Positions 1-44,967 of a DNA stretch of 44,967 bases are shown here, piece after piece. The notes below the pieces were generated by a model that worked only from the letters and a program-made list of their open reading frames with translations, was not told the DNA's origin and did not search any database. The DNA is taken from assembly GCA_946647665.1 (NCBI GenBank), contig CAMPCW010000004.1, positions 1-44,967 on the forward strand, read 5' to 3'. The stretch is from an uncultured Caryophanales bacterium. GTDB taxonomy: Bacteria > Bacillota_I > Bacilli_A > RFN20 > CAG-826. Position 1 is the stretch's first letter, and each line of letters begins with the position of its first letter. The translations under genes and the position numbers were made by a program.

Positions 1-35
1 ATAGCCCTTATAGGGTCGAGTCAGTACAACGTATT

Positions 36-974
36 TTATGCGTTGGTACTATTTTGTTCTACTTTTCTTTTATATTTTACTAACAAATAAGACAAGATAG
101 TAAATCCTATTAATAGAACAATACCAATAGGTATTTCTACATATAAAGGCATATATACATAACTTCCAATAGACCATGCTTGATAGTATTCATAGATTTT
201 ATAGTTGAAGAATAAGGCAATAACGCTTCCAACAACAAAACCGATAATGGAGTAGAAAGTGTAGCTATGATACTTATTGAGCAAATAATGCATTAATTTA
301 GAGATGAAATAAAAACCTAATATAACGCCTACTAAAAAACATAATAAGATTCCTACTAGGCTACCAAAGTTTGACCAGTTACCATGAATACAATCTTTTA
401 AAGTTGATGTCACATTGTTAATTAATGGTGCATAAAATCCCATTAATAATAAAAGCATGCCTCCAGATAATCCTGGAACAACTAAAGCAACAGAGGCAAC
501 AAAGCCTACTGGAATTAATACAAAATAAAACCAAACAGGAGTGTTGATAAAATATGCAGAGACATCAGCTTTTACTAATACGCTACCAACACCTAAGCCA
601 ATGGCGATTAAAGCGCTGACAATTAAGATAATGTAATGCATTTTATTTGGCTTAGTATCTTTAACTTCATCTTTAATTCCTGGGATAGAGCCAATAATAA
701 AACCTGCAAAGATACAAATCACACCAAAGACAAAACCATTTAATGCTTTATCCATTAAATAGATTGTTGGAATTAAAGCAACAACAACGCCTATAAGAAT
801 TGGAAGTAATACTCTAATAGCTTCTTTAAAATGCTTTAAGATATTACTTACTGCCCAAATTAGTTTGTCGTAGACTTTTAAAATAACGGCGATAGTACCC
901 CCGCTTACACCTGGTACAGCGCTAGCAAAGCCTATGCCTATACCTGCTAAAAAAGTTTTTAACCAATTTTTCAT
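36..974 (-). CDS. DUF368 family membrane protein (putative polyprenyl-phosphate transporter, PopT-like)
   Basis: N-terminal GIGIGFASAVPGVSGGT and internal VALVVPGLSGGMLLLLMGFY repeats typical of DUF368; multiple TM segments. Confidence 0.85.
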   Translation of the reverse strand: MKNWLKTFLAGIGIGFASAVPGVSGGTIAVILKVYDKLIWAVSNILKHFKEAIRVLLPILIGVVVALIPTIYLMDKALNGFVFGVICIFAGFIIGSIPGIKDEVKDTKPNKMHYIILIVSALIAIGLGVGSVLVKADVSAYFINTPVWFYFVLIPVGFVASVALVVPGLSGGMLLLLMGFYAPLINNVTSTLKDCIHGNWSNFGSLVGILLCFLVGVILGFYFISKLMHYLLNKYHSYTFYSIIGFVVGSVIALFFNYKIYEYYQAWSIGSYVYMPLYVEIPIGIVLLIGFTILSYLLVKYKRKVEQNSTNA

Positions 975-981
975 ACTAGAT

Positions 982-987
982 AGTATA
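982..987 (-). promoter_or_regulatory. -10 box (TATACT) 7 nt before the DUF368 ATG; putative leaderless promoter
   Basis: Minus strand TATACT-ATCTAGT-ATG. Confidence 0.45.
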
Positions 988-1033
988 TAACATTTTTCAA
1001 ATTAACATATATGTTTATTTGATAATTTGGTAT

Positions 1034-1039
1034 TATATT
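1034..1039 (+). promoter_or_regulatory. -10 box (TATATT) 8 nt before pth ATG; putative leaderless promoter
   Basis: TATATT-aagcgatt-ATG, no SD. Confidence 0.5.
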
Positions 1040-1047
1040 AAGCGATT

Positions 1048-1602
1048 ATGAAATTAATTGTCGGTTTAGGTAATCCAGGAAAGAAATACGAGCATACTCG
1101 TCATAATATGGGCTTTGACACAGTCGACCTCTTTTCTGAATTAGCTAAAATCGATATTGATAAAGAAGCTTTTAAAGGATTAGTAGGTAGAGGAAAAGTC
1201 TTTGATGAAGATGTTTATTTATTAAAACCACAAACATATATGAATTTAAGTGGTGAATCCGTTAGAGAAATAACTTCTTATTTTAAAATTCCTACTGAAG
1301 ACATTATTGTTATTTATGATGATTTAGATTTAGAGCCAGGAAAAATTAGACTTCGCTTATCTGGATCAAGCGGTGGACATAAGGGCATTCAAAACATTAT
1401 TGAAAATCTTGGAACAGAAAACATTAAGCGTATCAGAATTGGTATTGGCAAACCAACATTTGATACGATTGATTATGTCTTAGGTAAGCCGTTAAAAGAA
1501 GAAAGACCTCTAATTGATGAGGCAATTAATAAAGCTACTGAAGCACTAAAAGAAATTCTAAAGCATAACTTTGATAGTGCGATGAATAAATTCAATCATT
1601 AA
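1048..1602 (+). CDS. pth: Peptidyl-tRNA hydrolase
   Basis: MKLIVGLGNPGKKYEHTRHNMGF; DDLDLEPGKIRLR; GSSGGHKGI. Confidence 0.97.
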   Translation: MKLIVGLGNPGKKYEHTRHNMGFDTVDLFSELAKIDIDKEAFKGLVGRGKVFDEDVYLLKPQTYMNLSGESVREITSYFKIPTEDIIVIYDDLDLEPGKIRLRLSGSSGGHKGIQNIIENLGTENIKRIRIGIGKPTFDTIDYVLGKPLKEERPLIDEAINKATEALKEILKHNFDSAMNKFNH

Positions 1603-1662
1603 GGAGGAAGTTAGACGAACTTATTTGATAAATTAAAAACCAATAAAGCGATACCCCCCTAC

Positions 1663-4600
1663 TTGGCAAAAAGTGGGCATTTTGTCGTGGATGATTTAGT
1701 GGGAATTTCTTTATTAACCGCAAGTTCTCTCAAAGAAGAAAAAGGCAAATATCTTCTTATAACTTCTAACTTATATAAAGCCCAAAAGCTCTATACTTTC
1801 TTAAATAGTTTATTACCAAAAACCAATGTCTCGTTATATGTTTCTGATGAATTAATTAGGGCTGAAACTTTAGCGATGTCTAAGGAAATGAGCGCTAATC
1901 GTATCTATTCTTTAGACAATATTATTAATGGAAAAACTGACATTATTATTGCAAATATCTCAGCAATTAGTAGGTTTTTGCCGGAAAAATCTCTATTTTT
2001 AGATAGTTGCTTCACCTTTAAGGTTTCACAATCAATCGACCTAAAATCTTTAAAATCTAAGCTTGTTAGAGCGGGCTATACACAAGTAAATAAAGTTGAT
2101 CAGTCTCTTCAATTTGCATCTCGAGGGGACATACTTGATATCTATTCTGTTAACTATGACGATCCGATAAGAATTGAATTATTTGATGATGAAATTGAGT
2201 CTATTAGATTCTTTGATTTAGCAAGTCAATCTTCTAAAGAAAAAGTTGAAAAAGTTAAAGTGCTACCCGCAAATGATTTCATCCTTTCTGATGATGATTT
2301 AAAAGTGATCACCAATCGTATTTACGAACAATTAGAAAAAGATAAAGAAGTATTAAATCCTACTGATTTTTCTAACTTAAGAGATATGGTTGATAATGAT
2401 GTATCTGAGCTAATTGAATTCCAATATACCCCACGATTATACCGCTATTATTCTTTACTTGATGATCGGCTTAAATCTTTACTTGATTATACAAAGGAAT
2501 ATACAACTGTTTTAGTGGACGAGCCATCTATTAGAGCTAGTTCGCAAATGTTAGAAGAGGAGTCTTTTGCCTTTTTAGAAGAACTGTTTGAAAATGGTAA
2601 ATCAATTTCTCATCTTAAATTGTGTTATTCGTTTGATGAGTTAAATTTTACTCGAAGTAACATTATACGTACCTCTTTATTACAATCTAGTGATAAAGAT
2701 ATCGTTTTTAACTGTAAGAACATTCCTTTTGAAGTCTCTAAAGATAGTGATGTTATTAACATTATTCATAATTATATAAACCAGAATTATCTATTAAATA
2801 TTTCATTAAGCTCTAAGCAGCATTTAAATTCGATTATTGATTTATTAAATTCTTCCCATATTCCATTTGAAATGGTTAAAGAATATGGGCTACCTAATAA
2901 ACATCAAATTGGTCTATCTATTTCTAATATTCCTTCTGGCTTTGTTTTAGAAGATGAAAAGATTGTCTTTCTGACTTCTAAAGAACTATTTAATGAGAAA
3001 ATTAGAATTACTCGATTTGATAATCGTTTTAAAGAAGCGACAATTTTAAAAAGTTATGAAGATTTAACTCCTGGAGATTATGTTGTCCATGAATATCAAG
3101 GAATTGGCCAATTCCTAGAACTACAAACTCTTGAAGTAGAAGGAAAACATCAAGATTATTTAAAACTTGCTTATCATGGTGGAGAAATCTTATATGTCCC
3201 ATTATCCCAATTCCAATTAATCAGGAAATATTTAGGTAAAGAAGGTGCAAGACCTCGCTTATCTAGATTGCACACAAAAGATTGGGAAAGAACTAAAGCT
3301 AAAATAAAAGAAAGAATTCATGATTTAGCGGAGCGATTATTTTCTTTATATGTAGAAAGAAGTCATATTGAAGGATATGCCTTTTGTAAAGATGATGAAT
3401 TTCAAAAGGCATTCGAAGACAGCTGTGAATTTGAATTAACTAAAGACCAGCTTCGATCTTTAAATGAAATAAAAGAAGATATGGAGTCTACCCATCCTAT
3501 GGATAGATTGCTTTGTGGTGACGTTGGCTTTGGTAAAACTGAGGTAGCTTTTAGAGCGATATTTAAATGTATCAACTCTGGTAAACAAGCAGTTTTATTA
3601 TGTCCAACTACATTATTAGCTAGACAACACTATGAAGTTGCCTTAGAAAGATTTTCTAAATTTGATATTAAAATTGCGATATTCTCTAGACTTGTTCCTG
3701 AAAAGAAGCAAAAAGAATATATCAAAGATATAGAAGCGGGTAAAATTCATTTAATTATTGGTACCCACAGATTATTATCTAACGACATCGTCTATAAAGA
3801 TCTTGGTCTTTTAGTAATAGATGAAGAACAAAGATTTGGTGTAGAACAAAAAGAAAGACTTAAAGAACTTAAATCTAATATCGATGTTTTGACTTTAAGC
3901 GCAACGCCAATTCCAAGAACCTTACAAATTTCATTATTAGGTGTTAGAAGTATGTCTCAAATTACTACTCCTCCCGGAGAAAGGATGCCAATTCAGACAT
4001 ACGTGACTCCTTTTAATACTCAAGTTATTAAAGAATTAATTCAAAGAGAACTTGGTAGAGATGGACAAGTATTTTATCTACATAACGACATTGAAACTAT
4101 CTATGAGATTGCTTCTAGATTAAAAAGAGCAATACCAAGTGCGAATATCGCTGTTGCGCATGGAAAAATGACCAGAAACGATATAGAAGACACAATGATA
4201 AAATTTTATTCTGGAGAAATTCAAGTTTTAGTTTGCACATCTATTATTGAAAACGGCATTGATGTTCCTAACGCTAACATGATAATAGTTGATGATTCAG
4301 AAAGATACGGATTAGCTCAGCTATATCAAATTAAAGGTAGAGTTGGAAGAGGCAATAGAATTGCATATGCCTATTTAATGTATAATGGCAATAAAGTCTT
4401 AAAAGAAGACACTCAAAAACGTTTAAGGGCGTTACAAGATTTTACTGCTCTAGGTAGTGGATATAAAATTGCTCAAAGAGATCTGATGATTAGAGGAGCA
4501 GGAGATATTTTAGGACCTGAACAAGCCGGCTTTATCGATTCAATTGGCTTAGACATGTATATCAAATTATTAAATGAAGCAGTAAAAGAGAAAATTGATG

Positions 4601-5097
4601 GCGTGGAACATAAAGAAGAGCAATATAACAAAACTTTATCTCTGGCCTTTGATGCATATATACCTCAAGAATATGCCTCTGATAGTGATAAGATTGAACT
4701 CTATCACGACATTTTAGCGGCGTCTTCGATTGATTCTTTAACCGAAATCAAAAACAAAGTTAGAGATATTTATGGACGCCTACCAGAAGAAGTTGAGCAA
4801 CTTTTCTATAAACGCGCAATTGATTTAATGGTTAAGCAATGCGAGATAAGCGATATTAAAGAAAATAAGATGAATGTTGAATTATATTTAGGTGATAATT
4901 TTATAAATATTAAAGGCATAGGCAACATTTTATTTGAAGCACTTATTCCTTATTTATCTATTATTAAGATCAGTTATTTAAATCACAAATTTAAAATTGT
5001 GATGTCAAAAAAAGGAAATTGGTTAATAGATTTAGAAAATATATTAAAATCATTAGTGAATATCATTAATACAAACGAGATAGTTTTAAAAGCATGA
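1663..5097 (+). CDS. mfd: Transcription-repair coupling factor Mfd (real start may be ACG at 1615)
   Basis: CarD-like region, Walker [30 protein letters not shown]; follows pth as in Firmicutes. Strong SD (AAGGAGG, 1601-1607) lies upstream of the ORF-caller TTG start. Confidence 0.96.
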
Positions 5098-5330
5098 GAC
5101 TAGATTTATTTTTAAAAGATTCAAGAATTATTAAAAGAAGAACCATTGCTAAAGAGTTCTGTGAACGAGGTTTAGTAAAAGTTAATGAAAAAGTGGCTAA
5201 ACCATCTTTTGAAATTAGAGGTGGAGAAACCATCAAAATTAAGTTTGGTGACAATGAATTTTCTATTATTGCTAAAGTTAATCAAGTAGGTAAAAAAGAA
5301 AGAGCAAGTTATGACCCTGTCGGATCTTGA
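5094..5330 (+). CDS. rqcP: S4-domain RNA-binding protein, RqcP/YabO (Hsp15-like)
   Basis: [39 protein letters not shown]4 fold; ATGA overlap with mfd; conserved position downstream of mfd. Confidence 0.85.
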   Translation: MRLDLFLKDSRIIKRRTIAKEFCERGLVKVNEKVAKPSFEIRGGETIKIKFGDNEFSIIAKVNQVGKKERASYDPVGS

Positions 5331-6522
5331 TAAAAGCAAGAGATATTTGTTGGCGTGTTCCTTTGGTCCAGACTCCATGGCTCTTTTTCATTTACTAAGA
5401 ATTAATAAGTTTAATTTTGCGTGTGCGATTGTTAATTATCATCTTAGAGAAGAAAGTGATTCTGAAGTACTTGGATTAGTTAAATACGCTAAAGAGTTTA
5501 ATATTGATGTACACGTATTAGATGTTAAAGAAAAAATAGAAAAAAATGTCGAAGCCACATGCCGTGAAATTAGATATAAATTCTTTAAAGATTTATCTAT
5601 TCAGTTTGACTATTTCGCGACTCTAGTGGCTCATCATCAAGATGACCTGATTGAGACATATTTAATGCAAAAAGAACGACAAAATAACCCAATTTTTTAT
5701 GGAATTTCATCAGAAACGTTTATTTATGGGGTTAATGTAATTAGGCCATTATTAGACTACAAAAAAAGTGAGTTACAAAAGATTTGCGACGAGAATAATG
5801 TTCCATATTGTATTGATAAATCTAACTTTGATATTTCAATTATGAGAAACAAAATTAGACACAATGTTGTCTTGAAAATGATTGAAAGAGACCGCGAAAA
5901 AATTCTACAAGAAATTAATAATGAAAACGCTAGTTTAAAATCATTATTTAAATCAATTGATATTAAAAGATTAAGCGATGTTAATTATGTTTCTAATTTG
6001 GATTTTACATCGCAATGTTATGCATTAAATTATTTAGTTAAAAATATTAACGCTTCTTTTAGTCTATCAAAAAAGAATGTAGGTCAAATTATTAAGATAT
6101 TAAAATCCTCAAAACCTAACGGGCAATTTCTTATTTATAAAGGGCTATATTTATTTAAAGAATATGACTATTTCGAATTTGGTGTAAATAAAGCCGAACC
6201 TCGTGATTTTAGTTATACTTTACCTTGCCCTGGAATATTAGATACTCCCTTCTTTTATTTAAACTTTAAGATGGATACTTCTGATCGCCATGTTGATTTT
6301 GAAGATTATCCTTTAACCATTCGTAACATCAAAAAGAATGATTTCATAATAATTAATGGATATAAAGCAAAAGCGCAAAGATTATTAATTGATTGGAAAG
6401 TACCATTTAGAAAAAGATTGGTTTGGCCAGCAATTTTAAATAAAAACGGCAATGTGATTTATATTCCTCGTTATCGAAACGATTTTAAAATGACCAAAGA
6501 ACTAAGTTTTTATGTTAAATAA
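5311..6522 (+). CDS. tilS: tRNA(Ile)-lysidine synthase
   Basis: PP-loop-like SFGPDSMAL, VNYHLREESDSE, HHQDDLIETYLMQ, RNKIRHNV; sits between rqcP and ftsH. Confidence 0.9.
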   Translation: MTLSDLDKSKRYLLACSFGPDSMALFHLLRINKFNFACAIVNYHLREESDSEVLGLVKYAKEFNIDVHVLDVKEKIEKNVEATCREIRYKFFKDLSIQFDYFATLVAHHQDDLIETYLMQKERQNNPIFYGISSETFIYGVNVIRPLLDYKKSELQKICDENNVPYCIDKSNFDISIMRNKIRHNVVLKMIERDREKILQEINNENASLKSLFKSIDIKRLSDVNYVSNLDFTSQCYALNYLVKNINASFSLSKKNVGQIIKILKSSKPNGQFLIYKGLYLFKEYDYFEFGVNKAEPRDFSYTLPCPGILDTPFFYLNFKMDTSDRHVDFEDYPLTIRNIKKNDFIIINGYKAKAQRLLIDWKVPFRKRLVWPAILNKNGNVIYIPRYRNDFKMTKELSFYVK

Positions 6523-6561
6523 GAACTTCTGTTTTTGCTTTTCAAATTATATAAAAACTAA

Positions 6562-6616
6562 TATAATCAATATATCTTTTTAAGATATCGTATCAATATT
6601 GATATGGAGGTAAATT
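6562..6616 (+). promoter_or_regulatory. ftsH promoter/leader with two inverted repeats
   Basis: TATAAT at 6562-6567; ATATCTT-ttt-AAGATAT (6572-6588); palindrome TATCAATATTGATA (6591-6604); SD GGAGG. Confidence 0.5.
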
Positions 6617-6619
6617 TTT

Positions 6620-8686
6620 ATGCCAGAAAATAATAACAATCCGAACAATATGCCAAGACGAAGAATTTCTTTTGGCTTTATTTTTTCTATATTATTAGTT
6701 GCCGGTTTAATCGGTATTTTTGCTTATCGTATGTTTGGAAATAGAGATAACTCTACACCTCTAACTTCTAAAGCGTATGTTCAAGCTCTTGTTAATAAGC
6801 AAGTAAAAACAACAGTTATTACACATCACTTCGAGGGCAGTTATGTTACTTTAAGTGGTCAACTTTCTAATAACACTAAATATGTTTGTACCGTCGATAA
6901 TTCTACTTATGACAGTAAAGAAATTAGCTATACCGTTAAGGTTGTTGAAGAAACAATTACTGTTGTTGAAGCTAAAAATACCGAACATCCTGATGGTGTA
7001 TATCACAAAGATGAAGTTATTGAATTACCAAAACTTAGCCTTAATTATTGGGTCAGTAAGTATACAACTGAAGCTATTGCGGTAAATGATGTTTATCAAT
7101 CAAGCTGGTGGGATAGTTGGGGTCCAACTATTATTATGCTTGTTGGTTCCGCTATTATTGTTATCTTCTTGTTCTCCAGATTATCTGGATCTATTGGTGG
7201 TGCTAATAGACAAGCCATGGATTTCAATAAGTCACGCGCTAGAAGAATTCAAGATTCTAAAGTTAGATTTAAGGATGTTGCTGGTTGTGACGAAGAAAAA
7301 GCAGAAATGGAAGAAATCGTCGAATACCTAAAAGACCCATTAAAATTCACCAAGTTTGGTGCAAAGTTGCCAAAAGGTGTTTTATTAGTGGGTTCCCCAG
7401 GTACAGGTAAGACTTTACTTGCAAAGGCTGTCGCTGGAGAAGCAGGTGTTCCATTCTTTTCAATTTCTGGTTCTGACTTTGTTGAAATGTTTGTTGGTGT
7501 TGGTGCTGGTAGAGTTAGAGATATGTTTAGAACCGCTAAAGCAAACGCTCCATGTTTAGTATTCATCGATGAAATTGATGCTGTTGGTAGACAAAGAGGT
7601 GCTGGCTTAGGTGGTGGAAACGATGAAAGAGAGCAAACTCTTAACCAACTTTTAGTTGAGATGGACGGATTCTCTGATAATTCCGGTATCATCGTTATGG
7701 CCGCAACTAATAGAGATGATGTTCTTGATCCAGCTCTTTTAAGAGCAGGTCGTTTTGATAGAAAAATTACTGTTTCGCTTCCAGATAGAGAAGGAAGAGA
7801 AGCAATCTTTAAAGTACATTCTAGAAATAAGAAGCTTGCAAAAGACGTAGATTTTACTGCTATCGCTAAAAGAACGGTTGGATTCTCTGGTGCTGATATT
7901 GAAAATATCATGAATGAAGCTGCTATCTTAGCAGTAAGAAGAAGAAAGACAGAAATCACAACTGCAGAAATTGATGAAGCTATTGATAGACGAATTGCTG
8001 GACCTGCTAAATCTTCTCGTTCTTTAAATGCTCATGAGCGCGATGTCGTAGCACACCACGAAGCTGGTCATGCTATTATCGGATTAAAGCTTGAACATTC
8101 TGATAAAGTCCAAAAGATTACTATTATTCCTCGTGGCAATACAGGCGGTCATGTCCGCATGACTCCAGAAGAAGATCGCTTCTTATTAACTAGAAAAGAA
8201 TTAATTGCTCGTATTGTGGGTTATCTTGGCGGCCGTTCATCTGAAGAAGTTTTCTTTGATGATATCTCTTCAGGAGCGCAAAATGATATCGAAATGGCAA
8301 CTAGAATTGCTCGTTTAATGGTCACAGAATTAGGTATGTCTTCCTTAGGTCCAATCCAATACGAAAGAGATACTGGTAGCGTGTTCTTAGGACGTGATTA
8401 TACCTCAAGTCAAAAGAATTTCTCCTTGGCGACTGCAGAGAAAATTGATGCTGAAGTCCAAAAGATTATTAATGAGGCTCACGAAGAAGCTAAGAGTATC
8501 ATTATTAAATATAAAGATGATGTTGAATTAATTGCAAAAACTCTTCTTGAGTACGAACAAATTACCGCAGAAGAGATCGATTATTTGCTCGAACATCGTC
8601 ATCTCAAAAAGGCTGAAAAAGATTCGGTTGAAGAAAAATCTCAACCTGAACCTGAGCCAATTCAAGGAGAAGAGAAAGGGGAATAA
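6620..8686 (+). CDS. ftsH: ATP-dependent zinc metalloprotease FtsH
   Basis: GSPGTGKTLLAKAVAGEAGVPFFSISGSDFVEMFVGVGA; HHEAGHA zinc site. Confidence 0.98.
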   Translation: MPENNNNPNNMPRRRISFGFIFSILLVAGLIGIFAYRMFGNRDNSTPLTSKAYVQALVNKQVKTTVITHHFEGSYVTLSGQLSNNTKYVCTVDNSTYDSKEISYTVKVVEETITVVEAKNTEHPDGVYHKDEVIELPKLSLNYWVSKYTTEAIAVNDVYQSSWWDSWGPTIIMLVGSAIIVIFLFSRLSGSIGGANRQAMDFNKSRARRIQDSKVRFKDVAGCDEEKAEMEEIVEYLKDPLKFTKFGAKLPKGVLLVGSPGTGKTLLAKAVAGEAGVPFFSISGSDFVEMFVGVGAGRVRDMFRTAKANAPCLVFIDEIDAVGRQRGAGLGGGNDEREQTLNQLLVEMDGFSDNSGIIVMAATNRDDVLDPALLRAGRFDRKITVSLPDREGREAIFKVHSRNKKLAKDVDFTAIAKRTVGFSGADIENIMNEAAILAVRRRKTEITTAEIDEAIDRRIAGPAKSSRSLNAHERDVVAHHEAGHAIIGLKLEHSDKVQKITIIPRGNTGGHVRMTPEEDRFLLTRKELIARIVGYLGGRSSEEVFFDDISSGAQNDIEMATRIARLMVTELGMSSLGPIQYERDTGSVFLGRDYTSSQKNFSLATAEKIDAEVQKIINEAHEEAKSIIIKYKDDVELIAKTLLEYEQITAEEIDYLLEHRHLKKAEKDSVEEKSQPEPEPIQGEEKGE

Positions 8687-8699
8687 TCCCCTCTTTTTC
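8671..8699 (+). terminator. Intrinsic terminator overlapping the ftsH stop codon
   Basis: GAGAAAGGGG-aataat-CCCCTCTTTTTCT. Confidence 0.65.
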
Positions 8700-8703
8700 T
8701 TAT

Positions 8704-9681
8704 ATGTTTAAGATTGGTGATTTAGAAATAAAATCTAATGTTGTCTTAGCTCCAATGGCTGGAATAACATCTTCAGCATATCGTAAGTTTTGTGCTTCTT
8801 TTGGGGTTGGCTATGTAGTAACTGAAATGGTCTCTGACATGGGATTGATTTATGGTAATGAAGAGACAAAGTCCTATGTTGCTTTTGATAAACTTGATGT
8901 GCCTACTGCAGTCCAATTATTTGGTAATTCAGCAGAAAATTTGGCAAAAGCCGCATCAATTTGTGAAAAAATGAATTCAAATATTGATTTTTTTGATATC
9001 AATATGGGCTGTCCAGTGCCTAAAGTTACCAAGACTGGAGCGGGCTCTAGTTTAATGAATAACCCTAAGCTATGCGGAGATATTGTTAGATCTATTAAAG
9101 AAGTAACCCATAAACCTGTCACTGTTAAAATTAGACTTGGTTCTGGAACATCAAAAGACCAATTTGTAGACGTTATTAAAGAGGTCATTAAAGCTGGAGT
9201 AGATTTAATAGCAATTCATCCTAGAAGCGCTAAAGAAATGTATGCTGGTCAACCACATTGGGATTTAATTAAAGATTTGAAAAATAGCGTAAATGTCCCT
9301 TTGATTATTAGTGGCAATATTTATACTATTGAAGATGCTATTAACGCTATGAAAATATCAGGTGCAGATGGTGTGATGGTTGCTCGTGGAGCAGTAGGAA
9401 ATCCATTGTTGATTACCAACATAAATAATCACTTTCAAGGCAAGGAAACAGTGTCAACTGATTTAAATACACAAATTAAATATTGTCTAGAGCTTGCAAG
9501 ACTACTTATCGAAGAAAAAGGAGAGCATCTTGCTATGAGAATATATCGCGGTATTGCTACTAAATTCTTTGACGGTTTCCCAAAATCAAAACAGTTGAAG
9601 TGTAGGTTATCAACTGAATTAAACAATTACTCCGATTTAGTCAGAATAATCGAAGAATATAAAAAAGAAATTGCGATATAA
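8704..9681 (+). CDS. dusB: tRNA-dihydrouridine synthase
   Basis: MFKIGDLEIKSNVVLAPMAGIT; DINMGCPVPKVTKTGAGSSLM; between ftsH and lysS. Confidence 0.95.
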   Translation: MFKIGDLEIKSNVVLAPMAGITSSAYRKFCASFGVGYVVTEMVSDMGLIYGNEETKSYVAFDKLDVPTAVQLFGNSAENLAKAASICEKMNSNIDFFDINMGCPVPKVTKTGAGSSLMNNPKLCGDIVRSIKEVTHKPVTVKIRLGSGTSKDQFVDVIKEVIKAGVDLIAIHPRSAKEMYAGQPHWDLIKDLKNSVNVPLIISGNIYTIEDAINAMKISGADGVMVARGAVGNPLLITNINNHFQGKETVSTDLNTQIKYCLELARLLIEEKGEHLAMRIYRGIATKFFDGFPKSKQLKCRLSTELNNYSDLVRIIEEYKKEIAI

Positions 9682-9746
9682 ATTAATTTTGACTACAAAG
9701 TGGTCAAAGATTCTTATATACTAATTTCAATGTGGAGGCATTATCA

Positions 9747-11231
9747 ATGGATAATCAAAATCTTAATGATCAAGAACTAGTTAGAAGAGAGAAACTCAAA
9801 AAATATGAGTCTTTTAAAGTTGATCCTTTTGGGAAAGCTTTTAAAGTTACTCATTTAGCAAATGAAGTTCACTCTTTGTTTGATAAAAAAAGTCCTAATT
9901 CTTTAGAAAAGAATAAACCATATGTGACTGTTGCAGGTCGTATTAAAAATTTAAGAAGAATGGGCAAGGCCTCATTTATGAATATTCAAGACAAATCTGG
10001 AAATATTCAAGTTTATATGGGCATTGATGTTGTTGGCAAGAAAACATATGAGTTATTTAAACTTGCTGATATTGGCGACATCGTTGGCGTCTATGGAAGA
10101 GTAATGAAAACACGTAGTGGTGAATTAACTATTAGAGCAGAAAAATATACACATTTAACAAAATGCTTACATCCACTTCCTGAAAAATTCCATGGTTTAG
10201 TTGATGTCGAAGAAAGAAGCAGACGTAGATATTTAGACCTCATCGTTAATGATGAATCAAGAAAAGTAGCGTTTGCTAGACCAAAACTTATCAGAAGTAT
10301 TCAATCTTATTTAGATGCTCAAGGATTCGTGGAAGTTGAAACTGCGGTTTTATCACCAATCCTCGGTGGGGCTAATGCGCGTCCATTTATTGCACACATG
10401 AATGCTTTAGATAGAGATTTCTATTTAAGAATCGCTACCGAACTTAATCTTAAAAGATTATTAGTAGGTGGTATGGAAAGAGTCTATGAGATTGGTCGTC
10501 TTTTTAGAAACGAAGGTATGGATGCAACTCATAACCCAGAATTTACTACTATTGAAGCTTATCAAGCATATTCAGATTTACAAGGCATGAGAAAACTTGC
10601 TGAAGGAATGATTAGAAAAGCTGCTAAAGATGTAACTGGTAGTGACATTGTTACTTATCAGGATAAAGTCTTAAATTTCCACAAACCATTTAGATGGGTC
10701 TCAATGGCAGATCTTATTTTAGAGAAAACTGGTGTTGACTTCAGAAAGATTTATGACTTTGAAGAAGCTAAAAAATTAGCAGAATCTAAAGGTATTAAAC
10801 TTGAAAAGCATAAAAACACCGTTGGACATGTAATGAATGAATTTTTTGAAGAATTCTGCGAAGCAGAACTCATTCAACCAACATTTGTTTATTCTTACCC
10901 AATCGAAGTTTCTCCGTTAACTAAAAAAGGAAAAGATCCACGTTATACTGAAAGATTTGAATTATTTGTTAATGGTAAGGAATTAGCTAATGCTTATACT
11001 GAACTTAATGATCCATTTGATCAAAAGGAAAGATTCTTGGCTCAACTTAAGGCCAAAGAGTTAGGTGATGAGGAAGCAAATGAAATGGATAATGATTTCA
11101 TTGAGGCTTTAGAATATGGCATGCCTCCTGCTGGTGGAATTGGTATGGGTATTGATAGATTAGTCATGTTACTTACAAATCAAGAAAACATCAGAGAAGT
11201 GATCCTCTTCCCAATGATGAAAGATAGATAA
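9747..11231 (+). CDS. lysS: Lysyl-tRNA synthetase (class II); ORF caller starts at GTG 9732, ATG 9747 preferred
   Basis: GRIKNLRRMGKASFMNIQD; FRNEGMDATHNPEFT; GGIGMGIDRLVMLLT; SD GTGGAGG before ATG 9747. Confidence 0.96.
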   Translation: MDNQNLNDQELVRREKLKKYESFKVDPFGKAFKVTHLANEVHSLFDKKSPNSLEKNKPYVTVAGRIKNLRRMGKASFMNIQDKSGNIQVYMGIDVVGKKTYELFKLADIGDIVGVYGRVMKTRSGELTIRAEKYTHLTKCLHPLPEKFHGLVDVEERSRRRYLDLIVNDESRKVAFARPKLIRSIQSYLDAQGFVEVETAVLSPILGGANARPFIAHMNALDRDFYLRIATELNLKRLLVGGMERVYEIGRLFRNEGMDATHNPEFTTIEAYQAYSDLQGMRKLAEGMIRKAAKDVTGSDIVTYQDKVLNFHKPFRWVSMADLILEKTGVDFRKIYDFEEAKKLAESKGIKLEKHKNTVGHVMNEFFEEFCEAELIQPTFVYSYPIEVSPLTKKGKDPRYTERFELFVNGKELANAYTELNDPFDQKERFLAQLKAKELGDEEANEMDNDFIEALEYGMPPAGGIGMGIDRLVMLLTNQENIREVILFPMMKDR

Positions 11232-11241
11232 GAAATAAATT

Positions 11242-11469
11242 ATGGCAGGGACACGAACTGAAAAATATCGTAAATATCGTCAAGCTATTGCCGCTAGAAG
11301 TGACAATATCCCTGTTTTAAAGACCCCTTCGACACACGATAATTTCGCTGACGAAGCGGGTTTTTTTAAGAAAATTGCAATAAAAAATAGAGTAATTAAC
11401 TTATCCATTGCTTTGGTAATTGTAAGTATTATTGCTTTATTAGTGATATTTGGAATAATTGTCTTTTAG
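11242..11469 (+). CDS. Hypothetical small protein with one C-terminal TM segment
   Basis: 75 aa ORF between lysS and cmk; charged N-terminus and hydrophobic C-terminal helix. Confidence 0.65.
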   Translation: MAGTRTEKYRKYRQAIAARSDNIPVLKTPSTHDNFADEAGFFKKIAIKNRVINLSIALVIVSIIALLVIFGIIVF

Positions 11470-11481
11470 GAGGACATAACT

Positions 11482-12159
11482 ATGAAAATTACCGTTGCTA
11501 TTGATGGCCCAGCCGCTGCTGGAAAATCTACTGTTGCTAAGGAAGTTGCAAAGCGATTAGGTTATACCTATATTGATACCGGTGCTATGTATCGAGCTTT
11601 TACTTGGTACTGCATGGAAAAAGGTGTTGATTGTCAAAATGAAGCTGCATGTTGTGCATTAATTCCTGAAGTAACTATTAAACTTAGGCCTAACGGTCAA
11701 GTTCTTTGTAATGAATTTGATGTTACAAAAGAAATTCGCGAGCCACGTGTATCTGGTAATGTTAGTTATATAGCATCTTATAAAGACATTAGATTATTCT
11801 TGGTTGATCAACAAAGAGCGATGGCGGCTAAACATTCAGTAATTATGGATGGTAGAGATATTGGTACCTATGTTCTCCCTGATGCTGATGTAAAAATATT
11901 CCAAATTGCTTCTGTAGAAACTAGAGCAGTTCGTAGATATGATGAAAATATTGCTAAAGGTATCTCTTGTACTTTAGAAGAAATTGAAAATGATGTTAGA
12001 AAAAGAGACTACATTGATTCTCATAGAGACTTTGCACCTCTTAAATGTGCTCCTGATGCATTAACATTAGATACATCATTCATGTCTGTTGAAGAAGTTG
12101 TAACTAAAGTTATTGAAATTATTAACGCTAAATTAGCAGAGAAAGGTATTAATGGCTAG
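11482..12159 (+). CDS. cmk: Cytidylate kinase
   Basis: ITVAIDGPAAAGKSTVAKEVAKRLGYTYIDTGAMYRA; VIMDGRDIGTYVLPDADVKIF. Confidence 0.97.
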   Translation: MKITVAIDGPAAAGKSTVAKEVAKRLGYTYIDTGAMYRAFTWYCMEKGVDCQNEAACCALIPEVTIKLRPNGQVLCNEFDVTKEIREPRVSGNVSYIASYKDIRLFLVDQQRAMAAKHSVIMDGRDIGTYVLPDADVKIFQIASVETRAVRRYDENIAKGISCTLEEIENDVRKRDYIDSHRDFAPLKCAPDALTLDTSFMSVEEVVTKVIEIINAKLAEKGING

Positions 12160-13462
12160 AGCAGTTGTTGCTATTGTTGGAAGTCCTAACGTTGGTAAAT
12201 CAACGATTTTTAATCGTATTATCGGTGATAGAAGAGCCATTGTTGATGACGAAGCTGGTATCACTAGAGATAGACTATATGGAACTGCTAATTGGTTAGG
12301 TAAGAGTTTTACTCTTATTGATACTGGTGGTATCGAAGTTACTAATAGACCATTTCAAGAACAAATTAGAGTTCAGGCAAATATCGCAATTGATGAAGCC
12401 GACATTATTTTATTTGTGGTTGATGGTAAGGTTGGTGTAACCACTGATGACCATATGGTTGCTAAACTTTTACGCAAAGTTAAAAAACCTATTTTATTGT
12501 TAGTTAATAAGATTGATGAAGGGCTTCAAGCATCAAATGCTGCTGAATTTTATTCACTTGGTTTAGGCGAACCAATTCCTGTTTCTGGAAGTCATGGTGT
12601 AGGTATAGGTGAAGTTTTAAATCGCATTATTGATAAAATCCCAAATGATGATGAAAAAGTTGATGATGATACAGTGACATTTTGTTTAATTGGTAGACCA
12701 AATGTTGGCAAATCTTCTTTAACAAATGCCATTTTATCTCAAGAAAGAGTTATTGTAAGTGACATCTCTGGAACTACTAGAGATTCCATAGATACACCAT
12801 TTACTAAAGATGATGTTAATTATGTTGTTATCGATACAGCTGGCTTAAAGAAAAAAGGAAAAATATATGAAGCCATCGATAAATATTCTGCAATAAGAGC
12901 GCTTAAAGCTATCGAAAGAAGCGAGATTGTTTTACTTGTTTTAGATGGAAAAGCAGGTATTACAGAACAAGATAAACACGTCATCCAATATGCTACAGAT
13001 TTGCATAAAGCCATTATCATTGTTGTTAACAAATGGGATCTAGTCGATAAAGACACAAACACAATGTCTTCCTATGAAAAATTAATTCGTAATGAATACA
13101 AGTTCTTAGATTATGCTCCTGTCGTTTTCTTATCCGCTCTTACAAAAAGAAGGATAAATACATTGTTTGAATCTTTACTGTTAGTTCACCAAGCCTATCA
13201 CACTAGAATTCAAACTTCTATTTTGAATAATGTCATTCAAGAAGCTCAGGTTATGAACCAGGCTCCAGACTTCAATGGTGGGCGTTTAAAGATATACTAT
13301 TCGACACAAATTCTAACCGCACCACCTACTATTTCACTTGTTGTTAACGACCCAGAGTTTATGCATTTTTCCTATCAAAGATATTTAGAAAATCGTTTAA
13401 GAGAAACTTTTAATTTTGAAGGAACGCCGGTAAAGATTAGTTTAAAAAAACATAGAAAGTAG
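12152..13462 (+). CDS. der: Ribosome biogenesis GTPase Der (EngA)
   Basis: Two G domains: GSPNVGKSTIFNR and GRPNVGKSSLTNA; KH-like C-terminus. Confidence 0.97.
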   Translation: MARAVVAIVGSPNVGKSTIFNRIIGDRRAIVDDEAGITRDRLYGTANWLGKSFTLIDTGGIEVTNRPFQEQIRVQANIAIDEADIILFVVDGKVGVTTDDHMVAKLLRKVKKPILLLVNKIDEGLQASNAAEFYSLGLGEPIPVSGSHGVGIGEVLNRIIDKIPNDDEKVDDDTVTFCLIGRPNVGKSSLTNAILSQERVIVSDISGTTRDSIDTPFTKDDVNYVVIDTAGLKKKGKIYEAIDKYSAIRALKAIERSEIVLLVLDGKAGITEQDKHVIQYATDLHKAIIIVVNKWDLVDKDTNTMSSYEKLIRNEYKFLDYAPVVFLSALTKRRINTLFESLLLVHQAYHTRIQTSILNNVIQEAQVMNQAPDFNGGRLKIYYSTQILTAPPTISLVVNDPEFMHFSYQRYLENRLRETFNFEGTPVKISLKKHRK

Positions 13463-13508
13463 TTAAAAATCATTATATAATTTATATACGTAACAAGGAG
13501 ATAAGGGG

Positions 13509-13793
13509 ATGAAAAAGCTCAATAAAAATGAGATCATCGAACTTGTTGCTGAGAAAGCACACTTATCAAAAGTCGATGCGAAGTCATCAGTTGATATGAC
13601 GTTCGACCTCATTATGGAGGCTTTGCTGGAAGGGGATTCAGTCAATATTAAAAACTTCTGTGTGTTCGAGCCAAAAACAAAAGCTGGCAGAAAAGGTACG
13701 CATCCTAAAAAGCATACAGAAATTCAAATCAAACCTAAGAAGACTGTAACAGTGCATTTAGCCAAAGAATTCAAAGCAAAGCTAAACAAATAA
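13509..13793 (+). CDS. hup: HU-family DNA-binding protein
   Basis: MKKLNKNEIIELVAEKAHLSKVDAK; basic arm GRKGTHPKKHTEIQIK. Confidence 0.9.
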   Translation: MKKLNKNEIIELVAEKAHLSKVDAKSSVDMTFDLIMEALLEGDSVNIKNFCVFEPKTKAGRKGTHPKKHTEIQIKPKKTVTVHLAKEFKAKLNK

Positions 13794-13810
13794 TCATCAT
13801 ATAAAAAATT

Positions 13811-13830
13811 GACCTTCGGGTCTTTTTTTT
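13811..13830 (+). terminator. Intrinsic terminator after hup
   Basis: GACC-ttcg-GGTC followed by T8. Confidence 0.8.
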
Positions 13831-13843
13831 AATGACTGGTAAA

Positions 13844-13849
13844 TATATT
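13844..13849 (+). promoter_or_regulatory. -10 box (TATATT) 8 nt before the CCA-transferase-like ATG; putative leaderless promoter
   Basis: TATATT-atttatat-ATG, no SD. Confidence 0.45.
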
Positions 13850-13857
13850 ATTTATAT

Positions 13858-14520
13858 ATGGATTATAAGCTATCTTTATTTATTGAACTTGTTGATTTAT
13901 TTAATAAGCATGGATATCAGTTATATCTAGTGGGTGGATCTACTAGAGACTTTTTACTTCATATCCCTTTAAATGACATGGATTTAGTGACCAATGCTAC
14001 TCCAGAAGAATCTAAGAAGTTCTTAATGGATGCAGATTATACTTTTGAAAGATTTGGGACAGTAAAATTTAATTATAAAAATGTGAAATTTGATTTAACC
14101 ACCTTTAGAAAAGAAAAAGGGTATTCAGATTCTAGACACCCAAATGAAGTTATTTTTACTAAAAATATTAAAGAAGATTATTCGCGCAGAGATATTACAA
14201 TCAATGCATTATATTTAGATAAAAATCTAAAAGTAATTGACTTTGTTAACGGGTTAGAAGACTTAAATAACCACATAATTAGAATGGTGGGAGATCCTTA
14301 TAAAAGAATTAAAGAAGACCCATTAAGAATTGTACGTATCTATCGTTTTCAATTTGATTTAGGCTTTTTCATTGATAAAGACTTAGAAAAAGTTATTGAA
14401 GAAAATAAAGTTTTATTGCTAAATTTACGAAAAGAAAAGATATTAGAAGAAATTCGAAAATGTCATCATCAAAGTGAACTTCGAGCAACCTTAATAAATT
14501 TCGGCATAAATAATTTATAA
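13858..14520 (+). CDS. CCA tRNA nucleotidyltransferase/poly(A) polymerase-like protein, short (head and neck only)
   Basis: LYLVGGSTRDFLL, DMDLVTNA, RRDITINALYLD, EDPLRIVRIYRFQFDLGF, LRKEKILEEI; only 220 aa. Confidence 0.85.
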   Translation: MDYKLSLFIELVDLFNKHGYQLYLVGGSTRDFLLHIPLNDMDLVTNATPEESKKFLMDADYTFERFGTVKFNYKNVKFDLTTFRKEKGYSDSRHPNEVIFTKNIKEDYSRRDITINALYLDKNLKVIDFVNGLEDLNNHIIRMVGDPYKRIKEDPLRIVRIYRFQFDLGFFIDKDLEKVIEENKVLLLNLRKEKILEEIRKCHHQSELRATLINFGINNL

Positions 14521-14534
14521 TTATTAAGGAAGTG

Positions 14535-14543
14535 TGCTATATT
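14535..14543 (+). promoter_or_regulatory. Extended -10 (TGCTATATT) 8 nt before dnaD ATG; putative leaderless promoter
   Basis: TGCTATATT-acatatac-ATG. Confidence 0.5.
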
Positions 14544-14551
14544 ACATATAC

Positions 14552-15196
14552 ATGATTACCGAGGCTATAGATTTTAGATATTTATTAATCGAAAATTATC
14601 GCAAACTAAAACTCAATGAAAATGAGGTAGCGACTATTTTTGTTATTGATCATCTTATTAGCCAAGGCAACCCTTTTGTAACCGCTGATTTATTATCTTT
14701 AAAAATGACTTTAGATATTAAAGAGATTGATAAGATTTTAGCTAAGCTTATTACTAAAGGTATGTTTGAGTATAAAACAATTGGTAAAAACACTGTTGCT
14801 ACTCTTGAGCCATTAAAACAAAAACTATATAGAGAATTCCAGTTATTCTTATCTAAAGAAGAAGAGGAAAAAAGCTCAACCAGAATTAAAGAAGAATTAG
14901 AGAACGTATACACTAATTACGAAAAATTATTAGGACGCTCCTTATCTCCTGTTGAAGTGGCAAAAATTCACGAATGGATTTCCTTTGGTTACAGTGATAA
15001 AACCATCATTGACGCTTTAAAAGAAGCGCTCTCAAAAGGCAAAAAAACCCTACGCAGCGTGGATAAAATCCTTTTAAGTTGGTCTCAAAGAGATGATTTA
15101 CAATCAGAAGGACATACTCCATTAAGTGAAGAATGGGATAAGAATTTAGAAGAAACAATCCGCATCGCAAAAATCCCGTGGATTAACAAAGACTAA
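14552..15196 (+). CDS. dnaD: DnaD-domain primosomal protein (ORF caller starts at GTG 14534)
   Basis: C-terminal LSPVEVAKIHEWISFGYSDKTIIDALKEAL typical of DnaD domain; followed by nth. Confidence 0.85.
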   Translation: MITEAIDFRYLLIENYRKLKLNENEVATIFVIDHLISQGNPFVTADLLSLKMTLDIKEIDKILAKLITKGMFEYKTIGKNTVATLEPLKQKLYREFQLFLSKEEEEKSSTRIKEELENVYTNYEKLLGRSLSPVEVAKIHEWISFGYSDKTIIDALKEALSKGKKTLRSVDKILLSWSQRDDLQSEGHTPLSEEWDKNLEETIRIAKIPWINKD

Positions 15197-15819
15197 TGCT
15201 ATCTAAAGAACAATTTAAAGAAGTTTCACGCTATTTAGACTCACTTTTTCCAGATGCAAAATGTGAGCTTTTTTATTCTCAAGATTATGAATTAGTGATC
15301 GCTGTGATGTTATCTGCGCAAACAACTGATAAGTCCGTTAACGCTGTTACTAGTCATTTATTTAAAAAGTATCCAACACTTAAATCTTTATTGGATGCTG
15401 ATATCAAAGATATTGAAAATGAAATTCAATCATTAGGTTTATATAAAAATAAGGCAAGAAATATTAAAGGCATCGCTGAAATTTTATATCACGAATTTAA
15501 TTCAGTTCTTCCAAGCGATAAAAATGAATTACAAAAATTGCCAGGGATTGGAAATAAGTCTGCTGGAGTAATTAGATGTGAAATTTTTAAAATCCCTGAT
15601 TTACCAGTAGATACTCATATCATTCGTATTTCAAATCGACTTGGAATTGCGAAAAGTAGTGACGAGCCAATTGATATTGAAAGAAAACTTAAAAAAATAA
15701 TCCCAGAAGAATCTTGGATTAAATCACATCATCAACTCATTCATTTTGGCAGATACTTCTGTACAGCCAGAAATCCAAAATGCAATAAATGCAAAATTAA
15801 AAAATATTGTAAGAATTAA
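15196..15819 (+). CDS. nth: Endonuclease III
   Basis: MLSAQTTDKSVN, LPGIGNKSAG, VDTHIIRISNRLG, CTARNPKCNKCKIKKYC 4Fe-4S motif. Confidence 0.95.
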   Translation: MLSKEQFKEVSRYLDSLFPDAKCELFYSQDYELVIAVMLSAQTTDKSVNAVTSHLFKKYPTLKSLLDADIKDIENEIQSLGLYKNKARNIKGIAEILYHEFNSVLPSDKNELQKLPGIGNKSAGVIRCEIFKIPDLPVDTHIIRISNRLGIAKSSDEPIDIERKLKKIIPEESWIKSHHQLIHFGRYFCTARNPKCNKCKIKKYCKN

Positions 15820-16406
15820 AAATATAGTTTATCAATCGCGTCAATATACTTTAGGCGAGGATTATAACTTCTTTCAACTTCGATGCCTGATTGTAAAAAA
15901 CATGAATATGGTATCGATTTTCTTTCTTCATGCTCATAAAAATGGATAACATAACTGGCATCCAAAATAAATACTTTGTCGAGTAGTTCAAATTGGATGA
16001 TAAAGAAAGCAATTCCTCCATGAGCAATCACTCTTTTTAAATGATCAATTTGGTGTTTGGAGATGTTATTTAATGGAAATGAAGTTTTGTTTTTCGTGTT
16101 CTTTGCTTCAAAATCTATATATCTACCTTTATAAACCCCATTGTAGTCGGTCGTGGATTGTTCTTCAAAATAGGCGTGAGTGATTTTAGCACCTTTTGAG
16201 TAATCTACTTTTACTACATTAATTGGAGTTGGCCTTTTAGTAATTAAGCATATATCTTTGTCTTTATAGTATTCATTAGAGACATTAATATCATTTTCAA
16301 AACTCATTCCCCTGTTAGCACTGGAAATGGATAATTCAGTGGAGGATTTATTTTTCTTTTTACTTTCCTCTTTTTTATATATTTGTCCGTTAGGATATCT
16401 AATCAT
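15816..16406 (-). CDS. recU: Holliday junction resolvase RecU
   Basis: MIRYPNG, RGMSFENDIN, GRYIDFEAKNTKNKTSFPLNNISKHQIDHL; next to dnaD-nth. Confidence 0.95.
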   Translation of the reverse strand: MIRYPNGQIYKKEESKKKNKSSTELSISSANRGMSFENDINVSNEYYKDKDICLITKRPTPINVVKVDYSKGAKITHAYFEEQSTTDYNGVYKGRYIDFEAKNTKNKTSFPLNNISKHQIDHLKRVIAHGGIAFFIIQFELLDKVFILDASYVIHFYEHEERKSIPYSCFLQSGIEVERSYNPRLKYIDAIDKLYF

Positions 16407-17131
16407 TAGTCGATATATTCTTTAAGATAATCTTTAAATTCTTCGGGAGTAACTGATTCTCCCGCTAAAAGTTTTTTGATGGCTTTATTAACTGGTTCTG
16501 GTCCAATGTTACTTCTATTTAATACTTTGCAGTATTGAGCTAAAACGACTTCTTTTTCCTTAAGAAAAACATTATATAATTTTGCTAAATTAACAGCGTC
16601 ATACATTGGATCATGAGCAGAGCCTTCAAATTGAACATTAAATAATTCTAAATAGTGGGTAAGTGATAATGGATTACCGTTATCATCCTTAACAAATTCT
16701 GAAATCAAAGATTGGAAATCCATGTAATTCTTTTTTATGATGTCGCATAAATCTCTTGGCGCATCCATGTTATAAGAGCAGGATTGATTTAAAATACGCA
16801 TATCGTGGTTGCCAAAAGTAACAAATAAAGTTTTCTTAAACGCCATTCCACAGTATTTTTTAATCTCATTAATAGCCTTTGAGAATTCAACCCCGTACTT
16901 CTCTAAATCTTTTTCTGTGATATTAGTTAATTCTTTAACAAATCTGCCAATAGAGTTTTTACATTTAACATAGTTTCTAATTGGGTTTTTTGCTTTGACA
17001 ATTTGGCCTTCTTTATTTACGTAGGTGAAATATGCACCATAGGCAATCATTTCATGTGAAAACTGTGTTCCCTCGAAATCTAAGAAACAGACATATTTTC
17101 TTCCTTTTAAAATACGGTTTAGCTTTTTCAT
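16406..17131 (-). CDS. DEDDh-type 3'-5' exonuclease domain protein
   Basis: CFLDFEGTQF start, GNHDMRIL, SAHDPMYDAVNLAKLY (ExoIII motif). Confidence 0.75.
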   Translation of the reverse strand: MKKLNRILKGRKYVCFLDFEGTQFSHEMIAYGAYFTYVNKEGQIVKAKNPIRNYVKCKNSIGRFVKELTNITEKDLEKYGVEFSKAINEIKKYCGMAFKKTLFVTFGNHDMRILNQSCSYNMDAPRDLCDIIKKNYMDFQSLISEFVKDDNGNPLSLTHYLELFNVQFEGSAHDPMYDAVNLAKLYNVFLKEKEVVLAQYCKVLNRSNIGPEPVNKAIKKLLAGESVTPEEFKDYLKEYID

Positions 17132-17139
17132 CGTTTTCT

Positions 17140-17168
17140 ATATTAGCGATAGAAAATGTTCTTTTCAA
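17140..17168 (-). promoter_or_regulatory. TTGAAA-N17-TAATAT promoter, 8 nt before exonuclease ATG
   Basis: Minus strand TTGAAA AGAACATTTTCTATCGC TAATAT AGAAAACG ATG. Confidence 0.65.
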
Positions 17169-17259
17169 GAAAAAGGAAACGAAGATTAAATAAAAAAAGA
17201 TTATATTTATTAATTTTTCATAGAAAAATGTTTAGATATAAGAGATAATAGTAAAGAAT

Positions 17260-17616
17260 ATGAATAAAGATCTTAATTTTACATCTAACACTTTACTAAA
17301 TAGGAAATTTAAATCCTCTGAACGTGGATATAATCCTGATGAAGTTGATGAAGTCTTGGATCAAATTATTGATGATTATCGCAAGATTGAATCAACATCT
17401 TCAATTGATGTAAAAGCTCTCCTTAATGAACTCAATGAATTAAAAAAAGAGAACGCCAAATTAAGTGAAGAATTAGAGAAACAAAAAAATAAAATTAAGT
17501 ATCTACCTAAAGATAAAACTATTCATATCGACAACTACGAACTACTCCATCGCATCGGGAAGTTGGAGATGTATATTAAAGAACATATTGGTTCAATTCC
17601 CGAAGAATTAAAATAA
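17260..17616 (+). CDS. gpsB: DivIVA-domain cell-division protein GpsB-like
   Basis: LLNRKFKSSERGYNPDEVDEVLDQIIDDY plus coiled coil; directly upstream of rnpB. Confidence 0.85.
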   Translation: MNKDLNFTSNTLLNRKFKSSERGYNPDEVDEVLDQIIDDYRKIESTSSIDVKALLNELNELKKENAKLSEELEKQKNKIKYLPKDKTIHIDNYELLHRIGKLEMYIKEHIGSIPEELK

Positions 17617-17618
17617 AA

Positions 17619-17960
17619 CCTTCGACCTAGATGATTGCTGACTACTAGTTAGTTAGAGGAAAGTCCATGCTCGCACAATCTGTGATGGTTGTAGTGATTA
17701 CGCTAACGGAAAAAATAACGTTAGGCATGTAGGAGTACATGACGGCGGAAATTAACCTAAAGGGAAACCCATGGTAAAATTCCTGAAAGTGCCACAGTGA
17801 CGGAGCTTATTTGAAAGAATAAGGTGGAACGCGGTAAACCCCATAAGCGAGAAACCCAAATTTGGTAGGGGAGACTTGATAGAGAAACGAATCGATTCAA
17901 GTAAGATTATTCTTAGATAAATTATCATCCTAGACAAAACATGGCTTATAGGGTCGAAGA
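17619..17960 (+). ncRNA. rnpB: RNase P RNA
   Basis: gttagaggaaagtccatgctcgc, acgctaacgg, catgacggcggaaattaac..., ggtggaacgcggtaaacccc; P1 closing helix cttcgacct / gggtcgaag. Confidence 0.93.
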
Positions 17961-17984
17961 CTCACTTATTAAAGGAGAGGAAAT

Positions 17985-18629
17985 ATGAATCTTCCAACAA
18001 AAATTACATTCTCAAGAATTATTGCAACAGTAGTGCTTATTATCACGCTATTTGTTTTATCTGTTATTCCTAATTTATCAACCCCAATACTTGGAAATAC
18101 ACGCATTAACTTAATCTTTTTAATCGTTTTTGTGTTTTTTGTGATTGCCAGTTATACAGATCATTTAGATGGAAAACTTGCAAGAAAAAATAATCAAGTT
18201 ACTGACTTAGGTAAATTTTTAGATCCTGTTGCTGATAAGTTGTTAGTCAGCTCAATGTTAATCTTCTTATGCGCTCATTATATTGTTGCCCCATATGCTA
18301 AAGAGCAAACCGCTTTTATTCCTATTTGGTGTGTCATCATCATGGTCGCTAGAGACACAGTTGTTGATGCCTTAAGATTTATTGCTGCTCAAAAAGGAGT
18401 AGTTATTGCCGCTAACATTTTTGGTAAGTTGAAAACTGTCCTACAAATGGTTGCTATTTCCTGTGTATTATTAAATGATTTTCCATTCCATTATATGTAT
18501 CCAAATAACACGAACCCATATCTTACAGTGACAATGTTTATTGTCTATGCTGCAACACTTGTTTCTTTAATTAGTGGTGTTATTTATGTGTGGCAAAATC
18601 GTAAAGCATTCTTAGAAAGCAAAAAATAA
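17985..18629 (+). CDS. pgsA: CDP-diacylglycerol--glycerol-3-phosphate 3-phosphatidyltransferase
   Basis: MNLPTKITFSRI; SYTDHLDGKLARKNNQVTDLGKFLDPVADKL. Confidence 0.95.
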   Translation: MNLPTKITFSRIIATVVLIITLFVLSVIPNLSTPILGNTRINLIFLIVFVFFVIASYTDHLDGKLARKNNQVTDLGKFLDPVADKLLVSSMLIFLCAHYIVAPYAKEQTAFIPIWCVIIMVARDTVVDALRFIAAQKGVVIAANIFGKLKTVLQMVAISCVLLNDFPFHYMYPNNTNPYLTVTMFIVYAATLVSLISGVIYVWQNRKAFLESKK

Positions 18630-19099
18630 TGGATAGCGTTGGTATAAATAAACTTTTTAGAGAAAAAGGAAGAACTCTTGGGTCTATAGAGTCTTTTACT
18701 GGTGGATTGTTCGCTAAAGAGATTACCTCTGTTAGTGGAGCATCTCATTTTTTTAAAGGTGCTTTAGTAACTTATGCAACCGAAGAGAAAAATAGATTAC
18801 TAGGTATTTCTTATAAAGACATTGATGAATTCGGAGTCGTTTCTAAAGAAGTGGCTGCCCAGATGGCTAGTAATGGTAAAAAACTTCTTAATGTTGATTA
18901 TTGTGTTTCTTTTACAGGTAACGCAGGCCCTAGTGCTATGGAAGGTAAACCAGTAGGTGAAATCCATATTGGTATTGCTTTTTTAGACACCACTCAAGTA
19001 CATTCTTATCAACTTGATGGGACTAGAGAAGAGATTCAAAATAAAGCAATTAATATTGCTTTCGAACTTTTAGAAACATTAATTTTGCAAAATAATTAA
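18629..19099 (+). CDS. CinA C-terminal domain family protein (nicotinamide-nucleotide amidohydrolase)
   Basis: [34 protein letters not shown]; between pgsA and recA. Confidence 0.9.
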
Positions 19100-19157
19100 A
19101 TTTTTTTCGCAAGAAATCAAAAAAATCCACTCTATATATAATAAGGAGGCCATTAAA

Positions 19158-20147
19158 ATGGACAAAGAAAAAGAACTAAACACAAAGGAACTTGATGAAG
19201 TTCTCAAACAAATTCAAAAACAATTTGGTAAAGGTGCCGTAATGAAACTTGGCGATAGACCAAACGTAGAGGTTTCCGTTATTCCGAGTGGATCTTTACT
19301 TTTAGATGAAGCTCTTGGAGTGGGAGGATACCCAAAAGGCAGGATTATTGAAATATATGGTCCAGAAAGTAGTGGTAAAACCACTTTAGCTTTACACGCA
19401 ATAGCAGAATGTCAAAAACAAGGTGGACGTGCTGCATTTATTGATGCTGAACACGCAATTGATCCTGAATATTCAAAAAATTTGGGCGTGAATATTGATG
19501 AATTAATATTATCTCAACCTGATAGTGGAGAACAGGCTCTTGAAATTGCGGAGATGCTTGCTAGCAGTGGTGCTATTGATTTATTAATCGTCGATAGTGT
19601 TGCCGCATTAGTTCCACAAGCTGAACTTGATGGAGAGATGGGTGACAACTCGGTTGGTATGCAAGCCAGACTTATGTCTAAGGCTATGCGCAAACTTGCC
19701 GGTACATTAAATAAGAACAACTGCACAATTATCTTTATTAATCAATTAAGAGAAAAAGTTGGTGTGATGTATGGCAACCCTGAAACTACATCCGGAGGAA
19801 GAGCTTTAAAATTCTATGCTTCTATTAGATTAGATATAAGAAGAACAGAAGCAATTAAAACCGGTAGTGACGTCACTGGTAATACTTGTCGTATAAAAGT
19901 GGTGAAGAATAAAGTAGCCCCACCATTTAAACAATGTGAAATCGATATTATTTATGGAAAAGGCATTTCCAAAGATAGCGAGATCTTAGACCGCGCTGTT
20001 GAGCTTGGCATCATTAAAAAGAGTGGTGCATGGTTTGAATATAATGGTAGCAAGATTGCTCAAGGCAGAGAAACCGCTAAAGAATATATCCATAGTAATG
20101 AAGATGTGAAAGAAGAATTACTAAAAGCGATTAAAGAAGCTAAATAA
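19158..20147 (+). CDS. recA: Recombinase RecA
   Basis: [54 protein letters not shown]. Confidence 0.99.
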
Positions 20148-20151
20148 TTAA

Positions 20152-21750
20152 ATGAAGAAATTAAGGCGTTTTTTTACTTCTGGGTTTCTATTCACCATTA
20201 CCTTTTTATTGGTAGAAATTTTAATTGTCGTCTTCTTTGAATTAGGTCTCGATACAATTATCTTTAGCAAAATTTTTGCTAGTATACCAGAAGCATTAGA
20301 TGCCCTTCTTATTGTTAATAAGGTATTTACTTGGGTTAGAGTTGTCGCTTTTGTTCTTGCGGTAATTATCTTTTTTAGAGTTATTAATAAATTTGAAGAC
20401 CCTGAATTTAAAATCCCTTGGTTAGTATTCTTATTCGTATTCCCTTTAGCGACCGTGGCTTTTTTCTTAATTTTTAAAAACCATGGACTACCACGAAAAG
20501 AAACTAAATATATCAAGGGTTTTTTAAATCAATTAGAACCTTATTACGAGAGAAATCGTTTAGAATTCCAAAAATATGATAATGAATTAGGAAGAGCTAA
20601 AGGAGCTTTTGAATATATCTTAAATACCGCTAGAATGGGTACATTCAAAAATAATCGAGTGACCTATTATCCTTTAGGCGACGACTTTTTTCCTGATTTA
20701 ATTGAAGGATTAAAAAAAGCTAAGAAGTTTATTTTTATTGAATTCTTTATTATTACTGATGGAAAACTTTGGGGTGAAGTAAAAGACGTCCTTATTCAAA
20801 AAGCACAAGAAGGTGTTGAAATTAGAATCATTTATGATGATTTAGGAAGTAATGGCACCATTTCAAGTAAAACTCCAAGAAGATTAGCAAAATATGGTAT
20901 TAAATGTTATAAATTCCATCCATTAAGACCAATTTTATCTGGTGTTTATAATAACCGTGACCATCGTAAAATCGTGGTAATAGATCATCAAATGGCGTTC
21001 ACTGGTGGCAATAATCTTGCTGATGAATACGCAAACATCATCACTAGATTTGGCCATTGGAAAGACACGATGGTAAAAATTGAAGGAACCGCCATTTCTA
21101 ATTTAATAACTACTTTTATTGAAAACTTTGATATTGCAAGTAAACAAATTACTCAGCTATCACCTTATTTAGATTTTGATTATCCAGAATTTAACGATGA
21201 AGGATTTGTGGCTCCATTTGGTGATGGTCCAGGTTTTTATACTAACGACCATTTAATTGGAGAACAAAATTACATCAATATCATAAATTACGCTGAGAGA
21301 AAAGTTTATATCTCAACTCCATATTTAATTCCTACTTATCGATTAATGGAAGCGATGAGAAATGCTGCTTTACGTGGAGTAGATATTCATCTTATTGTTC
21401 CTGGAATTCCAGATAAAAGATTTGTCTATAAAATTGCTAAATCGCATTTCAAAACATTATTAAAAGCAGGAGTTCATATTTATACTTACACTCCTGGATT
21501 TAATCATATGAAAACTGCTCTAGCGGATGATGAGCTTGCCTTTGTAGGTACGATTAATTTTGACTTTAGAAGCTTGGTACATCACTTTGAATGTGGTGCT
21601 TTATTATATAAAAATCCTTGCATTAAACAAATTAGCGATGACTTTAAAAATATGATTAATCAAAGCGCGTTAGTTCCAATAGACTTTAAACTTGGAATTA
21701 TTTCTCGCTCAATCTGTGGTTTATTTAAAATTATTACCCCGCTACTATAA
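20152..21750 (+). CDS. cls: Cardiolipin synthase (PLD family)
   Basis: Two HKD motifs: NNRDHRKIVVID and FNHMKTALADDELAFVGTINFDFRS. Confidence 0.93.
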   Translation: MKKLRRFFTSGFLFTITFLLVEILIVVFFELGLDTIIFSKIFASIPEALDALLIVNKVFTWVRVVAFVLAVIIFFRVINKFEDPEFKIPWLVFLFVFPLATVAFFLIFKNHGLPRKETKYIKGFLNQLEPYYERNRLEFQKYDNELGRAKGAFEYILNTARMGTFKNNRVTYYPLGDDFFPDLIEGLKKAKKFIFIEFFIITDGKLWGEVKDVLIQKAQEGVEIRIIYDDLGSNGTISSKTPRRLAKYGIKCYKFHPLRPILSGVYNNRDHRKIVVIDHQMAFTGGNNLADEYANIITRFGHWKDTMVKIEGTAISNLITTFIENFDIASKQITQLSPYLDFDYPEFNDEGFVAPFGDGPGFYTNDHLIGEQNYINIINYAERKVYISTPYLIPTYRLMEAMRNAALRGVDIHLIVPGIPDKRFVYKIAKSHFKTLLKAGVHIYTYTPGFNHMKTALADDELAFVGTINFDFRSLVHHFECGALLYKNPCIKQISDDFKNMINQSALVPIDFKLGIISRSICGLFKIITPLL

Positions 21751-21769
21751 TTTTTAAAAATTATTGTTT

Positions 21770-21953
21770 CCTATAAGAGGATATTTCCTTTATAATAATT
21801 TCGTACCTGCGGAAGGTACTTACCTATAGATTCTCAATAGAGAAAAGATTTATCAGGGCTTGCCCTGTTACATAATAAAGATCATACTTATAGCATTTTT
21901 TAAGTTGATTTAGGTAAATAGTCTTTTGACTATATATTTATATTAGAAAGGAT
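21770..21953 (+). promoter_or_regulatory. Hairpin-rich leader of rny (candidate structured 5' UTR)
   Basis: TATAAT at 21791-21796; hairpins GTACC/GGTAC (21803-21819), TTCTC/GAGAA (21831-21844), CAGGGC/GCCCTG (21854-21867), ATAGTC/GACTAT (21918-21933); long-range TTACCTA/TAGGTAA. Confidence 0.5.
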
Positions 21954-21960
21954 TTATCCC

Positions 21961-23532
21961 ATGCACATTTTAAGTGGATTCACGGAAATTGGTTTACCAA
22001 TTATCTGTGCAGTTATCGGTTTACTTGTTGGGGTGGCGGTTGTTTTCTTTGTCCCTTTCTTCAAGGCAAAAAGAGATCAAAATAAAGCTGGCAAAATTGT
22101 TCGTGAAGCTGAAATTAAAGCTGAACATATTGTTAAAAACGCTCAACTTGATGGTAAACAAGTAGTCAATGAAATGAAAATTGAAGCGGACAAAGAAATC
22201 AAAGAAAGAAAGTTGGAATTATCCGCTCAAGAAAAACAATTATTCCAACGTGAACAAAATATCGATAGAAGAGACGCTGCTCTTATCCAAAAAGAAAATA
22301 CTCTTGATGAAAAGAACGAAACTCTTAACCGTCGATTAAAAGAAGTTGATAAGAAAGAAGCGACTTTACAAGAGAAGATTGATTCTATTATCTCTGAACT
22401 TGAAAAGGTTGCTCAAATGTCAACTCAAGAAGCTAAGGATGAACTCTTCAAGAGAGTAGAATCTAAAGTTTCTAGAGAAATTGCTTCCTACATTAAAAAC
22501 AAAGAAGAAGAAGCTAAAGATCAAGTGGTTGCTAAAGCTCAGGAAATGCTTGTTCAAGCAATGTCTAAATACGCTCAAGAAACCACCATTGAAAAGACTG
22601 TCTCTGTTGTTGCTCTTCCTAACGACGAAATGAAAGGAAGAATTATTGGTAGAGAAGGTCGTAACATTCGTACATTAGAAACACTTTTAGGTGTTGATTT
22701 AATTATTGATGATACTCCTGAAGTTATTACTGTTTCTTGCTTTAATCCTGTTAGAAGAGAAATTGCCAGAATGTCTTTAGAGATGTTAATTAAAGATGGC
22801 AGAATTCAACCAGGAAGAATCGAAGAGATTGTTGAAAAATGTAAACAAGAAGTCGAAGAAAGTATTCATAAGACTGGTCAAGATGTGGCCTTTAAACTTG
22901 GCTTGCCAAGAATTAATAAGGAACTTTTAGACTATGTAGGTAGATTAAAATACCGTACATCCTATGGACAAAATGCTTTAGAGCACTCTATTGAAGTTGC
23001 TTATTTAGCAGGTTCTATGGCTGCTGAACTTGGTTTAGATCAAAATTTAGCAAAACGTGCTGGCTTACTTCATGATATTGGTAAGGCTATCGATTATGAA
23101 ACCGATGGCAGCCACGTTGAAGTTGGTTCTAGACTTGCTAAAAAATACGGCGAAGGTGATGTCGTTATCAACGCCATTGAATCTCACCATGGTGACGTAC
23201 CAGCTAAATACGTTATTTCTCACTTAGTCCAAGCTGCTGACACTTTAAGTGCTGCTAGACCTGGAGCTAGAAGTGAAATGCTTGAAAACTATATTCAAAG
23301 AATCGAAAAACTCGAAGAGATTTGTAAATCCTATGATGGAGTTTATCAATCATACGCGATGCAATCTGGTAGAGAATTAAGAGTCATGGTTATTCCTGAT
23401 AAGATTGATGATATTGGTGCTTTTAAACTCGCAAGAGAAATTAAAGAACGTATCGAAAATGAAATGACTTATCCAGGGCAAATTAAAGTTTCCGTCATTA
23501 GAGAATATCGAGCGATTGAAACCGCGAAGTAA
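21961..23532 (+). CDS. rny: Ribonuclease Y
   Basis: N-terminal TM, coiled coil, KH GRIIGREGRNIRTLE, HD LLHDIGKAIDYE. Confidence 0.98.
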   Translation: MHILSGFTEIGLPIICAVIGLLVGVAVVFFVPFFKAKRDQNKAGKIVREAEIKAEHIVKNAQLDGKQVVNEMKIEADKEIKERKLELSAQEKQLFQREQNIDRRDAALIQKENTLDEKNETLNRRLKEVDKKEATLQEKIDSIISELEKVAQMSTQEAKDELFKRVESKVSREIASYIKNKEEEAKDQVVAKAQEMLVQAMSKYAQETTIEKTVSVVALPNDEMKGRIIGREGRNIRTLETLLGVDLIIDDTPEVITVSCFNPVRREIARMSLEMLIKDGRIQPGRIEEIVEKCKQEVEESIHKTGQDVAFKLGLPRINKELLDYVGRLKYRTSYGQNALEHSIEVAYLAGSMAAELGLDQNLAKRAGLLHDIGKAIDYETDGSHVEVGSRLAKKYGEGDVVINAIESHHGDVPAKYVISHLVQAADTLSAARPGARSEMLENYIQRIEKLEEICKSYDGVYQSYAMQSGRELRVMVIPDKIDDIGAFKLAREIKERIENEMTYPGQIKVSVIREYRAIETAK

Positions 23533-23553
23533 TTACTTCTAGAAAGAGTTAAT

Positions 23554-24339
23554 TTGAAAGTATTATTTATTGGTGACATCGTCGGCAAAATTGGCCGACG
23601 TGTCATTAAAGATCACCTCCAAACTTTTGTGGATAAATATCACATTGATTTCGTTATCGCTAATGGAGAAAATGTGACCCATGGTAAAGGTATTTTACGT
23701 CATCACTATCTTGAATTAGTGGATGAAGGTATTGATGCTATCACCCTTGGAAATCATTATGATAGTAAAAACGATATACGTAAATTTATCGATACTACAG
23801 ATCGATTAATTAGACCACTGAATCTTCTTCATCCTTATCCTGGAGAAGGTAGTATCGTCTATGAACTTGATGGGGTGACTATAAGAGTTACTAATGTTCT
23901 TGGCTCTGCATTTATGAGCGAAGAAGTGAATAATCCTTATTATTCTTTAATTGAATTAATTAATAATGAAGAAAAGGCTGATATTCATATTGTAGACTTC
24001 CACGCTGAGGCTACAGGAGAAAAACTTTGTTTAGCCTATGCTTTAGATGGAAAAGTTTCAGCGGTATTAGGTACTCATACCCACGTACAAACAAAAGATT
24101 ATAAGATTTTAGAAGGTGGAACTGCCTATATCTCTGATGTTGGCATGACTGGCTTTGCTGATGGAGCTTTAGGCTTTGACAAAAACACTGTGGTAAATAA
24201 AATCGTTTATGGAGAACAATCTAGATTTGATTTACCAAACGAAGGAAGAGGTTTGTTATCTGCAGTTGTGCTTGATATTGATGAATTAACTGGTAAATGC
24301 AAAGAAATATTCCCAATTTATTATTTAGAAGATAAATAA
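23554..24339 (+). CDS. ymdB: YmdB-family metallophosphoesterase (TTG start)
   Basis: MKVLFIGDIVGKIGRRVIKDHL; ANGENVTHGKG; GTHTHVQT; follows rny. Confidence 0.93.
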   Translation: MKVLFIGDIVGKIGRRVIKDHLQTFVDKYHIDFVIANGENVTHGKGILRHHYLELVDEGIDAITLGNHYDSKNDIRKFIDTTDRLIRPLNLLHPYPGEGSIVYELDGVTIRVTNVLGSAFMSEEVNNPYYSLIELINNEEKADIHIVDFHAEATGEKLCLAYALDGKVSAVLGTHTHVQTKDYKILEGGTAYISDVGMTGFADGALGFDKNTVVNKIVYGEQSRFDLPNEGRGLLSAVVLDIDELTGKCKEIFPIYYLEDK

Positions 24340-24340
24340 A

Positions 24341-25780
24341 ATGAAAACAAAGATTATTAATTACCCAAATTTAAATGAAGCAAAGTCTAGAGTTAAATCT
24401 GAGACCGAGTTTTCCTTTTATTCTCCAATCCATATAAATGAGATGAAGGAATTAGGCAAAGGCAAGAAATATTACATTCATACATTTGGTTGTCAGGCAA
24501 ATATCCGTGATGAAGAAACTATGAAGGGAATGCTCGAATCTTCTAACTATGTCCAAACTAGCGATCCAAGTCAGGCTGATGTCATTATTATTAACACATG
24601 CGCAGTTAGAGAGAACGCCGAAGACAAAGTATATGGCGATATTGGCAATTTAAAAAAATATCGAAAAATTAATAAAAAATTAATCTTGGCAATCTGTGGA
24701 TGCATGGTTGAGCAACCAGAAATTTTAGATATCTTAATTAACAAATTCCCTGAAGTTAATCTTTATTTTGGCACTCATGAAATCGACCAATTATTAGATT
24801 TAATTTTTGAAACTTATCATAACGATGTTAGGTTAATTGCAATCAAATCTAAACAAGGCGAAGTTATCGAAAATAAAAACGTTTCTAGAAACAATGAATT
24901 TAAAGCTTATGTGAATATTATTTACGGTTGTAATAAGTTCTGCACTTACTGCATTGTTCCTTATACTAGAGGCAAAGAAAGAAGTAGGCATTTTGCTGAC
25001 ATCATGGATGAAGTTAGAGAGCTTAAAAAAGCTGGCTATCAAGAAATCACTTTCTTAGGTCAAAATGTCAATGCTTATGGAAAAGATCTTGATGAAGGCC
25101 ATGACTTTGCAGATGTGCTTGAAGAAGCCGCAAAAATGGGTATTCCAAGAATTAGGTTCACAACCTCTCATCCTTGGGATTTCTCCAGCAAAATGATAGA
25201 AATTATTGCGAAATACGATAATATCATGAAGTGTATTCACCTCCCAGTTCAATCAGGAAGTAGTGAAGTTTTACGCCTCATGGGAAGAAGATATTCTAGG
25301 GAGCATTATCTTAGCTTAGTAAAAGAGATGAGAAGTAAGATTCCAGGCTTATCTTTATCCACAGATATTATTGTAGGTTTCCCTAATGAGACTGTAGAAC
25401 AATTCAACGAGACTCTTACCCTTGTTGATGAAGTGAAATATGAGTCTGCTTTTACCTTTATTTATTCTCCAAGAAGAGGAACACCTGCCGCTAAGATTGA
25501 GGACAATGTTAGCTATGAAGAAAAGAGCAGAAGATTTAAAGAACTAGTTAAGCATTTAGAGGTTAATATTGAAGCTGATTCTAAATCCTATATTGGTGGT
25601 GTTTATAAGGTTTTAGTAGATGGAGTTAGTAAGACTGATAAAAACATGTTGTCTGGTTATACTGAATCCAACAAATTAGTTCATTTTAAGGGTGATGAAT
25701 CTTTAGTTGGAAAAATTATTAAAGTTAAGATTTTAGAAAGTCACACATATTCACTAATCGGAGAAATTGTTAATGAATGA
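24341..25780 (+). CDS. miaB: tRNA-2-methylthio-N6-dimethylallyladenosine synthase
   Basis: FGCQANIRDEE; radical-SAM CNKFCTYCIVPYTRGKERSR; TRAM domain C-term. Confidence 0.96.
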   Translation: MKTKIINYPNLNEAKSRVKSETEFSFYSPIHINEMKELGKGKKYYIHTFGCQANIRDEETMKGMLESSNYVQTSDPSQADVIIINTCAVRENAEDKVYGDIGNLKKYRKINKKLILAICGCMVEQPEILDILINKFPEVNLYFGTHEIDQLLDLIFETYHNDVRLIAIKSKQGEVIENKNVSRNNEFKAYVNIIYGCNKFCTYCIVPYTRGKERSRHFADIMDEVRELKKAGYQEITFLGQNVNAYGKDLDEGHDFADVLEEAAKMGIPRIRFTTSHPWDFSSKMIEIIAKYDNIMKCIHLPVQSGSSEVLRLMGRRYSREHYLSLVKEMRSKIPGLSLSTDIIVGFPNETVEQFNETLTLVDEVKYESAFTFIYSPRRGTPAAKIEDNVSYEEKSRRFKELVKHLEVNIEADSKSYIGGVYKVLVDGVSKTDKNMLSGYTESNKLVHFKGDESLVGKIIKVKILESHTYSLIGEIVNE

Positions 25781-26054
25781 AACGATTGAACTCGCTCATG
25801 AATTAAAAAAAGAAATTCTCAATGACCCCTTAATTGTGGAATATCTAAGAATTAAAAAACTTTTTCAATCCGATGATGAGATTAATATCTTAAAGCATGA
25901 TATATCCTTAGCAAAAGCTCGTCATCAAAATGAATTGCATAAGGAATTGTTAGCTAAATATAACTCTCATCCTTTAGTGGTTAACTATAATGTCCTAAAA
26001 GAAGAAGTGAATGAGTATCTATTAGAAATAAGTAAAATCGTTAATAAGAAGTGA
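25773..26054 (+). CDS. ricA: YlbF/YmcA family protein, RicA-like (ORF caller starts at 25767)
   Basis: All-alpha YlbF/YmcA-like; directly downstream of miaB as ymcB-ymcA in B. subtilis. Confidence 0.75.
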   Translation: MNETIELAHELKKEILNDPLIVEYLRIKKLFQSDDEINILKHDISLAKARHQNELHKELLAKYNSHPLVVNYNVLKEEVNEYLLEISKIVNKK

Positions 26055-26072
26055 TGAATTTCACTTCTTTTT
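26046..26072 (+). terminator. Intrinsic terminator overlapping the ricA stop codon
   Basis: AAGAAGTGA-tgaatt-TCACTTCTT plus T tract. Confidence 0.75.
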
Positions 26073-26076
26073 AATT

Positions 26077-26082
26077 TATAAT
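26077..26082 (+). promoter_or_regulatory. -10 box (TATAAT) 7 nt before miaA ATG; putative leaderless promoter
   Basis: TATAAT-aattttc-ATG, no SD. Confidence 0.55.
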
Positions 26083-26089
26083 AATTTTC

Positions 26090-26962
26090 ATGATTTACGT
26101 AGTGATGGGGCCTACATGTTCTGGTAAGACAGAACTTGCTAATTATCTTATGGATAAATTAAATTGTGAGGCAATTAATTTTGATGCTTTTCAAATCTAT
26201 AAGGACATGAATATTGGTACGGCAAAATTAGCAAAGAATGACCCTCACTATCAAAAGTATCATTTACTAGATATTAGAACTCCAGATCAAAATTTTTCAG
26301 TAATGGAATATCAAGAACTTTGCCGAAAAGAGTTATCTAAATTATTAGATAAATATAATGATGTTGTTCTTGTTGGTGGTACTGGTTTATACGTTAGAGC
26401 GGTTTTATATGACTATAATTTCAATAAAGAAGAAATTCCAGTTGATGAAGATCTATTAATTCTTTCTAATGAAGAACTTCATAAATTATTAGAAGAACTT
26501 GATATAGACGAGAGCAAAAAGATACATGTGAACAACCGTAAACGTTTATTAAGGGCTATTTCTCTTATTAGACATTCGAACAAAAAGAAGACTGATATTT
26601 TAAATGAACAAACTCATAAGCCAATATATAAAGACATAAGATTCATCTATTTATCACCTGATAGAGAAGAAATATATCGCAACATTGATCAAAGAGTTCT
26701 CTCAATGATGGAAAATGGATTAGTAGATGAAGTAAAATACTTACTAGACCATTACACTTTATCTCTTACAGCGAGACAAGGAATTGGTTATAAAGAAGTT
26801 ATTGATTATCTTGAAAATAAGACAATCTACACGCGCTCCGTCGAGTTAATTCAAAAAAGAACGCGTAATTATGCAAAACGACAAGTGACGTTTTTTAAGA
26901 ATCAATTTGATTCAGAAACATATAAAAATATCGAAGAAGCCAAAAAAGGATTGGGGGTCTAA
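26090..26962 (+). CDS. miaA: tRNA dimethylallyltransferase
   Basis: VVMGPTCSGKTELA; VGGTGLYVRAVLYDY; C-terminal RTRNYAKRQVTFFKNQ. Confidence 0.96.
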   Translation: MIYVVMGPTCSGKTELANYLMDKLNCEAINFDAFQIYKDMNIGTAKLAKNDPHYQKYHLLDIRTPDQNFSVMEYQELCRKELSKLLDKYNDVVLVGGTGLYVRAVLYDYNFNKEEIPVDEDLLILSNEELHKLLEELDIDESKKIHVNNRKRLLRAISLIRHSNKKKTDILNEQTHKPIYKDIRFIYLSPDREEIYRNIDQRVLSMMENGLVDEVKYLLDHYTLSLTARQGIGYKEVIDYLENKTIYTRSVELIQKRTRNYAKRQVTFFKNQFDSETYKNIEEAKKGLGV

Positions 26963-26964
26963 TT

Positions 26965-28569
26965 ATGAGGAATATTTACGATGTTGCTAACGATGCTGGG
27001 ATTAAAAAGGATTATGTCATCCCATATGGTTTAGACAAGGCAAAAATTGATTTAAAGATTAATGAAGAATTAAAAGACAAGTCTAATGGCAAATTAGTTT
27101 TGGTTACTGCAATTACACCAACAAAAGCAGGTGAAGGCAAAACTACAACTTCTATTGCTTTAACTGATGGCTTACATAAAATTGGAGTTAATTCTTTGTT
27201 GTGTTTAAGAGAGCCTTCATTAGGACCTGTCTTTGGTTTAAAGGGTGGTGCGACTGGCGGAGGACTTGCTAGTGTTATTCCTTCTGAAGATATCAACCTC
27301 CATTTTACTGGGGACATGCATGCATTAACTAGTTCAATTAACTTAATTTCTGCTGTTATTGATAATCATATTATCCAAGGAAACGAGTTAAGAATTGATC
27401 CTTCTAGGATTTTATGGAAGAGAGCCTTAGATATGAATGATCGGGCTTTAAGAAGCGTGACTGTTAATCAAGATGAAAAAAAGAGCGCTCCTCGACATGA
27501 TGAATTTGTCATTACTGTTGCTAGTGAAATGATGGCAATCCTTTGCTTATCTAGAGATGAACAAGATTTTATTAATCGTATTAAACAAATCGTTGTTGCT
27601 TATGATTTAGATGGTAAGCCAGTTAAATTAGAAGCATTACGTATTTCAAATGCAATCTATAAACTCATGAAAAATGCTTTTAATCCTAACTTAGTTCAAA
27701 CCTTAGAAGGTAATCCATGTATCATTCATGGAGGTCCATTCGCTAATATTGCTCACGGGTGTAACTCAATTATTGCCACCAAGTTAGCCTTAAAACTTGC
27801 CCCAATAGTGGTAACTGAAGCCGGCTTCGGTGCTGACCTTGGTGCTGAAAAATTCTTAGATATTAAATGCCGTGTTGCAAATATTAAACCAGACGCAGTT
27901 GTTATGGTTGCTACTATTAGAGCTCTTAAACTTCATGGAGGAGTCAAATTTGAAGAATTAGATAATGAAAATATTGTGGCTTTAAGAATTGGCTTTGCCA
28001 ACTTAAAACGTCATATGGAAAATATTGCTAAATTTGATGTTCCAACTGTTATCTGTGTCAATCATTTCTCTAGCGATACTCAAAAAGAGACAGAAGAATT
28101 AATTAAATTCTGTAATGATAACCATTACGAAGTTGCATTCTGCGATGCATTCTCTAGAGGTGGAATGGGCGCGGTTGATTTAGCAAATAAAGTCTTAGAG
28201 ACCTTAGCGACTAAAGAAAGCTATTATCATCCTTTATATGAATTAAATAATTCACTTCAAGATAAGATTAATGCTGTTTGTAAAGAAATTTATAGATGTA
28301 AAGATGTTGTCTATTCCGAAGAAGCATTAAAACAAATATCTGAATTTGAATCTCAAGGATATAGAAATCTTCCTGTTTGTATTGCTAAGACTCCATTGTC
28401 ATTCACTGATAATGCAAAAGTTTTAAATGCACCAGATGATTTTGATATCACAATTAGAGAAGTTAGATTATCTGCTGGAGCAGGATTTGTAGTTGCCTTA
28501 ACTGGTTCAATAATGACTATGCCTGGGTTGCCTAAAGTCCCTGCAGCAGTAAAAATGGAAGATGAATAA
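26965..28569 (+). CDS. fhs: Formate--tetrahydrofolate ligase
   Basis: ITPTKAGEGKTTTSIALTDGL; REPSLGPVFGLKGGATGGG. Confidence 0.97.
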   Translation: MRNIYDVANDAGIKKDYVIPYGLDKAKIDLKINEELKDKSNGKLVLVTAITPTKAGEGKTTTSIALTDGLHKIGVNSLLCLREPSLGPVFGLKGGATGGGLASVIPSEDINLHFTGDMHALTSSINLISAVIDNHIIQGNELRIDPSRILWKRALDMNDRALRSVTVNQDEKKSAPRHDEFVITVASEMMAILCLSRDEQDFINRIKQIVVAYDLDGKPVKLEALRISNAIYKLMKNAFNPNLVQTLEGNPCIIHGGPFANIAHGCNSIIATKLALKLAPIVVTEAGFGADLGAEKFLDIKCRVANIKPDAVVMVATIRALKLHGGVKFEELDNENIVALRIGFANLKRHMENIAKFDVPTVICVNHFSSDTQKETEELIKFCNDNHYEVAFCDAFSRGGMGAVDLANKVLETLATKESYYHPLYELNNSLQDKINAVCKEIYRCKDVVYSEEALKQISEFESQGYRNLPVCIAKTPLSFTDNAKVLNAPDDFDITIREVRLSAGAGFVVALTGSIMTMPGLPKVPAAVKMEDE

Positions 28570-28576
28570 TAAATAG

Positions 28577-28602
28577 TGACCTGCTTGCAGGTCATTTATT
28601 TT
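28577..28602 (+). terminator. Intrinsic terminator after fhs
   Basis: TGACCTGC-tt-GCAGGTCA followed by tttatttt. Confidence 0.75.
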
Positions 28603-28677
28603 GGATAAAAACTTTTTTAAAAAACTTTCGCAAGCTTTTGATTTTTTGCCGTCTTTATATATATAGGAGGGCGAATA

Positions 28678-30771
28678 TTGAAAACTTTAATAATTAAAGG
28701 CCTATCAAAATCTTTTTCGATTGATAAAAATAAATCTTTTACAGCTTTAAATAATATCAATTTGTCTTTCGAAGATTCAGGTTTTGTTTCTATTATTGGA
28801 AAAAGTGGTAGTGGTAAAACCACACTTTTAAACATGATTTCTAAGTTTGATAAGCCAACAAAAGGAGAAATATATCTAAACAAAAAGAAATATAAGTATA
28901 AAGCAAATAAAGATTATTTATTTTATAGAGATGAAATTGGGCTTGTGGCTCAACAATATAATTTAGTGCCCAATTTAACAGTGATGGGTAATGTGATCTT
29001 ACCTCTATTGATGAGTGGATACAAGAAAAGTAAAGCCATCTCAAAAGCAACTAAGTTATTAGAATATGTCGGTTTATCTAGGGACTTATTTGAAGCGAAT
29101 GTGAATAAACTTTCTGGAGGTGAATCTCAGAGGGTGGCAATCGCAAGAGCCTTAATCAGAGACCCTAAAATTCTTCTTTGTGATGAACCGACTGGCGCTC
29201 TTGATTCATTAAATTCTAAAAAGGTAATGGAACTATTATCTAAGATTAGTAAATCGAGATTAGTGCTAATGGTTTCGCACAACCTACAACTTGTTAAAGA
29301 GTATTGTAATAGAATTATTGAAATTTCTGATGGATCTATTATCAATGATTACTCTAATTTAAAATTTGATAGGGAAGTTGTTGGAGCCAGCCAACATTAC
29401 AAAGGCCATTCAAATTGGGTTAGTAAATTTAGTTTTAAAAATTATAAAAGAAGAATTAAGCGTAATCTATTTGTGGTTGCCTCATTGTCGATTTCAATGA
29501 TCATAACAAATCTTGTTGTTGGGTTTATAAACGGGAAAGATGAGGCTATTAAAAATGCCACTTTTCAACAACTTGATTTTGGTAATGGAACTATCAGCAA
29601 AGATGAAGTAGTTTCCGATACTGGCTTTATTAAATTAACTAAATCTATTAGACCTAATTTAGACGAACTAAAAGGGAATCAAAAAATTATTGATTTATTC
29701 AACATTTCGCCGAACTTTTCGGCAATTTTGCCACAAAATATTAAAATTTCAGTTGAGGATAGTGTTTTTGATGATGTGTATTTTACTCCGATTTATAGTT
29801 ATCAAGGTGATTATATTGATAGGTCATTAATTAAAGAAGGGGTGTTGCCCTCAAGCGACATTTTAAACGAGGCTGTTATTAACTTAAACTGCTATAAAAA
29901 ACTTAGCGATCAATTAGGCTATGATCCTTTTGGAGAATACCTACATCTATATCATAAATTTGAGTCTGTTTATGTAAATGAATATGAAGAGGAGATAACT
30001 GATTATTTTGAATTTGATATTAATTGTCGAATTGTGGGAGTGGTTAATGAACTAGATTATTTAAATTCTCCTAAAATCTATTATTCTTACCTGGCTTTAG
30101 AAAGTTATATGCAAGAAAGTGTGTTACTAAACTTATCAACCTACTATGATAGTAAGATAACATGGTTTGATCGAGTGATGGATGCCGAAGATTATTCAAT
30201 TATTTCTTCATATTCATATCAATTATTTTTAAAAGATTTTCATTATCGAAATCTTCTTTTTAACGATTCAATATTTGAGGAATTTACTTTTAGTTCTAAT
30301 TCACTAACTATTGCTAATTCTTTAATCGGTTTTATGGATGCAGCAGAGTATGCTTTGTTTTTATTTTTAACAATCGGTGTTATTGGGACTCTACTTATTT
30401 TGACTATTATCTCGTTTACTAATTATTCGGAAGATAGAAGAATTAGCGCCATTTTATCATCTTTAGGAGCAAAAAATAGTGATATCGAAAATATTTATGT
30501 TAATGAGAATCTTTATTCGGGATTGATTTCGCTAGTATTTTCTCTTGCTGCTTCTTATCCATTGTCTTTATTAATCAATCAAATAATTGATAAGTACATA
30601 GGTATAAAAAACATTATTCTTATTCCATATTTATCATTTTTTAAAATACCTTTTTTCTATCCTTTAATAATTACTGCTGTTATTACTTTTCTTATAGGAA
30701 TAGCAACACTTATCCCCATTAAATTTTCCAAAAAACGTTCTTTAAGCTTGGAGTTGAAAGCCAATGATTGA
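28678..30771 (+). CDS. ABC transporter, fused ATPase-FtsX-like permease (TTG start)
   Basis: GKSGSGKTTLLN, LSGGESQRVAIARAL, LLCDEPTGALDS; C-terminal FtsX-type TM segments; SD ggaggg. Confidence 0.88.
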   Translation: MKTLIIKGLSKSFSIDKNKSFTALNNINLSFEDSGFVSIIGKSGSGKTTLLNMISKFDKPTKGEIYLNKKKYKYKANKDYLFYRDEIGLVAQQYNLVPNLTVMGNVILPLLMSGYKKSKAISKATKLLEYVGLSRDLFEANVNKLSGGESQRVAIARALIRDPKILLCDEPTGALDSLNSKKVMELLSKISKSRLVLMVSHNLQLVKEYCNRIIEISDGSIINDYSNLKFDREVVGASQHYKGHSNWVSKFSFKNYKRRIKRNLFVVASLSISMIITNLVVGFINGKDEAIKNATFQQLDFGNGTISKDEVVSDTGFIKLTKSIRPNLDELKGNQKIIDLFNISPNFSAILPQNIKISVEDSVFDDVYFTPIYSYQGDYIDRSLIKEGVLPSSDILNEAVINLNCYKKLSDQLGYDPFGEYLHLYHKFESVYVNEYEEEITDYFEFDINCRIVGVVNELDYLNSPKIYYSYLALESYMQESVLLNLSTYYDSKITWFDRVMDAEDYSIISSYSYQLFLKDFHYRNLLFNDSIFEEFTFSSNSLTIANSLIGFMDAAEYALFLFLTIGVIGTLLILTIISFTNYSEDRRISAILSSLGAKNSDIENIYVNENLYSGLISLVFSLAASYPLSLLINQIIDKYIGIKNIILIPYLSFFKIPFFYPLIITAVITFLIGIATLIPIKFSKKRSLSLELKAND

Positions 30772-33556
30772 GTTAAATAATGTCAGTAAAAAATATAATA
30801 ATCGTTATGTCCTTAAAGATGTCTCTTTGATCTTTCCTCGATATGGCTTAGTGATAATAAATGGCCCTTCTGGTTGCGGGAAAACTACATTGTTAAATAT
30901 ATTAAGTACTTTATTAGATTTTTCTGGCGATATTTCTTTTGATGGTAAATCTTACCAGTCTTTATCTGAAGATGAAAAAGAACTAATTAGAAGTAGGAAA
31001 CTAGGTTTTTTATTTCAAGATTATAAACTTTTTGAAAGCGAATCAGTAAAATCAAATATCGCTTTAGCGATTGATATAGTTTCAGGAGACAAGAAATCTA
31101 AAAAAGATAAGCGGATTAAGGATTTGCTACGTTTAGTGGGGTTAACTAGAAAAGAAAATCAGCTTGTAAATAATTTATCAGGTGGAGAAAAGCAAAGAGT
31201 CGCTCTTGCTAGAGCAATTGCAAATTCACCGTTAATACTTTTAGCAGATGAACCTACTGGAAATTTAGATGAACATAACACTAAAGTGGTAATGGACTTA
31301 ATTGAGAAAATCAGTGCTTCTTCTTTAGTGATAATGGTTTCGCATGATTTACTTTTAACTGAAAAATACGCTGATCAAATTATTAAGATGAATGATGGGG
31401 AAGTAACTGAAATCATTTATCAAAATAAAAAGAAGCATCAAGAGTATTTACCAGTTCTAAATTTGTCACATAAAACCAAAACTAGGTTACTACCCTTTTC
31501 CTTCCTATTTAGGCATACCATGCATACGATTAAAAGAAGAAAATGGAGAACATTGTTTATTACTTTTGTTACTTCCTTTGGCCTAATAGGAGTGGGTCTA
31601 GCGAGTACTCTTTCTAATATAATTTCTTCTAATTTATATCGTAGTTATTCTTCTATTTTGGATGATGACCGCCTCATTTTGTCTAATAAAGATAAAGAAA
31701 AATCTAAAGATATAATAACAGGTACTGAATATGATGAAGCGTTATCTCTAATAGAAGATTATAAAGAAGATATAGATTATGTAGGAGTTTATTACGCAAA
31801 TGATTTTACTAAGATGTTCGATTATGATGTGGCCTATATAGAAAAGGGAAGCCAAATCAAACCAATCTCTGGATTAACTATCTCTGACATAAATGAATTT
31901 GGATTAATTAATAATTCTTTAAATGTAGTTCCAAATAAGCCGACCTCTTTAGCAAATGATGAATTTGTTTTAAGCGCTCCTTTTTCAATAGTTAACGAGT
32001 TATGCTTTGAACTTCAAATTGAAAGGACCATGTCTTCATTTTCGAAATATATTGAGCATAATGATTTATATTTCACTTTCCTTATTTCTAATAGTAATTG
32101 GTCTTATGAAGGGAGTTTTTCGTTAAAATTAAAAGGCTTTGTTTTATCTAATCAAATTCTTATCTACCACACTAATCCACTTTGGAATGAGTATATATTA
32201 GAAAATAAACTGACTTTACCCACCACTGAATATTTGAACGTTAATAGTCTTCATCCCTGGGATTTAAAGAAAGCGTATTATTTAAATTTTAAAAAGTCTC
32301 GTGATGAGTTTATTAAAAATCATCGATTTGATTTTAAATACCAAAATGTAGATTTTGAGATACTAACAAGCAAATATTATCCAAAACTCATGCTCAATGT
32401 AGATGTTTATGAATGCCCTAGAGTTTTAGTAATTAATAGGACTAGGAAAGATTATCTACCCTCTTTTATAGGTCCGTTTTGTAAAGATGGCAGTAAATAT
32501 ATTAAAAGTGTGACCTATGGCTGCTCAAACGCTTATGCAATTTATGACCGTAGTCTAATGGTGGGCTTTTCAAAAAACTCTTATTTATCTAGTAGTGAAG
32601 TTAGCATTTATGATGTAGTGGATTTACTTAGCTACATTAGATATGAAGATTCACAAAATATAGTTTTGCCTAACGGCACTGTTGAAGGTCATTTTTCAAA
32701 AAGCAATATATCTGGATTTTGTTTTGAACCTAATTACCATTTAATAACGGGAAGAACGCCTGTTAATTATCATGAAATAGTGGTTTCTACTGAGTTACTA
32801 TCGAAACTTAATATCACTGAACCGAAAAACCATTCAATATATTTCTCGTTTCCTATAAAAGAAAAACTTTTACCTAATGGATATATTTCTAGAGACTTTA
32901 AGACTATTGCTTTAAAGATAGTTGGAGTATCTAGTAGTGCAAAGCTTGCAATCCATCATGACGAAAGCTGGTCTTTGCTTTTCTTTCAGTGCATGCTAGG
33001 AGTGTCAACGTTTGACCTAAATGTTGAAAATTTTGCATTGCAAATAGATACTGCTCACGAACAAGAAATCATTAACTTATTAAATAGAGCGTTTCCTCAA
33101 TATGAAGTTTATTCACCCCTAAAAGATGTTAAAAATAGTGTTGATGAGATATGCGGATATATCGAATTAATTTTATTAATTGTCTCAATCTCAAGCGTAA
33201 TCATTGCTAGTTTAATTTTGTTTATTTGTAATTATCTTCATTTTTTAGAAGTGAAGAAAGATATTGGCTTAGTCAGAATTCTTGGTAGTAAGAAAAGCCA
33301 GAGCAAAAAATTTATCTATTTTCATTCTTTTATCATGACTAGTTTTTCTCTTTTACTTTCAATAGTGGAACTTTTAATTGTTTCCTTTGTTTTATCAAAA
33401 TCCTTGGCGAGCTCCTTACATATCAACTCTATATTTATCTTTAATCCTATGTCGATTATATATATGTTTTTAGTGGATGCTTTAATTGCTTTGATCAGTT
33501 CAATTTTAATTTCCAAAAAGATATCAAAAATACCTCCTTTAGAGTGTTTATATTAA
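30764..33556 (+). CDS. ABC transporter, fused ATPase-FtsX-like permease with large extracytoplasmic region
   Basis: NGPSGCGKTTLLN, LSGGEKQRVALARAI, LLADEPTGNLDEH; TM helices near residue 260 and at the C-terminus; overlaps previous CDS by 8 nt. Confidence 0.87.
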   Translation: MIELNNVSKKYNNRYVLKDVSLIFPRYGLVIINGPSGCGKTTLLNILSTLLDFSGDISFDGKSYQSLSEDEKELIRSRKLGFLFQDYKLFESESVKSNIALAIDIVSGDKKSKKDKRIKDLLRLVGLTRKENQLVNNLSGGEKQRVALARAIANSPLILLADEPTGNLDEHNTKVVMDLIEKISASSLVIMVSHDLLLTEKYADQIIKMNDGEVTEIIYQNKKKHQEYLPVLNLSHKTKTRLLPFSFLFRHTMHTIKRRKWRTLFITFVTSFGLIGVGLASTLSNIISSNLYRSYSSILDDDRLILSNKDKEKSKDIITGTEYDEALSLIEDYKEDIDYVGVYYANDFTKMFDYDVAYIEKGSQIKPISGLTISDINEFGLINNSLNVVPNKPTSLANDEFVLSAPFSIVNELCFELQIERTMSSFSKYIEHNDLYFTFLISNSNWSYEGSFSLKLKGFVLSNQILIYHTNPLWNEYILENKLTLPTTEYLNVNSLHPWDLKKAYYLNFKKSRDEFIKNHRFDFKYQNVDFEILTSKYYPKLMLNVDVYECPRVLVINRTRKDYLPSFIGPFCKDGSKYIKSVTYGCSNAYAIYDRSLMVGFSKNSYLSSSEVSIYDVVDLLSYIRYEDSQNIVLPNGTVEGHFSKSNISGFCFEPNYHLITGRTPVNYHEIVVSTELLSKLNITEPKNHSIYFSFPIKEKLLPNGYISRDFKTIALKIVGVSSSAKLAIHHDESWSLLFFQCMLGVSTFDLNVENFALQIDTAHEQEIINLLNRAFPQYEVYSPLKDVKNSVDEICGYIELILLIVSISSVIIASLILFICNYLHFLEVKKDIGLVRILGSKKSQSKKFIYFHSFIMTSFSLLLSIVELLIVSFVLSKSLASSLHINSIFIFNPMSIIYMFLVDALIALISSILISKKISKIPPLECLY

Positions 33557-33637
33557 GTAATAACTATAAAATATAATTTTATCTTTGTCTTATTTATAAA
33601 TTTGAATATAATATTCAATTGGAAGAAGACTGATATT

Positions 33638-34753
33638 ATGGGATTAAAAGCTGGAATTGTAGGATTACCAAACGTTGGCAAATCTACTTTATTTAACGCA
33701 ATCACTAATTCTCATGTTGAGGCCGCTAACTACCCTTTTGCTACTATTAATCCAAACACTAGAATCGTTGAAGTTCCTGATGAAAGATTAGATTTTTTAG
33801 TGAATGTTTTTAAACCAGAAAGAACCATTCCTGCAACAATTGAATTTTATGATATTGCTGGATTAGTTAGAGGCGCCTCCAAAGGAGAAGGTTTAGGAAA
33901 CCAATTTCTTTCACATATTAGAGAATGTGATGCAATTGTGGAAGTTGTAAGATGCTTCAATAATAGTGACATCATCCATGTTGAAGGGGATGTTGATCCA
34001 ATTAGAGATATCGAGGTTATTAATCTTGAACTCGTGATGGCAGATTTAGAAACTGTCACTAGAAGAATAGAAAAGATAGAGAATAAAGCCCGTATCTTGA
34101 AAGATAAAGAATCTGTGATGGAGATGAGCTGCTTAACTCCTTTAAAAGAAGCATTAACTAATGGAATTGCTGCTAGAAACGTTCCTTTAACTCAAGAACA
34201 AGAAGAAGTGGTTTATAGCTATCATTTATTAACTAAAAAGCCAATCATTTATGTTGCTAATGTCGGTGAGGAAGATTTGTTAGACATTAATAAATGTGAG
34301 AACTTCTTAAAAGTTAAAGAATACGCTACTAAAGAACATAATGAAGTGATTCCTGTAAGCTGTGAGATTGAATCTCAACTATCAGAATTATCTAAAGAAG
34401 AAAAAATAGAATTCTTAAAAGATTTAGGAATTGAAACTAGTGGTCTATCTCAATTAATTAAGGCCACCTATAAATTATTAAATTTATCTACCTTCTTTAC
34501 TGTTGGAGCAGATGAATGTCGAGCATGGACTTTCCCTAATGGATATAGTGCTCCAAAATGTGCTGGCATTATCCATACTGACTTTGAAAGAGGATTTATC
34601 TGTGCTGAAGTTTATACTTATGAAGCCATTCATGAATTAGGTAGTGAACTTGCTGTTAAAGAAGCAGGAAAAATGCGCACTGAAGGTAAAGGATATTTCC
34701 CAAAAGATGGAGATATCATGTTCTTCAAATTTAATGTTTCAGGTAAAAAATAA
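33638..34753 (+). CDS. ychF: Redox-regulated ATPase YchF/OLA1 family (ORF caller starts at TTG 33602)
   Basis: MGLKAGIVGLPNVGKSTLFNAIT; YDIAGLVRGASKGEGLGNQFLSHIRECDAI. Confidence 0.97.
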   Translation: MGLKAGIVGLPNVGKSTLFNAITNSHVEAANYPFATINPNTRIVEVPDERLDFLVNVFKPERTIPATIEFYDIAGLVRGASKGEGLGNQFLSHIRECDAIVEVVRCFNNSDIIHVEGDVDPIRDIEVINLELVMADLETVTRRIEKIENKARILKDKESVMEMSCLTPLKEALTNGIAARNVPLTQEQEEVVYSYHLLTKKPIIYVANVGEEDLLDINKCENFLKVKEYATKEHNEVIPVSCEIESQLSELSKEEKIEFLKDLGIETSGLSQLIKATYKLLNLSTFFTVGADECRAWTFPNGYSAPKCAGIIHTDFERGFICAEVYTYEAIHELGSELAVKEAGKMRTEGKGYFPKDGDIMFFKFNVSGKK

Positions 34754-35235
34754 TGGAATACCGTATCGGCTTTTCTAAAGATATCCATAAATTAGTGGAA
34801 AATAGAAAACTTATCATTGCTGGAGTAGTGATTCCTTTTGCTAAAGGTGAACTCGCTCACAGTGATGGAGATGTTTTATATCACGCTTTAGCGGAATCCA
34901 TTTTAGGCGCATTAGCTCTTGGTGATTTAGGCAAACACTTTCCTGATACGTCTAGTGAGACTTTAAATATGGATAGCAGTCTTATCGTCAAGGAAGTAGT
35001 GAAAATGATGAAAGAAAAAGGCTATCAAGTAAATAATGTTGATATCTTTGTTTCTTTAGAAAAACCTAAACTTAAAGACTTCATTGCCCAAATGAGAAAT
35101 AATGTTGCTAATTTATTAGAAATTAATATAGATCAAGTATCAATTAAAGCCGGTACTAATGAAGGATGTGGAGAAGTTGGTAAAGGCGATGCTATTGAAG
35201 CCACTTCCGCAGTTCTTTTAAAAAGTTATTGCTAA
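34753..35235 (+). CDS. ispF: 2-C-methyl-D-erythritol 2,4-cyclodiphosphate synthase
   Basis: RIGFSKDIHKL, AHSDGDVLYHALAESILGALALGDLGKHFPD, TNEGCGEVGKGDAIEA. Confidence 0.95.
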   Translation: MEYRIGFSKDIHKLVENRKLIIAGVVIPFAKGELAHSDGDVLYHALAESILGALALGDLGKHFPDTSSETLNMDSSLIVKEVVKMMKEKGYQVNNVDIFVSLEKPKLKDFIAQMRNNVANLLEINIDQVSIKAGTNEGCGEVGKGDAIEATSAVLLKSYC

Positions 35236-35272
35236 TATAAATTAGTAATAAGTATAATTTTGTGTTAAAAAT

Positions 35273-36889
35273 ATGGAAATTAAAGAAAGTTTAAAACTAA
35301 ATATCCAACAAGCATTAAAGTCACTTAATGTTGATTTGGACTTAGAACAAATCATTATTGAAAACTCTAAAGATCCAACTCACGGAGACTTTGCTAGCAA
35401 TGTGGCAATGAAATCTTGCCGCTACTTTGGTAAAGCCCCTAAAGATGTCGCTGAACTTATCGTTTCCAAATTAGATTTATCTAATATTAAAAAAGTGGAA
35501 ATTGCGGGTCCAGGATTTATTAATTTCTTCATGAAAAACGACTCTATTAGTTCTTTGATTAACAATATTATCGTTTTAAACGACAACTATGGTCGCGGAG
35601 AAAAGAAAAACAAAAAGATTAATGTTGAATTTGTTTCGGCTAATCCAACTGGTGATTTACATGTTGGTCACGCTAGAGGTGCGGCTATTGGAGATGCTAT
35701 TTCTAGAATCTTAACTTTTGATGGCTATGATGTGACTAGGGAATATTATATAAATGATGCTGGTAACCAAATTGACCACTTAGGTGAATCTTTAATCGAA
35801 AGATACAAAGAAATCTTAGGTTTACCATTTGAACTTCCTGCTGATGGATATCATGGGGAAGATGTTAGATTAGTAGCTAAACGCATCTATGATGAATTTG
35901 GCCCAGATTTATTATCTAGACCTGACCACTTTGAATTTTTCAAAGAAAAAGGAATGGAATATGAGTTAGATAAGATTAAAGAAGATCTAAAAAATTATAA
36001 CATCGTCTTTGATGTTTTCTCTTCTGAGAAAAAGATTAGAGCAGGTGGTGCAATTGAAAAAGAAATTGAATATTTAAAAGACCATGTCTATGAATCTGAA
36101 GGAGCATTAGTTTTAAAGACTACAGATTTTTTAGATGATAAAGATAGAGTTATTAAAAAAAGTAATGGCGAATATACATATTTCATGCCTGATATTATTT
36201 ATCACGTGAATAAAATGAGCCGTGGATTTGATCAATTAATTGATGTTTTAGGAGCGGACCATCATGGTTATATTAACCGTATGAAATCTGCTTTAATGAT
36301 GCATGGTTATTCTCCTGATTGCTTACAAATTGAATTAATTCAAATGGTCAGAATGATGAAAGACGGAGAAGAATTTAAACTATCTAAACGTACTGGGAAT
36401 GGGTACACATTACGCGAATTATGCGATGACGCTGGCGTAGATGCTGCTAGATATTTCTTCGTGATGAGAAACGCTAGTGGCCATTTAGATTTCGACCTCG
36501 ATTTAGCAGTTAAACAAAGTAGTGATAATCCTGTGTATTATGCTCAATATGCACATGCACGTCTTTGCTCAATTTTAGCAAGTGCCTCCGATATCAAAGC
36601 TAATGAATCACCTTTATTAACTATGCCAAGTGAGTTAGATTTGGCTAAAGCTTTATCTAATTTCCCAGAAGTAGTAAAAACTGCTTCTAAAGAAAGAGCC
36701 CCTTATAAAATTACTAACTACATTCATGAAGTCGCTGAAAAGATTCATGCCTTCTATACTGAATGTCGAGTTATAGATCGAGATAACTTAGAAGTTACCT
36801 CAAATAGATTAGGTTTATGCCTAGCCTCTAAAATTGTTATGAAAAATGCATTAACTTTAGTGGGTGTAAGTGCCCCTACAAGAATGTAA
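35273..36889 (+). CDS. argS: Arginyl-tRNA synthetase
   Basis: EFVSANPTGDLHVGHARGAAIGDA; DHHGYINRMKSAL; FKLSKRTGN. Confidence 0.96.
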   Translation: MEIKESLKLNIQQALKSLNVDLDLEQIIIENSKDPTHGDFASNVAMKSCRYFGKAPKDVAELIVSKLDLSNIKKVEIAGPGFINFFMKNDSISSLINNIIVLNDNYGRGEKKNKKINVEFVSANPTGDLHVGHARGAAIGDAISRILTFDGYDVTREYYINDAGNQIDHLGESLIERYKEILGLPFELPADGYHGEDVRLVAKRIYDEFGPDLLSRPDHFEFFKEKGMEYELDKIKEDLKNYNIVFDVFSSEKKIRAGGAIEKEIEYLKDHVYESEGALVLKTTDFLDDKDRVIKKSNGEYTYFMPDIIYHVNKMSRGFDQLIDVLGADHHGYINRMKSALMMHGYSPDCLQIELIQMVRMMKDGEEFKLSKRTGNGYTLRELCDDAGVDAARYFFVMRNASGHLDFDLDLAVKQSSDNPVYYAQYAHARLCSILASASDIKANESPLLTMPSELDLAKALSNFPEVVKTASKERAPYKITNYIHEVAEKIHAFYTECRVIDRDNLEVTSNRLGLCLASKIVMKNALTLVGVSAPTRM

Positions 36890-36906
36890 GAAAGGAGACA
36901 TATAAT

Positions 36907-37296
36907 ATGTCTAAATCTTTAATTGAATATGCTTATGAATTTGTTTCAAAGCATAAAGAATCAGTCAACTTCAAAGAAATTTGGGAGTATGTAAAAAAAG
37001 AAGCCGGATTAAGTGAAGAACAAGCAAACGCTAAAGTTGGTCAATTCTTCACCAATATGATGCTTGATGGCCGTTTTATTACTCTTGGTGAAAATGAATG
37101 GGACTTAAGAGAAAGACACGTCTTTGATAAAGTTCACATCGATATGAGAGACGTCTATAGTGATGTGCAAACTAGCGATGATGACATCGAAGAAAAAGAC
37201 GAAGAGGAAGAAGAATACAATAAAGTCTTTGAAGATGAGTCTGGTTCTGAAGCTGAAGAAGATGCTGAAGAAAAGGATGAACTTTCCGAAAATTAG
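36907..37296 (+). CDS. rpoE: DNA-directed RNA polymerase delta subunit
   Basis: HARE-HTH-like N-terminus (WEYVKKEAGLSEEQANAKVGQFFTNMMLDGRFI) and acidic tail. Confidence 0.9.
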   Translation: MSKSLIEYAYEFVSKHKESVNFKEIWEYVKKEAGLSEEQANAKVGQFFTNMMLDGRFITLGENEWDLRERHVFDKVHIDMRDVYSDVQTSDDDIEEKDEEEEEYNKVFEDESGSEAEEDAEEKDELSEN

Positions 37297-37305
37297 TTTA
37301 AAGTT

Positions 37306-38259
37306 ATGTTTGAACAAATTTGGGATTTAATCAAAAAGAACGATTCCATTGTGATTTATGGTCACATTAATCCCGATGGAGATTGTTATGGTTCTCAAGT
37401 CGGTTTGAAGGAAATTATTCTTTCAAATTTGCCCGGTAAGAAAGTCTATATCACTGGATCTGGAGTTCCTCCATTTTTTGATGTGATTTGTAAGATGGAT
37501 GAAGTCGATGACGAGACTATTAAAAATAGCTTGGCAATTATCGTGGACGGTAATGATTTAGCAAGAATGGAAGATTCTAGAATCTTCACCGCTAAAGAAT
37601 TTGCTAAAATTGACCATCACATTGATACCGGCACATTTAAAGAAGGTCCATATATTGTTGATGTTGATGCCAATAGCACTTGCGATATTATTACAGGCTT
37701 AGTGATAGAACATAATTTAAAGCTTTCTAAACTAGCTGCAAACGCTTTATTCCTTGGTATTCTTACCGATAGTGCCAGATTCCAATTCGTTTCTAATTTC
37801 CCTCAAACATTTGAAAGAGCGAAATTCTTATGTGAACATGGTGCTAACCCAAATAAAATCAACCGTGTTTTATCTAAATCTGATGAAATCTCTTTAGCAG
37901 CCAAAGGTTATGTTATGTCTCACTATAAGAAATCTAAAGAAGGTGTCATTTCTATTGTTTTAGATCGTCACACTTTAAAAGAACTTAACATTTCTGCTAA
38001 CCATGCATCTAATTTGATAAATTTATTAGGAAATATTGAGGGTTATCCTATTTGGTGTTCTTTTGCTGAATACGCAGATGGAAGAGTAAGAGCGGAATTT
38101 AGAAGTAATGGTCCAGAAGTACAACCAGTCGCTGTTAGTGTTGGTGGTGGTGGACACGCTCATGCTAGTGGAGCCCAACTCCAATCTTTAGATTACAATC
38201 AAATTGATGTTATTATTCGTAAACTCGATCAAGCAATTATCAATTGGAGAAAAAAATAA
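37306..38259 (+). CDS. nrnA: DHH/DHHA1 phosphoesterase (NrnA-like nanoRNase/pAp phosphatase)
   Basis: GHINPDGDCYGSQ, DHHIDTG, GGGGHAHASG. Confidence 0.88.
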   Translation: MFEQIWDLIKKNDSIVIYGHINPDGDCYGSQVGLKEIILSNLPGKKVYITGSGVPPFFDVICKMDEVDDETIKNSLAIIVDGNDLARMEDSRIFTAKEFAKIDHHIDTGTFKEGPYIVDVDANSTCDIITGLVIEHNLKLSKLAANALFLGILTDSARFQFVSNFPQTFERAKFLCEHGANPNKINRVLSKSDEISLAAKGYVMSHYKKSKEGVISIVLDRHTLKELNISANHASNLINLLGNIEGYPIWCSFAEYADGRVRAEFRSNGPEVQPVAVSVGGGGHAHASGAQLQSLDYNQIDVIIRKLDQAIINWRKK

Positions 38260-38261
38260 TT

Positions 38262-39038
38262 ATGTGGGAAAAAGAATTACAAGCTGCTATTGAAGCTGGT
38301 TTATTAGCCAAAAAGAAAATCATGGAGATTTATGCTCAACATTTTGATGTTGAAATTAAAGAAGATAATTCTCCAGTTACCATTGCTGATAAAAGCGCTG
38401 ATGAAATAATTAGAAATTATTTACATGAAAAGTTCCCTACTCATGCTTTTTTAACAGAAGAAAGTACTGATAATCTTGATAGATTAAAAAATGATTTTGT
38501 CTGGATTGTTGATCCAGTTGATGGCACTAAAGATTTTGTGGCTAAAGACGGTGAATTTACCACTAATATTGCTTTAGCTTATAAACATGAACTAGTAGTG
38601 GGTGTAGTTGTTGCTCCTGCAATTGATGAAATGTATTTTGCTTCAAAAGGTAATGGTAGTTATTTTCAAAAAGGTAATGAGAAGCCAATTAAGATACACG
38701 TGAATGATAAAACTGAAGATTTAACTATGTTAATCAGTGTCTTCCACTTCAACGATGCTGAAAAAGAATTTATCGAAAAACATAGCGATAAAATCAAACA
38801 CGTGGAAAGAAAAGGCAGTTCTTTAAAACCTTGCGCAATTGCACATGGCCTAGCGGAAATCACCTTAAGAAGAAGCCCAAACACTAAAGAATGGGATACA
38901 GCAGCTTGCCAAATCGTTGTCGAAGAAGCAGGTGGCTTATTTGTGGAACCAGATGGTACCCCTATAAAATATAACCGTGAAGATGTTTATAATCGTAAAG
39001 GTTATACAGTAGTGAACCGCAAAGAAAACTTATTCTAA
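38262..39038 (+). CDS. Inositol monophosphatase superfamily, CysQ-like 3'(2'),5'-bisphosphate nucleotidase
   Basis: DNSPVTIADKSADEII, WIVDPVDGTKDFVAKDGEFT, GSSLKPCAIAHGLAEITLRRSPNTKEWDTAACQI. Confidence 0.85.
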   Translation: MWEKELQAAIEAGLLAKKKIMEIYAQHFDVEIKEDNSPVTIADKSADEIIRNYLHEKFPTHAFLTEESTDNLDRLKNDFVWIVDPVDGTKDFVAKDGEFTTNIALAYKHELVVGVVVAPAIDEMYFASKGNGSYFQKGNEKPIKIHVNDKTEDLTMLISVFHFNDAEKEFIEKHSDKIKHVERKGSSLKPCAIAHGLAEITLRRSPNTKEWDTAACQIVVEEAGGLFVEPDGTPIKYNREDVYNRKGYTVVNRKENLF

Positions 39039-39056
39039 TTTATTAATAAATTAAAA

Positions 39057-39083
39057 GGACTCGAGAAATCGAGTCCATTTTTA
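39057..39083. terminator. Bidirectional intrinsic terminator between cysQ-like gene and tRNA-Gln
   Basis: GGACTCGA-gaaa-TCGAGTCC, T-rich on both outer sides. Confidence 0.8.
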
Positions 39084-39088
39084 TTATT

Positions 39089-39163
39089 TGGCTGGGGTAC
39101 TTGGGATCGAACCAAGGAATGTCGGAGTCAGAGGCCGATGCCTTACCGCTTGGCTATACCCCA
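39089..39163 (-). tRNA. tRNA-Gln, anticodon CTG
   Basis: Reverse complement TGGGGTATAGCCAAGCGGTAAGGCATCGGCCTCTGACTCCGACATTCCTTGGTTCGATCCCAAGTACCCCAGCCA; encoded CCA. Confidence 0.9.
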
Positions 39164-39164
39164 A

Positions 39165-40283
39165 TTATTCCGCAAGTCTAACTTCAACTACACCAGGAAC
39201 TTCTTCTTGAAGAATAACTTCCACAAGGTCTTTGATATCACTATAAGCGTAGGAGCAGCCTTGGCACGCTCCAATCATTTTGACATAGACAATCCCGTCG
39301 TTAAAGGAAACGAATTCGCAATCTCCTCCGTCTTTTCTTAAGAAGTGTCTAATTTTATCTAGTGTTGAAATAATTAATTTTTCTGTATCGTCCATAATCT
39401 TATCGTCTTTAATTTCTAATTTATATCCGTCATAAGCATCCTTAGCGTTATTTAAGAAATGAGTTGCAACTTCTAAGAAATTATAGCCGTGCTTTTCTCC
39501 TTCTCCACGGTAGTGCTTAGTAACTGCTACATTATACCACTGAAGTGAGATATAAATCCTCCATAAATAATATCTTTTTATTTGATCCTGACTAGGATTA
39601 TTTAAAAAATATTTGTTTAAAAGTTCTCTTCCTTCAGAAACAAATCCATTTCCAAAACAGCTAATATCGTAAATTGGATCGTTATTTCCAACAAATTCAA
39701 AATCTATAAAGTAGTATTCATTATCTGGAGTTTTAATGATGTTACTTCTTTGAGCGTCATTATGACATAAAGCTTTCTTTTGACTTTCTAAATATTCTTT
39801 ATGTTCAAATAAGAAATCTCTTAATTCTTTATATAAAGGAGAGACTTCTTTTTGAAATGAAAGCGCCTCTTTTTCATAAGTTTCAGTGAATCTAACAAAT
39901 GGAGCGTAGTCAGTTTTTGATAAAACTGGTGAGGAATGCAAATCTCTAAATAATTGAGCAATCTTTTCATAATCAAAAGAATCAATTTTGTCTAATGATT
40001 GTCCTTCGATAAATTCATTAATCTTAATGCCTTTAGTTTCATCAAAATAGACGTTTCTACTTGTGATGCCAATCGCGTAGAAAATTCTTTGATGTTCTTT
40101 TTCTAATGGACGATCAACCATTTCGTTAGCTTGCTCAGTAGAAATATAAAGAACATATTTTTTATCATCTTTATCTTTAATAATATAGGAAATATTCATC
40201 ATTCCACCCACTAAAGGAGAAACGATTTCGCTACCCTTACCAAGCACATTTTCGATTAAAGAAAGGATTTCTTCTTTTTTCAT
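39165..40283 (-). CDS. Fusion: choline/ethanolamine kinase-like (APH superfamily) domain plus C-terminal NifU-like (Nfu) Fe-S scaffold domain
   Basis: Kinase: LVGGMMNISYII, ALCHNDAQRSNII, YFIDFEFVGNNDPIYDIS. Nfu: LDKIRHFLRKDGGDCEFVSFNDGIVYVKMIGACQGCSYAYSDIKDLVEVILQEEVPGVVEV. Confidence 0.88.
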   Translation of the reverse strand: MKKEEILSLIENVLGKGSEIVSPLVGGMMNISYIIKDKDDKKYVLYISTEQANEMVDRPLEKEHQRIFYAIGITSRNVYFDETKGIKINEFIEGQSLDKIDSFDYEKIAQLFRDLHSSPVLSKTDYAPFVRFTETYEKEALSFQKEVSPLYKELRDFLFEHKEYLESQKKALCHNDAQRSNIIKTPDNEYYFIDFEFVGNNDPIYDISCFGNGFVSEGRELLNKYFLNNPSQDQIKRYYLWRIYISLQWYNVAVTKHYRGEGEKHGYNFLEVATHFLNNAKDAYDGYKLEIKDDKIMDDTEKLIISTLDKIRHFLRKDGGDCEFVSFNDGIVYVKMIGACQGCSYAYSDIKDLVEVILQEEVPGVVEVRLAE

Positions 40284-40291
40284 AGCAACTT

Positions 40292-40300
40292 ATTATAGCA
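40292..40300 (-). promoter_or_regulatory. Extended -10 (TGCTATAAT) 8 nt before the kinase-Nfu fusion ATG; putative leaderless promoter
   Basis: Minus strand TGCTATAAT-AAGTTGCT-ATG. Confidence 0.6.
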
Positions 40301-40335
40301 CCTATTTCAGATTTTAATATACAATTATTAATTGT

Positions 40336-40827
40336 ATGAAAGCCCGTAAAGTTTTATTCTATGTTTTCTTAGTTCTATCTATCGCTACCAATGTTTTGAT
40401 CATTGTTGAGTCCTCAATTGGTGGTGGAGGAAGTGCTGCTCAGTCCTTCTCTTTTAGTGAGTGGTTTGTAAATTTGTTAGAAAGTATCGGAATTTCTATT
40501 ACGGACAAGGAAGCTTTTCATGCGGTATTTAGAAAGCTAGTTGGCCACTTTTTACTCTTTGGTTTTTCTGGCTGTTTTACTATGTTGTCTCTAATTATGA
40601 ACGACTTTTTAACAAATAAATTTACTTGGAAAATTAATTTATTTTGTTTAGCTTTAGGTGTGACAGTTGCCATTATTAGCGAACTAATCCAAGCATTTGT
40701 TCCAGGAAGAGCAGGTACATTCACTGATGTATTTATTGATTTAGCAGGATATATATCGTTCGCCGGAATTACATATTTAATTTATTTTCTTGTTATTAGA
40801 CACAAAAGAAAGAAGATAGTTGAATAG
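40336..40827 (+). CDS. VanZ-like family membrane protein
   Basis: KLVGHFLLFGFSGC; ISELIQAFVPGRAGTFTDVFIDLAGYISF. Confidence 0.85.
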   Translation: MKARKVLFYVFLVLSIATNVLIIVESSIGGGGSAAQSFSFSEWFVNLLESIGISITDKEAFHAVFRKLVGHFLLFGFSGCFTMLSLIMNDFLTNKFTWKINLFCLALGVTVAIISELIQAFVPGRAGTFTDVFIDLAGYISFAGITYLIYFLVIRHKRKKIVE

Positions 40828-40828
40828 T

Positions 40829-42625
40829 ATGTTTTTGCTTTGGGGTAAACACATTAATAAATATTATTTGAAATACTTAATATTTTTTCTTGTTGGCTTA
40901 GCAAGCTTAATCACTGTTGACTGGTTCCAATTAGAGCTACCTGAAGTTTTGGGATCAATTGTTCAATATTTAAAAGATCATGGTACGATTGATTTAACCT
41001 CTTCTTTCTTTCACGACACGATGATACATGTTATCTATTTGGCCTTTATTCTTTTAGGTGGAAGAGTCTTATGGAGATTATCTTTATTATTTGCTTCCAA
41101 AAAGATTGAAGCTCATATGCGTCATGAGATTTATTTAAAGGCTGAAGCTCTTGATGTTACTTATTATCACTCCCATAAAATTGGCAATATCATGTCCTGG
41201 GCCACTAATGATTTAGACACTCTTGAAGAGTTTTTAGGTTGGGGCACATTGATGATGGTGGATGGCATATTCTTGACTTCTTTTGCTATTGTTAAGATGT
41301 TTGTTTTAACTCCATCTCTAGGATTAATTTCTTTACTACCAATTGCTCTTATTGCTTTAGTGGGTGCCTTATGTTCAGGAGCGATGAGTAATAGATGGAG
41401 ATTACGTCAAGAAGCTAACGATGCTTTATATGATTTTTCTCAAGAATCTTTTACCGGTATTAGAGTTATTAAAGCCTTCGTTAAAGAGAAACAACAAATC
41501 CACGAATTTCGCAAAATTGCCAAGAAAAGTAAGGAATTTGACGTCAAATTTGTTTTCGTATCCACACTTTTTGATGTTTTAATCGAAATTGTTATTGCTG
41601 TCATTGTCTCTATTATTTTAGGCTTTGGCGGCTGGTTTGTTTACGCTGCTATTACTGGTAATCCAGTTGTCATATTTGATCAAGCAATTATCATTCAACC
41701 AGGTGAACTTGTTACCTTTATTGGATACTTCTTCTCACTCATCTGGCCGATGATTGCTTTAGGACAAGTTGTAACAGGATTTTCTAAAGCAAGAGCATCA
41801 TATCATCGTATCGCTAATTTCTTAGATGTTCCTATTGATATAGTTGATAGTGAATCTGCTATTGATGTTGATATTAAAGGTAACATATCTTTTAATCATT
41901 TTTCTTTCACTTATCCTAATACCTCTAAAGAAGTTTTACATGATATTACTCTAGAGATTAAAAGAGGCCAGCAAATAGGAATTGTTGGCACTATTGGTAG
42001 TGGGAAAACGACATTAGTTAATTCTTTATTACATCTATATAATATTAACCCTCATCAAGTGTTTATTGATGGAACCGATATCAGTGAAATTAAGATTTCT
42101 TGCTTAAGAGAAGGAGTAGCACTAGCACCTCAAGATAACTTCTTATTTGCAGGTTCTATTTTAGATAATGTTGCCTTAACCGATGAAGAATATGATTTAG
42201 ATAAAGTTAATAAAGCTTGTGATGAGGCGGATATATCTAAAGACATCAAAGATTTTAAAGATGGAATGAATACTCTAATTGCTGAAGGTGGAGTTACTGT
42301 TTCTGGTGGACAAAAGCAAAGAATCTCTCTTGCTAGAGCAATATTTAAAAATTCTCCAATTCTTATTCTTGATGACGTAGTGTCCGCCGTTGATATTAAA
42401 ACCGAAGAAAATATTTTGCATAACATAAAAGAAAATAGAGCTGATAAGACTACTTTAATTGTGGCAAGTCGTGTATCTACTGTTATGCATATGGATAAAA
42501 TAATTGTTTTAAATAAAGGAAGACTTGAAGCTTTTGATACACCTCAGAACCTTTTAAAGTGTTCAGAAACATTTAAAACGATGTCCTTGTTACAGCAATT
42601 TAGCGTAAAGAAAGGAGATAAATAA
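40829..42625 (+). CDS. ABC exporter half-transporter, degenerate NBD (ORF caller starts at TTG 40820)
   Basis: GTIGSGKTTLV, VSGGQKQRISLARAI, ILILDDVVSAVD; ABC-type exporter TMD. Confidence 0.9.
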   Translation: MFLLWGKHINKYYLKYLIFFLVGLASLITVDWFQLELPEVLGSIVQYLKDHGTIDLTSSFFHDTMIHVIYLAFILLGGRVLWRLSLLFASKKIEAHMRHEIYLKAEALDVTYYHSHKIGNIMSWATNDLDTLEEFLGWGTLMMVDGIFLTSFAIVKMFVLTPSLGLISLLPIALIALVGALCSGAMSNRWRLRQEANDALYDFSQESFTGIRVIKAFVKEKQQIHEFRKIAKKSKEFDVKFVFVSTLFDVLIEIVIAVIVSIILGFGGWFVYAAITGNPVVIFDQAIIIQPGELVTFIGYFFSLIWPMIALGQVVTGFSKARASYHRIANFLDVPIDIVDSESAIDVDIKGNISFNHFSFTYPNTSKEVLHDITLEIKRGQQIGIVGTIGSGKTTLVNSLLHLYNINPHQVFIDGTDISEIKISCLREGVALAPQDNFLFAGSILDNVALTDEEYDLDKVNKACDEADISKDIKDFKDGMNTLIAEGGVTVSGGQKQRISLARAIFKNSPILILDDVVSAVDIKTEENILHNIKENRADKTTLIVASRVSTVMHMDKIIVLNKGRLEAFDTPQNLLKCSETFKTMSLLQQFSVKKGDK

Positions 42626-44379
42626 TGTCTAATGATTTATTAAAAGACAAGAAAATTCCTTTAAGAACGCTATTTAAGCGAACTTGGAAATATATTGCTA
42701 AAGAGAAATGGTCTTTTATTCTTTCGCTTGCCTTAATTCTTATAACAGTTGTTTCTGGAGTGATCCTTCCAAGGATTACTGGCTACTATACTGATGAGAT
42801 TTCTAGTATTAATCCAAGTCTAAATAAAATCATTTGGATAGCGGTTTTGATGCTCGGCATGTCTATTATCACTCAAGGACTTGTGTTACTTGAGACTATG
42901 ATTCTCACTAAAGCTGGGCAAAGGATTGTTTATTCTTTAAGAATGGAAGTTTTTGCTCATATTGAAAGCATGTCACAAAATCAATTTAATGATATGGCGG
43001 TGGGTTCTTTAGTGACTAGAGTCTGTAACTATACATCGCAGTTAAGTGAATTCTTTACAAATATCTTAGTGAAAATTGTTAAAGATTTATCCACTGTGGT
43101 GGTTACTTATATTTGGATGATGGTCTTATCTTATAGACTTGGGTTAGTTTTATTAGGTGTAGTGGCTTTAATCTTTGTTATTTCTTATGCATTTTCCGTT
43201 AATGTGCATCGTATTTTCTCTAGAGAAAGAAAACAGATTTCAGATTTAAATACTTACTTAAACGAATCTTTATCTGGTATGAAGATAGTACAGCTATTTA
43301 AGCAAGAAAAGAAATTCGAAAAGGCCTTTAATAAAAAGAATAATGAATATTTCAAAACTAAATATAAAGTGACGATTGCCTTTGCTATTTATCGTCCACT
43401 TATTTCTCTTATTTATGTGTTAACACTCGCTTTAATTATTTATTACGGAGTGAGATATAACTTAACTGCTGGAGTTATTGTTTCTTTCTATTTGTTCTTA
43501 GATTATTTCTTTGAACCGGTGCAGTCTTTAGCGGATTCGCTTAATCACATTACTCGCGCAGTTTCGGCGATTGAAAGACTATATAACTTACTAGATATCG
43601 AACCAGAAGTAATGGACAGTAAAAATGCGATTGAGGTAGATCATTTTAACGGAAAAATAGAATTTAGAAATGTCTCCTTTGCCTATGAAGATGATAATTA
43701 CATCCTTAAAGATGTCTCCTTTATTATCAATCCAAAAGAAACAATTGCGTTTGTGGGAGAAACTGGAAGTGGGAAAACCACAATATTAAATCTAATTGTT
43801 AGGAATTTTGAACCTCAAAAAGGTGACATCTTTATTGATGATATAAATATTAAGGATATTAAGATATCTTCTTTAAGAAAATTAATCGGACAAATGCTTC
43901 AAGATGTTTTCTTATTTACAGGCTCAATTAGAAATAACATCACTTTATTTGATGATTCTTATTCTGACAGTGAAATTAATAAAGCTGTAAAATATGTTAA
44001 CGCGGACACATTCATTAATTCTTTACCTAATAAATTAGATGAGCAAATATTAGAAAAAGGTGAATCTTTATCTACTGGGCAAAGGCAACTCTTATCTTTT
44101 GCAAGAACTATATTAGCTAAACCACAAATTATGATATTAGATGAAGCAACCGCCAATATCGATAGTGAAACGGAAGCTGTTATTCAATCTTCTTTAAAAA
44201 ATATAAAGAATATAGGAACAATGTTAGTGGTCGCTCATAGACTCTCCACAATTAAAAACGCTGATCAAATATTTGTCTTGAGTCATGGAGAAATCATTGA
44301 AAAGGGAAACCATGAAGAATTAATGAAATCTCAAGGATATTATTATAATTTATATAAGTTACAATATTCAGCATCATGA
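42625..44379 (+). CDS. ABC exporter half-transporter, catalytic NBD
   Basis: GETGSGKTTIL, LSTGQRQLLSFARTI, IMILDEATANIDSET, VVAHRLST. Confidence 0.92.
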   Translation: MSNDLLKDKKIPLRTLFKRTWKYIAKEKWSFILSLALILITVVSGVILPRITGYYTDEISSINPSLNKIIWIAVLMLGMSIITQGLVLLETMILTKAGQRIVYSLRMEVFAHIESMSQNQFNDMAVGSLVTRVCNYTSQLSEFFTNILVKIVKDLSTVVVTYIWMMVLSYRLGLVLLGVVALIFVISYAFSVNVHRIFSRERKQISDLNTYLNESLSGMKIVQLFKQEKKFEKAFNKKNNEYFKTKYKVTIAFAIYRPLISLIYVLTLALIIYYGVRYNLTAGVIVSFYLFLDYFFEPVQSLADSLNHITRAVSAIERLYNLLDIEPEVMDSKNAIEVDHFNGKIEFRNVSFAYEDDNYILKDVSFIINPKETIAFVGETGSGKTTILNLIVRNFEPQKGDIFIDDINIKDIKISSLRKLIGQMLQDVFLFTGSIRNNITLFDDSYSDSEINKAVKYVNADTFINSLPNKLDEQILEKGESLSTGQRQLLSFARTILAKPQIMILDEATANIDSETEAVIQSSLKNIKNIGTMLVVAHRLSTIKNADQIFVLSHGEIIEKGNHEELMKSQGYYYNLYKLQYSAS

Positions 44380-44783
44380 AATCATTTAAAGAATTAGAAG
44401 CCGAATTTAAAGAAAAACAATCTTTAGAAAAAGAAAAGATTAAAGCTATTCCTTCTAAAGGGAAAAGAATTTTGAAGTGGATAATCTATCTATGCATTTT
44501 TCCTTTTAAGTGGCTTTGGGTTAATATTAGAGATTATCGTACTGCGATTATCTTTGTTCTTGTCTTTATTGTTCTTTCTTCAGAAGTATGGGTCCCTTAT
44601 TTAATTGGAGTTATATGCTGGGCAAATGAGCCAATAAGAATATCGATGTTCTCTATTGGTAGTGCGTGTTGGCTATTCTGGTTAGGACCAGGTACCCCGT
44701 TTTTAGTAATTTGTATTGGGCTTACAATTGGAGTAAAAGCCTTATTCAATAAAATTAAATTTAGACATAAAAAAGCAAAATAA
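44376..44783 (+). CDS. Hypothetical small membrane protein
   Basis: 135 aa, charged N- and C-termini with TM helices between; ATGA overlap with upstream ABC gene. Confidence 0.7.
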   Translation: MKSFKELEAEFKEKQSLEKEKIKAIPSKGKRILKWIIYLCIFPFKWLWVNIRDYRTAIIFVLVFIVLSSEVWVPYLIGVICWANEPIRISMFSIGSACWLFWLGPGTPFLVICIGLTIGVKALFNKIKFRHKKAK

Positions 44784-44810
44784 AACTCTGAATGAATCAG
44801 AGTTTTTTTC
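44784..44810. terminator. Intrinsic terminator (apparently bidirectional)
   Basis: AACTCTGA-atgaa-TCAGAGTT followed by T tract; A tract on the other side. Confidence 0.8.
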
Positions 44811-44815
44811 AATTT

Positions 44816-44903
44816 TGGTGCCCGGGACCGGAATCGAACCGGTACGGTTTATACAACCGCAAGATTTTAAGTCTTGTGCGTCTACCTATTCCGCCACCTG
44901 GGC
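44816..44903 (-). tRNA. tRNA-Leu, anticodon TAA
   Basis: Reverse complement GCCCAGGTGGCGGAATAGGTAGACGCACAAGACTTAAAATCTTGCGG...ACCGGTTCGATTCCGGTCCCGGGCACCA; long variable arm. Confidence 0.93.
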
Positions 44904-44912
44904 ACTATTAAT

Positions 44913-44967
44913 TGGTGACTCGCCGGAGATTCGAACTCCGGACCCCTTGATTAAAAGTCAAGTGCTC
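44913..44967 (-). tRNA. tRNA-Lys, anticodon TTT (partial, cut by window edge)
   Basis: Reverse complement ...CTTGACTTTTAATCAAGGGGTCCGGAGTTCGAATCTCCGGCGAGTCACCA. Confidence 0.88.

Follow-up and report, generated by a model that had tools for sequence, protein, structure and literature searches.

Architecture and locus of the fused gene

The window analysed here is a stretch of 44,967 nucleotides from an uncultured Caryophanales bacterium, and at 39165..40283 on its minus strand lies one open reading frame (372 amino acids and a stop codon) that joins an APH/choline-kinase-type domain to an Nfu (NifU-like) domain. The opposite (plus-strand) frame is full of stops. Judged against the curated cut-offs, three Pfam matches were found in the fused protein, all above threshold: Choline_kinase at residues 21-210 (56.6 bits, cut-off 29), APH at residues 22-228 (49.1 bits, cut-off 23.2) and NifU at residues 306-368 (70.8 bits, cut-off 27). 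All features within the frame are likewise on the minus strand. The kinase domain (residues 21-228; 39600..40223) contains the catalytic loop HNDAQRSN (residues 174-181; 39741..39764) and the metal-binding motif DFEF (residues 194-197; 39693..39704), which opens the longer stretch DFEFVGNNDP (residues 194-203). The Nfu domain (residues 306-368; 39180..39368) contains DGGDCEF (residues 318-324) and GACQGC, with the CxxC cluster-ligand motif at residues 340-343 (39255..39266). AlphaFold2 modelled the protein as two confident domains (mean pLDDT 86, pTM 0.75), with confidence lowest in the linker (residues 294-296) and around the CxxC (residues 341-345). The preliminary description had read a kinase–Nfu fusion from these motifs, with the CxxC intact, and had proposed a domain search, a structure prediction and a survey of relatives; the first two bear it out, as does the survey, which recovered the architecture in 18 genomes of the genus and separate genes in related genera.

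The fused gene occupies a single syntenic locus throughout the genus, in the order argS, rpoE-like, nrnA, inositol-monophosphatase gene, tRNA-Gln, fused gene and a divergent VanZ-like gene, beyond which ABC transporters are found in nearly all cases. In the window, the convergent inositol monophosphatase-family gene lies at 38244..39038 (plus strand), tRNA-Gln(CTG) follows immediately after the fused gene at 39089..39163 (minus strand) and is kept at the locus in the 8 other genus genomes examined, and the VanZ-like neighbour, conserved in the genus, lies at 40336..40827 (plus strand).

Upstream of the fused gene is an extended -10 promoter element, TGCTATAAT (40292..40300, minus strand), which ends 8 nt before the ATG. 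Such an element was present in 16 of the 17 genus genes for which upstream sequence was available: in 15 of these 17, 7-8 nt separate the end of TGnTATAAT from the ATG, and in one more the element lies slightly farther upstream. A -10 element this close to the start codon suggests that the mRNA is leaderless.

Distribution and origin of the fusion

A full-length fused frame with no internal stop is present in 18 of the 19 genomes of the genus (66-100% identity), which are mostly rumen and horse metagenome assemblies. The lone genome without the fused gene, which is 72% complete, lacks Nfu altogether. In each of the 18 carriers, the fused copy is the sole NifU-domain match, and no second Nfu copy to relieve the fusion was found in them. 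Among the matches listed for 281 genomes of the order, no fusion was seen outside the genus, and Nfu there is encoded by open frames of ~76-206 aa, in keeping with the preliminary statement that Nfu usually stands alone. A model of the whole fusion gave no full-length match outside the genus in 395 class and 291 phylum genomes (overlapping sets), where its kinase and Nfu parts match separately. The fusion is real and fixed in this genus of rumen and gut Bacilli with small genomes.

In related genera, the kinase is a separate protein of 280-310 aa, 39-70% identical to the fused kinase, and in most of them its gene lies behind genes for a DagK/YegS-type lipid kinase and a PlsC-type acyltransferase. 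The separate nfu gene of these genera encodes 76-90 aa from its own promoter, with an extended -10 (TGnTAwTAT) lying 23-28 nt upstream of the ATG in 11 of 12 genes. It is usually convergent to the inositol-monophosphatase gene, the marker of the ancestral nfu locus in relatives, and this is the present site of the fused gene. Other genes sit between kinase and nfu in some genomes, as in G171, where they encode a 610-aa protein and LemA. The 610-aa protein (L075 5082-6914 and homologues) has no Pfam match and is found between kinase and LemA in several genera. A tandem pair of Nfu frames was also seen, in G164 (G164:C101:43-270 and 639-866) and in a genome of family f5 (G058:C2:121381-121945).

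Closer arrangements are present as well. In genus g46, kinase and nfu are unfused neighbours 88-100 bp apart in four of six genomes, and in G091 they are separated by 45 nt that are in frame, with one TAA as the sole break. At the fused junction (residues 289-300; 39384..39419, minus strand), the natural C-terminus of the kinase (..DGYxLEIK) is followed by ~4 residues and then by the former N-terminus of Nfu (MDDT..); the unfused kinase of G118 ends DGYQKEIK-stop. The extended -10 of nfu is found at its old position in none of the 18 fused genes. In a tree of the kinases, the fused ones cluster together (support 92/73), as they do in 90% of bootstrap trees, and the kinases of genus g7, which lack the Nfu fusion, are their sisters. 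This grouping comes from the kinases, since the Nfu-domain tree, at 77 columns, is too short for placing the fusion.

The fusion arose once and is fixed in the genus. A separate kinase and a separate nfu became neighbours at the argS-rpoE-nrnA-IMPase locus, and the stop codon of the kinase and the promoter of nfu were then lost to give one reading frame; their loss, through one deletion or in two steps, is the simplest account. Among the options raised in the preliminary description was an accident of genome compaction, and the series of separate, neighbouring and fused genes in relatives fits it.

Kinases of the same family are found fused to other partners elsewhere in the Bacilli. In family f23 of the class, a Ham1/RdgB nucleotide pyrophosphatase is fused N-terminally to the kinase in three Pfam-confirmed cases, and the kinase of g7 (G119, G128) has an N-terminal, apparently transmembrane extension of ~160 aa to which no Pfam family matched. 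These fusions are in frame, as here, but their partners are N-terminal and unrelated to Nfu. Because the kinase family joins several unrelated partners in small genomes, an accident of gene order is favoured over a dedicated Fe-S link. The three f23 frames (L149, L150 and L151) are 488-495 aa long, and several more f23 genomes have open frames of similar size, which suggests that the Ham1/RdgB–kinase fusion is widespread there. The extended frames of g7, the sister to the fused clade, lie at L076 814-2172 and L078 1507-2868. In G281, a 645-aa frame (L152 1882-3816) begins with an APH-type kinase; its long C-terminal region matched no Pfam family but, judged by eye, may include a nuclease-like stretch and repeats of TPR-like type.

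LicC-LicA is likewise a fusion involving a domain of the choline-kinase family, but its partner works in the same pathway, which Nfu does not, and it is a different paralogue. G009, within the genus, also encodes a LicC-LicA type with ~25% identity to the fused kinase. This frame (L109 202-1968) has a HTH-nucleotidyltransferase-choline kinase arrangement of 588 aa and, by eye, lies beside an amidohydrolase-like gene.

We consider it probable that this genuine, single-origin fusion is a product of chance gene order and yields a bifunctional, co-expressed polypeptide whose two halves are passively tethered. These cells would then produce Nfu solely as the C-terminal part of the kinase, using a single promoter that looks leaderless, and the link would consist of a tether and fixed co-expression, with no signalling coupling. 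The fusion would persist because re-splitting would need a new promoter and a new start.

The main alternative is functional coupling, in which the kinase domain steers Nfu to clients or the membrane, as in NfuA, or cluster occupancy regulates the kinase. It has a precedent, in that the fused domain of NfuA can target Nfu to clients (PMC8593673), and it would predict what is observed: the fusion, with its short linker, is retained in all genus genomes that yielded the gene, and has stayed in frame for long without re-splitting. However, no Fe-S genes were found beside the kinase in relatives, where the neighbours are lipid genes; the sister kinases of g7 lack the Nfu fusion; elsewhere, members of the kinase family are joined to unrelated partners; and each domain shows the same conservation as its standalone counterpart. 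We regard functional coupling as unlikely. A physical coupling in which Fe-S or redox status acts through Nfu as a switch for the kinase, or in which the kinase domain anchors Nfu at a site of lipid synthesis or at a client, has a similarly low, marginally smaller probability in our estimate; if true, it would physically join small-alcohol phosphorylation to Fe-S delivery. The proposal in the preliminary description that envelope decoration is coupled to Fe-S or redox status gains nothing from the surroundings of the gene, given the lack of a contextual link, the lipid operon in relatives and the unrelated partners elsewhere.

The kinase and Nfu halves

The nearest solved structure to the kinase half is the choline kinase LicA of Streptococcus pneumoniae (4R77/4R78/4R7B), which was both the best solved-structure match by sequence (E 1.7e-21, 255 residues) and Foldseek rank 1 for the model of the fused protein (4R7B/4R77). 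The fold and the Pfam Choline_kinase match are those of a LicA-type kinase. The catalytic residues of LicA are Asp176, Asn181, Asp194 and Glu196 (PMC4364537), and the fused kinase has their equivalents: H174, D176, N181, D194 and E196 are invariant in all 18 fused genes. Differing from LicA, it has no lic genes nearby and bears the C-terminal Nfu domain.

The substrate pocket is another matter. In LicA, choline is contacted by Thr29, Val178, Tyr197, Glu213, Trp251, Trp254 and Tyr268, Lys45 contacts bound MES, and Thr29 is needed for activity, with T29A reducing it to ~10% (PMC4364537). We compared these positions by sequence alignment, which covered all the named contacts except Tyr268. All 18 fused genes have Met29 and Tyr46 in place of Thr29 and Lys45, so the P-loop hydroxyl (Thr29 or Ser) of LicA-type choline kinases is absent; the equivalents of Val178 and Trp254 are Gln178 and Val252; and no acidic residue stands opposite Glu213. 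Tyr197 and Trp251 have equivalents that stay aromatic (Phe197 and Trp249). In this alignment, the LicA choline pocket is not preserved. All NCBIfam equivalogs for a defined kinase substrate scored far below their cut-offs, the best being GntI (82 vs 357 bits). Because several choline-contact positions differ, choline is a doubtful substrate for this kinase, and the choline-type substrate of the preliminary description is made unlikely by the pocket comparison. The linkage to DagK and PlsC genes in relatives suggests that the kinase acts in lipid metabolism.

The same replacements raise the question of whether the kinase half has become a pseudo-kinase whose sole remaining role is in the expression or dimerisation of Nfu, as the positions of Thr29 and Lys45 are altered in every fused gene. 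They prevail, however, in widespread unfused homologues (Met29 in 28/39, Tyr46 in 31/39), which makes them a family trait older than the fusion. Furthermore, D176, N181, D194 and E196 are invariant, and pairwise dN/dS across the kinase half is 0.03-0.10, a sequence-level signature of purifying selection. A pseudo-kinase is therefore improbable. Under the favoured reading, the kinase half would keep its original job of phosphorylating a small hydroxylated metabolite, probably not choline.

The C-terminal half has Nfu of Staphylococcus epidermidis (1XHJ) as its best solved-structure match (E 7e-12), and alongside the NifU score both C340 and C343 are kept in 18/18 genes. Its pairwise dN/dS of 0-0.14 likewise indicates purifying selection. 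It is the same complete domain, with CxxC, as the standalone Nfu of Firmicutes (S. epidermidis 1XHJ; S. aureus Nfu), here in a SUF-only organism; unlike those organisms, the genus has no separate gene, and its Nfu exists as the C-terminal part of a kinase. NfuA and NifU also carry Nfu C-terminally behind another domain, but their partners are a degenerate A-type carrier domain (NfuA) and an Fe-S scaffold (NifU), whereas here the partner is a metabolic kinase unrelated to Fe-S. The protein is not of the NfuA type: its N-terminal domain is a kinase, and the A-type carrier (PF01521) was found in none of the 19 genus genomes, compared with 9/14 control genomes.

The genus retains machinery that an Nfu could serve. 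G001 has a SUF operon (sufC-sufD-sufS-sufU-sufB), SufB/SufD are present in all eight complete genus genomes, and an Mrp-type ATPase is present in 18/19; no match to the SUF machinery was found in the window's own genome, which is itself incomplete (69%). With SUF present, no A-type carrier and a sole Nfu, the putative Nfu half should matter in the genus. It would take Fe-S clusters from SufCDSUB and hand them to clients such as MiaB (24341-25780) and endonuclease III (15196-15819), both encoded in the same window and both possible [4Fe-4S] clients. We infer from conservation and context that both halves may keep their original jobs.

Number of products and meaning of the fusion

The preliminary description had pointed out that an internal methionine at the junction might allow separate translation of Nfu, while seeing no strong Shine-Dalgarno sequence ahead of it. 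That residue, Met297 (39393..39395, minus strand), is indeed the former start codon of nfu, and its survival in 7 of the 18 genomes is what speaks for free Nfu still being released, from the old start or else by proteolysis. It is kept in the seven closest genomes only, though; the other 11 have Gln, Lys, Glu, Asp, Ser, Asn or His, and eight of the 18 fused genes have no in-frame ATG, GTG or TTG at residues 280-318. The nfu promoter is gone, the fused gene looks leaderless, and no Shine-Dalgarno sequence was found before Met297. We reject the internal start on these grounds, and the release of free Nfu by either route has little probability. With Met297 lost in 11 of the 18, junction starts missing in eight, no Shine-Dalgarno sequence and an apparently leaderless gene, it is very probable that the genus produces Nfu solely within the fusion.

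An assembly or frameshift artefact, for which the 69% completeness of the metagenome-derived source assembly might have spoken, is practically excluded and was rejected: relatives do have separate frames, as the preliminary description had foreseen for an error of this kind, but the intact frame and its conserved neighbours recur in 18 concordant genomes from independent projects.

The fusion combines two known domains in an architecture for which no description was found in the open-access literature searched; the many described proteins with this fusion that the preliminary description had allowed for were not encountered there. Its architecture and history are the strongly supported part of this account, and we infer the activity of either half. 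The most likely product is a bifunctional, co-expressed single polypeptide, apparently fixed by chance gene order.

The evolutionary trail is unusually complete, running from separate genes to neighbours, to genes one stop codon apart and to the fused gene. Since related kinases have gained several unrelated partners, caution is due over pathway links drawn from fusion alone, and gene fusion by itself is poor ground for such a link. The kinase family, which occurs widely in Bacilli and is associated with DagK and PlsC genes, is worth substrate testing. For the genus itself, the fusion would mean that a small Fe-S carrier tolerates permanent joining to an unrelated enzyme of 290 residues.
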